Below, in pieces: positions 1-64,000 of a stretch of 64,000 nt of DNA; the stretch's first letter is position 1, and every line of letters begins with the position of its first letter. The stretch comes from Streptomyces sannanensis. Its GTDB lineage: Bacteria > Actinomycetota > Actinomycetes > Streptomycetales > Streptomycetaceae. The translations under genes were made by a program, and so were the position numbers. The notes below the pieces were generated by a model. It had not been told where the DNA came from and made no database searches. It was given only the letters and a program-made list of their open reading frames with translations. Location: contig NZ_BAAAYL010000001.1 in NCBI RefSeq assembly GCF_039536205.1, forward strand, positions 3,844,001-3,908,000, given 5' to 3'.

Positions 1-2337
<2,337 letters not shown>

Positions 2338-2408
2338 GTTGCTCGCGTCCACTGTGTTTGTTCTGAAGTAACGAACTCGCCTTGCCGGCTGGAGTTCAAC
2401 TTCATAGT

Positions 2409-2526
2409 GTTTCGGTGGTCATAGCGTTAGGGAAACGCCCGGTTACATTCCGAACCCGGAAGCTAAGCCTTTCAGCGCCGATGGTACTGCAGGGGGGACC
2501 CTGTGGGAGAGTAGGACGCCGCCGAA
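2409..2526 (+). rRNA. rrf: 5S ribosomal RNA
   Basis: It begins GTTTCGGTGGTCATAGCG and ends GGACGCCGCCGAAC, and the two ends are complementary as in the 5S terminal helix. Its length of about 118 nt is normal. It follows the 23S gene by about 70 bases, the usual 23S-5S order, and precedes the operon terminator. The ends may be off by one or two bases. Confidence 0.96.
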
Positions 2527-2542
2527 CAATTATTCCAGGGAA

Positions 2543-2570
2543 GCCCCGGACCATATGGTCCGGGGCTTTT
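2543..2570 (+). terminator. rRNA operon terminator
   Basis: A perfect 10-bp stem (GCCCCGGACC / GGTCCGGGGC) with an ATAT loop is followed by TTTT. This is a classical intrinsic terminator 16 bases after the 5S gene. Confidence 0.9.
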
Positions 2571-2590
2571 CTGCGTTTTAAGGTCGGGTT

Positions 2591-3235
2591 ATGCGCTATG
2601 ACCTCGTCATCTTCGACAACGACGGAGTGCTCGTCGACAGCGAGCCGATCTCCAACACCATCCTGGCCGACTGTCTCACCGAGTTGGGGCATCCGACCAC
2701 GTACGAGGACTCGATACGCGACTACATGGGCTCCGCCATGCATCGCATTCATGAGCTGGTCCTGGAGCGCACCGGACAGCGGCTTCCCGCGGACTTCGAC
2801 GACGCTTTCCATGCGCGCGTCTTCGCCGCCTTCGAGCGGGGACTCGAACCTGTGCCGGGAGTGACCGAAGTGCTGGAGAAGCTGGCCGCGGACGAAGTGC
2901 CGTACTGCGTGGCCTCGTCGGGCAGCCATGAGCGGATCCGGGTCGGACACCGGAAGACGGGGCTGGACCGCTGGTTCGGTGACGACATCGTCTTCAGCGC
3001 CCAGGACGTGGGGCGTGGCAAGCCGGCGCCGGACCTGTTCCTGTACGCGGCCGAGCGCATGGGCGTGTCGCCCGAGCGATGCGTGGTCGTGGAGGACAGC
3101 AGGCTCGGTGTCGAGGCCGCCCGCGCGGCCGGGATGGATGTGTACGGCTTCACGGCGATGACACCGGCCGGCAGGCTCCCGAGGGCGAACGGCTACTTCA
3201 CCTCGATGGGACAACTGGCCGAACTGCTCATGTGA
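2591..3235 (+). CDS. HAD-superfamily phosphatase (beta-phosphoglucomutase/GPH-like)
   Basis: This 214-residue protein starts with the HAD nucleophile motif DNDGVLVDSE near residue 9. Motif II is the ASSGS segment near residue 110, and the lysine/aspartate motifs are GKPAPD and VVEDSRLGVEAA towards the C-terminus. The helical cap between residues 15 and 85 fits subfamily IA, which covers small phosphatases and phosphomutases. The substrate cannot be told from sequence. It starts 21 bases after the rRNA terminator, with only a weak AAGG ahead of the ATG, and is followed by the truncated MFS gene. Confidence 0.9.
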   Translation: MRYDLVIFDNDGVLVDSEPISNTILADCLTELGHPTTYEDSIRDYMGSAMHRIHELVLERTGQRLPADFDDAFHARVFAAFERGLEPVPGVTEVLEKLAADEVPYCVASSGSHERIRVGHRKTGLDRWFGDDIVFSAQDVGRGKPAPDLFLYAAERMGVSPERCVVVEDSRLGVEAARAAGMDVYGFTAMTPAGRLPRANGYFTSMGQLAELLM

Positions 3236-3278
3236 TTGGTCTACGCATGGGTAGGGCAGGGTCCTACGCTCTGCCGCC

Positions 3279-3902
3279 ATGACGGACGCGCGCTTGCGGC
3301 ACGGCAGGGCCTCGTTGGCGCTGAGTTTCTGTGCGCAGGGCATCGCCTTCGCGCTGCTCGTGACGCGGATACCGGCGGTCCAGGACCGCTACGGGATATC
3401 CGACGGTGTGCTTCCCGCCTTCCTGGCGGCGGTGCCCGTCCTGGCCGGCGTCGGCAGTGTGGCCACTGAGAAGCCGGCGAAGCGGGTTGGACCAGGGGCG
3501 GTGCCGAGGTGGTCTCAGCTGGTCGTGCTGCTGGCGCTGATCGGGGTCGCGGCCGGGCGGGACATCTGGCATGCCGCTGTCTCCCTCGGCGTCTTCGGAC
3601 TTGCCGTGGGCGCGTTGGACGCGTCGATGAACATGCTCGGGGTCGGCCTTCAGCGGGCGTACAGGCGCAGCATCATGCTCGGTTTCCATGCCGCGTACAG
3701 CCTGGGCGGGATCGCCGGGGCATCGCTCGCATGGGTGGGGGCGCACTTCGGGCGGTCGCTGCTGGTGTTGTATCTGCCCGTCGTCGGTCTCCTGCTGCCC
3801 GTCACGCTCCTCGGGAGCCGCTGGTACGTGGATGTGCCGGCGGAGGGCGAGCGGGACCCCGTGGCGGCGTCGGTGCCTCGAGTGCCCGCTACCGTGGCGG
3901 GC
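3279..3902 (+). pseudogene. N-terminal half of an MFS transporter, in frame with the next gene
   Basis: The 208 codons encode about six hydrophobic segments, the first at residues 12-36 (ASLALSFCAQGIAFALLV) and the last near 172-195 (VLYLPVVGLLLPVTLLG). That equals one six-helix bundle, whereas MFS permeases have twelve helices in about 400 residues. The frame has no stop and continues straight into the acuC-like coding sequence, so the C-terminal bundle is missing. I infer an internal deletion that left a transporter remnant fused to, or just preceding, the deacetylase. Transport activity is unlikely. A six-helix membrane anchor for the deacetylase is possible but unproven. Confidence 0.75.
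3890..3895 (+). promoter_or_regulatory. possible -10 hexamer for a leaderless acuC-like transcript
   Basis: TACCGT lies seven bases before the ATG at 3903, the spacing of Streptomyces leaderless promoters. No clear -35 is seen. It lies inside the MFS reading frame and would let the deacetylase be made without the MFS part. Confidence 0.45.
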
Positions 3903-5075
3903 ATGAGCGGCCGCGCACTGTTGATGTGGGACGAAGCAGTAACGGGGTATGACTTCGGGCCGAGTCACCCGATGGATCCGGTGAGGCTTGCCCTGACCAT
4001 GGGGCTGGTACGGGCGTACGGTCTCGACCGGGCCATGGACGTGGTGGCGGCTCCGCCGGCGGGGGAGTCGACGCTGCGGCTGGTGCACCGCGCGGACTAT
4101 GTGGCCGCGGTACGGGCCGTCTCGGCGGATCCCGGGTCGGCCGACGGGTCGTACGGGCTCGGGACCATGGACGACCCCGCCTTCGCCGGCATGCACGAGG
4201 TGTCGGCGCTGATCGCCGGGCAGTCCGTGGGGGCGGCGGAGGCCGTGTGGCGGGGGGACGCGGCGCACGCGGTGAACTTCGCGGGCGGGCTGCACCATGC
4301 GATGCCGGGGGCGGCGTCCGGGTTCTGCATCTACAACGACCCCGCGCTGGCCATCGCCCGGCTGCTGGAGCTGGGAGCCGAGCGGGTCGCGTACGTGGAC
4401 GTGGACGTGCATCACGGGGACGGGGTGCAGGCGGCGTTCTGGGACGATCCGCGGGTGCTGACGGTGTCGCTGCACGAGCATCCGCGGATGCTGTTCCCGG
4501 GCACCGGATGGCCGGAGGAGACGGGCGGCCAGGAGGCCGAGGGTTCGGCGGTGAATGTGGCCCTTCCACCCGGGACGGGGGACGCGGCGTGGCTGCGGGC
4601 GTTCCACGCCGTGGTGCCGGAGCTGCTGGCGGACTTCCGGCCGCAGGTGCTGGTGACGCAGCACGGGGCGGATACCCACTTCGAGGATCCGCTGGCGCAT
4701 CTGGCGGTGTCGCTGGACGCGCAGCGCATGGTGCAGGACGCGTGTCATTCGCTGGCGCACGAGTATGTCGAGGGCGGGCGATGGGTCGCGCTCGGCGGGG
4801 GCGGGTACGCGGTGGTGGACGTCGTGCCGCGGTCGTGGACGCATCTGGTGGGGATCGCGGCACACGCGCCGGTGGCGCCGGAGTCGGTGATTCCCGCGTC
4901 CTGGCGGGACGAGGTGTACGCGCGGACGCGGCAGCTGGGTCCGGGGCGGATGACGGATGGGCGCGAGGCGTCGTGGCGGGAGTGGGAGGCGGGTTACGAC
5001 CCGGCGGACCGCGTCGACCAGGCCGTCCTCGCCACGCGACGGTCGGTGTTCCCCCTGCGTGGGCTGCTGGCGTAG
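3903..5075 (+). CDS. acuC: Acetoin-utilization/histone-deacetylase-family deacylase (AcuC-like)
   Basis: This 390-residue protein has the class I deacetylase fold signature. The active-site histidine pair H131-H132 is in GLHHAMPGAASGFC. The zinc ligands are D168 and H170 in DVDVHHGDG and D257 in QHGADTHFEDPL, and the transition-state tyrosine is in GGGGYAV near residue 306. The length is normal for AcuC, so the domain is complete without the upstream MFS part. AcuC proteins remove acetyl groups from protein lysines, for instance acetyl-CoA synthetase. I chose the ATG at 3903 because family proteins begin there and a -10-like hexamer precedes it. The open frame also allows a fused 598-residue product starting at 3279. 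Confidence 0.9.
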   Translation: MSGRALLMWDEAVTGYDFGPSHPMDPVRLALTMGLVRAYGLDRAMDVVAAPPAGESTLRLVHRADYVAAVRAVSADPGSADGSYGLGTMDDPAFAGMHEVSALIAGQSVGAAEAVWRGDAAHAVNFAGGLHHAMPGAASGFCIYNDPALAIARLLELGAERVAYVDVDVHHGDGVQAAFWDDPRVLTVSLHEHPRMLFPGTGWPEETGGQEAEGSAVNVALPPGTGDAAWLRAFHAVVPELLADFRPQVLVTQHGADTHFEDPLAHLAVSLDAQRMVQDACHSLAHEYVEGGRWVALGGGGYAVVDVVPRSWTHLVGIAAHAPVAPESVIPASWRDEVYARTRQLGPGRMTDGREASWREWEAGYDPADRVDQAVLATRRSVFPLRGLLA

Positions 5076-5163
5076 GCGTCGACCGGGGCTCTGCCCGGGG
5101 CGAAGGGTACGGGCGTTACGCCAAGTGTGGGGCGATGGCGCTGTTCTGGCCCCGGTCAGGAGC

Positions 5164-6000
5164 ATGTGCGGCAGCATCGACGGTGTGTTGAGCACCGGGG
5201 CGCTGCGTGCGCATTTGCTGGCGGCCAGGCTGGCCGGGCCCGTCGCGACGTCGCGGGAGGAGAGCTTGCGCAGCTACCGGCTGTTCGCGATGAGAGATCC
5301 ACGGGTGACGCTCGGTCTCGATCCCGAGTGGGGCTGGGGGGAAGGGGACTTGCTCCGGCTGATGGCCGACAAATGCGGGGTGTCGGCCGACCCGACCCAT
5401 GTCTCCGGGCCCGATGTGATCGACCCCGAGCGGACGCTGGCGGGGCTCGACGCGCTGGCGGAGCGTCTCCGTGCGGCCGCCGGGCGCCGGGTGCCGGTAC
5501 TGCTCGGGACGGGGCATCCGCATCGGCTGCTCGGCTTCTACGCCGCCCTCGCAGACGCTTTGTCGGCGGCGGGATGCCTTGTACTCACACCCGCGCAGGG
5601 GAGATGTGTCGACATAACCACCCGGTTCGGGGTACGCACGTACAACCTTGACTACGTACGAGGAGTCGCGCTGGTGCGCGAACCCGGCGCGCGGGAGCCC
5701 GGAAGTGAGACCGGCGCACACACCCACTCGCCCCTCCCGGTTCGGGCCGCCCTCGATGGCGCGGCGGCGGCCGGCGGGGTGCTGCCCGAGCTCGTCATCG
5801 GGGATCACGGATGGGTCTGCGGGGCAGGTCAGCTGGGCATTGAGGCGGTCGGCCTGGCGGATACGGATGACCCCGCGCTGTTCGTCGGAGAGGCCGAGGG
5901 GCGGGTGTCCGTCGCCGTTCCGCTTGATGACGCTGTGCGGTCTGATTACTACCGGCCGCTTACTCGCTATGTACTCAATCGAGCGTGTCTGTCACAGTAG
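5164..6000 (+). CDS. Conserved actinobacterial phosphatase-like protein
   Basis: This protein of about 278 residues has conserved-looking segments: LLGTGHPHRLLGFY, TRFGVRTYNLDYVRG, the histidine-containing ETGAHTHSP, and VIGDHGWVCGAG. Proteins of this type are annotated as phosphatases in Streptomyces, but no classical phosphatase motif is obvious, so the activity is uncertain. The start is also uncertain. The ATG at 5164 has AGGAG only one base upstream, and the frame stays open upstream without a better site. It follows acuC by 88 bases and may share its transcript. Confidence 0.7.
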   Translation: MCGSIDGVLSTGALRAHLLAARLAGPVATSREESLRSYRLFAMRDPRVTLGLDPEWGWGEGDLLRLMADKCGVSADPTHVSGPDVIDPERTLAGLDALAERLRAAAGRRVPVLLGTGHPHRLLGFYAALADALSAAGCLVLTPAQGRCVDITTRFGVRTYNLDYVRGVALVREPGAREPGSETGAHTHSPLPVRAALDGAAAAGGVLPELVIGDHGWVCGAGQLGIEAVGLADTDDPALFVGEAEGRVSVAVPLDDAVRSDYYRPLTRYVLNRACLSQ

Positions 6001-6128
6001 GCGGCCGATCGCAACTCCTCTTCCCCACTCGTACCACCCGCCCCTAGTCTGGTGAGTGAGCGCGCAGCGACGAAGAGTTACCGGAGGGGAAGCCGGTGCC
6101 CGTCCCGCGCGGAAGGTTCAGGTGGGTC

Positions 6129-6341
6129 ATGGCTGCTGCAGGCGAGAGGCCTCTCAATGAGGTCAAGTTCCTGACCGTGGCGGAAGTCGCCTCGGTGATG
6201 CGAGTGTCGAAGATGACCGTGTACCGCTTGGTGCACAGCGGTCATCTGCCGGCGATCCGGGTGGGCAGGTCCTTCCGGGTCCCGGAGCAAGCGGTGCACG
6301 AATACCTTCGTGAGTCCTTCGTGGGGGTGGAGTCCGCCTGA
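6129..6341 (+). CDS. Small excisionase/BldC-like helix-turn-helix DNA-binding protein
   Basis: From the ATG at 6129 the product has 70 residues and is almost entirely one winged helix-turn-helix: LTVAEVASVMRVSKMTVYRLVHSGHLPAIRVGRSFRV carries the recognition helix and wing of the MerR/excisionase group that includes BldC. A GTG at 6096 in the same frame is preceded by GGAGG with an 8-base gap and would add 11 residues (MPVPRGRFRWV), so the longer form is a real alternative. It sits alone between a phosphatase-like gene and the 32-residue basic protein. A role in transcription control is inferred from the fold only. Confidence 0.9.
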   Translation: MAAAGERPLNEVKFLTVAEVASVMRVSKMTVYRLVHSGHLPAIRVGRSFRVPEQAVHEYLRESFVGVESA

Positions 6342-6472
6342 CGGTTCCCTCGGATTACGCCCTCGGAGCTCAGGCGGGTAGGCTAGGCCGACGTAGGTCG
6401 TGTGGGCCCAGACGCCCCGCACCGAGTGATGTCCCCGCGCGGGGGTTGTCCGAGAAGTGAGCGAGGGAAGTC

Positions 6473-6571
6473 GTGGGCTCTGTTATCAAGAAGCGGCGCA
6501 AGCGGATGGCCAAGAAGAAGCACCGCAAGCTGCTCAAGCGCACCCGCGTTCAGCGTCGCAACAAGAAGTAA
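6473..6571 (+). CDS. 32-residue highly basic protein (AURKAIP1/COX24 domain)
   Basis: The gene starts with GTG and encodes [17 protein letters not shown] followed by [14 protein letters not shown], a product that is more than half Lys/Arg. This matches the tiny AURKAIP1/COX24-domain proteins conserved in Actinobacteria and related to the mitochondrial ribosomal protein bS22/AURKAIP1 group, so ribosome association is likely. The sequence GCGAGGGAA upstream may serve as a ribosome binding site. A dispersed 39-bp repeat and a strong terminator follow it. Confidence 0.9.
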
Positions 6572-6587
6572 GCGCAGCTGAAGAGGG

Positions 6588-6626
6588 CCCCCTGCTCGAG
6601 CGAAGCCGAGAGCTTGGGGGAGGGAC
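6588..6626 (+). repeat. Dispersed 39-bp palindromic intergenic repeat, copy 1
   Basis: The element runs from CCCCCTGCTCGAG to GGGGGAGGGAC and can fold through CCCCC/GGGGG and CTCG/CGAG pairings. A second copy, inverted and identical at 37 of 39 positions, lies at 11100-11138 inside bldN. It resembles a repeat family often seen between Streptomyces genes. Confidence 0.8.
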
Positions 6627-6630
6627 TCTG

Positions 6631-6667
6631 CCGCAGCCCTTCCACCGTCCTGGTGGAGGGGCTGCGG
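6631..6667 (+). terminator. Terminator hairpin after the 32-residue protein gene
   Basis: A 16-bp stem, CCGCAGCCCTTCCACC with GGTGGAGGGGCTGCGG and one mismatch, closes a 5-base loop. There is no T-run, as is common in Streptomyces. Confidence 0.75.
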
Positions 6668-6761
6668 CGCGTTTCACGACGCTTGGTCATCACAGCGCAA
6701 CGTCAACCCGCTACGGTGACGCCGAGGGCACCTGGGCGAGGACCGAAGGAAGGCGCTGATC

Positions 6762-7799
6762 GTGGGCAGGACCGTGCTGGTCACCGGAGTCGCCCGCCGC
6801 CTCGGCGGCCGTTTCGTACGGCGGATCCAGAGCGAACCCGACGTGGACCGGGTCATCGCCGTCGACGCGGTGACGCCCGGGCATCCTCTTGGCGGGGCCG
6901 AATTCGTACGGGCGGACATTCGTCAGCCCGCCATAGCGAAAGTGCTGGCCGAGTACGCCGTCGACACCGTCGTCCATATGGACGTCACGGGCATGCCCCT
7001 GGGCGCCGGCGGCCGCTCCTCGGTCAAGGAGACCAACGTCATCGGCACCATGCAGCTGCTCGGTGCCTGTCAGAAGTCGCCCGCGGTCAAGCGCCTCGTC
7101 GTCAAGTCCAGCACCAGCGTGTACGGCTCCGCGCCGCGCGACCCGGCCGTCTTCACGGAAACCACCCCGCCCAAGTCCCTGCCCAGCGGCGGCTTCGCCA
7201 AGGACACGGTCGAGGTCGAGGGATACGTACGCGGATTCGCGCGCCGCAGGCCCGATGTGGCCGTGTGCGTGCTGCGTTTCGCGAACATCCTCGGTCCTGA
7301 CGCCGACTCACCACTCGCCGAGTACTTCTCGCTGCCCGTCATGCCGACCGTCTTCGGCTACGACCCGCGCCTGCAGTTCGTCCATGAGGACGACGTGATC
7401 GACGTGCTGCGCATCGCCTCGGGCGAGCCGCGCCGCGGAACGCTGAACAGCGGCACCTTCAATGTCGCGGGCGACGGGGTCCTGTTGCTCTCGCAGTGCT
7501 CCCGCCGTCTCGGCCGGCCAACCGTGCCGGTGCTGCTGCCGGCGGTCACCTGGGTCGGCCAGGCGCTGCGCACAGTCGGCGTCACTGACTTCTCACCGGA
7601 GCAGATCCGGCTCCTCACGCACGGCAGAGTGGTGAGTACGACTCAGATGCGCGAGACACTGGGCTACGAACCGAAGTACACGACCGCGGAGACCTTCGCG
7701 GACTTCGCGCGCAGCCGAGGGCCCGGGCTGCTGCAGCCCGAGACCCTCGCCCGTTCTGTCGACCGGCTCTCCATCTTCGTCAGCAAGGAGCGCACCTGA
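6762..7799 (+). CDS. NAD-dependent epimerase/dehydratase family protein (extended SDR)
   Basis: This 345-residue protein starts at GTG with the Rossmann segment VLVTGVARRLGGRF, in which the usual TGxxGxxG is relaxed to TGVARRLG. Also visible are the acidic end of beta-2 (AVDAV), the SSTSVYG active-site region with Tyr (Ser-x-Tyr), and a C-terminal helical half. Close family members are sugar-nucleotide epimerases. No substrate is evident, and the usual YxxxK is not clear. It ends one base before the acyltransferase ATG, so the two are translationally linked and probably act together in envelope lipid or sugar chemistry. Confidence 0.88.
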   Translation: MGRTVLVTGVARRLGGRFVRRIQSEPDVDRVIAVDAVTPGHPLGGAEFVRADIRQPAIAKVLAEYAVDTVVHMDVTGMPLGAGGRSSVKETNVIGTMQLLGACQKSPAVKRLVVKSSTSVYGSAPRDPAVFTETTPPKSLPSGGFAKDTVEVEGYVRGFARRRPDVAVCVLRFANILGPDADSPLAEYFSLPVMPTVFGYDPRLQFVHEDDVIDVLRIASGEPRRGTLNSGTFNVAGDGVLLLSQCSRRLGRPTVPVLLPAVTWVGQALRTVGVTDFSPEQIRLLTHGRVVSTTQMRETLGYEPKYTTAETFADFARSRGPGLLQPETLARSVDRLSIFVSKERT

Positions 7800-7800
7800 C

Positions 7801-8835
7801 ATGGCCGATGCCAAGGTCATCCCCTTCGGTGACGAGCCGAGGACGAGGCGAGCCAGGCCGTCCAAGGGCAAGGACGTGGCGAAGCGCCCCCCGGGGCGCA
7901 TGAAGGCCTCGCTCACGCCCGTACCGGCGTCGCCCGCCGCTGGATCCGAGGAGCGGGAGCCGGAGCCCGAGCCCGCCGGGGAAACGGAACGGCGAGGTGG
8001 CTGGGACCGGCGTGTCGCGGGTGGTCTGGCGTTTCTCCGGCGGCGGATCACCGGTGAGTACGACGTCGACGAGTTCGGCTACGACAAGGAGCTCACCGAC
8101 CAGGTCCTGATGTCGCTGCTGCGGCCCCTCTACGACAAGTACTTCCGGGTGGAGGTGAAGGGCGTCGAGAACATCCCGGCCGAAGGCGGGGCGCTCGTCG
8201 TCGCCAACCACTCCGGGACGCTGCCGCTGGACGGGCTGATGATGCAGGTCGCAGTGCACGACCACCATCCGGCGGGGCGGCATCTGCGGCTGCTGGCGGC
8301 CGACCTGGTGTTCGTACTGCCGGTGGTGAACGAGCTGGCCAGGAAGGCAGGGCACACCCTGGCCTGCGCCGAGGACGCCGAGCGGCTGCTCAGGAGCGGC
8401 GAGGTGGTCGGGGTGATGCCGGAGGGCTTCAAGGGCATCGGCAAGCCGTTCAGCGAGCGCTACAAGCTTCAGCGCTTCGGGCGGGGCGGCTTCGTCTCGA
8501 CGGCACTGCGGGCCGGGACGCCGATCGTGCCGTGCTCGATCGTCGGGGCGGAGGAGATCTACCCGATGATCGGCAACGCGAAGACGCTGGCGCGGCTGCT
8601 GGGCTTCCCGTATTTCCCGATCACACCGACGTTCCCCTGGCTGGGGCCGCTCGGCGCCATGCCGCTGCCGACGAAGTGGACGATCCAGTTCGGCGAGCCG
8701 ATCCCGACGGATGGCTATCCACCGGAGGCGGCGGAGGACCCGATGCTGATGTTCAACCTGACGGACCAGGTGCGGGAGCAGATCCAGCACACGCTGTACA
8801 AGCTGCTGGTGCAGAGGCGTTCGGTGTTCTTCTAG
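7801..8835 (+). CDS. PlsC-like glycerol-phosphate/lysophospholipid acyltransferase
   Basis: The 344-residue protein has a disordered, charged N-terminus of about 75 residues and then an LPLAT domain. The HX4D-type motif is in NHSGTLPLDG near residue 137, the second motif is in VVGVMPEGFKG, and the PIVPCSIVGAEE block follows. Such enzymes move an acyl chain to a glycerolipid at the inner membrane face. The stop codon TAG at 8833-8835 lies within a 42-bp sequence that recurs 143 bases downstream with TGG in place of TAG. The gene is coupled to the upstream epimerase. Confidence 0.88.
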   Translation: MADAKVIPFGDEPRTRRARPSKGKDVAKRPPGRMKASLTPVPASPAAGSEEREPEPEPAGETERRGGWDRRVAGGLAFLRRRITGEYDVDEFGYDKELTDQVLMSLLRPLYDKYFRVEVKGVENIPAEGGALVVANHSGTLPLDGLMMQVAVHDHHPAGRHLRLLAADLVFVLPVVNELARKAGHTLACAEDAERLLRSGEVVGVMPEGFKGIGKPFSERYKLQRFGRGGFVSTALRAGTPIVPCSIVGAEEIYPMIGNAKTLARLLGFPYFPITPTFPWLGPLGAMPLPTKWTIQFGEPIPTDGYPPEAAEDPMLMFNLTDQVREQIQHTLYKLLVQRRSVFF

Positions 8836-8985
8836 CCCGTCCCGCTCATGGTCGAGTTGACGCCCGGAGAGGCTGACACTGCTCCGGCGCAGCCGTCCCG
8901 AAGCCCGCGAAGCGGTGCGAGGGCGGCAGACAAAACGGGGCCGAGCTGCTGGTGCAGAGGCGTTCGGTGTTCTTCTGGCCCGTCC
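8801..8985 (+). repeat. Pair of 42-bp direct repeats around the acyltransferase stop codon
   Basis: The copies are 8801-8842 and 8944-8985. They differ at one base, which turns the stop codon TAG into TGG in the second copy. The second copy is non-coding as far as I can see. It looks like a local duplication of the 3' end of the gene. Confidence 0.85.
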
Positions 8986-9030
8986 GGTTCTTCCAGCCTG
9001 CCGGGCTCGCGTTGTTCTTCCGGCCGGTGC

Positions 9031-9070
9031 GGTGGTGGTTGGGGCTCTGCCGGGAGCACCAACCACCACC
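9031..9070. terminator. Bidirectional terminator between acyltransferase and rsbN
   Basis: Two 17-nt arms (GGTGGTGGTTGGGGCTC and GAGCACCAACCACCACC, one mismatch) enclose a 6-base loop between converging genes. Confidence 0.85.
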
Positions 9071-9077
9071 GCGGTCG

Positions 9078-10265
9078 CTACTTCGCGTCCTCGCCGTCGA
9101 TGCCCAGGCCCGGAAGCAGGCCCGGGAGCAGCGGCGGGATGGTGATGTCCGGGCCGGGGGCGCTGCTGCCCTTGCCGGTCTGCGGCGAGGCTGACGTACT
9201 GCTCTGCGGGGGGTCGAGCAGGTCGCCCGCGCTGCCGCCCAGCAGTCCGTCCGACCCGGTGCTGCTGGACGGCTGGGGCGTGGTGCTCCCATCCGTGCTG
9301 TCGGCGGCGGGCGCGGACGGCTGACGACGACTCGGGCCGGAGGGGTCGGGAGTGTCGTCCTGGCCGGGATCCTTGTGGTTCGATGCGCCGCCGCCCGGCT
9401 CGGGAGCGCGCGGCAGCATCGAACGGAGCGGTCCGACCTCTTCGTCTATGGCGTCGAAGACCGAGTTGACCTCGTCGCTGACGTCGGTCAGCTGTGCGGG
9501 CAGCTGCCGACGCAGCCGGCTCCAGCTCTCGCGCTGGGACCGGGAGAACGAGGACAGGGTCTGGATCGGGCCGAGCGAGCCGTCCCGCTCGTACGCCTCG
9601 TGCAGCAGTCGGTGTCCCTCGGAGGCATCGTGCCGCATGCCGTTCAGGGTGCGCCTGACCTCGCTGAGCGACTCATGGTCCAGCTCGGCGATCCGGCCGC
9701 GTTCCATCAGCCGGCGTGCTTCGCCGAGGCGGGTCGAGGCCTGGTCGAGGTAGATCCGGCCACGGTCGGCGTTGTCGTCCGCCATACCCAGCTTTATGTC
9801 CTCCATGCCACGCTTCAGCCCGTACAGCGAGTCACCCGGAAGGGCGTCGGAGCTGGCAGCGGCGACTCCGCCGAAGGCCCCCGCGGCCACACCGACGGTG
9901 AGACTGCCCGCCGCGAGGCCCTTGGACCAGCGGGAGCGGGGGCGCAATTTCCGGAGCGGGGCCGCCCGGTGGGCACCGCGGCCGGTCCGCTGCTCGGGCA
10001 CCTGAGGGCCCGTGGGCGCACCGCCTTCCGTCAGCATCGCTTCCATGGCGGCGACGAGCTGGGCCCGCTGCACCACCTTGACCTCGGGGTCGAACTCCGG
10101 TGACGGCAGCTCGCCGAGACCGTTCGCCAGGGCCAACAGCCCTTCCAGTTCGGGATGTTCATCCGAGCCGGTGGGCCGATCAGCCGCCGTGTCCTGGAGT
10201 GTTCGGTCTTCCAGGGCCTGGGCGAAGGCGTTCGCCCGCCGGTGCGCCGAAACGTTCGCGATCAC
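9078..10265 (-). CDS. rsbN: RsbN, membrane anti-sigma factor of BldN (DUF5667 protein)
   Basis: The 395-residue protein has an N-terminal cytoplasmic part (MIANVSAHRRANAFAQALED), one membrane segment at about 117-137, the DUF5667 start (DALPGDSLYGLKRGMED) just outside, and a long Pro/Ser/Thr-rich tail. In Streptomyces the gene next to bldN encodes RsbN, which binds and inhibits sigma BldN, and this protein fits in position and layout. The start is set at GTG 10265 because AGGAGG lies eight bases upstream; a GTG at 10274 would overlap that Shine-Dalgarno. It lies 215 bases downstream of bldN on the same strand. Confidence 0.92.
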   Translation of the reverse strand: MIANVSAHRRANAFAQALEDRTLQDTAADRPTGSDEHPELEGLLALANGLGELPSPEFDPEVKVVQRAQLVAAMEAMLTEGGAPTGPQVPEQRTGRGAHRAAPLRKLRPRSRWSKGLAAGSLTVGVAAGAFGGVAAASSDALPGDSLYGLKRGMEDIKLGMADDNADRGRIYLDQASTRLGEARRLMERGRIAELDHESLSEVRRTLNGMRHDASEGHRLLHEAYERDGSLGPIQTLSSFSRSQRESWSRLRRQLPAQLTDVSDEVNSVFDAIDEEVGPLRSMLPRAPEPGGGASNHKDPGQDDTPDPSGPSRRQPSAPAADSTDGSTTPQPSSSTGSDGLLGGSAGDLLDPPQSSTSASPQTGKGSSAPGPDITIPPLLPGLLPGLGIDGEDAK

Positions 10266-10480
10266 TGGCGGCACCTCCTCTCGTCATGACGGTCGACTCC
10301 CCGAGGGGTCCCGAAGGTTGTACGCCTTGAGTACATCCACACGATCGAGTGAGTGGCTGCGGGCATGGCGTGACCGCAGGGAGCCTGCATTCCGCACAAC
10401 GAGCGGCGCGGTGCATGGGTTACGGACGAAGGATGATCCGACCACATCAGAATCCGCCCTGTGGAACAAGTGAGTTGTGG

Positions 10481-11296
10481 TCAGCGTGCATCGTCCGGCA
10501 GCAGCCGGGCAAGGGTGCGCACGGCCCGGTACTGGAGAGTTTTGATGGCACCCTCGTTCTTGCCCATCGCCCGGGCCGTCTCGGCGACCGAGAGGCCCTG
10601 CAGGAAGCGCAGGGTGACGCACTCCTGCTGCTGCGGATTGAGTTTGCGCACGGCTTCGAGCAGGGCGGCGTTGGACAGTGATTCGAGGACGGACTCCTCG
10701 GGGCTCCGCTCGACCTCATTGGCGTCGAGCATTTCACCCGTGGTCACTTCCAGCCGGAATCTGCTCGATTTGAAGTGGTCGGCGACCAGATTGCGCGCGA
10801 TCGTGACCAGCCAGGCGCCGAAGTCGCGGCCCTGCCAGGTGAAGGTGGAGATGCGGCGCAGGGCGCGCAGAAAGGTCTCGCTGGTGAGGTCCTCGGCGGT
10901 CGCCTTGCTGCCGACGCGGTAGTAGATGTAGCGGTACACGGTGTCGCTGTACTGGTCGTACAGCCGGCCGAAGGCCTCGGCCTCGCCCGCCTGGGCCCGC
11001 TCCACCAGGTCCATCATGCGTGCGCTGTCGCTGTCCGCGCTGGGCCGCCGGGCGGTCGAGGTGCCGCCGCCCACACGGTTGCCCCGTCTGCCCATCGTCG
11101 TCCCTCCCCCGAGCTCTCGGCTTCGTTCGAGCAGGGGGGACCCCCATCCGGCCAGGGCGTAGCACGGGCCGGCGGGTGCAGGGGCGGCGAAGGCGGGGAC
11201 GGCGTACGCGGCGGGGACGAAGCCGCGCAAGTGGCAGAGGATCGTTGCGCGCAGCGTAGCCAGGCCCGAGGCGTCAACCCCGACGTGTGGGTACAC
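10481..11296 (-). CDS. bldN: BldN, developmental ECF RNA polymerase sigma factor (pro-form)
   Basis: The product has 271 residues. A pro-sequence of about 90 residues begins MYPHVGVDASGLATLRAT. The ECF region 2 follows (AFGRLYDQYSDTVYRYIYYR, then DLTSETFLRALRRI and the -10-binding FGAWLVTIARNLVADHF). Region 4 is LNPQQQECVTLRFLQGLSVAETARAMGKNEGAIKTLQ. BldN controls chaplin and rodlin genes during aerial growth and is made as a proprotein. Residues 50-66 (GWGSPLLERSRELGGGT) are encoded by the dispersed 39-bp repeat and look like an insertion in the pro-region. GTG 11296 is preceded by GGGAG four bases away. Confidence 0.95.
   Translation of the reverse strand: MYPHVGVDASGLATLRATILCHLRGFVPAAYAVPAFAAPAPAGPCYALAGWGSPLLERSRELGGGTTMGRRGNRVGGGTSTARRPSADSDSARMMDLVERAQAGEAEAFGRLYDQYSDTVYRYIYYRVGSKATAEDLTSETFLRALRRISTFTWQGRDFGAWLVTIARNLVADHFKSSRFRLEVTTGEMLDANEVERSPEESVLESLSNAALLEAVRKLNPQQQECVTLRFLQGLSVAETARAMGKNEGAIKTLQYRAVRTLARLLPDDAR
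11100..11138 (-). repeat. Dispersed 39-bp repeat, copy 2, inside the bldN pro-sequence
   Basis: Read on the minus strand it matches copy 1 (6588-6626) at 37 of 39 bases. It is in frame with bldN and encodes most of residues 50-66. The coding use of an intergenic palindrome is unusual. Confidence 0.85.
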
Positions 11297-11713
11297 GGGA
11301 CTCCCAGAGGCAGAGCTTCCATCACGTGCAGTACGGAACCGTTCACCCCTCGTGGCGAGGCGTAGGGTCCGTTATGCGTCTGAGGAGAATAACGCTTAGT
11401 GCAGGGAGTGCTACACCGAGTTGCTCAAATCATCGATTCCGTCGCTTCTGTTACGTCTAAGTGGCGGATCAAGTTGCATATCGTGAGCAGTTGTTGACCG
11501 AATGAGGTTGCCGTCCGCCTGATTGCGGGATGCCTTGTGCCCAAGTGGGCGCGGCGTGACCGGACTGTTCGCGGGTGCTTACGGACGCGTGCGGGAGCGA
11601 CAGCTGCTCACGGCGGCCTCGGGCCGCTCCGGGCGCGAGCGCGCGGGGGCGGCGGCAGGGGTTCCCGACATTCCCGACAGCAGGCGGCCGGTGGAATGTG
11701 ACGCCGTGGAGTG
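11297..11713. other. Long intergenic region upstream of bldN
   Basis: These 417 bases separate bldN from the HAD gene, both on the minus strand. They include an A+T-richer stretch at about 11370-11500 that probably carries the bldN promoter and regulator sites. I could not assign a specific -10/-35 or a BldD/AdpA box with confidence. No coding frame is convincing. Confidence 0.5.
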
Positions 11714-12643
11714 TCAGCGGCGGCGACGGTGCAGGGCGACAGCGGCCGCCGTGCCGCCGGCGAGGGCGCCGACGCCGGCCGCGGCCGGGATGCCGACCTT
11801 GGCGGCCTTGCGGCCGGTGCGGTAGTCGCGCAGTCGCCAGTCGAGTTCGCGGGCGTGCTTGCGCAGCTTGGTGTCGGGGTTGATGGCGTACGGGTGCCCG
11901 ACCAGCGAGAGCATCGGGATGTCGTTGGCCGAGTCGCTGTACGCCGCGCAGCGGGACAGGTCGAGGTTCTCGGCGGCGGCCAGTGCGCGGACGGCTTCGG
12001 CCTTCGCCGGGCCGTGCAGCGGTTCGCCGACCAGCTTGCCGGTGTAGACGCCGTCGACGGATTCGGCGACCGTGCCCAGGGCCCCGGTCAGGCCGAGCCG
12101 GCGGGCGATGATCGTGGCGGTCTCGACGGGTGCGGCGGTGACCAGCCAGACCTTCTGGCCCGCGTCGAGATGCGCCTGGGCCAGCGCGCGGGTGCCCGGC
12201 CAGATGCGGTCGGCCATGTACTCGTCGTAGATCTCCTCGCCTATGGCCATCAGCTCGGAGACCCGGTGGCCCTTGACGATCGACAGGGCGCTGTCCCGGG
12301 CGTCCTGCATGTGCTCGGGGTCCTCGACCCCGGCAAGCCGGAACCAGGCCTGCTGCCAGGCGAACCTGACCAGTTCGCGGCGCTGGAAGAACTTGCGTTT
12401 GTACAGGCCGCGGCCGAAGTGGAAGATCGCCGCGCCCTGCATGACGGTGTTGTCGAGGTCGAAGAACGCGGCGGCCCGCTGGTCCCCGACGACGGGGAAC
12501 TCCTGTTCCTCGGGTTTCCCGGGCGCCGCGACCGCGACGTCCTGCTCCGACTTGCGCGCTGCCTCGGCTGCGGCCTCGCCCGCCAGCACACTGCGTGCTG
12601 TCGCCGAGCGCCTACGAGAGGTGAGCCATCCCAGTCCGGCCAT
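11714..12643 (-). CDS. HAD-IB (SerB-like) hydrolase with C-terminal membrane segment
   Basis: The 309-residue protein has the nucleophile motif FFDLDNTV at residues 60-67, the motif II region VWLVTAAP, and the metal-binding AAYSDSANDIPML late in the domain, all typical of subfamily IB. Residues 1-50 are variable. The end (GIPAAAGVGALAGGTAAAVAL then HRRRR) is a probable membrane anchor with a basic tail. Relatives include phosphoserine phosphatases and lipid-linked HAD-IB enzymes; the substrate here is unknown. It is divergent from the glutaredoxin-like gene and upstream of bldN. Confidence 0.88.
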   Translation of the reverse strand: MAGLGWLTSRRRSATARSVLAGEAAAEAARKSEQDVAVAAPGKPEEQEFPVVGDQRAAAFFDLDNTVMQGAAIFHFGRGLYKRKFFQRRELVRFAWQQAWFRLAGVEDPEHMQDARDSALSIVKGHRVSELMAIGEEIYDEYMADRIWPGTRALAQAHLDAGQKVWLVTAAPVETATIIARRLGLTGALGTVAESVDGVYTGKLVGEPLHGPAKAEAVRALAAAENLDLSRCAAYSDSANDIPMLSLVGHPYAINPDTKLRKHARELDWRLRDYRTGRKAAKVGIPAAAGVGALAGGTAAAVALHRRRR

Positions 12644-12758
12644 GCCGTGAGCATAGCCAGTCTGTTCGGGGCTACCTGCCCCCTCGGGATGCGATGCCGT
12701 GAACTCTCCGCGACCGCTGTGTTGAACAGGCGAAGCGGACCGGGCCGTGCGGTGGACG

Positions 12759-12764
12759 CAGAAT
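12759..12764 (+). promoter_or_regulatory. -10 hexamer for the leaderless glutaredoxin-like gene
   Basis: CAGAAT lies seven bases ahead of the ATG at 12772. An earlier in-frame ATG at 12763 overlaps this hexamer, which argues against it as the start. Confidence 0.5.
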
Positions 12765-12771
12765 GGACCGC

Positions 12772-13047
12772 ATGAGTCCTTTGTTGCGCCGTACGGGCAA
12801 GAAGCCGGCCGAGCGGATGGTGACCCTCATCGGGAAGTCCGGATGTCATCTGTGTGACGACGCCCGTGGGGTGATCGAAAAGGTGTGCGCGGACACCGGC
12901 GCGTCCTGGGAGGAGAAGGACATCACCCGGGACGAGGCACTGCACCGCGCGTACTGGGAGCAGATTCCCGTCGTCCTGGTCGACGGTGAACAGCACACGT
13001 TCTGGCGGGTGGACGAGGGCCGTCTCCGTCGCGCGCTGGGAGCGTGA
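12772..13047 (+). CDS. Glutaredoxin-family protein
   Basis: This 91-residue thioredoxin-fold protein has a CxxC redox site C25-H-L-C28 in GKSGCHLCDDAR, the cis-proline segment QIPVVLVDG, and a C-terminal helix. Such small proteins form or reduce disulfides in the cytosol. The natural partner is unknown, since Streptomyces uses mycothiol rather than glutathione. The start was chosen by the leaderless -10 spacing. It sits directly upstream of the redox regulator rex, about 300 bases away, in the same direction. Confidence 0.88.
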   Translation: MSPLLRRTGKKPAERMVTLIGKSGCHLCDDARGVIEKVCADTGASWEEKDITRDEALHRAYWEQIPVVLVDGEQHTFWRVDEGRLRRALGA

Positions 13048-13254
13048 CAGGGAGGGGCCGTTTACCATCGTGGGTGTTTTGGGTGGTCTGTGGTGACCGG
13101 CCCCGGAGGTGTGGTCATGAGGAGTGTGTTCGGCTTTGCCCCCGTCGTTCAGTGGCCCGTTCTGTGGACGCAGGCCGGCCGGCGATAGTTCCCAGCCGTC
13201 ACGATCCAGCCGCGTGAGCCCGGTCACTTTGCATGGACAAAATGGACACCATCT

Positions 13255-13272
13255 TTGTGCACACGTTCACAA
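13255..13272. promoter_or_regulatory. Rex operator (ROP) upstream of rex-hemACD
   Basis: TTGTGCACACGTTCACAA differs at one half-site base from a perfect TTGTGAA-N4-TTCACAA palindrome, the known Rex operator. TAGCCT lies about six bases downstream and could be the -10. The position shows autoregulation of rex and redox control of the hem genes. Confidence 0.85.
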
Positions 13273-13348
13273 AGACATAGCCTGCATTCGACGGGGCGGT
13301 ACTGGGACACCTGGCCGCCCGGAGCCTCGCTCATCCCGCAGGAGCACC

Positions 13349-14119
13349 GTGGCAACTGGCCGAACTCACCGACCGGCGACTCGCAGCCGAGGAATCCCCG
13401 AGGCCACCGTCGCCCGGCTTCCGCTGTATCTGCGCGCGCTGACCGCGCTCTCCGAGCGCTCGGTTCCCACGGTCTCGTCCGAGGAGCTCGCCTCGGCCGC
13501 GGGGGTCAACTCCGCGAAGCTGCGCAAGGACTTCTCGTACCTCGGCTCCTACGGCACCCGGGGTGTCGGGTACGACGTCGAGTACCTCGTCTACCAGATC
13601 TCCCGCGAGCTCGGTCTGACCCAGGACTGGCCGGTTGTGATCGTCGGTATCGGTAACCTCGGCGCCGCCCTCGCCAACTACGGCGGGTTCGCCTCCCGTG
13701 GCTTCCGTATCGCCGCGCTCATCGACGCCGACCCGGCGATGGCCGGCAAGCCGGTCGCCGGGATCCCGGTGCAGCACACCGACGACCTCGAGAAGATCAT
13801 CACCGAGAACGGCGTGTCGATCGGCGTCATCGCGACTCCCGCCGGAGCCGCCCAGCAGGTCTGCGACCGGCTGGTCGCCGCGGGCGTCACCTCCATCCTC
13901 AACTTCGCGCCCACCGTGCTCACCGTGCCGGACGGAGTGGACGTGCGGAAGGTGGACCTCTCCATCGAGCTGCAGATCCTCGCCTTCCACGAGCAGCGCA
14001 AGGCAGGCGAGGAAGGCGGCACCGAAGCCCCGGTGGTCGCCCCCGCCGTACACGGCTCGCCGGCTGCCGTGGACCGGAAGGGACCCGACGGGGATGTCCC
14101 CGCGGTGATGCCGGCATGA
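13349..14119 (+). CDS. rex: Redox-sensing transcriptional repressor Rex
   Basis: The 256-residue protein has an N-terminal winged helix-turn-helix (ATVARLPLYLRALTAL, then SEELASAAGVNSAKLRKDFSYLG) and a Rossmann domain with VVIVGIGNLGAALANYGG, in which GIGNLG at 100-105 is the dinucleotide-binding loop. Rex binds NADH and releases DNA when NADH/NAD+ rises, derepressing respiratory genes. GTG 13349 follows GGAG. The ATG of hemA lies within the rex stop region (ATGA overlap), so rex-hemA-hemC-hemD form one operon behind the Rex operator. Confidence 0.97.
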   Translation: MATGRTHRPATRSRGIPEATVARLPLYLRALTALSERSVPTVSSEELASAAGVNSAKLRKDFSYLGSYGTRGVGYDVEYLVYQISRELGLTQDWPVVIVGIGNLGAALANYGGFASRGFRIAALIDADPAMAGKPVAGIPVQHTDDLEKIITENGVSIGVIATPAGAAQQVCDRLVAAGVTSILNFAPTVLTVPDGVDVRKVDLSIELQILAFHEQRKAGEEGGTEAPVVAPAVHGSPAAVDRKGPDGDVPAVMPA

Positions 14120-15747
14120 GTCTCCTCGTCGTCGGACTGAGCCACCGCAGCGCACCGGTCAGCGTTCTGGAGCGGGCCGCACTCGCCCCCGATGCGCGCG
14201 GCAAGCTGCTGCACGACACCCTCGCCGCGGAGCCCGCGGCCGAGGCCACCGTGCTGTCCACCTGCAACCGCATCGAGCTGTACGCCGACGTGGACAAGTT
14301 CCACGCCGGTGTCGCCGAGCTCTCCACCCTGCTCGCGCAGCACAGCGGCGTGGGCCTGGAAGAGCTCACCCCTTATCTGTACGTGCACTACGAGGACCGG
14401 GCCGTCCACCACCTCTTCTCGGTGGCGTGCGGGCTGGACTCGATGGTCGTGGGCGAGGGCCAGATCCTCGGCCAGATCAAGGACGCGCTCGCGCTGGGGC
14501 AGGAACTGCACACCGCGGGCCGGCTGATCAACGATCTCTTCCAGCAGGCCTTGCGGGTCGGCAAGCGCGCCCACAGCGAGACCGGTATCGACCGGGCCGG
14601 CCAGTCCCTGGTCACCTTCGGCCTCGAGCAGTTCACGGCCGGTACGGACGAGCCGGTCGACGCCTGGGCCGCGGGCAAGCGTGCCCTCGTCATCGGCGCG
14701 GGCTCCATGTCCTCGCTCGCCGCGGCGACCCTGGCGCGCGCCGGGGTGGCCGAGATCGTCGTGGCCAACCGGACGCCGGAGCGGGCCGAGCGGCTGGTCG
14801 CCACGCTCGAAGAGCACTACGGCAAGGGTCTCACCGACCCGGCCGCCGGAACGGGCGTCGCCGCGCGCGCGGTGCCGATGGACGCGGTCGCGGACGAGCT
14901 GGGCCGGGTCGACGTGGCGGTGTCCTGCACCGGCGCGACGGGCCTGGTCCTGGCGGCCGACACGATCGCCGAGGCCCTGTCGGCCCCGGGCGAGCCCGTG
15001 ACGCTGATCGCCGAGGAGGCGCCGGACGAGCTGGCCCTCGACCGTGCGGCCATCGAGCGGCTGGCGGGCTTCGAGCGGGTTCCCGACGCCGGTGCCCGTA
15101 CCGAGGCCGCCCCCGGATGCCCCGAGGACCCGGACGCGCCCGCCGCGGACGACATGGGGCTGCACGGCGCCTGGATGGAGCGCGGCACCGTGGGCCGGCG
15201 CAGCGAGGGTGGCCGGCGTGCCGTTCCCGCTCAGGCCGGGCCCGTACGGCTCGCGCTGCTCGACCTCGCCATGCCCCGGGACATCGACGCCGCCGCACAC
15301 CGCATCCCCGGCGTACGGCTCGTCGACATCGAGTCGCTCGCCGAGGCGTCCGCCGACGCGCCCATGGCCGCCGACGTCGACAAGGTGCGCACCATCGTCT
15401 CCGACGAGGTCGCCGCCTTCGGCGCCGCCCAGCGTGCCGCGCACATCACGCCGACCGTCGTCGCCCTGCGCGCGATGGCCGCCGAGGTGGTGGCCGGCGA
15501 GGTGGCGCGGCTGGAGGGCCGGCTTCCCGACTTGGACGACAAGCAGCGCGCCGAGGTCACCCAGACCGTGCGCCGCGTCGTCGACAAGCTCCTGCACGCG
15601 CCCACCGTGCGGGTCAAGCAGCTCGCCAGCGAGCCCGGCGGTGCCGGGTACGCGGACGCGCTGCGGACTCTCTTCGACCTCGACCCGGAGACGGTCGCCT
15701 CCGTCAGCCGGGCCGAACTGAACGACCCGAATCGAGGGCGGTCATGA
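14116..15747 (+). CDS. hemA: Glutamyl-tRNA reductase
   Basis: This enzyme reduces glutamyl-tRNA to glutamate-1-semialdehyde, the first step of the C5 tetrapyrrole pathway. The catalytic cysteine is C50 in LSTCNRIELYA. The NADPH domain has ALVIGAGSMSSLAAATLARAG, and the C-terminal dimerization helices include LRAMAAEVVAGEVARLEGRLP. At 543 residues it is longer than the usual 420-460, because a Pro/Gly-rich insertion of about 65-70 residues (around 330-400) lies between the NADPH-domain strands. It overlaps rex and hemC by ATGA. Confidence 0.96.
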   Translation: MSLLVVGLSHRSAPVSVLERAALAPDARGKLLHDTLAAEPAAEATVLSTCNRIELYADVDKFHAGVAELSTLLAQHSGVGLEELTPYLYVHYEDRAVHHLFSVACGLDSMVVGEGQILGQIKDALALGQELHTAGRLINDLFQQALRVGKRAHSETGIDRAGQSLVTFGLEQFTAGTDEPVDAWAAGKRALVIGAGSMSSLAAATLARAGVAEIVVANRTPERAERLVATLEEHYGKGLTDPAAGTGVAARAVPMDAVADELGRVDVAVSCTGATGLVLAADTIAEALSAPGEPVTLIAEEAPDELALDRAAIERLAGFERVPDAGARTEAAPGCPEDPDAPAADDMGLHGAWMERGTVGRRSEGGRRAVPAQAGPVRLALLDLAMPRDIDAAAHRIPGVRLVDIESLAEASADAPMAADVDKVRTIVSDEVAAFGAAQRAAHITPTVVALRAMAAEVVAGEVARLEGRLPDLDDKQRAEVTQTVRRVVDKLLHAPTVRVKQLASEPGGAGYADALRTLFDLDPETVASVSRAELNDPNRGRS

Positions 15748-16703
15748 CCGAGAAGGCATTGAGGCTGGGGACCAGGCGCAGCAAGCTGGCCATGTCCCAG
15801 TCGGGGCAGGTGGCCGAGGAGGTGCGCCGGATCACCGGGCGTCCCGTCGAGCTGGTCGAGATCACCACGTACGGAGACACCTCCCGTGAGCATCTCGCAC
15901 AGATCGGCGGCACCGGCGTGTTCGTCGCGGCGCTGCGCGACGCGTTGCTCGCCGGCGAGGTGGACTTCGCGGTGCACTCGCTCAAGGACCTGCCGACCGA
16001 GCAGCCCGCGGGGCTGACGCTCGCCGCGATCCCGCGGCGCGAGGACCCCCGTGACGTACTGGTCGCCCGCGACGGGCTGACCTTCGCCGAGCTGCCCGAC
16101 GGTGCGCGTGTGGGTACCGGTTCGCCGCGCCGCATGGCGCAGCTGAACGCGTACGCCCGCAACCACGGCATGCGGATCGAGACCGTCCCGATCCGCGGCA
16201 ACGTCGACACCCGGATCGGTTACGTACGCAGTGGTGAGCTGGACGCGGTCGTACTGGCCGCCGCCGGTCTCAACCGCATCGGCAGGATCAGTGAGGTGAC
16301 CGACTTCCTCCCCGTCGACGTCGTTTTGCCCGCCCCCGGCCAGGGGGCCCTGGCGATCGAGTGCCCCTCCGCCGACGCGGAGCTCATCGCCACGCTCGCC
16401 GAGCTCGACGACCCGTACACCCGGGCCGCCGTGACCGCCGAGCGGTCCCTGCTCGCCGCCCTGGAAGCCGGCTGCAGCGCACCTGTGGGCGCGCTGGCCG
16501 ACCTGCTGGGTGACGGACAGGATGTTCATGAAATGCGCCTTCGCGGTGTCGTCGGTACGACCGACGGTTTCGCGCTGGTGCAGCTGTCCACCACCGGTCC
16601 CGTGCCCACGTCGTACGACGAGGCCATGGCGCTCGGTCGCGAACTCGCGGCCGACATGCTCGCCAAGGGCGCGGCCGGTCTTATGGGGGAGCGAGCACTT
16701 TGA
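15744..16703 (+). CDS. hemC: Porphobilinogen deaminase (hydroxymethylbilane synthase)
   Basis: The 319-residue enzyme condenses four porphobilinogens into hydroxymethylbilane. The N-terminal LRLGTRRSKLAMSQS, the substrate site HSLKDLPTEQP with D82, the GTGSPRR loop, and C244 in LEAGCSAPVGA, which carries the dipyrromethane cofactor, are all present. It overlaps hemA and hemD by four bases, giving tight translational coupling in the rex-hem operon. Confidence 0.97.
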   Translation: MTEKALRLGTRRSKLAMSQSGQVAEEVRRITGRPVELVEITTYGDTSREHLAQIGGTGVFVAALRDALLAGEVDFAVHSLKDLPTEQPAGLTLAAIPRREDPRDVLVARDGLTFAELPDGARVGTGSPRRMAQLNAYARNHGMRIETVPIRGNVDTRIGYVRSGELDAVVLAAAGLNRIGRISEVTDFLPVDVVLPAPGQGALAIECPSADAELIATLAELDDPYTRAAVTAERSLLAALEAGCSAPVGALADLLGDGQDVHEMRLRGVVGTTDGFALVQLSTTGPVPTSYDEAMALGRELAADMLAKGAAGLMGERAL

Positions 16704-18346
16704 GCCCCACCACGAACCGTCCCGCTCACGGGCATGTCACTTTCCTCGGTGCCGGTCCCGGAGACCCTGGTCTGCTGACCCTGCGCGCCGTCGAGGCGCT
16801 CGCGCGTGCGGACGTACTGATCGCCGAACCGCAGGTGCTCGACGTCGTACGCGCACATGCCCGGGCAGGGGTGGACACACCTCAGCTGACCATAGTTGAC
16901 GAGGCGTCAACAGCCGCCGGAATACCCGCGTTGCGGGACGCGACCAATCTTGTCATGGAGGCTGCGCGCTCCGGCAGGCGGGTCGTCCGTGCGGTCTCCG
17001 GCGACCCGGGACTCGACGGCAACGCCGGCGACGAGATGCTCGCCTGCGCCGCCGCGGGCGTTCCCTTCGAGGTCGTGCCGGGTGTGGCCACCGCCGTGGG
17101 TGTGCCCGCGTACGCGGGCGTGCCGCTGCGTGACGCGCAGGGCACGGACGTGCGGTTCATCGACGCCCGGAACACCGACGCCCGCTGTTGGGCCGAGGTC
17201 GGCGCGAGCGACGGCACGGTCGTCGTCTCCGCGACCCTGGAGTCCGTACCGGCCGCCGCGAGCGACCTGGTCGCGGCCGGCCGCAAGCCGGACACCCCGA
17301 TGACCGTCACCGTCGCCGGTACGACGACGCGCCAGCGCACCTGGAACGCGACGCTCGGAACCATCGCCCAGGTCTTCAAGCAGGGCAAGGTGCTGCCGTC
17401 GACCGACGGGCACCAGCCGGTCATAGCCGTGGTCGGTGAGCGGTGTGCCGCCGCCCGGCGCGACCAGCTCGCGTGGTTCGAGTCCAAGCCGCTCTTCGGC
17501 TGGAAGGTGCTCGTTCCGCGTACGAAGGAGCAGGCCGCCTCGCTCTCCGACCAGCTGCGTTCCTACGGCGCCGTGCCGCACGAGGTCCCGACGATCGCCG
17601 TCGAGCCGCCGCGCACCCCGCAGCAGATGGAGCGCGCGGTCAAGGGCCTGGTCACCGGCCGCTACGAGTGGATCGCCTTCACGTCCGTCAACGCCGTGAA
17701 GGCGGTGCGGGAGAAGTTCGAGGAGTACGGTCTCGACGCCCGCGCCTTCGCCGGGATCAAGGTCGCGGCCGTGGGCGAGCAGACCGCCCATGCGCTGATC
17801 GAGTTCGGTGTGAAGCCCGATCTGGTGCCGAGCGGTGAGCAGTCCGCCGCCGGCCTGCTGGAGGACTGGCCGCCGTACGACCCGGTCTTCGACCCGATCG
17901 ACCGCGTCTTCCTGCCGCGTGCCGACATCGCCACGGAGACCCTGGTCGCCGGCCTGATCGAGCTGGGCTGGGAGGTCGACGACGTCACGGCGTACCGCAC
18001 CGTGCGCGCCTCGCCGCCGCCGGCCGAGACCCGCGAGGCGATCAAGGGCGGCGGCTTCGACGCCGTGCTCTTCACCTCGTCGTCGACCGTGCGGAACCTG
18101 GTCGGCATCGCGGGCAAGCCGCACAACGTGACGGTGATCGCTTGCATCGGGCCCGCCACGGCGAAGACCGCCGAGGAGCACGGCCTGCGGGTGGACGTGA
18201 TGGCTCCGGAGCCGTCCGTGCACAAGCTGGCCGAGGCGCTCGCCAACTTCGGCGCGGCCCGCCGTGACGCGGCGATCGAGTCGGGCGACCCCGTCACCCG
18301 GCCGAGCGAGCGCCGCCCGGGTGCGCGCAGGCGCCGTACGACCTGA
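16700..18346 (+). CDS. hemD: Uroporphyrinogen-III C-methyltransferase / synthase fusion (CobA-HemD)
   Basis: The 548-residue two-domain protein starts at a TTG overlapping the hemC stop. Residues 1-255 form a SUMT-type methyltransferase with the SAM loop VTFLGAGPGDPGLLTLRAVEAL and the VSGDPGLDG and VVPGVATAVGVPAYAG blocks. Residues 265-520 form uroporphyrinogen-III synthase with WIAFTSVNAVKAV and VLFTSSSTVRNL. The synthase closes hydroxymethylbilane to uroporphyrinogen III. The methyltransferase half would direct it to siroheme or cobalamin, though activity of that half in such fusions is not shown by sequence alone. Confidence 0.94.
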   Translation: MSPTTNRPAHGHVTFLGAGPGDPGLLTLRAVEALARADVLIAEPQVLDVVRAHARAGVDTPQLTIVDEASTAAGIPALRDATNLVMEAARSGRRVVRAVSGDPGLDGNAGDEMLACAAAGVPFEVVPGVATAVGVPAYAGVPLRDAQGTDVRFIDARNTDARCWAEVGASDGTVVVSATLESVPAAASDLVAAGRKPDTPMTVTVAGTTTRQRTWNATLGTIAQVFKQGKVLPSTDGHQPVIAVVGERCAAARRDQLAWFESKPLFGWKVLVPRTKEQAASLSDQLRSYGAVPHEVPTIAVEPPRTPQQMERAVKGLVTGRYEWIAFTSVNAVKAVREKFEEYGLDARAFAGIKVAAVGEQTAHALIEFGVKPDLVPSGEQSAAGLLEDWPPYDPVFDPIDRVFLPRADIATETLVAGLIELGWEVDDVTAYRTVRASPPPAETREAIKGGGFDAVLFTSSSTVRNLVGIAGKPHNVTVIACIGPATAKTAEEHGLRVDVMAPEPSVHKLAEALANFGAARRDAAIESGDPVTRPSERRPGARRRRTT

Positions 18347-18364
18347 CCGGAGCACGGCCTGATC

Positions 18365-18399
18365 GAAGGGGGGTTCGGAGGGTCTCCGTTCCCCCCTTC
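18365..18399 (+). terminator. Terminator hairpin between hemD and hemB
   Basis: The arms GAAGGGGGGTTCGGAG and CTCCGTTCCCCCCTTC are complementary except for two positions and enclose GGT. This ends the rex-hemACD transcript before the separate hemB promoter. Confidence 0.75.
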
Positions 18400-18460
18400 G
18401 CCGGTGCACGGCCCGGTTCGCTCCGGCAGGGTGTCGGCAAAGGCACCCCGGGGGGCGGCG

Positions 18461-18466
18461 TAGCGT
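18461..18466 (+). promoter_or_regulatory. -10 hexamer for leaderless hemB
   Basis: TAGCGT lies six bases before the hemB ATG at 18473, the leaderless arrangement. No -35 is obvious. Confidence 0.5.
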
Positions 18467-18472
18467 GGGCGT

Positions 18473-19465
18473 ATGACTGTGTACGGATCTTTTCCCGGCG
18501 CGCGGCCCCGGCGGCTGCGGGTCAACCCGGCGATGCGGCGGATGGTCGCCGAAACCCGACTGCACCCGGCCGAGCTGATCCTGCCCGCCTTCGTGAAGGA
18601 GGGCATCAGCGAGCCGGTCGCCATCTCCGCGATGCCGGGCGTCGTCCAGCACACCATGGACACGCTGCGGAAAGCGGCGGTGGAGGCGGCGTCGGCGGGC
18701 GTCTCCGGGATCATGCTCTTCGGTGTGCCCGAGGACGCGAAGAAGGACGCGCTCGGCACTGCCGGCACCGACCCGGACGGCATCCTCCAGGAGGCCATTC
18801 GCGCGGTGAAGGCCGAGGTCGGCGACGATCTCGTCATCATGTCCGACCTGTGCCTGGACGAGTACACCGACCACGGCCACTGCGGTGTGCTGGACGAGTC
18901 CGGCCGTGTGGACAACGACGCCACCCTGGAGCGCTATGCCGAGATGGCCCAGGTCCAGGCCGACGCGGGCGTCCATGTGGTCGGCCCGTCCGGGATGATG
19001 GACGGCCAGGTCGGTGTCATCCGTGACGCGCTGGACACCATCGGCAAGGAGGACGTGTCGATCCTCGCCTACACCGCGAAGTACTCCTCCGCTTTCTACG
19101 GCCCCTTCCGCGAGGCCGTCGCGTCGTCCCTGAAGGGCGACCGCAAGTCCTACCAGCAGGACCCGGCCAACGTCCGCGAGTCCCTGCGCGAGCTCGCCCT
19201 CGACCTGGCGGAGGGCGCCGACATGGTCATGGTCAAGCCCGCCCTCCCGTACCTGGACATCCTGGCCCGCGTCGCGGACGAGGTGGACGTCCCGGTCGCG
19301 GCGTACCAGATCAGCGGCGAGTACGCGATGATCGAGGCCGCCGCGGAGAAGGGCTGGATCGACCGCGACGCGGCGATCATGGAGACCCTGACGGGCATCA
19401 AGCGCGCCGGTGCGAACATGATCCTGACGTACTGGGCGACGGAGGTCGCGCAGAAGCTGTCCTGA
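18473..19465 (+). CDS. hemB: Delta-aminolevulinic acid dehydratase (porphobilinogen synthase)
   Basis: The 330-residue enzyme condenses two 5-aminolevulinates to porphobilinogen. The two Schiff-base lysines are K203 in [14 protein letters not shown] and K255 in [12 protein letters not shown]. The metal-site region has [14 protein letters not shown], keeping only part of the zinc cysteines, which suggests a magnesium-type enzyme. It has its own promoter after a terminator but completes the same pathway as the operon before it. Confidence 0.97.
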
Positions 19466-19482
19466 GGCCGAGGGCTCGCATC

Positions 19483-19510
19483 AGCGGGCCGCGCTCGCGC
19501 GGCCCGCGCT
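19483..19510 (+). terminator. Terminator hairpin after hemB
   Basis: A G+C-only stem built on AGCGGGCCGCG and CGCGGCCCGCGCT lies 18 bases after the hemB stop. Confidence 0.7.
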
Positions 19511-19643
19511 GTTCCGGCGCCGGGGCCTGTGTGGCAATGCTCACAGAGAAATTTCGAAACTCAGAGCAACTGCCCTTGTTCGTCCGCTATTTCACGTTCG
19601 GAGTGAGGCGTTCCGTTTTCCGGCGGCCATACGATCGCCGGAT

Positions 19644-20897
19644 ATGAAGATCCGTCACGTAGTCGCTACTGCCGTTGCCGCGGCCGTCGCCACGCCCGCG
19701 GTCCTGCTTGCCGCCACCCCTGCGGTAGCCGAGCCCAAGCCGGTGCCCGTGGTGCAGGCGGAGCGGAAGCCCTCGATCGCTGAACTCGAAAAGGCCGTCG
19801 CCGAGGCGAAGAAGGCCTACGAAGCCGCTGTCGCGGCCGAGTCCGCCGCACGCAAGGCCGCGGACGAGGCGCGCTCGGACACCGCCCCGCTCGCCGTTGC
19901 GGCAGCCGCCGCGCGCAAGGAGGCGGAGGCGGCAGCCACCGCCAAGGACACCGCCGACAAGGCGCTCGCCGACGCCAAGGCGGCGCTCGCAGCCCTGGAC
20001 GTGAACGCCACGCCCGAGCAGAAGACCGCCGCCGAACAGGCCGTCGCCGACGCCGAGAAGGACGTCACGACGACCACGGACGCCAAGGCCGCCGCCGACA
20101 CCAAACTGCGGGAGGCCGACAAGGCCGTGGCCGACGCCAAAGATGCCGCCGACCGGAAGCTGAACGAGGCCACTCGGACGAAGAACGAGGCGCTCGCAGC
20201 CCTGCAGGCTGCCGAGCAGGCCCTCGCCGACGCCAAGGAGGGCGACACGGGAGGCGGTGACATCTTCATCGAGGAGCCCCGGCTGACCTCCGAGATCGTC
20301 GACCTGCCGTCGGGGATCATCGCCGGGACATCGGTCGAGTTCACGCTGCGCCTGACCAACGGCACCGAGAAGACCATGGACGACGTTCGTGGAACCCTTC
20401 GTCTGTCCGCCACCGACAAGAGCAGCAGGAACGACCTCCATACGCTGCTCAAACTCCAGTACTCCACCCCCAAGCACCCGAAGTGGGGCGACACCGAGAC
20501 CGACGTCGCCATCGGCGGCCTCGGCCCGGTGAAGCCCGGCGGGCATGCCGACATCAAGTTCCGGCTCACCGTCGATGCCAAGGCCCCAGCCGCCGATGGC
20601 GTCGCCTCCGTCACCGGTGACTTCCAGAACAACGACGGGTCCTTCGGCGGGAATGGGCGCTACAAGGACTTCACCTTCGGCATCACGCCGGCGAGCGGCA
20701 AGCCCGACACGTCCGGCACGTCCGGCACGTCCGGCACCGAGCCGCAGGGCAGCAAGTCGCCCCAGCCGGTGAACGCCACCCTCGCCGCGACCGGCTCGTC
20801 CTCCGTCATGCCGCAGATCGCCCTCGCGGGCGGCTTCGCGATGGTGCTGGGCGCCGGTGCGGTGTACGTGGCACGGCGCCGCGGCTCGGGCGCCTGA
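19644..20897 (+). CDS. Secreted coiled-coil surface protein with LAxTG sortase signal
   Basis: The 417-residue protein has a signal peptide (MKIRHVVATAVAAAVATPA, then VLLAATPAVA), and residues 45-210 form an Ala/Lys/Glu-rich helix with heptad character (repeated ADAKAAL/AVADAEK units). A beta-rich domain spans about 225-345, followed by a TSG-repeat linker. The C-terminal wall signal is LAATG at 380-384, a hydrophobic helix and RRR. LAxTG is the motif of class E sortases in Streptomyces. A role as a wall-anchored stalk or adhesin is inferred; the ligand is unknown. No sortase gene lies nearby. Confidence 0.85.
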   Translation: MKIRHVVATAVAAAVATPAVLLAATPAVAEPKPVPVVQAERKPSIAELEKAVAEAKKAYEAAVAAESAARKAADEARSDTAPLAVAAAAARKEAEAAATAKDTADKALADAKAALAALDVNATPEQKTAAEQAVADAEKDVTTTTDAKAAADTKLREADKAVADAKDAADRKLNEATRTKNEALAALQAAEQALADAKEGDTGGGDIFIEEPRLTSEIVDLPSGIIAGTSVEFTLRLTNGTEKTMDDVRGTLRLSATDKSSRNDLHTLLKLQYSTPKHPKWGDTETDVAIGGLGPVKPGGHADIKFRLTVDAKAPAADGVASVTGDFQNNDGSFGGNGRYKDFTFGITPASGKPDTSGTSGTSGTEPQGSKSPQPVNATLAATGSSSVMPQIALAGGFAMVLGAGAVYVARRRGSGA

Positions 20898-20911
20898 GAC
20901 GGGTCCTGCTC

Positions 20912-21025
20912 TCAGACGGCGGCGCGGCGTACGCGGCGAACGCCGACCAGGCGGCCGGCGCCAGCACGAGGTGCCGGCCCGATGGAACGGTCCAGCAGGT
21001 CCTGGACCTTCGGGGCAAGCGTCAT
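20912..21025 (-). CDS. Possible 37-residue basic small protein
   Basis: The frame MTLAPKVQDLLDRSIGPAP and its Arg-rich tail has AGGAGGAG about eight bases before the ATG, one of the better ribosome binding sites in the window. It lies downstream of argS beyond a strong hairpin and converges with the surface-protein gene. I do not recognise a family. Short length makes chance possible. Confidence 0.4.
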   Translation of the reverse strand: MTLAPKVQDLLDRSIGPAPRAGAGRLVGVRRVRRAAV

Positions 21026-21066
21026 GGCGTTGCTCCTCCTGTCGGCGTCCCGCTCGAAGTACGAGC

Positions 21067-21101
21067 ACGACGGCCCCGGCATTGTGTGCCGGGGCCGTCG
21101 T
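21067..21101. terminator. argS terminator
   Basis: A perfect 15-bp stem, ACGACGGCCCCGGCA with TGCCGGGGCCGTCGT, closes a 5-base loop 24 bases beyond the argS stop. Confidence 0.85.
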
Positions 21102-21124
21102 CACAGGGGGCGCGTAGGAGCGCG

Positions 21125-22891
21125 TCAGAGGCGCTCGGGCGTCCGGATGCCCAGCAGGGCCATGCCCCGGTGGAGCGTGCGGGCCGTGAGGTCGCACAGG
21201 AAGAGGCGGTTCTCGACCTGCTCGGCGGTGTCGGCCTTGATGACCGGGCACTGGTCGTAGAACGTCGTGAAGTGCGACGACAGCTGGTACAGGTACGCGG
21301 CCAGCTTGTGCGGCTCGTACGAGGCGGCGACCTCGTTCAGCGTCTCGCCGAACTGGTCCAGGTGCAGGCCCAGCGCGCGCTCCGCGGCCGCCAGCTCCAG
21401 CTCCGGGTGCGCGGCGGGCTTGGCGTCGCCGGCCTTGCGGATGATGGAGCGGATACGGGCGTAGGCGTACTGGAGGTACACGGAGGTGTCGCCGTTGAGG
21501 GACACCATCTGGTCCAGGTCGAACTTGTAGTCGCGGGACGCCGAGGTCGACAGGTCCGCGTACTTCACCGCGCCGATGCCGACGTACGCGCCGTTCTCGG
21601 TGATCTCCTGCTCGGTGAGGCCCACCTTCTCGGCCTTCTCGCGCACGACGCCCGTCGCCCGCTCGATCGCCTCGTCGAGCAGGTCCACCAGCCGGACCGT
21701 CTCGCCCTCACGGGTCTTGAACGGCTTGCCGTCCTTGCCGAGGACCGTGCCGAAGGCGAGCTGGACGGCCTTGGTGTCGCCGTTCAGCCAGCCGGCCCGG
21801 CGGGCCGTCTCGAAGACCATCTTGAAGTGCAGGGACTGGCGGGCGTCCACCACATACAGCAGGGTGCTCGCGCCGAGGTTCTGGACGCGGTCGCGGATCG
21901 CGGAGAGGTCGGTCGCCGCGTAGCCGTAGCCGCCGTCGGACTTCTGGACGATCAGCGGGACCGGGTTGCCGTCCGGGCCCTTGACGTCGTCGAAGAAGAC
22001 GCAGAGCGCGCCCTCGGAGCGCACGGCGACACCGGACTCCTCCAGCAGGCGGCAGGTCTCGGCGAGCATGTCGTTGTAGCCGGACTCGCCGACGACGTCC
22101 TCGTCCTGGATGTCCATGTCGAGCTTGTTGAAGACCGAGTAGAAGTAGATCTTCGACTCGTCGACGAACCGCTGCCACATCGTGAGGGTCTGCTCGTCGC
22201 CGGCCTGGAGGTCGACCACCCGGCGGCGGGCCCGGTCCTTGAACTCCTCGTCGGAGTCGAAGAGCGCGCGCGAGGCCTTGTAGAGCCGGTTCAGGTTGGA
22301 CATGGCCTCTTCGCCGGAGACGGCGGCCCCGTCCTTGTGGTCCAGCTCGTGCGGGTGCTCGATCAGGTACTGGATGAGCATGCCGAACTGGGTGCCCCAG
22401 TCGCCGATGTGGTGGCGGCGGACCACCTTTTCGCCGGTGAACTCCAGGATCTCGACCATTGCGGCGCCGATCACGGCGGAGCGGAGGTGGCCGACGTGCA
22501 TCTCCTTGGCCACGTTCGGCTGGGCGTAGTCGATCACCGTGGTGCCGGGGTTCTCGGCGTACGGCACGCCGAGCCGGTCGTCCGCGGCGCGCGCGGCGAG
22601 GGTCTTCACGATCGCCTCGTCGGTGATCGTGATGTTGAGGAAGCCGGGGCCCGAGACCTCGATCTCCTTGATCAGCTCATTGGCCGGCAGAGCCTCGACG
22701 ACCGTGGTCGCCAGCTCACGCGGGTTGCCCTTGAGCTGCTTGGCCAGCGCCAGGATGCCGTTGGCCTGGAAGTCGGCCCGGTCGCTTCGTCGCAGCAGCG
22801 GGTCCGCGGAGCCGGCCTCCGGCAGGGCTGCCGAGAGGGCGTCCGCGACGCGCTGGTGGACGGTCGAAGCGAGGGAATGGACCGAGGCCAT
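21125..22891 (-). CDS. argS: Arginyl-tRNA synthetase
   Basis: The 588-residue class I enzyme charges tRNA-Arg. The HIGH motif is HVGH at 132-135 within [15 protein letters not shown]. The N-terminal Add1 domain (residues 1-110), the catalytic core and the C-terminal anticodon-binding DALR domain (from about 455, [17 protein letters not shown]) are complete. As in many ArgRS enzymes there is no canonical KMSKS. It is transcribed divergently from lysS across 164 bases. Confidence 0.97.
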
Positions 22892-23055
22892 GAGGTGCCG
22901 TTCCTGTCGATGGAGACTTGGATGTACGTACAGGTGTCAAGTATTCCATGGCGCCCCGGGCCCGATCTCGCGAGAATCGGGCGAGCCCAGGAGGAGACCA
23001 TTCCGTCTGGGACAATGGCTAACGCCAGCTTTCGAGATTCCGAGCAATCAAGGAC

Positions 23056-24786
23056 GTGCCGATCGTGGCTCAGAGCAGCACCGAGACCGACTGGGTCTCC
23101 CGTTTCGCGGACGAGGTCATCGCCGAGGCGGAGCGACGTGCGCCTGGGAAACCTGTCGTCGTCGCGTCCGGCCTTTCCCCGTCCGGTCCGATCCACCTGG
23201 GCAACCTGCGCGAGGTCATGACCCCGCACCTGGTCGCGGACGAGATCCGCCGCCGTGGGTACCAGGTCCGTCACCTGATCTCCTGGGACGACTACGACCG
23301 CTACCGCAAGGTGCCGGCCGGCGTCCCCGGTACGGACGAGTCGTGGGCCGAGCACATCGGCAAGCCGCTGACCTCCGTGCCCGCCCCGGCCGGGTCGGCG
23401 TACCCGAACTGGGCCGAGCACTTCAAGGCGGCCATGACCGAGTCGCTCGCCGAGCTGGGTGTCGAGTACGACGGCATCAGCCAGACCGAGCAGTACACCG
23501 CCGGCGCCTACCGCGAGCAGATCCTGCACGCGATGAAGCACCGGAACGAGATCGACGCGATCCTCGACCAGTACCGGACCAAGCAGAAGCCGGGCAAGAA
23601 GTCGCAGAAGCCGCTCGACGAGGCCGAGCTGGAGGCCGAGGAGGGCTCCGGCGCGGCGACGGAGGACGACGGCAGCGGCGGCGGCGCGGGCTACTACCCG
23701 TACAAGCCGTACTGCACCGTCTGCAACAAGGACCTCACCACCGTCACGGCGTACGACGACGAGACGACCGAGCTGACCTACAACTGCACCGCATGCGGCC
23801 ACTCGGAGACCGTCCGGCTGACCGAGTTCAACCGCGGCAAGCTGGTCTGGAAGGTCGACTGGCCGATGCGCTGGGCCTACGAGGGCGTGATCTTCGAGCC
23901 GTCCGGCGTCGACCACTCCTCGCCCGGTTCCTCCTTCCAGGTCGGTGGGCAGATCGTGGGCATCTTCGGCGGCAAGCAGCCGATCGGCCCCATGTACGCC
24001 TTCGTCGGCATCAGCGGCATGGCCAAGATGTCCTCCTCGAAGGGCGGCGTGCCGACCCCGGCCGACGCGCTGAAGATCATGGAGCCGCAGCTCCTGCGCT
24101 GGCTCTACGCCCGCCGCAAGCCCAACCAGTCCTTCAAGATCGCCTTCGATCAGGAGATCCAGCGTCTCTACGACGAGTGGGACTCCCTGGAGCGCAAGGT
24201 CGGCGAGGGCACCGTGCTGCCCGCCGACGCCGCCGCGTACTCGCGGGCCGCCCGCACCGCCGCCGGTGAGCTGCCGCGCACCCCGCGCCCGCTGTCGTAC
24301 CGCACGCTCGCCTCGGTCGTCGACATCACCGCCGGCCACGACGAGCAGACCCTGCGCATCCTCAGCGAGCTCGACCCGGCCAACCCGCTCTCCTCGCTCG
24401 ACGAGGCCCGGCCGCGGCTCGACCGCGCCGAGAACTGGATCACCACCCAGGTCCCGGCCGAACAGCGCACTCTTGTCCGCGACGAGCCCGACCTCGAGCT
24501 CCTGGGCTCGCTCGACGACTCCGGCAAGGAGTCGCTGCGGCTCCTCCTGGAGGGACTGGACACTCACTGGTCCCTCGACGGGCTCACCACGCTCGTCTAC
24601 GGCGTGCCGAAGGTGATGGCCGGCCTGGAGCCGGACGCCAAGCCCACGCCGGAGCTGAAGGTCGCGCAGCGTTCGTTCTTTGCGCTGCTCTACCGGCTCC
24701 TGGTCAGCCGTGAGACCGGCCCGCGACTGCCCACGCTGCTGCTCGCGGTCGGCGCGGACCGGGTGCGCAAGCTGCTCGGTTCGTAA
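23056..24786 (+). CDS. lysK: Class I lysyl-tRNA synthetase
   Basis: The 576-residue enzyme is of the archaeal/actinobacterial class I type rather than the usual class II LysRS. It has HIGH as PIHLGNLREV near residue 40 and KMSKS as AKMSSSKG near 318. Between them, around 215-255, two CxxC pairs (YCTVCNKD and NCTACGHS) form a probable zinc knuckle. A charged insertion rich in Glu/Gly (DEAELEAEEGSGAATEDDG) precedes it. A second start, GTG 23065, would drop three residues and has better Shine-Dalgarno spacing. Confidence 0.96.
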   Translation: MPIVAQSSTETDWVSRFADEVIAEAERRAPGKPVVVASGLSPSGPIHLGNLREVMTPHLVADEIRRRGYQVRHLISWDDYDRYRKVPAGVPGTDESWAEHIGKPLTSVPAPAGSAYPNWAEHFKAAMTESLAELGVEYDGISQTEQYTAGAYREQILHAMKHRNEIDAILDQYRTKQKPGKKSQKPLDEAELEAEEGSGAATEDDGSGGGAGYYPYKPYCTVCNKDLTTVTAYDDETTELTYNCTACGHSETVRLTEFNRGKLVWKVDWPMRWAYEGVIFEPSGVDHSSPGSSFQVGGQIVGIFGGKQPIGPMYAFVGISGMAKMSSSKGGVPTPADALKIMEPQLLRWLYARRKPNQSFKIAFDQEIQRLYDEWDSLERKVGEGTVLPADAAAYSRAARTAAGELPRTPRPLSYRTLASVVDITAGHDEQTLRILSELDPANPLSSLDEARPRLDRAENWITTQVPAEQRTLVRDEPDLELLGSLDDSGKESLRLLLEGLDTHWSLDGLTTLVYGVPKVMAGLEPDAKPTPELKVAQRSFFALLYRLLVSRETGPRLPTLLLAVGADRVRKLLGS

Positions 24787-24801
24787 CGGCGTACGGACGC
24801 T

Positions 24802-24841
24802 CGGAGGGCCGGTACCCGGAATCCCGGGTACCGGCCCTCCG
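24802..24841 (+). terminator. Terminator after lysS
   Basis: An 18-bp perfect stem, CGGAGGGCCGGTACCCGG with CCGGGTACCGGCCCTCCG, lies between converging genes. Confidence 0.88.
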
Positions 24842-24859
24842 TCGTTCTCACGCAGGCGT

Positions 24860-25609
24860 TCAGTACGTGAAGGCGATGCCATGAGTGGCCGCGATTCCCC
24901 CGGAAGGGTGGCCGCCGAGCACCGTGAGCGGGGTGTCGGACACGTTCTGGATCTTCAGCGACAACAGCAGCCGGGGGCACCCGCCGAGCAGGGACGTGTC
25001 CAGGTAGAGGGTGTTCATCGCGCCGCGGTGCTGCCTGTCGCGTGTCCACTTCGCCAGGGGGCTGTTGAACGGTCCGCCGCAGGGCGCCCCCGCGCTCGTC
25101 TGCGGCTGTGCCTCGATCCACGTATGGGCCATGGAGGCGCCCGTCAGCCTCGCGTCCAGGACGATGGCGATGCGGTGGGCGCCGGAGGGCGTGTAGACGT
25201 GTTCGAGAGTGGTCGCCGTTCCGCCGGCCGCGACGACCTGCCGACCCGTCGCCGGCAGCGTCCAGCGCGCCGAGCCGGAGTAGACCTTCCGGGCCAGTTC
25301 GGTGCCCGCGGAGACACGGCACCTGTACGACCCGGTCGTCGGGGCCGTGAACATCCACCGCACATACGCGCCCGCCTCCTCCCCCGCGGGGAGGGCGGTT
25401 CCATCGGCGTACCGGCAGTGGACCGCGAGTCTGTCGTCCGCCTTCTGATCGGAAGTCACCGGCACGTTACGGGTCCACAGATACGACTGCTGGCCCGCTG
25501 TGGCGTCGAAGACGATGTCCGTCGCCGAGGCGGGTGCGGCTGCAGCCACCTCTCCGGACACCAGCCCCCATATGGAGAGAAAGGTCGCCACTCTTAGCCG
25601 GAAACGCAT
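24860..25609 (-). CDS. Secreted protein of unknown function
   Basis: From ATG 25609 (AAGGG upstream) the 249-residue product begins MRFRLRVATFLSIWGLVSG followed by an AAAAPASA signal-peptidase site. The mature part is beta-rich, with two cysteine pairs (VHCRYADG / YRCRVSAG and GAPCGGPF / LLGGCPRL) suited to disulfides outside the cell. I recognise no catalytic motif. It lies 43 bases downstream of the DUF2637 gene on the same strand and may be cotranscribed with it. Confidence 0.7.
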   Translation of the reverse strand: MRFRLRVATFLSIWGLVSGEVAAAAPASATDIVFDATAGQQSYLWTRNVPVTSDQKADDRLAVHCRYADGTALPAGEEAGAYVRWMFTAPTTGSYRCRVSAGTELARKVYSGSARWTLPATGRQVVAAGGTATTLEHVYTPSGAHRIAIVLDARLTGASMAHTWIEAQPQTSAGAPCGGPFNSPLAKWTRDRQHRGAMNTLYLDTSLLGGCPRLLLSLKIQNVSDTPLTVLGGHPSGGIAATHGIAFTY

Positions 25610-25652
25610 CGAATCGCCCTTCGACAGCCCACAGTTGATCATGCGGAGACTG

Positions 25653-27065
25653 TCAGGCGATCTGCTCCGGGTCCAGTTGCTCCGACTCGTACTGCTCACG
25701 CAGACCGGCCAGATACGGGCGCAGCGTGCTCTCGCTCACCGGACCGCCGGTCTCGCCGGTGATTCCGTAGTGGTCCATCAGGTAGAGACCGAACTTGCGG
25801 GCGTTGGGGTACGCGCCGTGTTCGCTGACGTACTTGTGGAAGGCCGCGATGTACGCGTCGTCCAGGGAGACCCCCTCCGGCAGGACCGCCGCGGACACGG
25901 TCTCCGGCTCGGGCTCCGGCTCGGGCTCCGGATCCGCCGCGGCCTTCGGGTGCGGCTGCGGGTACTTCTGCGCCTCCGGCTCCGCGTTGCGCTGCCGCGG
26001 GACACCGCCCAGCGGCCGGCTGCGGCCGGGTCCGGAGGGGACCATCACCCGAGCGGTCTCGACGTCCTCGGCGTACGCCGGGTCGTACGAACCCCGGTAC
26101 TCCGCCTGCCCGACCGCGGGCGCCGCGAACCACGGGCTCTCGTGCGGGACCGGGCCTTGAGCAGGCATCGGGACCGGGCCTTGAGCAGGCATCGGGACCG
26201 GGCCCGGCTCGGGGGCCGGGGCTCGATGGGCCTCGTGAACCTCGTGCGCCTGGTGAACCTCGTGGGCCTCCGCCGGGGCCGACGGAAGCGCCACCGGCTG
26301 CTCCGCCTCCACAGCAGCGGCGGTCACCGCGGCGACGGGTTCGGCGGCCCGCTCCGGCGCGGGCGGCAGCAGCACCGGCTCGATGCCGGCCGCCGCCAGA
26401 CCCGCCGCGGCCGTTTCGGCCAGCGGAACGCCGTACCGCGCCAGCCGCAGCGGCATCAGGGCCTCTACCGGCGCCTTGCGGCGCCAGGCCCGCCCGAAGC
26501 GGGCCTGAAGGCGTGACTGGTAGATCAGCCGGTCCTGCTCCAGCTTGATGACCTGTTCGTACGACCGCAGCTCCCACAGCTTCATACGCCGCCACAACAG
26601 GAACGTCGGTATCGGCGACAGCAGCCAGCGCGTCAGCCGCACGCCTTCCATGTGCTTGTCGGCGGTGATGTCCGCGATCCGGCCCACCGCATGCCGCGCC
26701 GCCTCCACCGACACGACGAACAGCACCGGGATGACGGCGTGCATACCGACGCCCAGCGGGTCCGGCCAGGCCGCGGCGCCGTTGAAGGCGATCGTCGCCG
26801 CCGTCAGCAGCCACGCCGTCTGGCGCAGCAGCGGGAACGGGATACGGATCCAGGTCAGCAGCAGATCCAGCGCGAGCAGCACACAGATGCCCGCGTCGAT
26901 GCCGATGGGAAAGACCAGGGAGAAGGTGCCGAAGCCCTTCTTCTCCGCGAGTTCGCGCACCGCCGTGTACGAACCGGCGAAACCGATGGCGGCGATGATC
27001 ACCGCACCGGCCACGACGACGCCGATGAGTATGCGGTGTGTGCGTGTCAGCTGCATCGCGGCCAC
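25653..27065 (-). CDS. DUF2637 membrane protein (SpdB-like)
   Basis: The 470-residue protein has four membrane helices in residues 10-135 (ILIGVVVAGAVIIAAIGFAG first). Next come a helical region KLWELRSYEQVIKLEQDR, a long Pro/Glu/Ala-rich linker with PVPMPAQG twice and a PEPEPEPEPE stretch, and a C-terminal winged-helix-like segment (AYIAAFHKYVSEHGAYPNARK). DUF2637 proteins often accompany Streptomyces plasmid-spread and chromosomal regulatory loci; a DNA-related cytoplasmic tail is inferred. GTG 27065 has GGAGG nine bases upstream. HEVHxAH repeats occur in the linker. Confidence 0.82.
   Translation of the reverse strand: MAAMQLTRTHRILIGVVVAGAVIIAAIGFAGSYTAVRELAEKKGFGTFSLVFPIGIDAGICVLLALDLLLTWIRIPFPLLRQTAWLLTAATIAFNGAAAWPDPLGVGMHAVIPVLFVVSVEAARHAVGRIADITADKHMEGVRLTRWLLSPIPTFLLWRRMKLWELRSYEQVIKLEQDRLIYQSRLQARFGRAWRRKAPVEALMPLRLARYGVPLAETAAAGLAAAGIEPVLLPPAPERAAEPVAAVTAAAVEAEQPVALPSAPAEAHEVHQAHEVHEAHRAPAPEPGPVPMPAQGPVPMPAQGPVPHESPWFAAPAVGQAEYRGSYDPAYAEDVETARVMVPSGPGRSRPLGGVPRQRNAEPEAQKYPQPHPKAAADPEPEPEPEPETVSAAVLPEGVSLDDAYIAAFHKYVSEHGAYPNARKFGLYLMDHYGITGETGGPVSESTLRPYLAGLREQYESEQLDPEQIA
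26146..26205 (-). repeat. 24-bp tandem repeat (2.5 copies) in the DUF2637 linker
   Basis: Units at 26146-26169 and 26170-26193 are identical, and a 12-base partial copy follows. They encode PVPMPAQG repeats in frame, so the copy number can change without frameshift. Confidence 0.85.
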
Positions 27066-27203
27066 CCGCGGTCCCCTCCCGATTTCGACATATGGCTGAC
27101 CCAGACTGGCACATGTGTACGGAGCCCGGCCTCCTGGGGAGGCACGGGCTCCGGTTGAATCGGTGAGGATGCGGGCAAACCGTTGTCAACCCCGCGGGTC
27201 CGG

Positions 27204-27935
27204 CTACTGGTTGGCGGTGGCCACCGCGGCCAGGACTTCCTTGGCGGCCTTCTGCGCGCCCTTCATCATCTCCGCCGAGTCCGGGGTCTTCGCGCCCTGG
27301 TAACCGGCACCGTTGTAGTCCAGGGTGACGACGACGTTAGCCGTGCGCGCCACAATCACCTGGTACTTGAAGTCCTCGTCCGTCTTGCGCAGGTCGTACG
27401 TGATCGCCGTCGCCTGGTCGCCGATCCCGGAGACCGGGACCTCCTTGACGTTCTTCGCACCTTCCGTGGCCTTCACGTCGGCCACCTGCTTCGTGAAGTC
27501 CTTCGTGGCCCGCTCCTCCCCGCTGCCGAGGGTCTTCTCGGACTCCAGGCGCTTGATCGAGACATCGAGCCAGCGGTACTGCGAACCCTTGAGGCCCTTG
27601 TCCTCCAGGCCGTTCCAGGAGCAGCTGCCCTGCGCCGAGATGTCCGCGGAGTTGCCCGCCTTCCCCGTCTTGTCCTTCGCCTTCGGCACCAGCTGGGTGA
27701 CCGTCGCGGCGCTGATCGACTTGCAGGCGTCCGGCAGCTTGGCGAACTTGGCCGGCTCCACGGTCGCCTCCGCCGAGGCCTTCGTGCTCGGCGTGGGGGC
27801 GGACGACTCCTGCTTCTTCTTGCTGTCGGCGCCGGTGCTGCCGTCGGAGTCGGACGAGCAGCCGGCGGCGAGGAGCATCACCGGAACGGCTGCGCAGGCG
27901 AGTATGCGGGTGAGACGCGGGGCTGATCGGTGCAT
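27204..27935 (-). CDS. DUF3558-type lipoprotein
   Basis: From ATG 27935 (AAGGA just upstream) the 243-residue product has a lipoprotein signal ending LLAAGC, a Ser/Asp/Lys linker, and a domain with cysteines at LPDACKSI and GSCSWNGL, the layout of DUF3558 proteins. The function of the family is unknown; it is exported and lipid-anchored. An ATG at 27950 in frame is an alternative start. A similar lipoprotein gene follows upstream at 28070-28855, suggesting an old duplication. Confidence 0.82.
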   Translation of the reverse strand: MHRSAPRLTRILACAAVPVMLLAAGCSSDSDGSTGADSKKKQESSAPTPSTKASAEATVEPAKFAKLPDACKSISAATVTQLVPKAKDKTGKAGNSADISAQGSCSWNGLEDKGLKGSQYRWLDVSIKRLESEKTLGSGEERATKDFTKQVADVKATEGAKNVKEVPVSGIGDQATAITYDLRKTDEDFKYQVIVARTANVVVTLDYNGAGYQGAKTPDSAEMMKGAQKAAKEVLAAVATANQ

Positions 27936-28069
27936 GGTTCCTTCGCTCATTCGCTCATCTGTCGTCGTTCGTGCGTTCGTCGTACGGTCCGGTCCGTCCG
28001 CCACCGTACGCCGACGGCCATGCGTGCCGAACCGATCGCCGTACCGGGCACGCGGGTCCGGGAGGCCGG

Positions 28070-28855
28070 TCACTCGCCGAACTGCTCGGCCAACCTGCCT
28101 GCCAGTGCCCTGGCCTTTTCCTGCAGTTCGCCGCTGTCCGGGACCACGGTGGGCAGGGCGGGCTGGACGGTGTACTGGACGGTGACGATCACATTCGATG
28201 TGCGGAACACCACGCTCACCGTGCGGCCCTGTGTCACCGATCCGGCCCCCGCCGGTACGTCGTTCAGGAACGCCGCGTCACCCAGATTGTCCAGAACACG
28301 CGGTTCCAGGCCCTCGGCCGGTTGGGGGGGCGTGGTCGAGTCCGCGCCGGACGGCGGCGTGACCGGCGGTGCGGTCGGCGCCTGGGAGTCGCCCGGCGTC
28401 GAAGTGGAGGTCGTGACCGGCAAGCCCGCGGCGGCCTGCTTCTTCGCGTAGACCTCCTGCGCCCGGCCCTCGTCGCTCATCGCGGCGTCGTACGACACCA
28501 CGCGCTCGAAATCCACGACCAGGCGGCGGGTGGCGTCCGGCGACTCGGCCTTCCAGTTGCACCCGACCCGCCGGTCGGTGTCGTACGTCAGGGCCGCGGT
28601 GCCCGCGTACACCTTCTCCCGCTCTTCCTCCGGCAGGTCCGGGCTGACGGGCAGCATGTCCTTGAGCAGCCCTCGGTCCACGGCCCCGCACGCCTCGGGG
28701 AGCGTGCGGTACTTGCCGGGCGGCGGCGCGGCGGCAGGCTGGACGGTGTTCGTCTTGGCGCCGCTCTCGGAGTCGCTGCCGCCGGAGCCGGCGCTGCAGC
28801 CGGTGACCAGCGTGGCGAGGAGCACGAGACCGGATACGTACGCCCTGCGCTGCAC
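28070..28855 (-). CDS. DUF3558-type lipoprotein, second copy
   Basis: From GTG 28855 the 261-residue product has a signal ending ATLVTGC (lipobox), a linker, and a domain with LPEACGAV and VGCNWKAE matching the cysteine positions of its downstream neighbour. An inserted Pro/Thr-rich stretch (TPGDSQAPTAPPVTPPSG) interrupts the domain. GGGAG lies about ten bases before the start. The two genes are probably paralogues of unknown function. Confidence 0.8.
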   Translation of the reverse strand: MQRRAYVSGLVLLATLVTGCSAGSGGSDSESGAKTNTVQPAAAPPPGKYRTLPEACGAVDRGLLKDMLPVSPDLPEEEREKVYAGTAALTYDTDRRVGCNWKAESPDATRRLVVDFERVVSYDAAMSDEGRAQEVYAKKQAAAGLPVTTSTSTPGDSQAPTAPPVTPPSGADSTTPPQPAEGLEPRVLDNLGDAAFLNDVPAGAGSVTQGRTVSVVFRTSNVIVTVQYTVQPALPTVVPDSGELQEKARALAGRLAEQFGE

Positions 28856-29018
28856 GGTGACCGGGCTCCCTTCGGACGGAAAAACGCTTGCCGCCGGGAA
28901 GTGGCGGCTGAACACAATGTGTATCGCACGCGCTGGTGTGAACGCCGGTCTGCCGTCTCTTTTGTGGGCTTTGGTGCCAGTTTTGCGTTTTCAGCCTTAT
29001 TGGGGGAATTGAGGAAAT

Positions 29019-30212
29019 ATGTCTTACGTGGAAGTGTCGGGTGCGAAGGTCCCCATCCGTATGTGGACCGACCCCGCGGCGGTCGAGGGTGTCGCGATGC
29101 AGCAGCTGCAGAACGTCGCCACCCTGCCCTGGATCAAGGGTCTGGCCGTCATGCCCGACGTCCACTACGGCAAGGGCGCCACGGTCGGCTCCGTGATCGC
29201 CATGCACGGCGCGGTCTGCCCCGCGGCGGTCGGCGTAGACATCGGCTGCGGTATGTCCGCGGTCAGGACCTCCCTCACCGCGAACGACCTCCCGGGCGAC
29301 CTCTCCCGCCTCCGTTCCAAGATCGAGGCGGCCATCCCGGTCGGCCGCGGCATGCATGACGATCCCGTCGACGTGGGGCGTCTGCACGGCTTCCCGGTGA
29401 CGGGGTTCGACAACCTCTGGGGGCGCTTCGACGGGATCGCGGAGGCGGTCAGGTTCCGTCAGGAGCGCGCTTCCAAGCAGATGGGAACGCTCGGCTCCGG
29501 CAACCACTTCTGGGAACTCTGCCTTGATTCGGACGACTCGGTCTGGGTCATGCTCCACTCCGGATCCCGGAACATCGGCAAGGAACTCGCCGATCACCAC
29601 ATCGGCCGGGCTCAGAAGCTGTCCCACAATCAGGGGCTCGTCGACCGCGATCTCGCGGTCTTCGTCGCGGACACCCCGCAGATGGCGGCATACCGGAACG
29701 ACCTCTTCTGGGCGCAGGAGTACGCCAAGTACAACCGCGCGATCATGATGGCCCTCTCGCAGGACGTGCTGCGCAGGGAGTTCAAGAAGGCAAAGATCAT
29801 CTTTGGTGATGTGATCTCCTGCCACCACAACTACGTCAGCGAAGAGCGCTACGAGGGCATGGATCTGCTGGTCACCCGCAAGGGAGCCATCAGTGCCCGC
29901 AGCGGTGAATTCGGCATCATTCCGGGTTCGATGGGCACCGGTTCGTACATCGTCCGCGGCCTCGGCAACGAGATGGCCTTCAACTCGGCCTCCCACGGCG
30001 CCGGCCGCAGGATGAGCCGCAACGCGGCCAAGCGCCGCTTCTCGACGCGGGACCTGGAGGAGCAGACGCGGGGCGTGGAGTGCCGGAAGGACTCCGGTGT
30101 CGTGGATGAGATCCCGGGCGCTTACAAGCCCATTGAGAAGGTCATGGAGCAGCAGCGCGACCTGGTCGAGGTCGTGGCGAAGCTGAAGCAGGTCATCTGT
30201 GTGAAGGGCTGA
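29019..30212 (+). CDS. rtcB: RtcB-family RNA ligase
   Basis: The 397-residue protein has the RtcB manganese and guanylylation sites: MPDVHYGKGATVGSVIA, GVDIGCGMSA with Asp/Cys ligands, LGSGNHFWEL, MLHSGSRNIGK, DVISCHHNYV, and SHGAGRRMSR with the nucleophilic histidine. RtcB joins 2',3'-cyclic phosphate and 5'-OH RNA ends. GAGGAAAT precedes the ATG. It stands alone, with no archease gene nearby. A hairpin follows it. Confidence 0.95.
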   Translation: MSYVEVSGAKVPIRMWTDPAAVEGVAMQQLQNVATLPWIKGLAVMPDVHYGKGATVGSVIAMHGAVCPAAVGVDIGCGMSAVRTSLTANDLPGDLSRLRSKIEAAIPVGRGMHDDPVDVGRLHGFPVTGFDNLWGRFDGIAEAVRFRQERASKQMGTLGSGNHFWELCLDSDDSVWVMLHSGSRNIGKELADHHIGRAQKLSHNQGLVDRDLAVFVADTPQMAAYRNDLFWAQEYAKYNRAIMMALSQDVLRREFKKAKIIFGDVISCHHNYVSEERYEGMDLLVTRKGAISARSGEFGIIPGSMGTGSYIVRGLGNEMAFNSASHGAGRRMSRNAAKRRFSTRDLEEQTRGVECRKDSGVVDEIPGAYKPIEKVMEQQRDLVEVVAKLKQVICVKG

Positions 30213-30228
30213 GTGATCGACGACAGAG

Positions 30229-30251
30229 GGGCGGGGCTGATTGTCCCGCCC
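30229..30251 (+). terminator. Terminator hairpin after rtcB
   Basis: A 7-bp stem, GGGCGGG with CCCGCCC, closes a 9-base loop 17 bases past the stop. Confidence 0.6.
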
Positions 30252-30271
30252 TTCGTGCTCTTCTTCCGTCG

Positions 30272-30790
30272 TCAGGTCAGGGACTTGTGGAAGAAGGTCG
30301 TCGGCTTGAGGATGCCCGAGGGGTCGGCGGAGTGGTCCGGGACCGTGCCGAAGGAGGTCCAGCCGGCGGTGCGGTAGAGGTTCTCGGCGGTGCTGCCTGT
30401 CTCGGTGTCGAGCAGGAGCAGGGTGCGGCCGGAGGCCGCGGCGGACTCCTCGGCGGCGGCGAGGAGACGCCGGGCGAGGCCGCGGCCGCGGGCGTCGCGG
30501 TGGACCAGGAGCTTGGCTATCTCGCCGCGGTGACGGCCGTTGGGGTATTCGGAGAGACGGAGCTGGATCGTGCCGACGACGCGGCCGTCCTCATGGGCCA
30601 CCCACAGGACGATGCCGTCGTCGGCGAGGGCGGGGGCGAACGACGCCCACCAGGCGGCGGCCTGCTCGTGGGCGAGGGGGGCGAGGAACCCGACGGAGGC
30701 GCCGTCGTCGGTCGCGTCGATGAGCAGGTCGGCGAGACCGGGGACGTGGGCGGGCAGCTCCTCGGCCGTCAGCCGGGTGATGGTGGGCAT
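30272..30790 (-). CDS. GNAT-family N-acetyltransferase
   Basis: The 172-residue protein starts at ATG 30790 after GGAG. The acetyl-CoA loop is in IAKLLVHRDARGRGLARRLLAAAEE, with preceding strand VVGTIQLRL and the C-terminal NLYRTAGW segment. This is a single complete GNAT domain; the acceptor is unknown. It converges with rtcB. Confidence 0.9.
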   Translation of the reverse strand: MPTITRLTAEELPAHVPGLADLLIDATDDGASVGFLAPLAHEQAAAWWASFAPALADDGIVLWVAHEDGRVVGTIQLRLSEYPNGRHRGEIAKLLVHRDARGRGLARRLLAAAEESAAASGRTLLLLDTETGSTAENLYRTAGWTSFGTVPDHSADPSGILKPTTFFHKSLT

Positions 30791-31013
30791 GGTGCTGGCT
30801 CCTCCAGGGGCATGGGCTGGGCGTTTCGGCCCGTCCGGCGTCTGAAAACGGACACTCTCGGCTGCTGTGCGGGGGGCGGCCAACCGGCCCGGCGCATGCG
30901 ACGGGCGCGCCGCGAACGCAGGCCCGGCAGGCCCCTCCGGCAGGTGCCGTAGCCGGTCGTGCGGCCGGCGCCCGTGCGATGCGACCGGTCGCCGTCCGCC
31001 GGGGCGAGCCGCG

Positions 31014-31775
31014 TCAGAGCTCGCGGTGGACCTTGGTGTTGGAGGCCTGGGCGCGGGGGCGGACCACCAGGAGGTCGACGTTGACGTGGGAGGGGCGGGT
31101 GACGGCCCAGGTGATGGTGTCGGCGACGTCGTCGGCGGTGAGGGGCTCGGCCACGCCCGCGTAGACCTTGGCGGCCTTTTCGGTGTCGCCGCGGAAGCGG
31201 GTGGTCGCGAACTCCTCGGTCTTGACCATGCCGGGGGCGATCTCGATCACGCGGACCGGGGTGCCGCAGATTTCCAGGCGGAGGGTTTCGGCGAGAACGT
31301 GCGCGCCGTGCTTGGCGGCCACATACCCGCCACCGCCTTCGTAGGTGCCGTGGCCGGCGGTGGAGGAGAGAACGACCACGGTGCCGTCGCCGCCGGCGGT
31401 GAGGGCGGGCAGCAGGGCCTGCGTGATGTGGAGGGCGCCGACGACGTTGACCTCGTACATCCGGCGCCAGTCATCGGGGTCGGCGGTGGCGACGGGATCG
31501 GCGCCGAGGGCGCCGCCGGCGTTGTTGACGAGCACGTCGCAACGGTCGAGGGAGGCCGCGAAGGTGTCGACGGCGGGCCGGTCGGTGACATCGAGGGCGT
31601 AGGCGGTGGCCCGGTGGCCCGCGGAGGTCAGTTCGGCGGCGAGGGCCTCGATGCGGTCCTTGCGGCGGGCGGTGAGGACGACGTGGTAACCCGCGGCGGC
31701 GAGCCGGCGGGCGGTGGCGGCGCCGATGCCGCTGCTGGCTCCGGTGACGACGGCTGTGCGGGAGGCCCCGGTCAT
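31014..31775 (-). CDS. Short-chain dehydrogenase/reductase
   Basis: The 253-residue classical SDR has TGASSGIG near residue 11, the NNAG motif in CDVLVNNAGGALG, catalytic Ser in VVLSSTAGHG and the YVAAK pair. It uses NAD(P)H and the substrate is unknown. Downstream of it on the + strand there is no gene until 32227. The 130 bases between it and the GNAT gene show nothing recognisable. Confidence 0.93.
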   Translation of the reverse strand: MTGASRTAVVTGASSGIGAATARRLAAAGYHVVLTARRKDRIEALAAELTSAGHRATAYALDVTDRPAVDTFAASLDRCDVLVNNAGGALGADPVATADPDDWRRMYEVNVVGALHITQALLPALTAGGDGTVVVLSSTAGHGTYEGGGGYVAAKHGAHVLAETLRLEICGTPVRVIEIAPGMVKTEEFATTRFRGDTEKAAKVYAGVAEPLTADDVADTITWAVTRPSHVNVDLLVVRPRAQASNTKVHREL

Positions 31776-31829
31776 CTCGTTCTCCTCGTGCCCGTGATCG
31801 GTTACGGGGTCAGGATAGGCGGGCCGGTC

Positions 31830-32165
31830 TCAGCGGCTGCGCGGTACGTACATGATCACCGCCATGCCCGCGAGGCAGACCAGTGCGCCGATGACGTCCC
31901 AGCGGTCGGGGCGGTAGCCGTCGGCGACCATTCCCCAGGCGATGGACCCGGCGACGAAGACTCCGCCGTAAGCGGCGAGGACGCGGCCGAATTCGGCGTC
32001 GGGCTGGAGCGTGGCGACGAAGCCGTAGATGCCGAGGGCTATGACTCCGGCACCGATCCACAGCCAGCCCCTGTGCTCACGCACGCCCTGCCAGACGAGC
32101 CAGGCGCCTCCGATCTCGAAGAGGGCGGCGACGACGAAGAGGGCGGCTGAGCGGGCTGCAAGCAT
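31830..32165 (-). CDS. YnfA-family small membrane protein
   Basis: The 111-residue protein has four membrane helices and the family landmarks [31 protein letters not shown] and [16 protein letters not shown]. YnfA proteins belong to the drug/metabolite (SMR-like) transporters of uncertain substrate. It ends 54 bases upstream of the SDR start. Confidence 0.93.
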
Positions 32166-32226
32166 GGGCCCAGCGTGTCATGGCGGACGAGCGGGTTTGA
32201 CGGGCCGTCGTCGGTATCTTCGGTGC

Positions 32227-32712
32227 ATGTTTGCGATGCGCAAGGCTCAGTCGGCGGGTGCGGTGGTGGCTGCGGCGGCCGCGATGGCTGTGGTGACCGG
32301 TGCCGGTCCGGCCTCCGGGGCGATCGCTCCGGACGCCGACGTGGCGTACGGCGGTCATGTCTCGCTCTCGGCCGGCCGGATCGCGGTGTGGCTGAGGAGC
32401 GTGAACCATGGCCCCTCCTCGTTGGCGAATGCGACGGTGCGACTGCAGTTCTCGGAGCCCCTGGCCGATGGCCGGGAGCTGTCGCAGGGCTGTCTGCGGA
32501 GCGGGCAGCACGAGGTGCTCTGCCAGACGGGCGCGCTGCCCGTGATGGGTGAGGGGCAGCCGGTCGCGCTGGACCTGTGGACGCGGGGGCAGCCGGCCGA
32601 AGTGACGGTCCGGATCGACACGGCGTGGAACGGCGGTGCCACCGACCGCAACCCGTTGAACAACGAGCTCGAGGTGCTGGTCCCGGCCACAGGTGATCCG
32701 TATTTCATCTGA
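32227..32712 (+). CDS. Secreted protein of unknown function
   Basis: The 161-residue product has a signal peptide (RKAQSAGAVVAAAAAMAVV to ASGA) and a compact beta-type domain with a CLRSGQHEVLC cysteine pair. The pattern of SVNHGPSSLANATVRLQF resembles bacterial DUF11/CARDB-like beta sandwiches. TATCTT lies five bases before ATG 32227, which fits a leaderless transcript. The function is unknown. Confidence 0.7.
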   Translation: MFAMRKAQSAGAVVAAAAAMAVVTGAGPASGAIAPDADVAYGGHVSLSAGRIAVWLRSVNHGPSSLANATVRLQFSEPLADGRELSQGCLRSGQHEVLCQTGALPVMGEGQPVALDLWTRGQPAEVTVRIDTAWNGGATDRNPLNNELEVLVPATGDPYFI

Positions 32713-32823
32713 GGCCTTGGGCCCTGTCCGGCCGGTCAGGCGCCCGTCCACCGGGTGAGGGCGGTGCGCAGGGCGTCCCCGTCGTGCTCGTCACGCACAT
32801 GCGGCGGACCGCCCGTAGGCGGC

Positions 32824-32925
32824 GTGCAGCAACTCCTCGCCGACCGGCTGGAGCGCGCGGGCTACGTCATGCGCCGCCGCGACACCGGGGACCGTCGGAA
32901 GGTGCGCGTAGCGGTCAGGCCGTGG
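32824..32925 (+). pseudogene. MarR-family regulator fragment
   Basis: The frame VQQLLADRLERAGYVMRRRD followed by TGDRRKVRVAV is the recognition-helix end and wing of a MarR regulator. Nothing upstream supplies the rest of the HTH, and the C-terminal dimer helices are missing because the next gene overlaps. It is a remnant. Just before it, at 32738-32810 on the minus strand, a frame ending RTALTRWTGA looks like the tail of another lost gene. Confidence 0.55.
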
Positions 32926-33649
32926 CGCCGCCGAATTCGCGTACGGCCTTCTCGACGATCGCCTCGAGCCGGGCGTGATGCGCCCCGCGCCAGTACACCC
33001 GGCCGCACTCCGTGCACTGCGCGAAGGCGTCGTACGTACGTCGCGTGCCGTGCTCCAGCTTCTCGACGACCGCGTCCTTCTCGGCGTCCTTCAGCGTGCC
33101 GTTGCAGGCGGTGCAGCGGGTCCAGGGGGCGAGGGCGGGGGTGAACCGTTCCAGCACGTCCCGGAGCTGGTCGTCGGGGCGGTGGCTGTAGACGTACGCC
33201 CCGGCCCAGATCTCCCGCCGGCGCAGCAGTCCGCGGTCCCGGGACAGCAGTACACGGCGTTCCCGCGCCGACAGCGCCGCCAGTGCCGCGTCGCCGATGT
33301 CCTCGCTCTCGTACGCCGCGTCGACACCCAGCAGCCGCAACCGCCGTGCCAGTGTGCCCAGATGTACGTCGAGCAGGAAGCGCAGCGGCGCGCCCGGTAC
33401 CTGCTGCGGCCGGGTCACTCCGAGGACCTCGACGTGCTCGCCCGTGCCCGGGATGTGCGAGACCCGTACCTCCCGGCCGTCGACCAGCAGCCTGCCCACC
33501 TCGGTCAGCGGGACGCCGAGCGACTCGACGACGTGGCCGAGCGTCGACGAGCCGTCGGTCGGCACCGTCGTACAGCCCCCGCGCCGTCCCGCCGGGATGA
33601 AAAGGTGCAGGTCAGAGGCGAAGCTGAGGGAGATCTCCGGTCCGTTCAC
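32915..33649 (-). CDS. Mut7-C RNase-domain protein with N-terminal ubiquitin-like domain
   Basis: The 244-residue protein has an N-terminal beta-grasp (ThiS/MoaD-like) part (residues 1-85) and a PIN-like Mut7-C domain: RFLLDVHLGTLARRLRLLG with the acidic residues, VLLSRDRGLLRR, and a C-terminal zinc ribbon with CTACNG and CTECGRVYW. Such proteins are predicted ribonucleases linked to RNA turnover. The 3' end overlaps the MarR remnant. Confidence 0.85.
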   Translation of the reverse strand: MNGPEISLSFASDLHLFIPAGRRGGCTTVPTDGSSTLGHVVESLGVPLTEVGRLLVDGREVRVSHIPGTGEHVEVLGVTRPQQVPGAPLRFLLDVHLGTLARRLRLLGVDAAYESEDIGDAALAALSARERRVLLSRDRGLLRRREIWAGAYVYSHRPDDQLRDVLERFTPALAPWTRCTACNGTLKDAEKDAVVEKLEHGTRRTYDAFAQCTECGRVYWRGAHHARLEAIVEKAVREFGGATA

Positions 33650-33959
33650 GCAAGTCAGGATGCCATTGGGCCGGGCGCGTCAGCCAGGGCTTTCCCGGCA
33701 CCGAAGCCGTCCGCGTGCTCCCGAGCCCAGGTGGCGAAGGGACCAGCAGGTGCCCGGCGAGCTCCTCGAGGGTGTTCGTGACGGGGCGGAACATCCGGCC
33801 CTCGGCGGCCGGGCGCGCGCTCGACGCGACGTACCGGCGGTGCCGGGCGAGGAGCTTCTCCTCGGACTCGGGTCCGCCCAAGTGATCCGTCATCCCTGGC
33901 TCGTTGGTCCGCCGGAGCAGCCAGAGGTCACCCTCCGACCAGGGTTCGATTCGCACCAT
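33612..33959 (-). pseudogene. Truncated GNAT acetyltransferase
   Basis: The first 57 codons (MVRIEPWSEGDLWLLRRTNE, later ESEEKLLARHRRYV) match the start of GNAT proteins, but the acetyl-CoA-binding half is absent. After AEGRMF the sequence continues as VTNTLEELAGHLL. In the neighbouring frame it then reads FATWAREHAD before a stop, which resembles the tail of NmrA-type oxidoreductases. I infer a deletion joining two genes, with a later frameshift. The annotated end overlaps the Mut7-C gene start. Confidence 0.6.
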
Positions 33960-33998
33960 ACGGGGACTGTACGGCGAGGGTCCGTCAGCGCCGCCGGC

Positions 33999-34649
33999 TC
34001 AGGGCCAGACCAGGCAGTAGGGCTGATGCCCCGCCTCGTGCAGGCGGTGCGAGAAGTCCTGCCATTCGTGCAGCAGTTGATAGACGTTGTACGCGTCGCG
34101 CGGGCCGCCCCGGTCGGGGACCGTGGACCAGATGAAGGCCGCGGCGCCCACCGACTCCTCGCCGATGTCGCGGAACTGGTCGACGGCGGTCATCGGAAGC
34201 TTGACCACGGCGTAGTCGGGGTGCAGGACGACCAGTTCCAGCGGCGGGACCTTGTGCAGCGGTATGCCCTGGATGCCGGTGAGGACCATCGCGGCCACCG
34301 TCTCCGGCTTGATCTTGGTGAACATGCCACCCATGCCCAGCTCGTCGCCGCCGAGCTCCTCGGGGCGCATGGAGATGGGCACGCGGGCCGCGGTGGCCCC
34401 GTCGGGCGCGCCGAAGTACTTGTAGGTCACCCCCATCCGGCCACCCCTGAACCCCGCGCTCTCGTTCTCGGACGGGGCCGGCACGATCGCCTCCGCCGCG
34501 TCCGTCGGCTCCTGTGCTTCCGCTTCGCGCCGGTGCCTTCCCCGACGGGCCCGCCGAGGACCCACGTCGCCGGTCCCCTCGCCCAGTCCGCCACCGCGAT
34601 GCATATCTCCACCCGACCACTCGCGGCCCCCGCCGCGCAACCCGATCAT
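33999..34649 (-). CDS. Conserved actinobacterial protein of unknown function
   Basis: The conserved-looking part is the last 145 residues, starting MGVTYKYFGAPDGATAARVP and ending HEWQDFSHRLHEAGHQPYC. The N-terminal 70 residues are Gly/Arg-rich and look like low-complexity filler, so the start is unsure. ATG 34649 has GGGAGG about 11 bases upstream, and ATG 34604 has GGAG very close. No motif of known activity is seen. It is divergent from hemL. Confidence 0.7.
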   Translation of the reverse strand: MIGLRGGGREWSGGDMHRGGGLGEGTGDVGPRRARRGRHRREAEAQEPTDAAEAIVPAPSENESAGFRGGRMGVTYKYFGAPDGATAARVPISMRPEELGGDELGMGGMFTKIKPETVAAMVLTGIQGIPLHKVPPLELVVLHPDYAVVKLPMTAVDQFRDIGEESVGAAAFIWSTVPDRGGPRDAYNVYQLLHEWQDFSHRLHEAGHQPYCLVWP

Positions 34650-34729
34650 CGTGTCAGTGACCTCCCCCGCGGATGTGTGGTGAAACACCTGTCCGCAAGA
34701 CGGTCCGGGCCTCTGACACCATGGCTACC

Positions 34730-36043
34730 GTGAGCTACCCATACCAGGCCCCAGTTTCGCAGACGCTTTTCGACCGTGCGTCCCTTGTGACCCCCGGCGG
34801 CGTGAACTCTCCCGTGCGTGCCTTCCGTGCTGTGGGCGGTACGCCCCGGTTCATGGTGTCCGGTACCGGTCCGTACCTCACCGATGCCGACGGCCGCGAG
34901 TACGTCGACCTCGTGTGCTCGTGGGGTCCGATGATCCTCGGACACGCCCACCCCGAGGTCATTGCCGCCGTGCAGGAAGCGGTCGCCCGCGGCACCTCCT
35001 TCGGTACGCCGGGCGAGGGCGAGGTCGCGCTCGCGGAGGAGATCGTGGCCCGTGTCGAGCCGGTCGAGCAGGTACGTCTCGTCTCGTCCGGCACCGAGGC
35101 GACGATGTCCGCGATCCGTCTCGCCCGCGGATTCACCGGGCGCGCCAAGGTGATCAAGTTCGCCGGCTGCTACCACGGACATGTGGACGCGCTGCTGGCC
35201 GCCGCCGGTTCCGGTGTGGCCACCTTCGCGCTGCCCGACACCCCCGGTGTGACCGGCGCGCAGGCCGGCGACACGATCGTCCTCCCCTACAACGACCTGG
35301 ACGCCGTAAGCGCGGCGTTCGCCGCGCACCCTGGCGAGATCGCCTGTGTGATCACGGAGGCCTCGCCGGGCAACATGGGCGTCGTGCCGCCCCGGGACGG
35401 CTTCAACCAGGGCCTCGCGGACCTCTGCCGGGAGAACGGCGCGCTGTACATCTCCGACGAGGTGATGACCGGATTCCGTACCTCGAAGGCCGGCTGGTAC
35501 GGCGTCGACGGCGTCCGCCCCGACCTGATGACCTTCGGCAAGGTCATGGGCGGAGGCTTCCCGGCCGCGGCCTTCGGCGGCCGCGCCGATGTCATGGCGC
35601 ACCTCGCCCCGGCCGGCCCGGTCTATCAGGCGGGCACCCTCTCCGGTAACCCGGTCGCCACCGCCGCCGGTCTCGCGCAGCTCCGGCTGCTCGACGACGC
35701 CGCGTACGACAGGGTGAACGCGGTGTCGAAGGAGATCCAGGGCCTGGTCACGGCCGCACTGGCCAAGGAGGGCGTGGCGCACCGCCTCCAGACGGCGAGC
35801 AACATGTTCTCGGTCTTCTTCACCGCCGAAGAGGTCCGTGACTACGACGACGCGAAGAAGCAGGAGGCGTTCCGCTTCAACGCCTTCTTCCACTCGATGC
35901 TCTCCCAGGGCGTCTATCTGCCGCCGTCCGCCTTCGAGTCGTGGTTCGTGTCGACCGCGCACGACGAGCGCGCCGTCGAGCGGATCGCCGCCGCCCTGCC
36001 CGCCGCGGCCCGTGCCGCCGCGGAAGCGACGGAGGCCGCGTGA
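34730..36043 (+). CDS. hemL: Glutamate-1-semialdehyde 2,1-aminomutase
   Basis: The 437-residue PLP enzyme converts the hemA product to 5-aminolevulinate. Landmarks are [45 protein letters not shown], the aspartate in [10 protein letters not shown], and the PLP lysine in [13 protein letters not shown] start it at GTG 34730 because CACCAT lies seven bases before it in leaderless fashion; an in-frame ATG at 34721 would overlap that hexamer. The next gene overlaps the hemL stop by one base. Confidence 0.95.
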
Positions 36044-36717
36044 TGAGCGACATCACGGTCGTCCACCTGGTGCGCCACGGCGAGGTGCACAACCCCGACG
36101 GAATCCTGTACGGGCGCCGGGCCGGCTACCACCTGTCCGAGCGCGGCCGTGAGATGGCCGACCGGGTGGCCGAGCACCTCTCCGGGCGTGACGTCACGCA
36201 CGTCGTGTCCTCGCCGCTGGAGCGCGCACAGGAGACGGCCACGCCGATCGCCAAGGCGCACGGCCTGGACCTGGTCACCGACGAGCGGCTGATCGAGGCG
36301 GCGAACGTCTTCGAGGGCAAGAGCTTCGGGGTCGGCGACGGCGCACTGCGCCGCCCGGCCAACTGGAAGCACCTGACCAATCCGTTCCGCCCGTCGTGGG
36401 GCGAGCCGTACATCGAGCAGGTCGTACGGATGATGGCCGCCCTCGACGCCGCGAAGGACGCGGCCCGCGGACACGAGGCGGTGTGCGTCAGCCATCAGCT
36501 GCCGATCTGGATCGTGCGCAGCTTCGTGGAACGGCGCCGGCTGTGGCACGACCCGCGTCGGCGGCAGTGCACGCTCGCCTCGCTGACCACGTTCACCTAC
36601 CAGGGCGACAAGATCGTCTCGGTGGGGTACAGCGAGCCCGCGCTCGACCTCGTTCCGGAGCACCTTCGGGCGGGAGCCAAGCCCGCCAAGGGCAAGGACA
36701 AGGCTTTCGGCGCGTAA
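36043..36717 (+). CDS. Histidine phosphatase (phosphoglycerate-mutase family)
   Basis: The 224-residue protein has the catalytic RHGE in HLVRHGEVHNPDG near residue 11, the SSPLERAQETA second arginine block, and the second histidine in AVCVSHQLP. Its ATG overlaps the hemL stop (TGATG), so the two are translated together. The substrate is unknown; the link with hemL and the cytochrome c genes suggests a housekeeping role. Confidence 0.9.
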   Translation: MSDITVVHLVRHGEVHNPDGILYGRRAGYHLSERGREMADRVAEHLSGRDVTHVVSSPLERAQETATPIAKAHGLDLVTDERLIEAANVFEGKSFGVGDGALRRPANWKHLTNPFRPSWGEPYIEQVVRMMAALDAAKDAARGHEAVCVSHQLPIWIVRSFVERRRLWHDPRRRQCTLASLTTFTYQGDKIVSVGYSEPALDLVPEHLRAGAKPAKGKDKAFGA

Positions 36718-36821
36718 TCCGTGTAATTCCTTATGCGGGTTTGACAAGGGGTGACGAGGGCATTAGCGGGCACTCGGGGGGGTGCGGAAGATCGCCGGAA
36801 TGGTCATGCGAAACTTTTCAC

Positions 36822-37439
36822 ATGACCTTTAGCCGCGCCCCCCGACGCCGCTCGCACCGCCGCCGTGCACTGGCGCTCGCCGCCGTCGCCACGGCCGGTG
36901 CGTCCGTCCTGACGGCGTGCAGCTCCGGCGGTGTCTCCGGCGGCTCCGGCGACACCAACTTCGTGACGCAGTCCGGCGGCATCTCCACGGTTGCCGAGGG
37001 GGACCGGCAGCCCGCCCCCGAACTGGCCGGTGAGACGCTCGACGGCAAGCAGCTCGACGTGGCGAGCCTCAAGGGCAAGGTCGTCGTGCTGAACGTCTGG
37101 GGCTCGTGGTGCGCGCCGTGCCGCGCCGAGGCGCCGTATCTCACCAAGGTCGCGAACGAGACCAAGGCGCAGGGCGTCGAGTTCGTCGGGATCAATACCC
37201 GCGACAGCGCCAAGGGGCCGGCCCAGGAGTTCGAGAAGGATTTCCAGGTCCCCTATCCCAGCCTGTACGACCCGATCGGCAAGCTCATTCTCCGTTTCCC
37301 CAAGGGAAGTCTGAATCCGCAGGCCATTCCGTCGACGATCGTTCTCGACAAGGACGGCAGGATCGCGGCGCGTGCGCTGCGGGCGCTCGACGACAAGGGT
37401 CTGCACAAGATGATCGACCCGCTGGTCGCGGAGAAGTGA
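36822..37439 (+). CDS. resA: ResA/TlpA-like thiol-disulfide oxidoreductase, lipoprotein
   Basis: The 205-residue protein has an N-terminal signal with a lipobox-like VLTAC near residue 33 and a thioredoxin domain. The redox site is WGSWCAPCRAEAP (CxxC), and the cis-proline is in QAIPSTIVLD. It works outside the membrane to reduce apocytochrome c cysteines before heme attachment. It is the first gene of the resA-ccdA-resB-resC operon; ccdA starts four bases later. Confidence 0.9.
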   Translation: MTFSRAPRRRSHRRRALALAAVATAGASVLTACSSGGVSGGSGDTNFVTQSGGISTVAEGDRQPAPELAGETLDGKQLDVASLKGKVVVLNVWGSWCAPCRAEAPYLTKVANETKAQGVEFVGINTRDSAKGPAQEFEKDFQVPYPSLYDPIGKLILRFPKGSLNPQAIPSTIVLDKDGRIAARALRALDDKGLHKMIDPLVAEK

Positions 37440-37443
37440 TCCG

Positions 37444-38208
37444 GTGAACGCACTCGCCGCGGCCATGGACGCGAACGAGACGGTCCTCAGCGGGGCGCTG
37501 CTGCTCGCCCTGCCGATCGCCGTTCTCGCCGGGCTCGTCTCCTTCTTCTCGCCCTGTGTGCTGCCTTTGGTGCCGGGCTATCTCTCGTACGTCACCGGAG
37601 TCAGCGGCACCGACCTGGCCGACGCCAGACGCGGCCGGATGGCCGCGGGCGCGGGGCTCTTCGTCCTCGGCTTCACGGCCGTCTTCGTCTCCGGCGGGGC
37701 GCTCTTCGGCGGATTCGGCGCGACGCTGCAGGAGCACCGGGAGGTCATCTCCCAAGTGCTCGGCGTGCTGACCATTCTGCTCGGCCTCTTCTTCATGGGC
37801 CTGATGCCCTGGCTCACCCAGCGCGAGTTCCGTTTCCACAAGCGGCCGGTGACCGGTCTGCTCGGTGCGCCCGTGCTGGGCGCGCTGTTCGGCGTCGGCT
37901 GGACCCCGTGCATCGGCCCGACCCTCGCCGCGGTCAACACCCTGGCGTTCACCGAGGCGAGCGCGGGCCGCGGCGCGGTGCTGATGGTGGCGTACTGCCT
38001 CGGACTCGGGCTGCCGTTCCTCCTGGCGGCGGTGGCGTTCCGCAAGGCGCTCGGCGCGTTCGGCTGGGTCAAGCGGCATTACGTATGGGTGATGCGCATC
38101 GGCGGCGTGATGATGATCGCGACCGGTCTGCTGCTCGTCACCGGCGCCTGGGACCGCATCGTGCAGGAGATGCAGGTCTGGACGAGTGGCTTCACGGTGG
38201 GGATCTGA
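37444..38208 (+). CDS. ccdA: CcdA-type cytochrome c biogenesis protein
   Basis: The 254-residue membrane protein has six helices and the two conserved cysteines in FFSPCVLPLVPGYLSYV and GWTPCIGPTLAAVN. It passes electrons from cytosolic thioredoxin across the membrane to the ResA-like protein encoded just upstream. It starts at GTG 37444 and is followed by resB after three bases. Confidence 0.94.
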   Translation: MNALAAAMDANETVLSGALLLALPIAVLAGLVSFFSPCVLPLVPGYLSYVTGVSGTDLADARRGRMAAGAGLFVLGFTAVFVSGGALFGGFGATLQEHREVISQVLGVLTILLGLFFMGLMPWLTQREFRFHKRPVTGLLGAPVLGALFGVGWTPCIGPTLAAVNTLAFTEASAGRGAVLMVAYCLGLGLPFLLAAVAFRKALGAFGWVKRHYVWVMRIGGVMMIATGLLLVTGAWDRIVQEMQVWTSGFTVGI

Positions 38209-38211
38209 TCG

Positions 38212-40068
38212 ATGAGCGAGACGACGACGGACGTCCGGGACACCCAGGAGCCGGAGCTCGGCGAGGCCGGGGCCCAGCTGTCCACCGCGCCACAGGAGCA
38301 GGCCGTGCCCGGCTCCTTCGGCGGCATGCGGGCACCGGGTGCGCGCGGCCTGCTCGCCTGGACGGGCCGCGAGGCCGTCGGATGGGCGCGCTGGTTCTGG
38401 CGGCAGCTGACGTCCATGCGGGTCGCGCTGATCCTGCTGTTCCTGCTGTCTCTCGGAGCCATCCCCGGCTCGCTGATCCCGCAGAACAGCGTCGACGAAC
38501 TGAAGGTCGCCGACTTCAAGGAGCGGCACGACGTCCTGTCACCCGTCTACGAGAAGCTCCAGCTCTTCGACGTCTACAGCTCGGTGTGGTTCTCCGCCAT
38601 CTACATCCTGCTGTTCATCTCCCTCATCGGCTGCATCGTGCCGCGCACCTGGCAGTTCGTCGGCCAGCTGCGCGGCCGCCCGCCGGGCGCGCCCAAGCGG
38701 CTGACCCGGCTGCCCGCGTACACCACCTGGCGCACCGAGGCCGATCCGGAGCAGGTGCGCGAGGCCGCGCTGGCGATGCTGAAGAAGCGCCGTTTCCGCG
38801 CCCACATCGCCGGTGACGCTGTCGCCGCCGAGAAGGGCTATCTGCGCGAGGCCGGCAATCTGGTCTTCCACGTCGCCCTGATCGTCATGCTGGTGGCCTT
38901 CGCCACCGGAGAGCTCTACAAGTCCGAGGGCGGCAAGCTCGTCGTCCAGGGCGGCGGCTTCGCCAACACACTGACGCAGTACGACGACTTCAGGTCCGGC
39001 TCGCTGTTCAACACCGACGACCTGGCGCCGTTCAGCTTCACCCTCGACCGGTTCGACGCGTCGTACGAGCGCAGCGGCCCGCAGAAGGGCACGCCCCGCG
39101 AGTTCAAGGCGCACGTTACCTACACCGACGGCGTCGACGGACCGCAGAAGAAGGCGACGATCGAGGTCAACGAGCCCCTGGAGGTCGCGGACTCCAAGGT
39201 CTACCTGATCTCGCACGGTTACGCCCCGGTCGTCACCGTCCGGGACGGCAAGGGCAAGGTCGTCCTGCACGACGCGGTGCCGCTGCTGCCCGTGGACAAC
39301 AACGTCTCCTCCACCGGCGCCATCAAGGTGCTGGACGGTTACAAGGACAAGAACGGCAAGAAGGACCAGCTGGGCTTCGCCGCCTTCTTCGTCCCGACCT
39401 ATGGGGGCCCGGGCAACGGCACGATGTTCTCGCAGTTCCCCGCCCTGGACTTCCCGGTGCTCAACGTGGGCGCTTACCACGGCAGCCTGGGCGTCGACGC
39501 GGGTCTGCCGCAGAACGTGTACCAGCTGGACACCGACAAGATGACCGCCTTCCGGGACAAGGACGGCGGCGTGCTGAAGAAGACCCTGCTGCCCGGCGAG
39601 ACCCTGACTCTTCCCGACGGGGCCGGCTCGATCACCTTCGAGAAGGAGGTGAAGCAGTGGGCGAGCTTCCAGGTCACCCAACAGCCCGGCAACGGCGCCG
39701 CGCTCATCGGCGCGCTGGCCGCCATCGGCGGTCTGGCCGCGTCCCTCTTCATCCAGCGGCGCCGGGTCTGGGTCCGGGCCGTACGGGGTGAGGACGGGGT
39801 GACCGTCGTCGAAATGGCGGGGCTCGGACGCAGCGAGTCCGCGAAACTCCCCGAGGAGCTGGCGGATCTGGCCGTCACGCTCAACGCAGAGGCGCCGATC
39901 GCGCCTGATCCCGTTGTTCCCGCTGATGTTCCCGTTGAAGGAGCTGAGAAGTCCTGTGCTTCTCCGGGGGACACTGCGTCCGACAGCGGCCCTGCCGCGG
40001 GCCGGACCTCCGGCAGTAACAACACGTCCGCGACGCCGCACGAATCATCCCGAGGGGCAATGCAGTGA
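38212..40068 (+). CDS. resB: ResB cytochrome c synthesis protein
   Basis: The 618-residue protein has membrane segments near residues 64-85 (VALILLFLLSLGAIPGSLIP), 125-143, 222-240 (LVFHVALIVMLVAFATGELY) and one near 505-525. A large outside domain lies between the last two. The family start motif with LGAIPGSLIPQN is clear. With ResC it forms the System II heme-handling and cytochrome c synthetase complex. A Ser/Thr-rich tail of about 60 residues is poorly conserved. The stop overlaps the resC start (GTGA). Confidence 0.94.
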   Translation: MSETTTDVRDTQEPELGEAGAQLSTAPQEQAVPGSFGGMRAPGARGLLAWTGREAVGWARWFWRQLTSMRVALILLFLLSLGAIPGSLIPQNSVDELKVADFKERHDVLSPVYEKLQLFDVYSSVWFSAIYILLFISLIGCIVPRTWQFVGQLRGRPPGAPKRLTRLPAYTTWRTEADPEQVREAALAMLKKRRFRAHIAGDAVAAEKGYLREAGNLVFHVALIVMLVAFATGELYKSEGGKLVVQGGGFANTLTQYDDFRSGSLFNTDDLAPFSFTLDRFDASYERSGPQKGTPREFKAHVTYTDGVDGPQKKATIEVNEPLEVADSKVYLISHGYAPVVTVRDGKGKVVLHDAVPLLPVDNNVSSTGAIKVLDGYKDKNGKKDQLGFAAFFVPTYGGPGNGTMFSQFPALDFPVLNVGAYHGSLGVDAGLPQNVYQLDTDKMTAFRDKDGGVLKKTLLPGETLTLPDGAGSITFEKEVKQWASFQVTQQPGNGAALIGALAAIGGLAASLFIQRRRVWVRAVRGEDGVTVVEMAGLGRSESAKLPEELADLAVTLNAEAPIAPDPVVPADVPVEGAEKSCASPGDTASDSGPAAGRTSGSNNTSATPHESSRGAMQ

Positions 40069-41159
40069 TCATCGCCGCCGCAACGAACGAGAGCCTGGCG
40101 CAGATCAGCAATGTGCTGATCTATTCGTCGATGGCCGTCTACACCCTGGCCTTCTTCGCGCACATCGCGGAGTGGCTCTTCGGCAGTCGCAGCAAGGTCG
40201 CCCGCACGGCGGCCGCGCTCACCGCCGACGCCGCGGCCGGCCCGGAGCCGGTCGTCGAGGTCCAGCCCGGTGCAAGCACCGGCTCCACTGGAACCGCCGT
40301 ACTGCAGCGCCCGAAGATCGTCACCCGCTCCACCTCCGGCACGCGTGACGTCCCCGACGGCCCCGGTGCGCACGGCGGCGACGCGCAGGGCGACCTCTAC
40401 GGCCGGATCGCCGTGTCGCTGACCGCCCTCGCCTTCCTCATCGAGGCGGCCGGCGTGGTCACCCGGGCGCTGTCGGTGCAGCGCGCCCCCTGGGGCAACA
40501 TGTACGAGTTCTCCATCACCTTCTCGACGGTGGCGGTCGGCACGTACCTGGCCCTGCTCATCGCCAAGAAGAACGTCCGCTGGGTCGGTCTGCCGCTGGT
40601 CACCACGGTCCTGCTCGACCTCGGCCTCGCGGTCACGGTCCTCTACACCGCGAGCGACCAGCTGGTCCCCGCGCTGCAGTCGTACTGGCTGTGGATCCAC
40701 GTCTCCACCGCGATCTTCTGCGGCGCCGTCTTCTATCTGGGCGCGGTCGGCACGCTGCTGTACCTCTTCCGCGACTCGTACGAGTCCAAGCTCGCGAACG
40801 GCGGCAAGCCCGGCGCCCTCGCCACCTCGATCATGGAGCGCCTGCCCTCCGCCGCGAGCCTCGACAAGTTCGCGTACCGGGTCAACGCCGCGGTCTTCCC
40901 GCTGTGGACGTTCACGATCATCGCGGGCGCGATCTGGGCCGGTGACGCCTGGGGCCGCTACTGGGGCTGGGACCCCAAGGAGGTCTGGTCCTTCATCACC
41001 TGGGTCGCCTACGCCTGCTACCTGCACGCCCGCGCCACCGCCGGCTGGAAGGGCCGCAAGGCCGCCTATCTGGCCCTGCTCGCCTTCGGCTGCTGGCTCT
41101 TCAACTACTACGGCGTGAACATCTTCGTCAGCGGCAAGCACAGCTACGCGGGCGTCTGA
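40065..41159 (+). CDS. resC: ResC/CcsB cytochrome c synthetase subunit
   Basis: The 364-residue membrane protein has a variable segment at residues 50-110 and then the CcsA family core. The heme-binding tryptophan-rich motif is in GDAWGRYWGWDPKEVWSFITW near residue 305, with flanking histidines in LWIHVSTAIFCG and YLHARATAGW. It attaches heme to apocytochrome c with ResB. The GTG start overlaps the resB stop. Confidence 0.95.
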   Translation: MIIAAATNESLAQISNVLIYSSMAVYTLAFFAHIAEWLFGSRSKVARTAAALTADAAAGPEPVVEVQPGASTGSTGTAVLQRPKIVTRSTSGTRDVPDGPGAHGGDAQGDLYGRIAVSLTALAFLIEAAGVVTRALSVQRAPWGNMYEFSITFSTVAVGTYLALLIAKKNVRWVGLPLVTTVLLDLGLAVTVLYTASDQLVPALQSYWLWIHVSTAIFCGAVFYLGAVGTLLYLFRDSYESKLANGGKPGALATSIMERLPSAASLDKFAYRVNAAVFPLWTFTIIAGAIWAGDAWGRYWGWDPKEVWSFITWVAYACYLHARATAGWKGRKAAYLALLAFGCWLFNYYGVNIFVSGKHSYAGV

Positions 41160-41196
41160 GGTAGCGCCCTGCTGCCGAACGGGTGACGCTGGTGTC

Positions 41197-41706
41197 ATGT
41201 CGGGTTCCATCTCGTACGGCACCAGCGAGACCCACGAGGGCACCCATCTCCTGCGGTACGTGGTACGCGTACCGCACCCCGTGGAGCAGGTGTGGGAGGC
41301 CGTCGCGACCCCCGAGGGGCTGCGCGGGTGGCTCGCGGCCGCCGACACACTCGAACCGCGCCTCGGCGGCGCGGTGACGCTGCGCTGGCTCAACACGGAC
41401 GACAAGGGCAGCCACACCGTGGCCACCGGCCATGTCACCGCCTGGGACGTGGAGCGGATCGCCGAGTACACGGTCACCGTCCACGGCCGGATCCGCTTCC
41501 ATCTGGAGCCCGGCGGCGAAGGCGCCACCGTCCTTCGCTTCACCAACGAGATGCACGGCGACGACGACTACCGCCTGGACTGCCTGGCGGGGTGGCACAA
41601 CCACTTCGAGTACCTCGTCGACGCGCTCGACGGCCGCCCGGCGGACTGGTCCGCGTGGACGTTCGAGCGCTGGCAGCAGCTCAGGAACGAGTACGAGCAG
41701 CACTAG
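41197..41706 (+). CDS. SRPBCC-domain protein
   Basis: The 169-residue protein is a single START/Bet v1-like domain. It has RYVVRVPHPVEQVWEAVATPEGLRGWL at the start, the TVLRFTNEM strand, and the long C-terminal helix LAGWHNHFEYLVDALDG. Such domains bind hydrophobic ligands; the ligand is unknown. Its stop codon TAG is part of the CTAG (41703-41706) used by the adjoining insertion sequence, so the coding region appears intact. Confidence 0.9.
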   Translation: MSGSISYGTSETHEGTHLLRYVVRVPHPVEQVWEAVATPEGLRGWLAAADTLEPRLGGAVTLRWLNTDDKGSHTVATGHVTAWDVERIAEYTVTVHGRIRFHLEPGGEGATVLRFTNEMHGDDDYRLDCLAGWHNHFEYLVDALDGRPADWSAWTFERWQQLRNEYEQH

Positions 41707-41765
41707 AAGACTCATGAAGATCTTGTTGAGGGGCTGTCCGGCCGGAGGCCGGGCGGCCCTTCTGG

Positions 41766-43346
41766 TCATCCGGTGGCCGGGGCGAGGTGCCAGGTGTCGC
41801 CGGTGCGGGTGAGTCCGAGGTTGATCAGTCGGCGGAGGTTGAGGGCGGCGGCTCGGGTGTGGAGCCAGGTGTCGTTGGCGATGGTTCCGCGGTAGCGGAG
41901 TTTGCGGTTGCCGTGGTGGACGAGCCAGGCGACGGCGCGTTCGACCGGTGGTCTCCAGCGGCGGTAGTCGGCTTGCCAGTCGGGGTCGGTAGCGGCCTGG
42001 CGGCGGGCGGCTGCGAGCAGGTCGTGGTGTGGGCGGATGGTCAGGATGCGGCCGGCCTTGGCCTTGGTGCACCGCTCGCGCAGGGGACATCCGGCGCACA
42101 GTTTCCCGAAGGCCGCCTTGCGCTGGTGGTGCTGTCCGCCGGGGTCTGACAGGGGGACCGTGTGTCCAGCGGGGCAGGTCACCGTGGCGGCGGCGGTGTC
42201 GATGGCGAAGTCGTCCAGGGTGAAGCCGCCGGGGACGGCCGCCCGTAGCGGGGCGGGCTTGAGGAACAGCCGGTGCCCTGCGTCTTCGAGGGCCTGGCGG
42301 GCATCGCCGGTGGAGTAGGCGGTGTCGCCGAAGGCGTCCACCGGCCCGTCCTCCTCGGCGAGAAGGTCCAGGCCGACGGTGGCCTCGTGGTGCTCTGGGC
42401 CACTGCCGGGCCGCAGGGCGACGGCGGTGTATAACCCGGTCTCGGGCTCGATGGCCAGGTGGGCCTTGAAGCCGTCTTGCTGGTGGGTGCGGGTTTTGTG
42501 GATGTGCCGGGCCTCGGGGTCGACGGTGGAGACCATCCGGTCCTGCGCGGTGCCACGGGTGATGCGCCAGCGCCCGTCGCGGCCGTCGGAGTCCTCGGCG
42601 GGTTCGACGTCTTGCCCGGCGACCAGGGCCAGGATGCCGACGGCATTCGCGGCCTTCTCGCCCAGCTCCTGCTCGGGCAGATGCCCGAGCAGCCTGAGCG
42701 CGTCACTGACCAGGGCATCAACAAGCGTGGCGCGGGCCTGCTCGTCATTCCAGGCGATCCTTGGTTTGCCCGGGTCGCTGTAGTCATGCGCGGTGCACTG
42801 CACGGCTGCCACCTCAGCGGCCCCGGGGACCTCGCGAATTACCGCGCGGACGGCGGCGATGATCTGGGTGACGGTGTCCTGGGTGGCGACCGCATCGTCC
42901 AGCACCGTGGAGTCCAGCGCCCGCCGGTGCTTGCCCTTGAGGACACCGGTGGCCTTCACCACCTCGCGCACCGTCTCGAAGACACGGTTCGGCCGCACCG
43001 AGCGGGCCAGCCGGCGCCGGAAGTAGGCCAGCAGCGACGGATCGAACGCCATGTCGTGCAGGCCCAGCCCGCACGCGGCCTTCCACCTCAGGTCACACCG
43101 CAACTCCTGGACCGTCTCGAAGTCCGACAGCCCGTTAAGGGCCTGCAGCGTGATCGCCGCGGCCAGGATCTGCGGCGGCATGCTCGGCCGCCCGTTCGCC
43201 GACGGGTACATGTCCTCGAACGTCTCCGCCGGGAACAGCGCGCCGCGATGCTCGGCCAGGAACGCGAACACACTGCCTGCCGGGATCAACTCCCGGCAGG
43301 TCTCCCACACATCCGGCCCGACCGTCTCCCCGGCCCATTCCCCCAT
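41766..43346 (-). CDS. IS1182-family transposase, copy 1
   Basis: From ATG 43346 the 526-residue DDE transposase has the DUF772/InsH-type N-terminal domain (AFLAEHRGALFPAETFEDMY, later LRWKAACGLGLHDMAFDPSLL). The catalytic aspartates are in RALDSTVLDD and PVDAFGDTAYSTGDARQ. A late zinc-like motif CPAGH...CAGCPLRERC is also present. The frame is open back to GTG 43379, but that codon is in the loop of a perfect hairpin (43363-43395), so the ATG after the hairpin is preferred. The protein equals that of copy 2. Confidence 0.92.
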   Translation of the reverse strand: MGEWAGETVGPDVWETCRELIPAGSVFAFLAEHRGALFPAETFEDMYPSANGRPSMPPQILAAAITLQALNGLSDFETVQELRCDLRWKAACGLGLHDMAFDPSLLAYFRRRLARSVRPNRVFETVREVVKATGVLKGKHRRALDSTVLDDAVATQDTVTQIIAAVRAVIREVPGAAEVAAVQCTAHDYSDPGKPRIAWNDEQARATLVDALVSDALRLLGHLPEQELGEKAANAVGILALVAGQDVEPAEDSDGRDGRWRITRGTAQDRMVSTVDPEARHIHKTRTHQQDGFKAHLAIEPETGLYTAVALRPGSGPEHHEATVGLDLLAEEDGPVDAFGDTAYSTGDARQALEDAGHRLFLKPAPLRAAVPGGFTLDDFAIDTAAATVTCPAGHTVPLSDPGGQHHQRKAAFGKLCAGCPLRERCTKAKAGRILTIRPHHDLLAAARRQAATDPDWQADYRRWRPPVERAVAWLVHHGNRKLRYRGTIANDTWLHTRAAALNLRRLINLGLTRTGDTWHLAPATG

Positions 43347-43362
43347 CACCACGAGAAAGAGT

Positions 43363-43395
43363 CTGGCCCCGCCGCTCACGCGGCGGGGCCAGAAC
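43363..43395. repeat. Hairpin at the upstream end of the transposase gene, copy 1
   Basis: CTGGCCCCGCCGC and GCGGCGGGGCCAG form a perfect stem just inside the right IS end. It could block read-in transcription or hide an early start codon. Copy 2 has the same hairpin at 45250-45282. Confidence 0.75.
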
Positions 43396-43419
43396 CCAAG
43401 ATCTTCATGAGTCTTCTAG

Positions 43420-43589
43420 GGCGTGTTTCGAAAGTAGCGTCGTCCGCCCGGAGGGCGGGGTCGGGGGCGTCTGGTGCGTGCGATCGCAAGGCGGAGGGAG
43501 GAGAGCGCAGCGGGCTGCGCCGACGACCGACAACGCGGCGAGCGTGCGTGCCGGGCGTTCCCGACCAGGCGGGACTTTCGAAACACGCC
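43420..43589. mobile_element. 170-bp MITE between the two IS copies
   Basis: The segment begins GGCGTGTTTCGAAAG and ends CTTTCGAAACACGCC, perfect 15-bp inverted repeats, with CTAG on both sides. It encodes nothing and has the look of a miniature inverted-repeat element of the kind common in Streptomyces, probably moved in trans by an IS5/IS4-type transposase not present here. Confidence 0.8.
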
Positions 43590-43593
43590 CTAG

Positions 43594-45302
43594 AAGACTC
43601 ATGAAGATCTTGTTGAGGGGCTGTCCGGCCGGAGGCCGGGCGGCCCTTCTGGTCATCCGGTGGCCGGGGCGAGGTGCCAGGTGTCGCCGGTGCGGGTGAG
43701 TCCGAGGTTGATCAGTCGGCGGAGGTTGAGGGCGGCGGCTCGGGTGTGGAGCCAGGTGTCGTTGGCGATGGTTCCGCGGTAGCGGAGTTTGCGGTTGCCG
43801 TGGTGGACGAGCCAGGCGACGGCGCGTTCGACCGGTGGTCTCCAGCGGCGGTAGTCGGCTTGCCAGTCGGGGTCGGTAGCGGCCTGGCGGCGGGCGGCTG
43901 CGAGCAGGTCGTGGTGTGGGCGGATGGTCAGGATGCGGCCGGCCTTGGCCTTGGTGCACCGCTCGCGCAGGGGACATCCGGCGCACAGTTTCCCGAAGGC
44001 CGCCTTGCGCTGGTGGTGCTGTCCGCCGGGGTCTGACAGGGGGACCGTGTGTCCAGCGGGGCAGGTCACCGTGGCGGCGGCGGTGTCGATGGCGAAGTCG
44101 TCCAGGGTGAAGCCGCCGGGGACGGCCGCCCGTAGCGGGGCGGGCTTGAGGAACAGCCGGTGCCCTGCGTCTTCGAGGGCCTGGCGGGCATCGCCGGTGG
44201 AGTAGGCGGTGTCGCCGAAGGCGTCCACCGGCCCGTCCTCCTCGGCGAGAAGGTCCAGGCCGACGGTGGCCTCGTGGTGCTCTGGGCCACTGCCGGGCCG
44301 CAGGGCGACGGCGGTGTATAACCCGGTCTCGGGCTCGATGGCCAGGTGGGCCTTGAAGCCGTCTTGCTGGTGGGTGCGGGTTTTGTGGATGTGCCGGGCC
44401 TCGGGGTCGACGGTGGAGACCATCCGGTCCTGCGCGGTGCCACGGGTGATGCGCCAGCGCCCGTCGCGGCCGTCGGAGTCCTCGGCGGGTTCGACGTCTT
44501 GCCCGGCGACCAGGGCCAGGATGCCGACGGCATTCGCGGCCTTCTCGCCCAGCTCCTGCTCGGGCAGATGCCCGAGCAGCCTGAGCGCGTCACTGACCAG
44601 GGCATCAACAAGCGTGGCGCGGGCCTGCTCGTCATTCCAGGCGATCCTTGGTTTGCCCGGGTCGCTGTAGTCATGCGCGGTGCACTGCACGGCTGCCACC
44701 TCAGCGGCCCCGGGGACCTCGCGAATTACCGCGCGGACGGCGGCGATGATCTGGGTGACGGTGTCCTGGGTGGCGACCGCATCGTCCAGCACCGTGGAGT
44801 CCAGCGCCCGCCGGTGCTTGCCCTTGAGGACACCGGTGGCCTTCACCACCTCGCGCACCGTCTCGAAGACACGGTTCGGCCGCACCGAGCGGGCCAGCCG
44901 GCGCCGGAAGTAGGCCAGCAGCGACGGATCGAACGCCATGTCGTGCAGGCCCAGCCCGCACGCGGCCTTCCACCTCAGGTCACACCGCAACTCCTGGACC
45001 GTCTCGAAGTCCGACAGCCCGTTAAGGGCCTGCAGCGTGATCGCCGCGGCCAGGATCTGCGGCGGCATGCTCGGCCGCCCGTTCGCCGACGGGTACATGT
45101 CCTCGAACGTCTCCGCCGGGAACAGCGCGCCGCGATGCTCGGCCAGGAACGCGAACACACTGCCTGCCGGGATCAACTCCCGGCAGGTCTCCCACACATC
45201 CGGCCCGACCGTCTCCCCGGCCCATTCCCCCATCACCACGAGAAAGAGTCTGGCCCCGCCGCTCACGCGGCGGGGCCAGAACCCAAGATCTTCATGAGTC
45301 TT
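43594..45302 (-). mobile_element. IS1182-type insertion sequence, copy 2 (1709 bp)
   Basis: It has the same inverted repeats, length and orientation as copy 1 and is flanked by CTAG at 43590-43593 and 45303-45306. I saw no difference from copy 1, which points to very recent transposition or duplication. Confidence 0.95.
43653..45233 (-). CDS. IS1182-family transposase, copy 2
   Basis: The 526-residue product is identical to that of copy 1 from MGEWAGETVGPDVWETCREL to the C-terminal LGLTRTGDTWHLAPATG. The same DDE landmarks, zinc-like cysteines and upstream hairpin apply. Both genes read away from the downstream pseudogene region towards the SRPBCC gene. Confidence 0.92.
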   Translation of the reverse strand: MGEWAGETVGPDVWETCRELIPAGSVFAFLAEHRGALFPAETFEDMYPSANGRPSMPPQILAAAITLQALNGLSDFETVQELRCDLRWKAACGLGLHDMAFDPSLLAYFRRRLARSVRPNRVFETVREVVKATGVLKGKHRRALDSTVLDDAVATQDTVTQIIAAVRAVIREVPGAAEVAAVQCTAHDYSDPGKPRIAWNDEQARATLVDALVSDALRLLGHLPEQELGEKAANAVGILALVAGQDVEPAEDSDGRDGRWRITRGTAQDRMVSTVDPEARHIHKTRTHQQDGFKAHLAIEPETGLYTAVALRPGSGPEHHEATVGLDLLAEEDGPVDAFGDTAYSTGDARQALEDAGHRLFLKPAPLRAAVPGGFTLDDFAIDTAAATVTCPAGHTVPLSDPGGQHHQRKAAFGKLCAGCPLRERCTKAKAGRILTIRPHHDLLAAARRQAATDPDWQADYRRWRPPVERAVAWLVHHGNRKLRYRGTIANDTWLHTRAAALNLRRLINLGLTRTGDTWHLAPATG

Positions 45303-45348
45303 CTAGAGGCCCTGTCCGGCCCGTCATGCCATGCCATGCCAGGCCGAT

Positions 45349-45600
45349 CGCGTCCGGCTTCTCCCGCAGATTCGTGTGCGAGTCCACCCCGCCGAGGCGC
45401 GTGCCCGGGTCGCACTCGTCGAAGTGCACCGGGGCGGCATTCAGCTCCTCGGCAGGTGCGGCGAGGGGAGGCGGCAGCATCCGGTGCCGCCCCGAGCGCC
45501 GGCGTCCGCCCGCCCAGCGGGCCGTCAGATCACCGATGTTGATCGTGAACGCGTCCGGGTCGTACGGCGCGTCCTCCCAGCCGCCGTCCTGCAGCCCGCC
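45349..45600 (-). pseudogene. Remnant of a 2-oxoglutarate/Fe(II) (isopenicillin N synthase-like) oxygenase
   Basis: The minus-strand frame contains [20 protein letters not shown] followed by [20 protein letters not shown], the C-terminal block of the family with the Arg that binds 2-oxoglutarate, and ends near [12 protein letters not shown]. The N-terminal catalytic half is absent and IS copy 2 lies 43 bases beyond. On the + strand at about 45645-45740 a frame reading [19 protein letters not shown] may be the tail of another lost gene. Confidence 0.6.
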
Positions 45601-45745
45601 CCTCCCCCCGACGCGACGAGTCTCACCGAGGCCCGAGCTGACCACGCCGCGTTCGTCGCCGAGAACCCGAAAGACCCGGACTCCGTCGTGCACGGCGGTC
45701 CGGGTCTCTGGCAGGCCGCGGCGCAGCGGCAGCTCGGCGATCTTT

Positions 45746-46147
45746 TTAGGCCTTCGGCGAGGTGTCGTCGTCCTTGCCGCCGTTCTCGCGGCGCTTGAGT
45801 TCCTCCTCGCGGCGCCGCAGGTCGGCCTCCCAGTCCTTCAGCAGCGCCTCGTCCTTCTTGTTGTCTTCCCTCAGCGAGGCCAGGAACTCGGGGTTGTCGT
45901 CGGGGGCGACGAACTGCGTGCGGTGGTTGCGGTGCCATTCGGACGGCGTGCCGCCACCGGCCGGGGCGCGCCGCAGCTTGCCCGCGGCCAAGTACACGAT
46001 CGGGCCAACGATCGGGAAAAGCAGGATGACGATCACCCACACCACCTTGGGGAGGTGCTTGATCTCGTCCTCAGGGGTGTTCAGGCAGTCGATGAAAGCG
46101 AAGATCGTCAGCGCGATCGAGAGGATGTAGGGCAGTGATCGGATCAC
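45746..46147 (-). CDS. Small membrane protein with phospholipase D N-terminal (PLDc_N) domain
   Basis: From GTG 46147 the 133-residue product has two membrane helices ([18 protein letters not shown] and [20 protein letters not shown]) typical of PLDc_N, then a charged helical tail rich in Glu/Lys/Arg. It lacks any PLD catalytic HKD motif, so it is a stand-alone membrane protein of unknown role. It is divergent from mqnL. Confidence 0.87.
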
Positions 46148-46235
46148 GGTGGAGCAAGCCCCCCAGCGGCTTCGTCGGGGCGGCGACCCGCCCCGGTGAC
46201 GGGTCCAGCGTAGTGGGTGACCGATACTGGACCGC

Positions 46236-47687
46236 ATGGCTTACGACGATCTTCGCTCGCTGCTCCGGGCGCTGGAACGCGAGGGTGACCTCAAGCGCAT
46301 CAAGGCCGAAGTGGACCCGTACCTGGAGGTCGGAGAGATCGTCGACCGGGTGAACAAGGCGGGTGGCCCGGCGCTCCTCTTCGAGAACGTCAAGGGCTCC
46401 TCGATGCCCCTGGCGATGAACGTGTACGGCACCGACCGTCGGTTGCTGAAGGCGCTCGGCCTGAAGTCCTACGACGAGATCAGCGAGAAGATCGGCGGCC
46501 TGCTGCGCCCCGAGCTGCCGCACGGATTCGTCGGCGTCCGCGAGGCCTTCGGCAAGCTCGGCGCGATGACGCACGTACCGCCGAAGAAGGTGAAGGACGC
46601 CCCGGTCCAGGAGGTCGTCCTCACCGGCGACGACGTGGACCTCGACCGGCTGCCCGCGCTGTTCACCTGGCCCGAGGACGGCGGCTCCTTCTTCAACCTC
46701 GGTCTGACGCACACCAAGCACCCGGAGACCGGGATCCGCAATCTCGGTCTCTACCGGCTCCAGCGCCACGACAAGCGCACCATCGGCATGCACTGGCAGA
46801 TCCACAAGGACAGCCGGAACCACTACGCCGTGGCCGCCAAGAGGGGCGAGCGGCTGCCCGTCGCCATCGCCTTCGGCTGTCCGCCGGCCGTGACGTACGC
46901 GTCCACCGCGCCGCTGCCCGGGGACATCGACGAGTACCTCTTCGCCGGTTTCGTACAGGGCCGGCGCATCGAGATGGTCGACTGCAAGACCGTCCCGCTC
47001 CAGGTCCCGGCGCATGCGGAGGTCGTGCTGGAGGGCTGGCTGGAGCCCGGCGAGATGCTGCCGGAAGGTCCCTTCGGCGACCACACCGGCTTCTACACGC
47101 CGCAGGAGCCCTTCCCGGCACTGACCATCGACTGTGTGACGATGCGGAGGCGTCCGCTCCTCCAGTCGATCGTGGTCGGCCGCCCGCCGACGGAGGACGG
47201 CCCGCTGGGACGGGCCACGGAACGTTTCTTCCTGCCGCTGCTGAAGATCATCGTGCCGGACATCGTGGACTACCACCTGCCCGAGTCGGGCGGCTTCCAC
47301 AACTGCGCGATCGTTTCGATCGAGAAGAAGTACCCCAAGCACGCGCAGAAGGTCATGCACGCGATCTGGGGCGCGCACATGATGTCGCTGACCAAGCTGA
47401 TCGTGGTGGTGGACGCCGACTGCGATGTCCACGACCTCCACGAGGTGTCGTGGCGGGCACTCGGCAACACGGACTACTCCCGCGACCTGACCGTCGTCGA
47501 GGGCCCGGTCGATCACCTGGACCACGCGTCGTACCAGCAGTTCTGGGGCGGCAAGGCGGGCATCGACGCGACCGCGAAGTGGCCCGAGGAGGGCTACACC
47601 CGGGACGGCGGCTGGCCGAACATGGTCCTCCCGGACCCGGAGACGGCCGAACGAGTGACAAAGCGCTGGAAGGAGTACGGGCTGTGA
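46236..47687 (+). CDS. mqnL: Menaquinone biosynthesis decarboxylase (UbiD family, MqnL)
   Basis: The 483-residue UbiD-type enzyme decarboxylates the naphthoate intermediate using prenylated FMN made by the UbiX partner (mqnM downstream). Family blocks are GGPALLFENVKG, NLGLYRLQRHDKRTIGMHWQ with the prFMN/metal residues, the E-R-E site region in PLQVPAHAEVVLEG and EGPFGDHTGFYT. The order mqnL-mqnP-mqnM is that of Streptomyces futalosine-pathway genes. The stop is separated from mqnP by a 79-base insertion-like stretch. Confidence 0.93.
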   Translation: MAYDDLRSLLRALEREGDLKRIKAEVDPYLEVGEIVDRVNKAGGPALLFENVKGSSMPLAMNVYGTDRRLLKALGLKSYDEISEKIGGLLRPELPHGFVGVREAFGKLGAMTHVPPKKVKDAPVQEVVLTGDDVDLDRLPALFTWPEDGGSFFNLGLTHTKHPETGIRNLGLYRLQRHDKRTIGMHWQIHKDSRNHYAVAAKRGERLPVAIAFGCPPAVTYASTAPLPGDIDEYLFAGFVQGRRIEMVDCKTVPLQVPAHAEVVLEGWLEPGEMLPEGPFGDHTGFYTPQEPFPALTIDCVTMRRRPLLQSIVVGRPPTEDGPLGRATERFFLPLLKIIVPDIVDYHLPESGGFHNCAIVSIEKKYPKHAQKVMHAIWGAHMMSLTKLIVVVDADCDVHDLHEVSWRALGNTDYSRDLTVVEGPVDHLDHASYQQFWGGKAGIDATAKWPEEGYTRDGGWPNMVLPDPETAERVTKRWKEYGL

Positions 47688-47770
47688 CGGGGAGCAGGAA
47701 TACGGGGTTCGGCAGCGCGGTACCGGGGTTTCCCCGCCGGCGCGGGGGCGAACCGGAGTACGGACTGTGA
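47672..47770 (+). repeat. 16-bp direct duplication flanking a 67-bp insertion between mqnL and mqnP
   Basis: GGAGTACGGGCTGTGA (47672-47687, end of mqnL) recurs as GGAGTACGGACTGTGA (47755-47770, start of mqnP). The 67 bases between contain a CRISPR-like palindrome at 47727-47755. Removing one copy plus the insert would make mqnL and mqnP overlap by GTGA. Confidence 0.8.
47727..47755 (+). repeat. Solitary type I-E CRISPR-repeat-like palindrome
   Basis: The 29 bases have the core CCCCGC-CGGC-GCGGGG followed by GCGAACCG, the same architecture as type I-E repeats. No second repeat is found 61 bases either side. Confidence 0.45.
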
Positions 47771-48669
47771 GCACCTCCGCCGCCGCGGTCCCGCAGCCGG
47801 GCCGGACCCGGGCGTTCCTGCGCCTGGTGATGATCGAGCACTCGGTCTTCGCGCTGCCCTTCGCGTACATCGCCTCCCTCACGGCGATGTTCCGGCTGGA
47901 CGGCCGCATCCACTGGGGCGATCTGCTGCTGGTCACCGTCGCCATGGTGGGCCTGCGGACGTTCGCGATGGCCGCCAACCGGATCATCGACCGTGAGATC
48001 GACGCCCGTAACCCGCGCACCGCCCACCGTGAACTCGTCACCGGGGCGGTCTCGGTGCGCTCCGCGTGGACGGGCGCGCTGATCGCCGTCGTGATCTTCC
48101 TCGGGGCGGCCGCGCTGCTGAACCCGCTGTGCCTGGCCCTGGCCCCCGTCGCGGTGGTGCCGATGGTGGTCTATCCGTACGGCAAGCGGTTCACGAACTT
48201 CCCGCAGGCCATCCTGGGCCTGGCCCAGGCGATGGGCCCGGTCGGCGCCTGGCTCGCGGTCACGGGGGAGTGGTCCTGGGAGGCCGTGGTCCTCGGCCTC
48301 GCCATCGGCATCTGGATCGGCGGCTTCGACCTGATCTACGCCTGCCAGGACGTGGAGTCGGACCGCGCCGGGGGAGTGAAGTCGGTCCCGGCCCGCTTCG
48401 GCATCCCGGCCGCGCTGTACGGCGCGCGCGGCTGCCATGCGGTCACCATGGCCCTGCTCGTCTGGTACGCCCTGGTCACTGACGGTGGTGCGTTCCTCTG
48501 GCTGGGCCTGGTGATCGTCGCTGGCGCGTTCCTCTACGAGCACACGATCGTGAAACCCCATGACCTGTCCCGCCTGAACAGGGCCTTCTTCACTGTCAAT
48601 GGTGTGATCGGGATCAGCCTGTTCCTCTTTACGCTGATGGATCTGCTTGCACGTGGGCTCACGGTGTGA
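47767..48669 (+). CDS. mqnP: UbiA-family prenyltransferase of menaquinone synthesis (MqnP)
   Basis: The 300-residue membrane enzyme attaches the polyprenyl chain to the naphthoquinone precursor. It has eight or nine helices and the two Asp-rich diphosphate sites, NRIIDREIDARNPRTAHRE near residue 75 and DLIYACQDVESDRAGG near 190. It starts at GTG 47767, inside the second copy of the 16-bp duplication. A hairpin (48687-48709) and CRISPR-like repeats follow it. Confidence 0.94.
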   Translation: MSTSAAAVPQPGRTRAFLRLVMIEHSVFALPFAYIASLTAMFRLDGRIHWGDLLLVTVAMVGLRTFAMAANRIIDREIDARNPRTAHRELVTGAVSVRSAWTGALIAVVIFLGAAALLNPLCLALAPVAVVPMVVYPYGKRFTNFPQAILGLAQAMGPVGAWLAVTGEWSWEAVVLGLAIGIWIGGFDLIYACQDVESDRAGGVKSVPARFGIPAALYGARGCHAVTMALLVWYALVTDGGAFLWLGLVIVAGAFLYEHTIVKPHDLSRLNRAFFTVNGVIGISLFLFTLMDLLARGLTV

Positions 48670-48686
48670 CTACTCGATCGTGTGAT

Positions 48687-48709
48687 CGGCCGCTGTTTCT
48701 CAGCGGCCG
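48687..48709 (+). terminator. Terminator hairpin after mqnP
   Basis: A 9-bp perfect stem, CGGCCGCTG with CAGCGGCCG, closes a TTTCT loop 17 bases past the stop. Confidence 0.65.
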
Positions 48710-48735
48710 GCCCGAGGTGCGGCTGGCGTTGCGGG

Positions 48736-48825
48736 ATTGTCCCCGCATATGCGGGGATGTTCCGCCGTTCACGGTCAAGAAGGCGCGGTTCAGCCGGTCG
48801 GCCCCGCATGCGCGGGGGTTCTGGT
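48736..48825 (+). CRISPR. Minimal repeat-spacer-repeat with type I-E geometry
   Basis: Repeat 1 (48736-48764) has the core CCCCGC-ATAT-GCGGGG and tail ATGTTCCG, very close to actinobacterial type I-E repeats. Repeat 2 (48797-48825) has CCCCGC-ATGC-GCGGGG with a degenerate tail. The cores are exactly 61 bases apart, giving a 32-base spacer (48765-48796), the standard I-E unit. Read on the minus strand, the spacer encodes RLNRAFLTVN, matching MqnP residues RLNRAFFTVN with 25 of 32 bases identical. No cas genes or leader are visible. Confidence 0.5.
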
Positions 48826-48858
48826 CCGGCGGCCCGACTCGGATGTCCGGCCGCCGGA

Positions 48859-48864
48859 TAGGCT
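48859..48864 (+). promoter_or_regulatory. -10 hexamer for leaderless mqnM
   Basis: TAGGCT lies seven bases before ATG 48872. The second CRISPR-like repeat ends 33 bases upstream of it, close to where a -35 would be. Confidence 0.5.
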
Positions 48865-48871
48865 CGGCGTC

Positions 48872-49537
48872 ATGAACGACGGCAAACGCATCCCCTGGGT
48901 CGTCGGTGTGTCCGGGGCGTCCGGGACGCCGTACGCGGCGTCGGTGCTGCGCGGGCTGCTGGCGGCCGGGGAGAGCGTGGACCTGGTGGTCAGCCGTGCC
49001 TCGCGGCTGACGCTGCTCGACGAGACGGGGATCGCGTTCCGGGACGCGCACTGGCGTGACGATCTGACGGCCTGGCTGGCGCGTGGCGCGGACGGGAAGC
49101 CGGACACCTTCGAGGTGCCGGTGGACGACGTACGGTACTGGGCCGCGGGGGATCTGGCGGCGGGGCCGTCGTCGGGCTCGTACCCGGTGAAGGGGATGCT
49201 GATCGTGCCGGCGTCCACGGCCTGTGTGGCCGGAGTGGCGCTGGGCCTGTCGAAGGATCTGCTCCAGCGGGTGGCGAGCGTGACGCTCAAGGAGCGGCGC
49301 AGACTGGTGATCGCGGTGCGGGAGACCCCGCTGAGCGGGCAGACCCTCAAGCACCTGGTCGCGCTGGACGAGGCGGGAGCCGTGGTGCTGCCCGCCTCGC
49401 CGGCGTTCTACGCGGGGGCGACGCACATCCAGGATCTGGTGGACTTCGTCGCGGGGCGGGTGCTGGACGCGGCAGAGGTGCCGCACAAGCTGTACCGCCG
49501 TTGGGAGGGAGAGCTCGGTGGCTCTCGGGGGGCTTAG
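48872..49537 (+). CDS. mqnM: Flavin prenyltransferase (UbiX family, MqnM)
   Basis: The 221-residue protein has the FMN-binding start WVVGVSGASGTPYAASVLRG, the VSRAS serine loop, GMLIVPASTACVAGVALGLS and the C-terminal VRETPLS and ASPAFYAG blocks. It prenylates FMN to make the cofactor of the UbiD-type enzyme MqnL. It has its own leaderless start here and is followed by a convergent 47-residue gene. Confidence 0.94.
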   Translation: MNDGKRIPWVVGVSGASGTPYAASVLRGLLAAGESVDLVVSRASRLTLLDETGIAFRDAHWRDDLTAWLARGADGKPDTFEVPVDDVRYWAAGDLAAGPSSGSYPVKGMLIVPASTACVAGVALGLSKDLLQRVASVTLKERRRLVIAVRETPLSGQTLKHLVALDEAGAVVLPASPAFYAGATHIQDLVDFVAGRVLDAAEVPHKLYRRWEGELGGSRGA

Positions 49538-49677
49538 TTCTTCTTGGCGCCGCGTGCGAAGCGGGCCCGCAGCGGGGCAAGGCGCGAGGCACTGCCGAAG
49601 GGACGGGCGGCACGCGAGCGGTTGGCCTCGTCCTGCAGCTGGCGCATGCGGGCGTATGCCATCTCGATCGTGTACAC
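49534..49677 (-). CDS. Small basic protein of 47 residues
   Basis: The frame starts at GTG with AGGAG about ten bases upstream and encodes MYTIEMAYARMRQLQDEANR and an Arg/Ala-rich tail ending ARGAKKN. The first half is an amphipathic helix. It overlaps the mqnM stop by four bases on the opposite strand and is divergent from the Lrp/AsnC gene. I do not know its function. Confidence 0.65.
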   Translation of the reverse strand: MYTIEMAYARMRQLQDEANRSRAARPFGSASRLAPLRARFARGAKKN

Positions 49678-49801
49678 GGTGAGATCACTCCTGAAAGATC
49701 GTCGTTGATCCGGTGAACGATTCACAGGGTGTCGGCCCTGTGTGCCTTAGATTCTATACGTAAACTCGCGGTACTGCTGAACAATGGAAGGCTTCAGGTA
49801 T

Positions 49802-50257
49802 ATGGACGCCGTGGATAGGCAGCTCATCCAGGCCCTGCGGGAGAACGGCAGGGCCTCCTACGCCGAGCTCGGCCGGCTCGTAGGGCTCTCCGGACCCAGC
49901 GTCACCGACCGGATCAACCGCCTCGAGGCGGCCGGGGTCATCACCGGCTACCGCGCCACCGTCGACGCCCCCTCGCTCGGCCTCGGTGTGACGGCCCTGG
50001 TCGGCATCTCGCTCTCCGACGCCGCCGACCACGAGGACGTCGCGCGCCGGCTGAAGGACCTCGGCGAGATCGAGGACTGCTGGTTCATCGCGGGCGAGGA
50101 CTCGTACATGCTCAAAGTGCGGGCGACGGACGTCGACGGCCTGGAGAAGATGATCCGCCGGCTCTCCGGCACCAAGGGCGTCTCCCGTACGCGTACGACG
50201 ATCGTGCTGTCCACGAAGTGGGAGAACCGGGTCGGCGAACTTCCCGAGGAGGCATAG
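49802..50257 (+). CDS. Lrp/AsnC-family transcriptional regulator
   Basis: The 151-residue protein has the AsnC HTH (AVDRQLIQALRENGRASYAEL then LVGLSGPSVTDRINRLEAAGVI) and the RAM ligand-binding domain (GLGVTALVGISL, CWFIAGEDSYMLKVRATD). It likely senses an amino acid or related metabolite and sits between mqnM and mqnE, so it may control menaquinone genes. ATG 49802 has AGG close by; an in-frame ATG at 49784 would add six residues. Confidence 0.92.
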   Translation: MDAVDRQLIQALRENGRASYAELGRLVGLSGPSVTDRINRLEAAGVITGYRATVDAPSLGLGVTALVGISLSDAADHEDVARRLKDLGEIEDCWFIAGEDSYMLKVRATDVDGLEKMIRRLSGTKGVSRTRTTIVLSTKWENRVGELPEEA

Positions 50258-50306
50258 GGCTACGGTTGGTGGAGCCTGAAGAGTAGACGTATGGGAGGCG
50301 GCCGGG

Positions 50307-51470
50307 ATGGACGCTGGGCTCAAGCGTGAGCTGGAGGAGAAGGTCCGGTCCGGGGAGCGGCTGACCCGCGAGGACGGTATCGCCCTCTACGAGTCGGACG
50401 ACCTGGCGTGGCTCGGCGGACTCGCCCACGAGGTGCGTACGCGCAAGAACGGCGATGTCGTCCACTTCAACGTCAACCGCCACCTCAACATGACGAACGT
50501 GTGCACGGCGTCGTGCGCGTACTGCTCGTTCCAGCGCAAGCCGGGCGAGAAGGACGCGTACACCATGCGCATCGAGGAAGCCGTCCGCCTCGCCAAGGCG
50601 ATGGAGAACGAGAACCTCACCGAACTGCACATCGTCAACGGGCTCCACCCCAACCTGCCGTGGCGCTACTACCCGCGGTCGCTGAGTGAGCTGAAGAAGG
50701 CCCTGCCGAACGTCTCGCTGAAGGCCTTCACCGCCACCGAGATCCACCACTTCGAGACCATCTCGGGCCTGTCCGCCTCGGAGATCCTGGACGAGCTGAT
50801 CGAGGCGGGCCTGGAGTCGCTGACCGGCGGCGGTGCCGAGATCTTCGACTGGGAGGTCCGGCAGCACATCGTCGACCACCGCACCCACTGGGAGGACTGG
50901 TCGCGCATCCACCGGCTCGCGCACGAGAAGGGTCTCAAGACCCCCTGCACGATGCTCTACGGCCACATCGAGGAGCCGCGGCACCGCGTCGACCACGTCC
51001 TGCGGCTGCGTGAACTCCAGGACGAGACCGGCGGCTTCCAGGTCTTCATCCCGCTGCGCTACCAGCACGACTTCGTGGACATGAAGGACGGCAAGGTCCG
51101 CAACAAGCTGCAGGCGCGCACCACGATGGCGACCGGTGCGGAGGCGCTGAAGACCTTCGCGGTCTCGCGCCTCCTCTTCGACAACGTCCCGCACGTCAAG
51201 GTCTTCTGGGTGATGCACGGAGTCCAGACCGCTCAGCTCGCGCTCCAGCACGGCGCGGACGACATGGACGGCTCGGTCGTCGAGTACAAGATCACGCATG
51301 ACGCGGACAACTACGGTACGCCGAACAAGCTGACCCGCGACGACCTGCTGGACCTGATCCGCGACGCGGGCTTCCGCCCGGTCGAGCGGAACACCCGCTA
51401 CGAGATCATCCGCGAGTACGACGGCCCGGACCCGGCCCGCCGCGAGTCGCCGCAGCCGATGCGCGTCTGA
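50307..51470 (+). CDS. mqnE: Aminofutalosine synthase (radical SAM)
   Basis: The 387-residue radical SAM enzyme joins the enolpyruvyl-benzoate product of MqnA with SAM to give aminofutalosine. The [4Fe-4S] ligands are C66, C70 and C73 in VCTASCAYCSF. Family blocks ELHIVNGLHPNLPW, ALKAFTATEIHHF-like LKAFTATEIHHFE and GGGAEIFDWEVR are present. GGGAGG-type sequence (GGAGGCGGCCGGG) precedes the ATG. It follows the AsnC gene by 49 bases. Confidence 0.95.
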   Translation: MDAGLKRELEEKVRSGERLTREDGIALYESDDLAWLGGLAHEVRTRKNGDVVHFNVNRHLNMTNVCTASCAYCSFQRKPGEKDAYTMRIEEAVRLAKAMENENLTELHIVNGLHPNLPWRYYPRSLSELKKALPNVSLKAFTATEIHHFETISGLSASEILDELIEAGLESLTGGGAEIFDWEVRQHIVDHRTHWEDWSRIHRLAHEKGLKTPCTMLYGHIEEPRHRVDHVLRLRELQDETGGFQVFIPLRYQHDFVDMKDGKVRNKLQARTTMATGAEALKTFAVSRLLFDNVPHVKVFWVMHGVQTAQLALQHGADDMDGSVVEYKITHDADNYGTPNKLTRDDLLDLIRDAGFRPVERNTRYEIIREYDGPDPARRESPQPMRV

Positions 51471-51502
51471 CCTCGCGGGGTACCGCCCCCCGTCCCCGTT
51501 TC

Positions 51503-51539
51503 CCGCCCCGTGCCATGGCTCCGCCGCGGTACGGGGCGG
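51503..51539 (+). terminator. Terminator after mqnE
   Basis: A 12-bp stem, CCGCCCCGTGCC with GGTACGGGGCGG and one G-T pair, lies 32 bases after the stop. Confidence 0.7.
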
Positions 51540-51602
51540 TGCTGTTGTCCGCTGGGCGGACGGGGGTTGAGGATGGGCTGAGGTAATAAGTAGTCTCCGG
51601 AT

Positions 51603-52196
51603 GTGCCACTTACATTTCAGCTGGATCCGAAGGTCGACCCCGCTCTGCGAGACGGGATCGCCGCCCTCTGGACCGATGTCAGCAACGCCGGCGGAGCCGT
51701 CGGATTCGTACCGCCCGTGACCACCGAGGACATCCGGCCCGAACTGGTCGGACACCTGGCCGCGATGGCCGAGGGGCGGACCCGGCTGCTGGTCGGGCAC
51801 GACGAGAAAGGCGCCGTCGCCGCGACCGCCTTCCTCACGTACAACGGACACCGGCTGATGAGGCACTGGATCTGGTTGTACACCGTGATGGTGCACCCCG
51901 ACCATCAGGGCAAGGGCTACGGGCGCGACCTGATGGCCGCCGCCGAGGAGGCCGCGCGCGGTTTCGAGGGCGTCGAGGCGATCCGGCTCACCTGTCGCGG
52001 CGGTACCGGTGTCGACCGGTTCTATGCCTCCTGTGGGTACAAGGAGGTCGGTCGGGTGCCCGGCGCCATACGGGTCGGCCCGGAGGACGACCGCGACGAC
52101 GTCATCATGCTGCTCCCGCTGAACCGATTCGGGATGGAGCCCCCTCAAATGGGCACAGAGGGGTCGTGCTTCACTGGTGGGCGCGATCTGTCGTAG
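51603..52196 (+). CDS. GNAT-family N-acetyltransferase
   Basis: The 197-residue protein has the GNAT core LYTVMVHPDHQGKGYGRDLMAAAEE, with the acetyl-CoA loop QGKGYG, and the CRGGTGVDRFYASCGYKEVGR end. The last 20 residues are unlike the family. TAGTCT lies six bases before GTG 51603, so the transcript is probably leaderless. The acceptor is unknown. Confidence 0.9.
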   Translation: MPLTFQLDPKVDPALRDGIAALWTDVSNAGGAVGFVPPVTTEDIRPELVGHLAAMAEGRTRLLVGHDEKGAVAATAFLTYNGHRLMRHWIWLYTVMVHPDHQGKGYGRDLMAAAEEAARGFEGVEAIRLTCRGGTGVDRFYASCGYKEVGRVPGAIRVGPEDDRDDVIMLLPLNRFGMEPPQMGTEGSCFTGGRDLS

Positions 52197-52214
52197 GGAG
52201 AAGAGAGAACAGCC

Positions 52215-52508
52215 GTGTCCGCTGCAAAGCCGAGCGCCACAATCCGGTACACCGCCATGCGCCTGGGCGTTTTCGTCGGCTGCTTCGTCGTCGTCGCGGG
52301 CCTCGTCCAGTTCGGAGTGCTTCCCTCCGGGCTCGGCGACTCCAACTTCATCTGGGTCGTCCTGCTCTCCCTCGTCGTCTCCGCGCCGCTCAGCTTCGTG
52401 CTGCTGCGCAAGCAGCGTGACGAGATGTCGGTCCAGATCGTCGAGAAGGTCGACCGGGCCAAGGCCCGGCTGGACGCCAACAGGGCCCAGGAGGACGACG
52501 CCGCGTAA
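52215..52508 (+). CDS. DUF4229 small membrane protein
   Basis: The 97-residue protein has two membrane helices (LGVFVGCFVVVAGLVQFGVL and FIWVVLLSLVVSAPLSFVLL) and a charged C-terminal helix KVDRAKARLDANRAQED. This is the layout of DUF4229 proteins of Actinobacteria, whose function is unknown. GGGAGAAGAGAG precedes the GTG. It lies 18 bases after the GNAT gene and ends at a strong hairpin. Confidence 0.88.
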   Translation: MSAAKPSATIRYTAMRLGVFVGCFVVVAGLVQFGVLPSGLGDSNFIWVVLLSLVVSAPLSFVLLRKQRDEMSVQIVEKVDRAKARLDANRAQEDDAA

Positions 52509-52528
52509 GGTTCGTCACAGACCTCGAC

Positions 52529-52562
52529 GCCCCAGGCCGAAGCACCCGCTTCGGCCTGGGGC
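52529..52562 (+). terminator. Terminator after the DUF4229 gene
   Basis: A perfect 15-bp stem, GCCCCAGGCCGAAGC with GCTTCGGCCTGGGGC, closes an ACCC loop. Confidence 0.88.
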
Positions 52563-52586
52563 TCTGTCGTTTCCGGGCACCTCCGC

Positions 52587-52630
52587 CTCAAAGCAAGGCT
52601 TTGAGAATCTCAAAGTTCAAGTGTTAACGT
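52587..52630 (+). promoter_or_regulatory. Promoter with overlapping palindromic operators upstream of the symporter gene
   Basis: Three alternating half-sites CTCAAAG / CTTTGAG / CTCAAAG form two overlapping inverted repeats (52587-52604 and 52599-52615, the latter CTTTGAGAATCTCAAAG). TTGAGA (52601-52606) and TAACGT (52625-52630), 18 bases apart, form a good -35/-10 pair, so a bound regulator would cover the -35. Confidence 0.6.
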
Positions 52631-52637
52631 GTTCAGC

Positions 52638-52688
52638 ATGAAGTCAACGTGTCGCCGCATGTCCGCGGTCTGTTGCCGCACGGTCTGA
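52638..52688 (+). CDS. Cys-rich upstream leader peptide (16 residues)
   Basis: The reading frame encodes MKSTCRRMSAVCCRTV. Its ATG lies seven bases after the TAACGT -10, so it would be translated from a leaderless transcript. It ends 91 bases before the symporter start. Actinobacteria have short leader peptides with cysteine runs that act as cysteine-responsive attenuators; CC at residues 12-13 fits that pattern. Confidence 0.55.
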   Translation: MKSTCRRMSAVCCRTV

Positions 52689-52779
52689 GCCGGCCTTCTG
52701 CGGCGGCGCGCCCCGTCAGCACGGGCGCCGCTCCCTTCTGTCCCCCCGTAATGCCTTGCGTCCACACCGGAGTGTGTCC

Positions 52780-54105
52780 GTGTCCGCGAACTCCAAGTCC
52801 GCGATATCCCCCAGGTCCATATCGGCCAAATTCCCCTTCTGGGCCCAGATCGTCACCGGTCTGGTGCTCGGCGCCCTGCTCGGCTGGATCGCCCGCAGCC
52901 AGGACATCGGCTGGCTCTACACCGCCCTCGACAAGGTGGGCCACCTCTTCGTCCAGCTGCTGAAGCTGGCCGTCGGCCCGCTGGTCTTCTTCGCCATCCT
53001 GGTGTCGATCACCAATCTGCGTAAGGTCAACAACGCCGCCCGGCTGGCCTCCCGCACGCTGCTCTGGTTCATGATCACGTCGCTGATCGCGGTCGCCATC
53101 GGCCTCACGATCGGCCTGATCACCAACCCGGGTGCGGGCACCGGCCTCACGCCGAAGGACGGCAAGCTTCCCGAGCATGCGGGCTCCTGGCTCGACTTCC
53201 TCACCGGCATCATCCCGACCGACGTCGTCACGCCGTTCACCGAGCTGAACGTCCTGCAGATCGTCTTCATGGCCGCCGTCGCCGGCATCGCCGCCCTTCA
53301 GCTCGGCGACAAGGCCAAGCCGATCCTCACCCTCAGCGAGTCCGTGCTGGAGCTCCTCCAGAAGGCTCTGTGGTGGGTCATCCGCCTCGCCCCCGTCGGC
53401 ACGGTCGGCCTCATCGGCTACGCCATCGCCGACTACGGCTGGGACCTGATCGGCAAGTACGCGACCTTCACCGCCGACGTCTACATCGGCTGCGCGCTCG
53501 TCCTCTTCGGCGTCTACCCGCTGCTGCTGGCGACCGTCGCCAAGGTCAACCCGCTGCACTTCTTCAAGGGCGCCTGGCCCGCCATCCAGCTGGCCTTCGT
53601 CTCCCGGTCCTCCGTCGGCACCATGCCGGTCACCCAGAAGGTCACCGAGCGTCTCGGCGTTCCGAAGGAATACACCTCCTTCGCGGTCCCGTTCGGCGCG
53701 ACCACCAAGATGGACGGCTGTGCCGCCATCTACCCGGCACTCGCCGCGATCTTCATCGCGCAGATCTTCGACGTCCAGCTGAGCATCGGCGACTACATCC
53801 TGATCGCCTTCGTCTCGGTGATCGGCTCCGCCGCCACCGCCGGTCTCACCGGCGCCACGGTCATGCTGACCCTGACCCTCTCCACGCTGGGCCTCCCGCT
53901 GGAGGGCGTGGGTCTGCTGATGGCCATCGACCCGATCATCGACATGGTCCGCACCGCCACCAACGTGGCCGGCCAGGCGCTGGTCCCGGTTCTCGTCGCG
54001 GCCCGCGAGAAGATCCTGGACCTGGACGCCTACAACGCGGCGAAGGCGTCCCCCGTCGACGCCGTGGACGCCGACGAGAAGGTGGCCGTCCCGGTCGCCG
54101 CGTGA
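52780..54105 (+). CDS. Dicarboxylate/amino acid:cation symporter (GltP/DctA family)
   Basis: The 441-residue membrane protein has eight helices plus two re-entrant loops. Key blocks are FVSRSSVGTMPVTQKV (serine-rich loop), FAVPFGATTKMDGCAA (helix 7 with the TxMD-type cation site) and AIDPIIDMVRTATNVAGQ (helix 8 with substrate-binding Asp and Asn). It takes up glutamate, aspartate or C4-dicarboxylates with Na+ or H+. GTG 52780 has GGAG seven bases upstream; a TTG at 52756 would add eight residues. A leader peptide and an operator-like region precede it. Confidence 0.93.
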   Translation: MSANSKSAISPRSISAKFPFWAQIVTGLVLGALLGWIARSQDIGWLYTALDKVGHLFVQLLKLAVGPLVFFAILVSITNLRKVNNAARLASRTLLWFMITSLIAVAIGLTIGLITNPGAGTGLTPKDGKLPEHAGSWLDFLTGIIPTDVVTPFTELNVLQIVFMAAVAGIAALQLGDKAKPILTLSESVLELLQKALWWVIRLAPVGTVGLIGYAIADYGWDLIGKYATFTADVYIGCALVLFGVYPLLLATVAKVNPLHFFKGAWPAIQLAFVSRSSVGTMPVTQKVTERLGVPKEYTSFAVPFGATTKMDGCAAIYPALAAIFIAQIFDVQLSIGDYILIAFVSVIGSAATAGLTGATVMLTLTLSTLGLPLEGVGLLMAIDPIIDMVRTATNVAGQALVPVLVAAREKILDLDAYNAAKASPVDAVDADEKVAVPVAA

Positions 54106-54120
54106 CGCCCGACAGCATGC

Positions 54121-54162
54121 CCCTGAGCGCCCCGGATCACGTCCGATCCGGGGCGCTCAGGG
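54121..54162. terminator. Bidirectional terminator between the symporter and methyltransferase genes
   Basis: An 18-bp perfect stem with arms CCCTGAGCGCCCCGGATC and GATCCGGGGCGCTCAGGG lies between converging genes. The stop codon of the minus-strand gene is inside it. Confidence 0.9.
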
Positions 54163-54915
54163 TTTCCGTGCCTCGATCAGGAAACGGGCGGTGTGCGCCA
54201 CGAACGGGCCGCCGGCCTCGATACGGGTGTGGAGAGCCCGGAGCTCGGTGCGGTAGCGGTCGACGGTGAAGCCCGGGACCATCCAGATCACCTTGCGCAG
54301 GAAGTAGATCACCGCGCCGATGTCGAAGAACTCGGTGCGCAGCGACTCCGAGCGCAGATCGACGACCTCCAGACCGGCGGCTCCGGCGGCGGCACGGGCC
54401 TCGTCGGGATGGCGCCTGCGCCGTACTTCCTCGGGCTGCGGGCCGAGGAAGTACTCGACGAGCTCGAAGACGCCGGCCGGGCCGACCTGCTGGGAGAAGT
54501 ACGTACCGCCGGGCTGGAGCACCCGGGCGATCTCCTCCCACCAGGCCTTCACCGGGTGGCGGCTGACCACCAGGTCGAAGGCCTCGTCGGCGAACGGCAG
54601 CGGCGGTTCGTCCTCGTCGGCGACGACGGCGACCCCGAGCGGGTGCAGCAGCCTGGTCGCCCTGGCGACGTTCGGCGGCCAGGACTCGGTGGCCACGGTC
54701 AGCCGCGGCAGCTTCGGCACCCCGGCGAGGACCTCGCCGCCGCCGGTCTGGATGTCCAGCGCGGCGGAGGCCCGGGCCATCCGTTCGGCCATCATCCGCT
54801 GGTAGCCCCAGGAGGGGCGCTGCTCGGTGGCCCGCCCCTGGAGCCAGGCGAAGTCCCAGCCCTCGACAGGGGCCGCCTCGGCCTCTCTCACCAGCTCTTC
54901 GAACGATCGCGCCAT
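54157..54915 (-). CDS. SAM-dependent methyltransferase
   Basis: The 252-residue protein has a class I methyltransferase fold with LDIQTGGGEVLAGVP as the SAM loop (motif I), FAFADEAFDLVVSRH-like LPFADEAFDLVVSRHPVKAW as motif II/III, and a post-core RVLQPGGTYFSQQVG. GAGG lies eight bases before ATG 54915. The substrate is unknown. Its transcript would end in the shared terminator with the symporter gene. Confidence 0.88.
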   Translation of the reverse strand: MARSFEELVREAEAAPVEGWDFAWLQGRATEQRPSWGYQRMMAERMARASAALDIQTGGGEVLAGVPKLPRLTVATESWPPNVARATRLLHPLGVAVVADEDEPPLPFADEAFDLVVSRHPVKAWWEEIARVLQPGGTYFSQQVGPAGVFELVEYFLGPQPEEVRRRRHPDEARAAAGAAGLEVVDLRSESLRTEFFDIGAVIYFLRKVIWMVPGFTVDRYRTELRALHTRIEAGGPFVAHTARFLIEARKP

Positions 54916-54980
54916 GTTCCGATCCTCGCAGCTCCTCTTTGCGGCGGCTGCCCGATGCGATGAGATGTCGCAGGAAAGGC

Positions 54981-55012
54981 AGGAGCCCCGTTCCATGCGG
55001 AACGGGGCTCCT
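54981..55012 (-). terminator. Terminator after the cold-shock gene
   Basis: A perfect 14-bp stem, AGGAGCCCCGTTCC with GGAACGGGGCTCCT, has an ATGC loop. It separates the cold-shock gene from the methyltransferase gene. Confidence 0.85.
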
Positions 55013-55055
55013 TGGGTACTGCTAAGAGTAGGGCGCGATCGCCGACCGGCGAAAC

Positions 55056-55259
55056 TTAGGCCGGGGTGACGTTCTCAGCCTGCGGGCCCTTCGGGCCCTG
55101 GGTGACGTCGAAGTTCACGACCTGGTTCTCCTCGAGGGAGCGGAAGCCAGAGGCGTTGATCGCGGAGTAGTGGACGAAGACATCCGGGCCGCCGCCGTCC
55201 TGGGCGATGAAGCCGAAGCCCTTTTCAGCGTTGAACCACTTGACGGTTCCGGTAGCCAT
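55056..55259 (-). CDS. Cold-shock protein (CspA family)
   Basis: The 67-residue single CSD protein has both RNA-binding motifs, KGFGFIAQ (RNP1) and VFVHYSAI (RNP2). It binds single-stranded RNA or DNA as a chaperone. AAGGAGG lies four bases before the ATG. The upstream 55260-55400 stretch is unusually A-rich for this genome and probably forms the long 5' untranslated region typical of cold-shock genes. Confidence 0.97.
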
Positions 55260-55518
55260 GAGCCCTCCTTGGGCCAAAGGGTTGCCCTGCTCCAGAACCT
55301 GCAAACAAGTCTGAAAACTACAAAAGCCTGCGGGTTACATGCTCCGCAGACTCTGTACTGCAAGGGAAACCAAACTGCAACTTGCGTCGAGCGTAGCACG
55401 CAGAGTGTCCAGGAGGACAGAGGGAGAGATCACTTCACCCGAATGTCCCAAAGGTGGTTTCGGTAGCCGAATGGGCGGGCACGCCGCCCCCGGCGGGGTC
55501 CGCCGGTGAGCCCGGGTC

Positions 55519-56394
<876 letters not shown>

Positions 56395-56418
56395 GGTGCT
56401 CCACGCGGTTCGAGGGTT

Positions 56419-57465
56419 CTACGCTGCCGGGATCGGCGCCTGCATATGGGCGCTGATCCAGCCGATGGTGCCGTCACCCATGCCCTGGACGTAGGTCCTG
56501 GCGTTGTGGTGGCCGTTCGGTATGACCTGGAGTCGGGTCTTCACCGCACCTTTTCCATATATACGGATGAACCTCTTCACTTTGTTGACGCCGGACTCCC
56601 TGGAGCCGATCTGGAAGGCGAGGTAGACATCCGGGCCGCCCTGGGAGGTGAGTGCCTCGGCCAGCCTCTCCGGGTTGTTCTCCTGGCGTTCCTTCTCATG
56701 GCCTGCCCACAGTGGCGAGTCCGGCACGATGTCGGGACCCGAGGCGATTACGGCCTTGAATTTGTCCGGATTCTTCAGTACGGACTTCAGCCCGGCGAAA
56801 CCACCGGATGAAGATCCCATGAACGCCCAGCCGTCCCTGGATGTGAAGGTCCGGAAATTCGCCTTCACGAAATCGGGTATGTCCTCGGTCAGCCAGGTGC
56901 CCATTTTCGGTTGACCCGGAATGTCGCTTCCGTCGTAGTAGTACCTGCTGTCGGGGTTCAGGACCGGCATCACGACGATGAAGGGCAGGCTTCTGCCCTC
57001 CCGGGACCAGCGGCTGATACTGCTCTGCAGCTTCAGATCGGTGCCCATCCAGTAGTTCTTGGGGTAGCCGTTGCCGCCGGGCAGCGCGATCAGCACCGGG
57101 AAGCCGCTCCTGGCGTAGCGGGGTTCGAAGTACTGCTTCGGCGCCCACACCCACACCCGGCCCGTGAAACCCGACTTCCTGCCGTGGAGAGTGGTCACGC
57201 CGATCTTCGTGCCGTCGTCGACGGTGTTCTCCGTGGTGAACTCCGCCTTGGGGCCCGTCGGCATCAGGGTCCCGGCCACGGCCGGGGACGCCGTCGGCCC
57301 GGGGCTGCCGCCCCCGCCGGTGCGGCTCTTGCCGGTGCCGCTCGGAGCGGCGGGCGTGCTCGGATTGTCGAAACTGACTGGCGCGCCCTGCGCCGAGCAG
57401 CCCGCGACCAGAGCGACCGATCCGAACGAGGCGGTGGCTGTCAGGGCGATGGCCAGACGTTTCAT
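56419..57465 (-). CDS. Secreted lipoprotein esterase (esterase D / PHB-depolymerase-like)
   Basis: The 348-residue protein has a signal ending ALVAGC (lipobox), a Ser/Pro/Gly linker to about residue 75, and an alpha/beta-hydrolase of the esterase-D type. The nucleophile serine is in AFMGSSSGGFAGL, the oxyanion region is in FPVLIALPGGNGYPK, and the catalytic histidine is probably in IPNGHHNARTYVQGM. It resembles actinobacterial mycolyltransferase-like esterases. A + strand hit on the same bases is a shadow. The substrate is unknown. Confidence 0.85.
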   Translation of the reverse strand: MKRLAIALTATASFGSVALVAGCSAQGAPVSFDNPSTPAAPSGTGKSRTGGGGSPGPTASPAVAGTLMPTGPKAEFTTENTVDDGTKIGVTTLHGRKSGFTGRVWVWAPKQYFEPRYARSGFPVLIALPGGNGYPKNYWMGTDLKLQSSISRWSREGRSLPFIVVMPVLNPDSRYYYDGSDIPGQPKMGTWLTEDIPDFVKANFRTFTSRDGWAFMGSSSGGFAGLKSVLKNPDKFKAVIASGPDIVPDSPLWAGHEKERQENNPERLAEALTSQGGPDVYLAFQIGSRESGVNKVKRFIRIYGKGAVKTRLQVIPNGHHNARTYVQGMGDGTIGWISAHMQAPIPAA

Positions 57466-57645
57466 GTGCGGGCTCCGGTGGCTGCGGTCGGACAAGAAGT
57501 GCGAATGTATGAAGGGCGCTCAGGAAGATGCCGGAACCGGCGGATCGGTTCGGCCGCCGGGTGCCCGCCGGGCGCCCGCAGCTCGCCGGAAGGGCTGGCG
57601 TAGGCTTGCTCGGTCCGTCCACAACCCGCCGAAAGGGACACCCCG

Positions 57646-58845
57646 GTGACCGAGAAGGCCGACCTTCAGTCCGTCCTCGACCGTGCCGCGGAGGGTGGGC
57701 GGATCACCCCCGAAGAGGCGCTCGACCTCTACCGCTCCGCGCCGCTGCACGCGCTGGGCGCGGCCGCCGACGCCGTACGCCGCCGCCGTTACACCGGTAC
57801 GGGCCACATCGCGACGTACATCATCGAGCGGAACATCAACTACACCAACGTCTGCGTCACGGCCTGCAAGTTCTGCGCCTTCTACGCCGCGCCCAAGGAC
57901 ACCGCCAAGGGCTGGACCCGCGACCTCGACGACATCCTGCGCCGCTGCGCCGAGACCGTCGAGCTCGGCGGCACGCAGATCATGTTCCAGGGCGGTCACC
58001 ACCCGGACTACGGCGTCGAGTACTACGAGAAGCACTTCTCGGCCATCAAGAAGGAATTCCCGCAGCTGGTCATCCACTCCCTCGGCGCGTCCGAGGTCGA
58101 GCACATGGCCCGTATCTCCGGCGTGTCCGTCGAGGAGGCCATCAAGCGCATCCACGCCGCGGGCCTCGACTCCTTCGCCGGCGCCGGCGCCGAACTCCTG
58201 CCCGAGCGGCCGCGCAAGGCCATCGCCCCGCTGAAGGAGTCCGGCGAGCGCTGGCTGGAGATCATGGAGATCGCCCACAAGCTCGGCGTGGAATCCACCT
58301 CCACCATGCTGATGGGCACCGGCGAGACCAACGCCGAGCGGATCGAGCACCTGCGCATGATCCGCGACGTGCAGGACCGTACGGGCGGCTTCCGCGCCTT
58401 CATCCCGTACACCTACCAGCCCGAGAACAACCATCTGAAGGGCCGCACCCAGGCGACCATCTTCGAGTACCTGCGCATGATCGCCATCGCGCGGCTCTTC
58501 CTCGACAACGTCGCCCACATCCAGGGTTCCTGGCTCACCACCGGCAAGGAGATCGGCCAGCTCTCGCTCCACTACGGCGCGGACGACCTGGGCTCGATCA
58601 TGCTGGAGGAGAACGTCGTCTCCTCGGCCGGCGCCAAGCACCGCTCCAACCGCCTGGAGATCATCGACCTGATCCGCCGCGCGGGCCGGGTCCCGGCGCA
58701 GCGCTCCACGACGTACGAGCACCTCGTCGTCCACGACGACCCGGCGAACGACCCGGTCGACGACCGCGTCGTCTCCCACCTCTCGTCGACCGCGATCGAG
58801 GGCGGCACGGCCCACCCCGAGCTGAAGCTCCTCACCTCCGACTGA
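57646..58845 (+). CDS. mqnC: Dehypoxanthine futalosine cyclase (radical SAM)
   Basis: The 399-residue radical SAM enzyme cyclizes dehypoxanthine futalosine to cyclic DHFL. The cluster cysteines are C70, C74 and C77 in VCVTACKFCAFY, and the family blocks TQIMFQGGHHPDYG, SLGASEVEHMA and GAGAELLPERPRK are clear. It resembles MqnE in the C-terminal HYGADDLGS segment. GAAAGGGA precedes the GTG. The next gene begins seven bases after its stop. Confidence 0.96.
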   Translation: MTEKADLQSVLDRAAEGGRITPEEALDLYRSAPLHALGAAADAVRRRRYTGTGHIATYIIERNINYTNVCVTACKFCAFYAAPKDTAKGWTRDLDDILRRCAETVELGGTQIMFQGGHHPDYGVEYYEKHFSAIKKEFPQLVIHSLGASEVEHMARISGVSVEEAIKRIHAAGLDSFAGAGAELLPERPRKAIAPLKESGERWLEIMEIAHKLGVESTSTMLMGTGETNAERIEHLRMIRDVQDRTGGFRAFIPYTYQPENNHLKGRTQATIFEYLRMIAIARLFLDNVAHIQGSWLTTGKEIGQLSLHYGADDLGSIMLEENVVSSAGAKHRSNRLEIIDLIRRAGRVPAQRSTTYEHLVVHDDPANDPVDDRVVSHLSSTAIEGGTAHPELKLLTSD

Positions 58846-58852
58846 GGTCGCG

Positions 58853-59506
58853 TTGCTGACGATTCACGCCGCGGACCTGCTCCTGCCCGGTGCCGGGCTC
58901 GCCCCGGTACCGGACGGGGCGGTCGCTGTCGACGGCCGCGGGATCGCGGCCGTCGGCCCGTACGAGGACCTGGCGGCCGAACGTCCCGGAGCGCGGGTGC
59001 GCCGCTGGCCCGGCATCCTCACGCCCGGCCTGTGCAATCCGTACGGCCCCGAGCTGTTGGAGCGTGCCTACCACCCCGACCCGCGCGAGGCCGGCGAGCT
59101 CGGCACCGAGCCGATCACGGGCGACGCGCTGGCCGCGCTGGACATGACCGAGGCCAGATGGGGCGCCAGCGCCCGGCGCGGGGTCCAGCGGATGATGGCG
59201 CACGGAACGGTTGCGGTGGCGGGCGATCTGTGGCGCCCCGCGGTGGTGGACGCCGTGCAACGTGCCGGGCTGAGCATGCAGGAACGCTTCGAGGAACCCG
59301 AAGGCACCCCGTCCCTCGACCCCTTCGCCTCGCGGCCGGTGGACGACGCCTTCCTGCCGCCGCTGGGGCCCGAGGGCCGCGACGCGACCTTCGCCATCTT
59401 CGACGTACCGACGACCGGCGACCCGTGCGAGGCCCTTGCCGAGCACGGTGCCGGCACGTGCGTGGCCACGGTGCTCGGCGGGCGGCTGGTCTACCGGGCG
59501 CGCTGA
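58853..59506 (+). CDS. Amidohydrolase-like protein lacking the metal motif, mqnC companion
   Basis: The 217-residue product starts with TTG and has the composite-domain beginning AADLLLPGAGLAPVPDGAVA of amidohydrolases. At the usual PGLxDxHxH site it reads ILTPGLCNPYGPEL, with no metal-binding HxH, and the length is half the normal 400. Either it is a degenerate relative of imidazolonepropionase-type enzymes or it has a non-catalytic role. Close coupling to mqnC suggests a part in menaquinone synthesis, but this is inference. The TTG start has no strong Shine-Dalgarno. Confidence 0.75.
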   Translation: MLTIHAADLLLPGAGLAPVPDGAVAVDGRGIAAVGPYEDLAAERPGARVRRWPGILTPGLCNPYGPELLERAYHPDPREAGELGTEPITGDALAALDMTEARWGASARRGVQRMMAHGTVAVAGDLWRPAVVDAVQRAGLSMQERFEEPEGTPSLDPFASRPVDDAFLPPLGPEGRDATFAIFDVPTTGDPCEALAEHGAGTCVATVLGGRLVYRAR

Positions 59507-59524
59507 CGGCGGGCGGGGCCGGGC

Positions 59525-60352
59525 CTACGGGACGGCCGGGCCGCCCAGATACCTGCCGTCGGCGTCGTACGGCCAGGCGTTGGACACGCAGCCCTTCAGC
59601 CCCTTGATCTGCTGCATCATCGCCGGGGCGGGACGACCCGGCCCGGGGCAGGTCTCGTGGCCGTGGCCCAGCCAGTGGCCCACCTCGTGGTTGACGATGA
59701 GCGCGCGGTAGTCGGTGACGGGGCCGTCGAACTGAGGCGATCCCTGCAGCCACCGCTTGAGGTTCACCACCACTGCGGTGCCGGCCCGGCAGTTGACCTC
59801 GCCGCGAGTGTGCAGGCCGTACGCCCCGCAGAGTCGGTCGACGGTGGCCGGGGTGGCGATCCGTATCACGAAGTCCGCCCGGCCCGTGTCGACCGGGCGG
59901 AAGGCGTGGGTGCCGTCCCGCGTCCAGCCGCGTGCGTCGCCGAGGACCGCGCCTATCTCGGCTGCGGCGCCCCGTACGGAGAGCCCGGTGCCGTCCTCGA
60001 TCTCGACGCGGTAGCGCTGAACCGTGCCGGTGCCGTACGTCCGGCCGTCGGCGGGGGCGGCGGTGAAGGTTCCCGGCCCCGATTCGGGAAATGCCGTGGC
60101 GGGTCCCGGCGTGGGCCCCGGATCAGGCCTCTCCTCGGATGTCGGCACGGGCTTTTCCGTCGTGGCACGGGCCGACGGCGACGCGGAGACCCGGTCCTCG
60201 TCCTGACGCGACGAACCGTCCAGGGCCGACACGACGGCGACCCCGCCGGTCAGTGCCGCGCCGGACACGGCCAGCCCCGTCAGGATCCGTATGCGGGCCC
60301 GCCGTCGGCGGGCTCGCCGCGCCGCCCGTCGGCCCCGGGGCTCAGCCGCCAT
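59525..60352 (-). CDS. DUF3152 secreted/membrane-anchored metzincin-like protein
   Basis: The 275-residue protein has a basic N-terminus (RRAARRARRRRARIR), a membrane segment near 22-45, a Pro/Ser-rich linker and a DUF3152 domain. The zinc motif is NHEVGHWLGHGHETCPG, i.e. HExxHxxGHxH, the metzincin pattern. Conserved cysteine pairs are in RLCGAYGLHTRGEVNCRAG and KGCVSNAW. The gene overlaps its upstream neighbour by 11 bases and is third in an ECF sigma operon. Confidence 0.88.
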   Translation of the reverse strand: MAAEPRGRRAARRARRRRARIRILTGLAVSGAALTGGVAVVSALDGSSRQDEDRVSASPSARATTEKPVPTSEERPDPGPTPGPATAFPESGPGTFTAAPADGRTYGTGTVQRYRVEIEDGTGLSVRGAAAEIGAVLGDARGWTRDGTHAFRPVDTGRADFVIRIATPATVDRLCGAYGLHTRGEVNCRAGTAVVVNLKRWLQGSPQFDGPVTDYRALIVNHEVGHWLGHGHETCPGPGRPAPAMMQQIKGLKGCVSNAWPYDADGRYLGGPAVP

Positions 60353-61202
60353 GAACCGACCTGACCTTCTTCTCCATCGGATGCCGGTCCGCTTCCTCGA
60401 CCAGATCGAGGAATCGGGGGTCCTTGACGACGTCCAGCAGTTGAGCGTTGGTGACCGGCGCTGAGGTGTTCGAGACCTCGTCCGGGGAGATCGACAGCAT
60501 GACACGACTGGAGCCGTAGCGGAAGGTGACCTGGGTCTCGGTGATCGTGCCGGAGTCTGTCGGAGCGGTGCTCGCACGGGCTCGGATGCCGCCGGGCAGG
60601 GTGTCCGTCGCGCAGACCATTTTCTTGGCCGCGATGCAGGGGTTGTCGCCGTCCTCCGCCTCCGACGGCCGTACCGAGAAGATGACGACGAACGTCCTCC
60701 CGGCATTCGTGGCCTGGTAGCGGCGCACTTCGAGGTCGGTCCGTTGCACAGTTCCGACGGCCTCGGGCAGCAGGTCCTGGAGGACGCCGACGGCCTGATC
60801 CTGGAAGCTCTCCTGCCGTGCCCGCTCGGCGGGCGGCAGGTCGGCCATCGACGTCTCGCCCGGCTTGGGCACGATATGGACCGGAGGCCGGCCCGTGGGC
60901 GTGGGTGGTGTGGCCACCTGTCCGACGGGCGTGGGTGGTGCGGACGCCTGCCCGACCGTCGCCCGCGGCTGCCCCTGCCCTTCGTCCCCCGGCAGGGTGA
61001 CCGCTCCGGCCACACCGAGCGCGGCGACACAGAGCACCCCGCCGACGGCTGCCAGCCGGACGCGCGCCGTACGGCGGCGGCCCTGGGCGACAGCCGGGCC
61101 CACCAGGTCGGGCAGCGGGGGAAGTGCGGCGGTCGTCCGGTCCATGGCGTCCCGCACCAGCAGGACGTCGTGCTCGTCCATGTGGTCCTCGTCGAATCCC
61201 AT
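60342..61202 (-). CDS. Membrane protein downstream of an ECF sigma factor (possible anti-sigma)
   Basis: The 286-residue protein has a cytoplasmic N-terminus of about 48 residues, one membrane helix near 49-70 (LAAVGGVLCVAALGVAGAV), a Pro/Thr linker and a folded extracellular part with one cysteine pair (DNPCIAAKKMVC). The position right after the SigE-family gene and the topology are those of membrane anti-sigma factors, but no ZAS motif is seen, so the role is inferred. Confidence 0.7.
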   Translation of the reverse strand: MGFDEDHMDEHDVLLVRDAMDRTTAALPPLPDLVGPAVAQGRRRTARVRLAAVGGVLCVAALGVAGAVTLPGDEGQGQPRATVGQASAPPTPVGQVATPPTPTGRPPVHIVPKPGETSMADLPPAERARQESFQDQAVGVLQDLLPEAVGTVQRTDLEVRRYQATNAGRTFVVIFSVRPSEAEDGDNPCIAAKKMVCATDTLPGGIRARASTAPTDSGTITETQVTFRYGSSRVMLSISPDEVSNTSAPVTNAQLLDVVKDPRFLDLVEEADRHPMEKKVRSVHGG

Positions 61203-61211
61203 GACGTCTCC

Positions 61212-61724
61212 TCAGCCTTCCGTGGCGTAGATGTGGGCCTCGCCCAGCCGGGCGCGCAGCCGCGTCAGCGCGCGCGAGCACTGGCTCTTGACCGTTCCTT
61301 CGCTGCACTGCAGCAGTTCGGCGACCGTCTGGACGCTCAGGTCCTCCCAGTAGCGCAGGACGACCATCGCCCGGGCACGGGGTGGTAGTTCGGCCAGCGC
61401 CGACAGCAGCGTCACGCGCAGGTCGGCGTACTCGGGTACGCGGGGCGGAACGACGTACGTGTGGGCCAGGAAGTCCCGCAGCCGGCGTCGCCGCTCGGCG
61501 AGGAAGGTGCGCGTCAGCACGGTCTTCGCGTAGGCCTCGGGATGGTCGGCGACGGACGCCCGCCGCCAGTGCTGGAACAGCTTCGCAAGGGTCGTCTGCG
61601 TCAGATCGCGTGCGGTGTCGGCGTCCCCGCACAGCAGGTATGCGGTCCGGTACAGCCTGCGCTGGTTCGCCCGGGCGAACGACTCGAAGTCGTGTCCCGA
61701 GCCGTGTTCGGTGCCTGGCGGCAT
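61212..61724 (-). CDS. SigE-family ECF RNA polymerase sigma factor
   Basis: The 170-residue protein has region 2 ([20 protein letters not shown], then [14 protein letters not shown]) and region 4 ([19 protein letters not shown], then [24 protein letters not shown]), the standard two-domain ECF form of the SigE/TIGR02983 group of Streptomyces. It heads a three-gene operon with a membrane protein and a DUF3152 protein. Confidence 0.92.
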
Positions 61725-61881
61725 CCATCCTCCCCTTCACGCCGTGGCTTACGCCCTTGTCCTGAGCGCTGCCGCACGGAAAAGGTTGAGAACGAATTTC
61801 CGGCCGCCGCTTCCCGGGGCCCGGCCGGTGGCCACAGGCGGCGACACGCCCCCTGCGGGCGTCCGCGGCACGGCAGCAGGA

Positions 61882-61887
61882 CAGAAT
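61882..61887 (+). promoter_or_regulatory. -10 hexamer for the leaderless methyltransferase gene
   Basis: CAGAAT lies six bases before GTG 61894. No clear -35 is seen. Confidence 0.5.
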
Positions 61888-61893
61888 GGGAAC

Positions 61894-62586
61894 GTGACTC
61901 GCGCAACCTTGGACAAGAAGCCGCACGAGGTCGCCACGATGTTCGACGACGTGGCGGCGAACTACGACCTGACCAATGACGTGCTCTCGCTGTGGCAGGA
62001 CCGGCGGTGGCGCAAGGAAGTCGCGAAGGCGGTGAACGCACGACCGGCACAGAAGGTGCTGGACCTGGCCGCCGGCACGGCGACCTCCTCGCTGCCGTTC
62101 GCCGCGACCGGGGCGTATGTCGTGCCCTGCGACTTCTCCTTCGGCATGCTGCGGGAGGGCAAGAGGCGCCATTCGCACCTCCCGCTCACCGCGGGCGACG
62201 CGACGAAGCTGCCGTTCAAGGACGACACCTTCGACACGGTGACGATCTCCTTCGGGCTGCGCAACGTCGTCGACACGGACGCCGCGCTGCGCGAGATGTA
62301 CCGGGTGACCAAGCCCGGCGGGCAGGTCGTGATCTGTGAGTTCTCACAGCCGACGTGGGCGCCGTTCCGCACCGTCTACACCGAGTACCTGATGCGTGCG
62401 CTGCCGCCGGTGGCCAGGGCGGTCTCGTCGAACCCGGAGGCGTACGTCTACCTGGCCGAGTCGATCCGTTCCTGGCCCGACCAGCCCGGTCTCGCCGCGC
62501 GGCTGCAGGAGGCCGGCTGGTCGAAGGTGGCCTGGCGCAATCTGTCCGGCGGGATCGTGGCGCTCCACCGGGGCTTCAAGCGTTAG
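61894..62586 (+). CDS. menG: Demethylmenaquinone methyltransferase (UbiE/MenG family)
   Basis: The 230-residue SAM enzyme methylates demethylmenaquinone, the last ring step. Family motifs are [37 protein letters not shown] (SAM loop), [21 protein letters not shown] and the C-terminal [14 protein letters not shown]. It lies in the wider mqn neighbourhood and just before the geranylgeranyl-reductase-type gene, with one minus-strand gene between. Confidence 0.95.
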
Positions 62587-62588
62587 GG

Positions 62589-62615
62589 GGTGTCCGGCAT
62601 GATCCGCCGGACACC
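62589..62615. terminator. Terminator between menG and the GNAT gene
   Basis: A perfect 10-bp stem, GGTGTCCGGC with GCCGGACACC, closes a 7-base loop between converging genes. Confidence 0.8.
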
Positions 62616-62616
62616 T

Positions 62617-63123
62617 CTAGAGCTCCAGCCGGAAGCAGTGACCGGTCCGCTGCGACACCGGGGTCGTGAAGGTCTCGGCGAGCTCCATGCCGAGTCGTCG
62701 TATCACCGCGATGGAGCGTTCGTTGCGTGCGTCGACCATCGCGACGACGTTGCGCACGCCCGCCTTGCGTACCCGCTCCAGGGCGGTGCGGGCGGCGGCG
62801 GTGGCGTAGCCCCGGCCCCAGGCGGACCGGGCCAGCCGCCAGCCGATCTCGATCTCACCCGCCGGACCCCACTCGTGCGGCCAGGGCTGGGCGCCGGTGA
62901 AGCCCATGACCTCGCCGTCCGCGTCGAGGACCGTCCACAGACAGAAGCCGCGTTCGGCGTCGTGTCTGCGCTGTCGTGCCGTCAGTTCCTCGTACACGGA
63001 GGGCTCGGCGGGCACGCCGCCGTGGAACTCCATGACCTCCGGGTCGGCGAAAATCCGGTGCCAGACGAAGGCGTCCTCCTCGGTGGGCACACGCAGTTGC
63101 ACGGAGGGAAGCGTTCGGCTCAT
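62617..63123 (-). CDS. GNAT-family N-acetyltransferase (RimJ/RimL-like)
   Basis: The 168-residue protein has LRVPTEEDAFVWHRIFADPEV at the start, the acetyl-CoA loop in RLARSAWGRGYATAAARTAL, and NERSIAVIRRLGMELAETF. This layout is that of the RimJ/RimL group, which acetylates protein N-termini or small amines. It is divergent from the final gene, and the substrate is unknown. Confidence 0.92.
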   Translation of the reverse strand: MSRTLPSVQLRVPTEEDAFVWHRIFADPEVMEFHGGVPAEPSVYEELTARQRRHDAERGFCLWTVLDADGEVMGFTGAQPWPHEWGPAGEIEIGWRLARSAWGRGYATAAARTALERVRKAGVRNVVAMVDARNERSIAVIRRLGMELAETFTTPVSQRTGHCFRLEL

Positions 63124-63220
63124 GGGACGGCCCTTCGGATTGTCGATCAGTACGCACCCATAGACTTCTCATGTCCAGTGCTTTTACGCACGCGAAATCG
63201 AGTCTTCGGGAGAACCCGCC

Positions 63221-64000
63221 GTGACCGAGCCCCTCTCCGAGCACACCGCGGATGTGATCGTCGTCGGGGCCGGCCCAGCCGGTTCGACGACCGCCTACTA
63301 CCTGGCCAAGTCCGGGCTCGACGTGCTTCTGCTCGAGAAGACCTCCTTCCCGCGGGAGAAGGTCTGCGGCGACGGCCTCACGCCCCGTGCGACCAAGCAG
63401 CTGGTGTCGATGGGCATCGACATCTCGGAAGAGGCCGGCTGGCTGCGCAACAAGGGCCTGCGCATCATCGGCGGCGGCGTCCGCCTCCAGCTGGACTGGC
63501 CGGAGCTCGCCAGCTACCCGGACTACGGACTCGTCCGCAAGCGCGACGACTTCGACGAGCAGCTGGCCCGCCAGGCACAGAAGGCCGGCGCCCGCCTCTA
63601 CGAGCGGTGCAACGTCGGCGCGCCGGTCCTCGACGACCGTACGGGCCGGATCACCGGTGTGCACGCCAGGCTCGGCGAGGAGAAGCGGGACGTCACCTTC
63701 CACGCGCCGCTCGTGGTCGCCGCGGACGGCAACTCCTCGCGGCTGTCGCTCGCGATGGGCCTGCACCGGCGCGAGGACCGGCCCATGGGTGTCGCGGTGC
63801 GCACGTACTTCACCTCGCCCCGCCATGACGACGACTACCTGGAGTCCTGGCTGGAGCTGTGGGACCGCCGCGGACCCGGCGAGGACAGGCTGCTGCCCGG
63901 CTACGGCTGGATCTTCGGCATGGGCGACGGCACGTCCAACGTCGGGCTCGGCGTGCTCAACACTTCCGCCTCCTTCAAGGAGCTGGACTGGCGCGAGGTC
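63221..64000 (+). CDS. Geranylgeranyl-reductase-family flavoprotein, 5' part
   Basis: The 260 visible codons from GTG 63221 (GGGAG upstream) encode the FAD-binding start VIVVGAGPAGSTTAYYLAK, the EKTSFPREKVCGDGLTPRA motif and the DGNSSRLS ribose site of the GGR family. Related enzymes reduce isoprenoid chains, including the menaquinone tail (MenJ in mycobacteria). Given the menaquinone genes around it, reduction of the quinone side chain is likely. The gene runs beyond the window end. Confidence 0.9.
   Translation, partial: MTEPLSEHTADVIVVGAGPAGSTTAYYLAKSGLDVLLLEKTSFPREKVCGDGLTPRATKQLVSMGIDISEEAGWLRNKGLRIIGGGVRLQLDWPELASYPDYGLVRKRDDFDEQLARQAQKAGARLYERCNVGAPVLDDRTGRITGVHARLGEEKRDVTFHAPLVVAADGNSSRLSLAMGLHRREDRPMGVAVRTYFTSPRHDDDYLESWLELWDRRGPGEDRLLPGYGWIFGMGDGTSNVGLGVLNTSASFKELDWREV

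Follow-up and report, generated by a model that had tools for sequence, protein, structure and literature searches.

The window, a 64,000-nucleotide stretch (C1:3844001–3908000) of the 7.83-Mb genome of Streptomyces sannanensis, was compared with same-genus relatives such as S. pseudovenezuelae (G011, locus L187). It contains mqnP (47767–48669, plus strand), an open reading frame for a UbiA-family prenyltransferase (PF01040), and, downstream on the same strand, a gene for a UbiX-like flavoprotein (48872–49537; PF02441), at whose start the replaced patch of L232/L201 described below comes to an end. Between the two lies an element of about 90 bp that begins 67 nt downstream of the mqnP stop codon (48667–48669). 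Direct reading of its plus strand gives a 29 nt repeat (ATTGTCCCCGCATATGCGGGGATGTTCCG, 48736–48764), made up of the hairpin CCCCGC-ATAT-GCGGGG followed by a crRNA 5′ handle, ATGTTCCG; a 32 nt spacer (48765–48796, plus strand), which alignment with mqnP alleles identified as a guide antisense to mqnP; and a second 29 nt repeat (GTCGGCCCCGCATGCGCGGGGGTTCTGGT, 48797–48825, plus strand), in which the hairpin and the 5′ part are retained and the handle has decayed. With starts at 48741 and 48802, the palindrome cores are exactly 61 nt apart, and so the sequence-only reading of a 29 + 32 type I-E unit about 70 bases past mqnP was correct in spacing and in position. As judged from the letters, the plus-strand order of hairpin, handle, 32 nt guide and hairpin is that of a complete predicted crRNA cassette. 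The two repeats are identical at 18 of 29 bases by direct reading, which falls short of the near-identical repeats of type I-E.

The element is a guide cassette alone, with no endonuclease gene read within it, and the five genes that surround it belong by family to the UbiD, UbiA, flavoprotein, Lrp/AsnC and radical-SAM types, with no cas gene among them. An Rfam scan of 48300–49300 returned no match up to an E-value of 1. Searches with the spacer gave no phage match covering 80% of its length, and plasmid matches at E-values of 0.2–0.7 only, nothing beyond chance.

Several other features were seen around the unit. Between mqnP and the unit, bases 48688–48708 form a perfect 8-bp hairpin (GGCCGCTG/CAGCGGCC) without a T run; this is perhaps the mqnP terminator, in which case the unit would possibly need a promoter of its own. 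Directly 3′ of repeat 2 and 5′ of the UbiX-like gene there is a 14 nt inverted repeat (48825–48858; 93% complementary, 6 nt gap). On the other side of mqnP, the interval that separates it from the UbiD-like gene contains a lone I-E-like core (CCCCGCCGGCGCGGGG, at about 47732, C1:3891732), and within 47672–47771 the end of the UbiD-like gene, GGAGTACGGGCTGTGA, is nearly duplicated as GGAGTACGGACTGTGA immediately 5′ of mqnP; core and near-repeat together are perhaps a further decayed unit. A perfect repeat-like sequence occupies the same interval, between the UbiD-like gene and mqnP, in L177. Recognition by eye placed Uma2-like open frames between mqnP and ubiX in L035, L045, L049 and L052, and a rhomboid-like gene there in many relatives.

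The local counterpart of the target site lies at 48571–48602 on the minus strand, where alignment confirmed the reported 25 of 32 identical bases and placed the mismatches at spacer positions 3, 6, 9, 12, 21, 23 and 30. Third codon positions account for six of these seven and the first base of an arginine codon for the remaining one, as had been described; position 12, where TTG Leu stands for TTC Phe, is not a silent change. Codon register was discarded as separate evidence on the spacers in general, since in coding DNA of high GC content a PAM of AAG by itself sets the wobble bases on positions 3, 6 and 9. The spacer fits 19 of the 34 other mqnP alleles better than the local one, with the best fit, 29 of 32, in L032, L033 and L035; in L035 the three mismatches all fall at positions 6, 12 and 18, beside an AAG PAM. 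A search for a closer mqnP elsewhere was thus successful, and the proposed source of the spacer in the mqnP of a relative is borne out. At positions not divisible by six, the spacer matches its own locus at 23 of 27 bases and the flanks of other loci at no more than 18.

Comparison of 116 mqnP alleles (34 relatives, the own allele, G084 and 80 named loci, some genomes being counted twice) gave the PAM as AAG in 58, AAC in 37, AAA in 11, AAT in five, ACA in three and ACG in two. The PAM position of the local site (48603–48605, minus strand) reads ACA, and the own seed is mismatched in addition at positions 3 and 6. In G084 the PAM is ACG and position 6 is the sole seed mismatch.

Five further genomes carry a unit after mqnP, with differing guides: L049 (G030), G084, L206, L232 and L236. 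The unit of L049 was detected by reading among the loci of the 34 relatives and was missed by the strict motif. An exact pattern, which sees just two target sites, matched three of 392 genomes (own, G030 and G084). A scan of the 80 named loci for cores 60–63 nt apart with at most seven mismatches gave three units, in L206 (Streptomyces sp. Ag109_O5-1), L232 (S. fuscichromogenes) and L236 (Streptomyces sp. NWU339), low-scoring matches in L177, L194, L213 and L244 and extra matches in L232 and L236 being left out. At these frequencies the unit is not an intergenic feature conserved in many strains. Two target sites in mqnP are in use: site A is common to the own genome and G084, and site B to L049, L206, L232 and L236.

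The mqnP unit has counterparts elsewhere in the genome. Two cores spaced by 61 nt, with up to three mismatches allowed, occur at eight places in the 7.8 Mb, the mqnP unit included, and the reversed control pattern at none, which is more than chance would give. Seven of the eight places have no or one mismatch; the eighth has three and was treated as chance. In the own genome, one unit lies 5′ of rlmN, with a guide that spells MPEPGDLT in antisense; one lies 3′ of thrS, has a core spacing of 62 and spells VQLDFTLPE in antisense; one lies 3′ of a DUF4233 gene and spells TTLVGEFFLI; and one lies 5′ of ffh (L113, C1:5017243), with three repeats and two guides. The names RlmN, ThrS, Ffh and DUF4233 come from family matches on partial sequences, below the NCBIfam cut-offs. 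The two guides of L113 correspond to stretches of ffh that directly adjoin each other, and both have the same sense.

Units at rlmN with guides against the same target, which includes the start codon, were found in at least six genomes (L258, which is the own locus, L264, L268, L275, L122 and L139), the last two having come from a broad array search dominated by ordinary arrays, and decayed units were read in L272, L276 and L285. Of 28 readable thrS loci, three, L304 (own), L318 and L328, have a unit that begins 6 nt past the stop codon, each with a different thrS target, and none was seen at the remaining 25. Many relatives have a second thrS-like gene of about 38–46% identity, perhaps a self-resistance copy. 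Two forms of rlmN start were also recognized, one of the ‘MPKPGELTF’ type behind GACACTGG-N5-7-ATG, which appears leaderless, and one of the ‘MA.PxPG’ type with a GAGGAGT-like ribosome site. The upstream neighbours differ at several rlmN loci of the sensitive class. Chance palindromes or ordinary terminators would likewise be GC-rich, intergenic and hairpin-forming; this explanation is scarcely credible in view of the empty spacing control, the recurrence of guides against one target and the every-sixth-base signature reported below, which contradicts it.

The guides tend to match the gene beside them. Seven of 17 spacers fit their own locus above every other locus in the set (P = 2.8e-5), as do six of 11 in the own genome (P = 2.1e-5), against control loci that were picked after the units had been read. 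The cross-locus control was not exceeded at the own locus for L109, L114, L115, L080 and L073 (five of the 11 spacers of the own genome), nor for L117, L121, L122, L128 and L142. By eye, the spacers of L109, L080 and L142 resemble the ends of neighbouring genes; the spacer of L122 is an rlmN guide, its own gene having diverged. L142 (G154:C222:4091–4167) is a two-repeat unit whose guide reads FFREVLGAER and resembles the C-terminal region of UvrA by eye, a resemblance that does not rise above the control.

Measured from the core, the target-to-array distances are −480, −372, −170, +106, +109, +394 and +424 nt, on either side of the array. CRISPR-associated Tn7-like transposons carry an att-site guide beside a conserved chromosomal target and tolerate mismatches to it, and a leftover guide of this kind would account for the adjacency and for the imperfect pairing. 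It is nevertheless a very improbable origin, as the distance varies from −480 to +424 nt and to either side, the mqnP array is on the PAM side of its target and no transposon was seen between the housekeeping genes read. A transposon scar was likewise rejected, a fixed target-array distance being absent.

The positions at which the spacers depart from their targets were also compared. Conserved positions were defined as those with at least 90% agreement among the alleles compared, which were all alleles except the array's own for mqnP and thrS, and the 14 of the sensitive class for rlmN. Over 15 spacers, such positions are mismatched in 20 of 33 cases where the position is a multiple of six, and in 13 of 281 where it is not (Fisher P = 1e-14). 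The effect persists against the other wobble class, which disagrees at three of 39 positions (P = 1.9e-6), and with a single array per target site (eight of 15 sixth positions vs. four of 119 others, P = 1.2e-6). Every sixth crRNA base is flipped out in Cascade, as described in the part of the source drawn on here (PMC5904413). The departures thus coincide with the bases that Cascade flips out, which means that selection has acted on pairing through Cascade.

The repeats point the same way. Over 17 units, the last eight nucleotides of the repeat carry 1.15 bits in repeat 1 vs. 0.50 in repeat 2, and the first five carry 0.41 bits in repeat 1 vs. 0.84 in repeat 2; the parts of the repeats outside the mature crRNA are the less conserved ones. 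Together, the sixth-base signature and the conservation of the repeats show long-standing selection on the guides for pairing with the common alleles. Neither of the two origins first offered for the mqnP spacer is supported by these comparisons. A stray spacer does not fit with different mqnP guides at the same place in five genomes and with more units beside rlmN, thrS, ffh and the DUF4233 gene. The fossil of a duplicated mqnP end was rejected on the different guides found at the same site in other genomes and on the departures, which fall mainly at every sixth position and are unexplained by duplication.

The carriers' own alleles are usually altered at the PAM or in the target, and exceptions exist. 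At mqnP site B, the own genes of the carriers have 7–9 mismatches outside the sixth positions (ranks 100–104 of 116, with medians of 3–5), and all four carriers are within the 16 mqnP alleles with the tail RAFF.TNG. The other 12 of these 16 have no detected array, L215 among them keeping a relic, which counts against the explanation favoured below. The own mqnP site of L236 has an AAG PAM and 13 mismatches. At site A, the own genome and G084 supply two of the five alleles that do not have an AA PAM. The number of mismatches in the own mqnP is ordinary (rank 62 of 116), so that its escape depends on the PAM, and G084 is among the best matched alleles by mismatches (rank 0), the PAM alone being different.

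The other two genes vary in the same manner. The own thrS has eight mismatches, a PAM of AAA and an unchanged peptide, whereas 27 other thrS alleles have 2–6 mismatches to the same guide, 21 of them with AAG and one likewise with AAA. This own thrS target is unusual (z = −4.5), as are several other windows. In L328 the thrS PAM is CGG, AAG being present in 26 of 28 alleles, while L318 keeps AAG and has nine mismatches against a median of eight; in the comparison for these two loci the ‘own’ row of L304, which is the array itself, was left out. At rlmN, where 27 of 32 loci were readable, six of six carriers have an altered start and none of the 14 sensitive-class genes has a detected array; the altered start is also present in seven loci without a detected array. 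A test of own-allele alteration gave P = 6e-4 with one array per site and P = 1.1e-4 over all 15 arrays, which are non-independent; L236 was scored there at PAM ATC from a slipped alignment, the other alignment giving AAG. The rlmN ranks (P = 0.14–0.36) and L318 are each non-significant singly, in the case of rlmN because altered starts occur without an array too.

This pattern bears on the possibility that crRNA and Cascade act in cis, tuning the neighbouring gene by partial pairing as regulatory crRNA-like elements do. The array does adjoin the gene that it matches, and the rlmN target spans the start codon. However, the carriers' sites are usually worse matched or PAM-less, unit-free genomes match better, and the target in mqnP, some 100 nt short of the stop codon, is not in a promoter, all of which renders cis-regulation improbable.

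In one sister pair the altered allele and the array can be seen to have changed together. When the 3′ end of mqnP is left out of the tree, the four site-B carriers are scattered over four positions, each among alleles lacking the TNG tail; all four placements are forced by supported branches, the bootstrap being unsettled. L049 is placed with L204, L232 with L201, and L236 with L222, L211 and L226. On either side of the mqnP end, L232 and L201 are mostly 93–99% identical in 120 nt windows, with a few worse windows. Strong divergence sets in near codon 270 of mqnP and continues up to the ubiX start, with 11–23 of 30 bases identical per window and about 450 extra bases in L201. The divergent stretch of about 300 bp contains both target and array. 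The altered mqnP end and the array form one replaced patch of about 300 bp, whichever way the swap went. The patch of L232 is common to L206 and, with the array deleted, to L215. Identity drops at the target too between L236 and L222 and between L049 and L204, the far ends being less clear. Moreover, when each site-B carrier is compared with its closest sensitive relative, the tail is more divergent, in proportion to the remainder of the gene, than in any of 265 sensitive pairs, which share genomes; this holds for four of four carriers.

Joint change of this kind was weighed against a barrier that serves only the host, in which chromosomal DNA entering from other species is destroyed by means of the guides, the guides do not spread themselves, and their place by the gene simply follows from being linked to the immune allele. 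Such a barrier draws on the same sequence evidence as the explanation preferred below, and in haloarchaea spacers against relatives limit mating between species, according to the portion of the study used here (PMC12814878). It would have no need for a guide beside its gene, and it leaves unaccounted for that array and gene end change jointly; we regard it as unlikely.

The sequence-only reading suggested looking for cas genes elsewhere in the genome, and they are there. Contig C3 (179.5 kb), on which the Cse1 and Cas7e matches of the own genome are located, encodes Cas3e, Cas8e, Cas11e, Cas7e, Cas5e and Cas6e, and the I-E arrays on C3 carry another repeat than the mqnP unit. No adaptation genes were recognized past cas6e on C3, where the bases were read by eye. 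The C3 system lies within a 13-kb inverted duplication of 97.5% identity (L334, C3:18500–34500; L335, C3:48000–61500), the second copy of which gave only broken Cse1 and Cas7e matches. Beyond the last array of the system there is a CRISPR of another type (repeat …GTGGCGGTCGCCCTCCGGGGCGGCCGAGGATCGCAAC). Among nine carriers tested, a set that leaves out G075, G082 and G094, Cse1 is present in four (own, G113, G418 with L236, and G014), and Cse1 and Cas7e are absent from five (G030, G084, G214, G416 with L206, and G417 with L232).

The absence of Cse1 from five of nine carriers, the divergence of repeat 1 from repeat 2, the decayed units of L272, L276 and L285 and the deletion in L215 would all be expected of an inactive relic of some earlier CRISPR-based process, now without function. 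On the other hand, the own genome retains Cas3e and Cascade, the hairpins and handle of the mqnP unit are intact, and the sixth-base signature requires long selection; a relic is quite unlikely on balance.

The explanation that we favour, at a probability of roughly 0.55, is that a guide against common ‘sensitive’ alleles, linked to a changed ‘immune’ allele, would exclude or replace rivals through cleavage and recombination. The unit would be transcribed and then cut by Cas6e to give one type I-E guide RNA; Cascade and Cas3 from contig C3 would attack any sensitive allele brought together with the unit, be it incoming DNA or the chromosome of a cell receiving the patch; and homologous repair may then copy the immune allele together with the array. 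The unit would in this way work like intronless homing or a toxin-antidote pair, but guided by RNA, excluding rival alleles and perhaps spreading at their cost. In the part of a Haloferax study used here, CRISPR targeting raised mating within the species in a Cas3-dependent manner and tilted recombination towards the strain that does the targeting (PMC12814878); editing by type I-C cleavage in Streptomyces is efficient when repair templates are supplied, and toxicity was observed only in their absence, as far as the part of the report drawn on here extends (PMC11941474). Taken together, these observations imply that a cut in a sensitive allele within a patch-holding cell should lead to copying of the patch. 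Altered own alleles would also result from survivorship alone, if carriers that match their own guide die.

More tentatively, and at somewhat short of an even chance, the elements may be natural CRISPR homing units of Streptomyces chromosomes, single crRNA genes of about 90 bp that would use the type I-E machinery of the cell to cut the sensitive allele of the neighbouring housekeeping gene in other strains and be copied with the recoded immune allele on repair of the chromosome, an evolved gene drive. If true, the CRISPR toxin-antidote and homing drives of engineers would have a natural precedent, in which the guide lies next to an altered version of a housekeeping gene; beyond defence, CRISPR would act to shape housekeeping alleles and keep them apart; and an explanation would be at hand for some orphan mini-arrays and self-matching spacers.

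Finally, the unit can be set beside the systems that it most resembles. With the type I-E arrays on C3 it shares a 29 nt palindromic repeat, a 32 nt spacer (period 61) and a handle ending in TCCG. Unlike them it has one spacer, diverged repeats and no adjacent cas genes, and the spacer matches alleles of the adjacent gene, mqnP, and no mobile element. Regulatory crRNA-like mini-arrays, reportedly described by Shmakov et al. in 2023, are said to lie in cas loci and to pair partially with the promoters of cas or cargo genes. The mqnP unit resembles these in standing alone, in having two repeat-like sequences and in its chromosomal target, and differs in that the guide fits the alleles of other strains above the own one and that the own mqnP offers no match of seed and PAM; on this last point there are exceptions elsewhere, L318 thrS keeping AAG and G084 having one seed mismatch with PAM ACG. 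A Tn7-like att-site guide has in common with it the adjoining conserved chromosomal target and the tolerated mismatches, and is set apart by the unseen transposon, the variable distance and the wrong PAM side at mqnP.

The free-standing homing endonuclease genes of phages provide a further parallel: in intronless homing the element adjoins its target, the element-bearing allele is changed and the neighbourhood is co-converted. Here, too, a small element adjoins the target gene (for seven of 17 spacers), the element-bearing allele is usually changed, though not clearly so in L318 and at the PAM alone in the own mqnP and G084, and in one clear case the neighbourhood has changed with it, with the difference that a guide RNA and borrowed Cas proteins would replace the endonuclease gene, and on a bacterial chromosome. 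In Haloferax, CRISPR cuts the chromosome of a relative and recombination favours the targeting strain, as cleavage by the present units may also do; spacer and target were placed there by the experimenters and do not form a unit linked to an immune allele (PMC12814878). Guides linked to immune housekeeping alleles were not reported in the open PMC papers searched, a scope outside which lie bioRxiv and most subscription papers. In tested features the unit departs from ordinary arrays, from regulatory mini-arrays and from transposon guides, and so appears to be of a new kind, although its parts, crRNA, Cascade and homing, are individually known.
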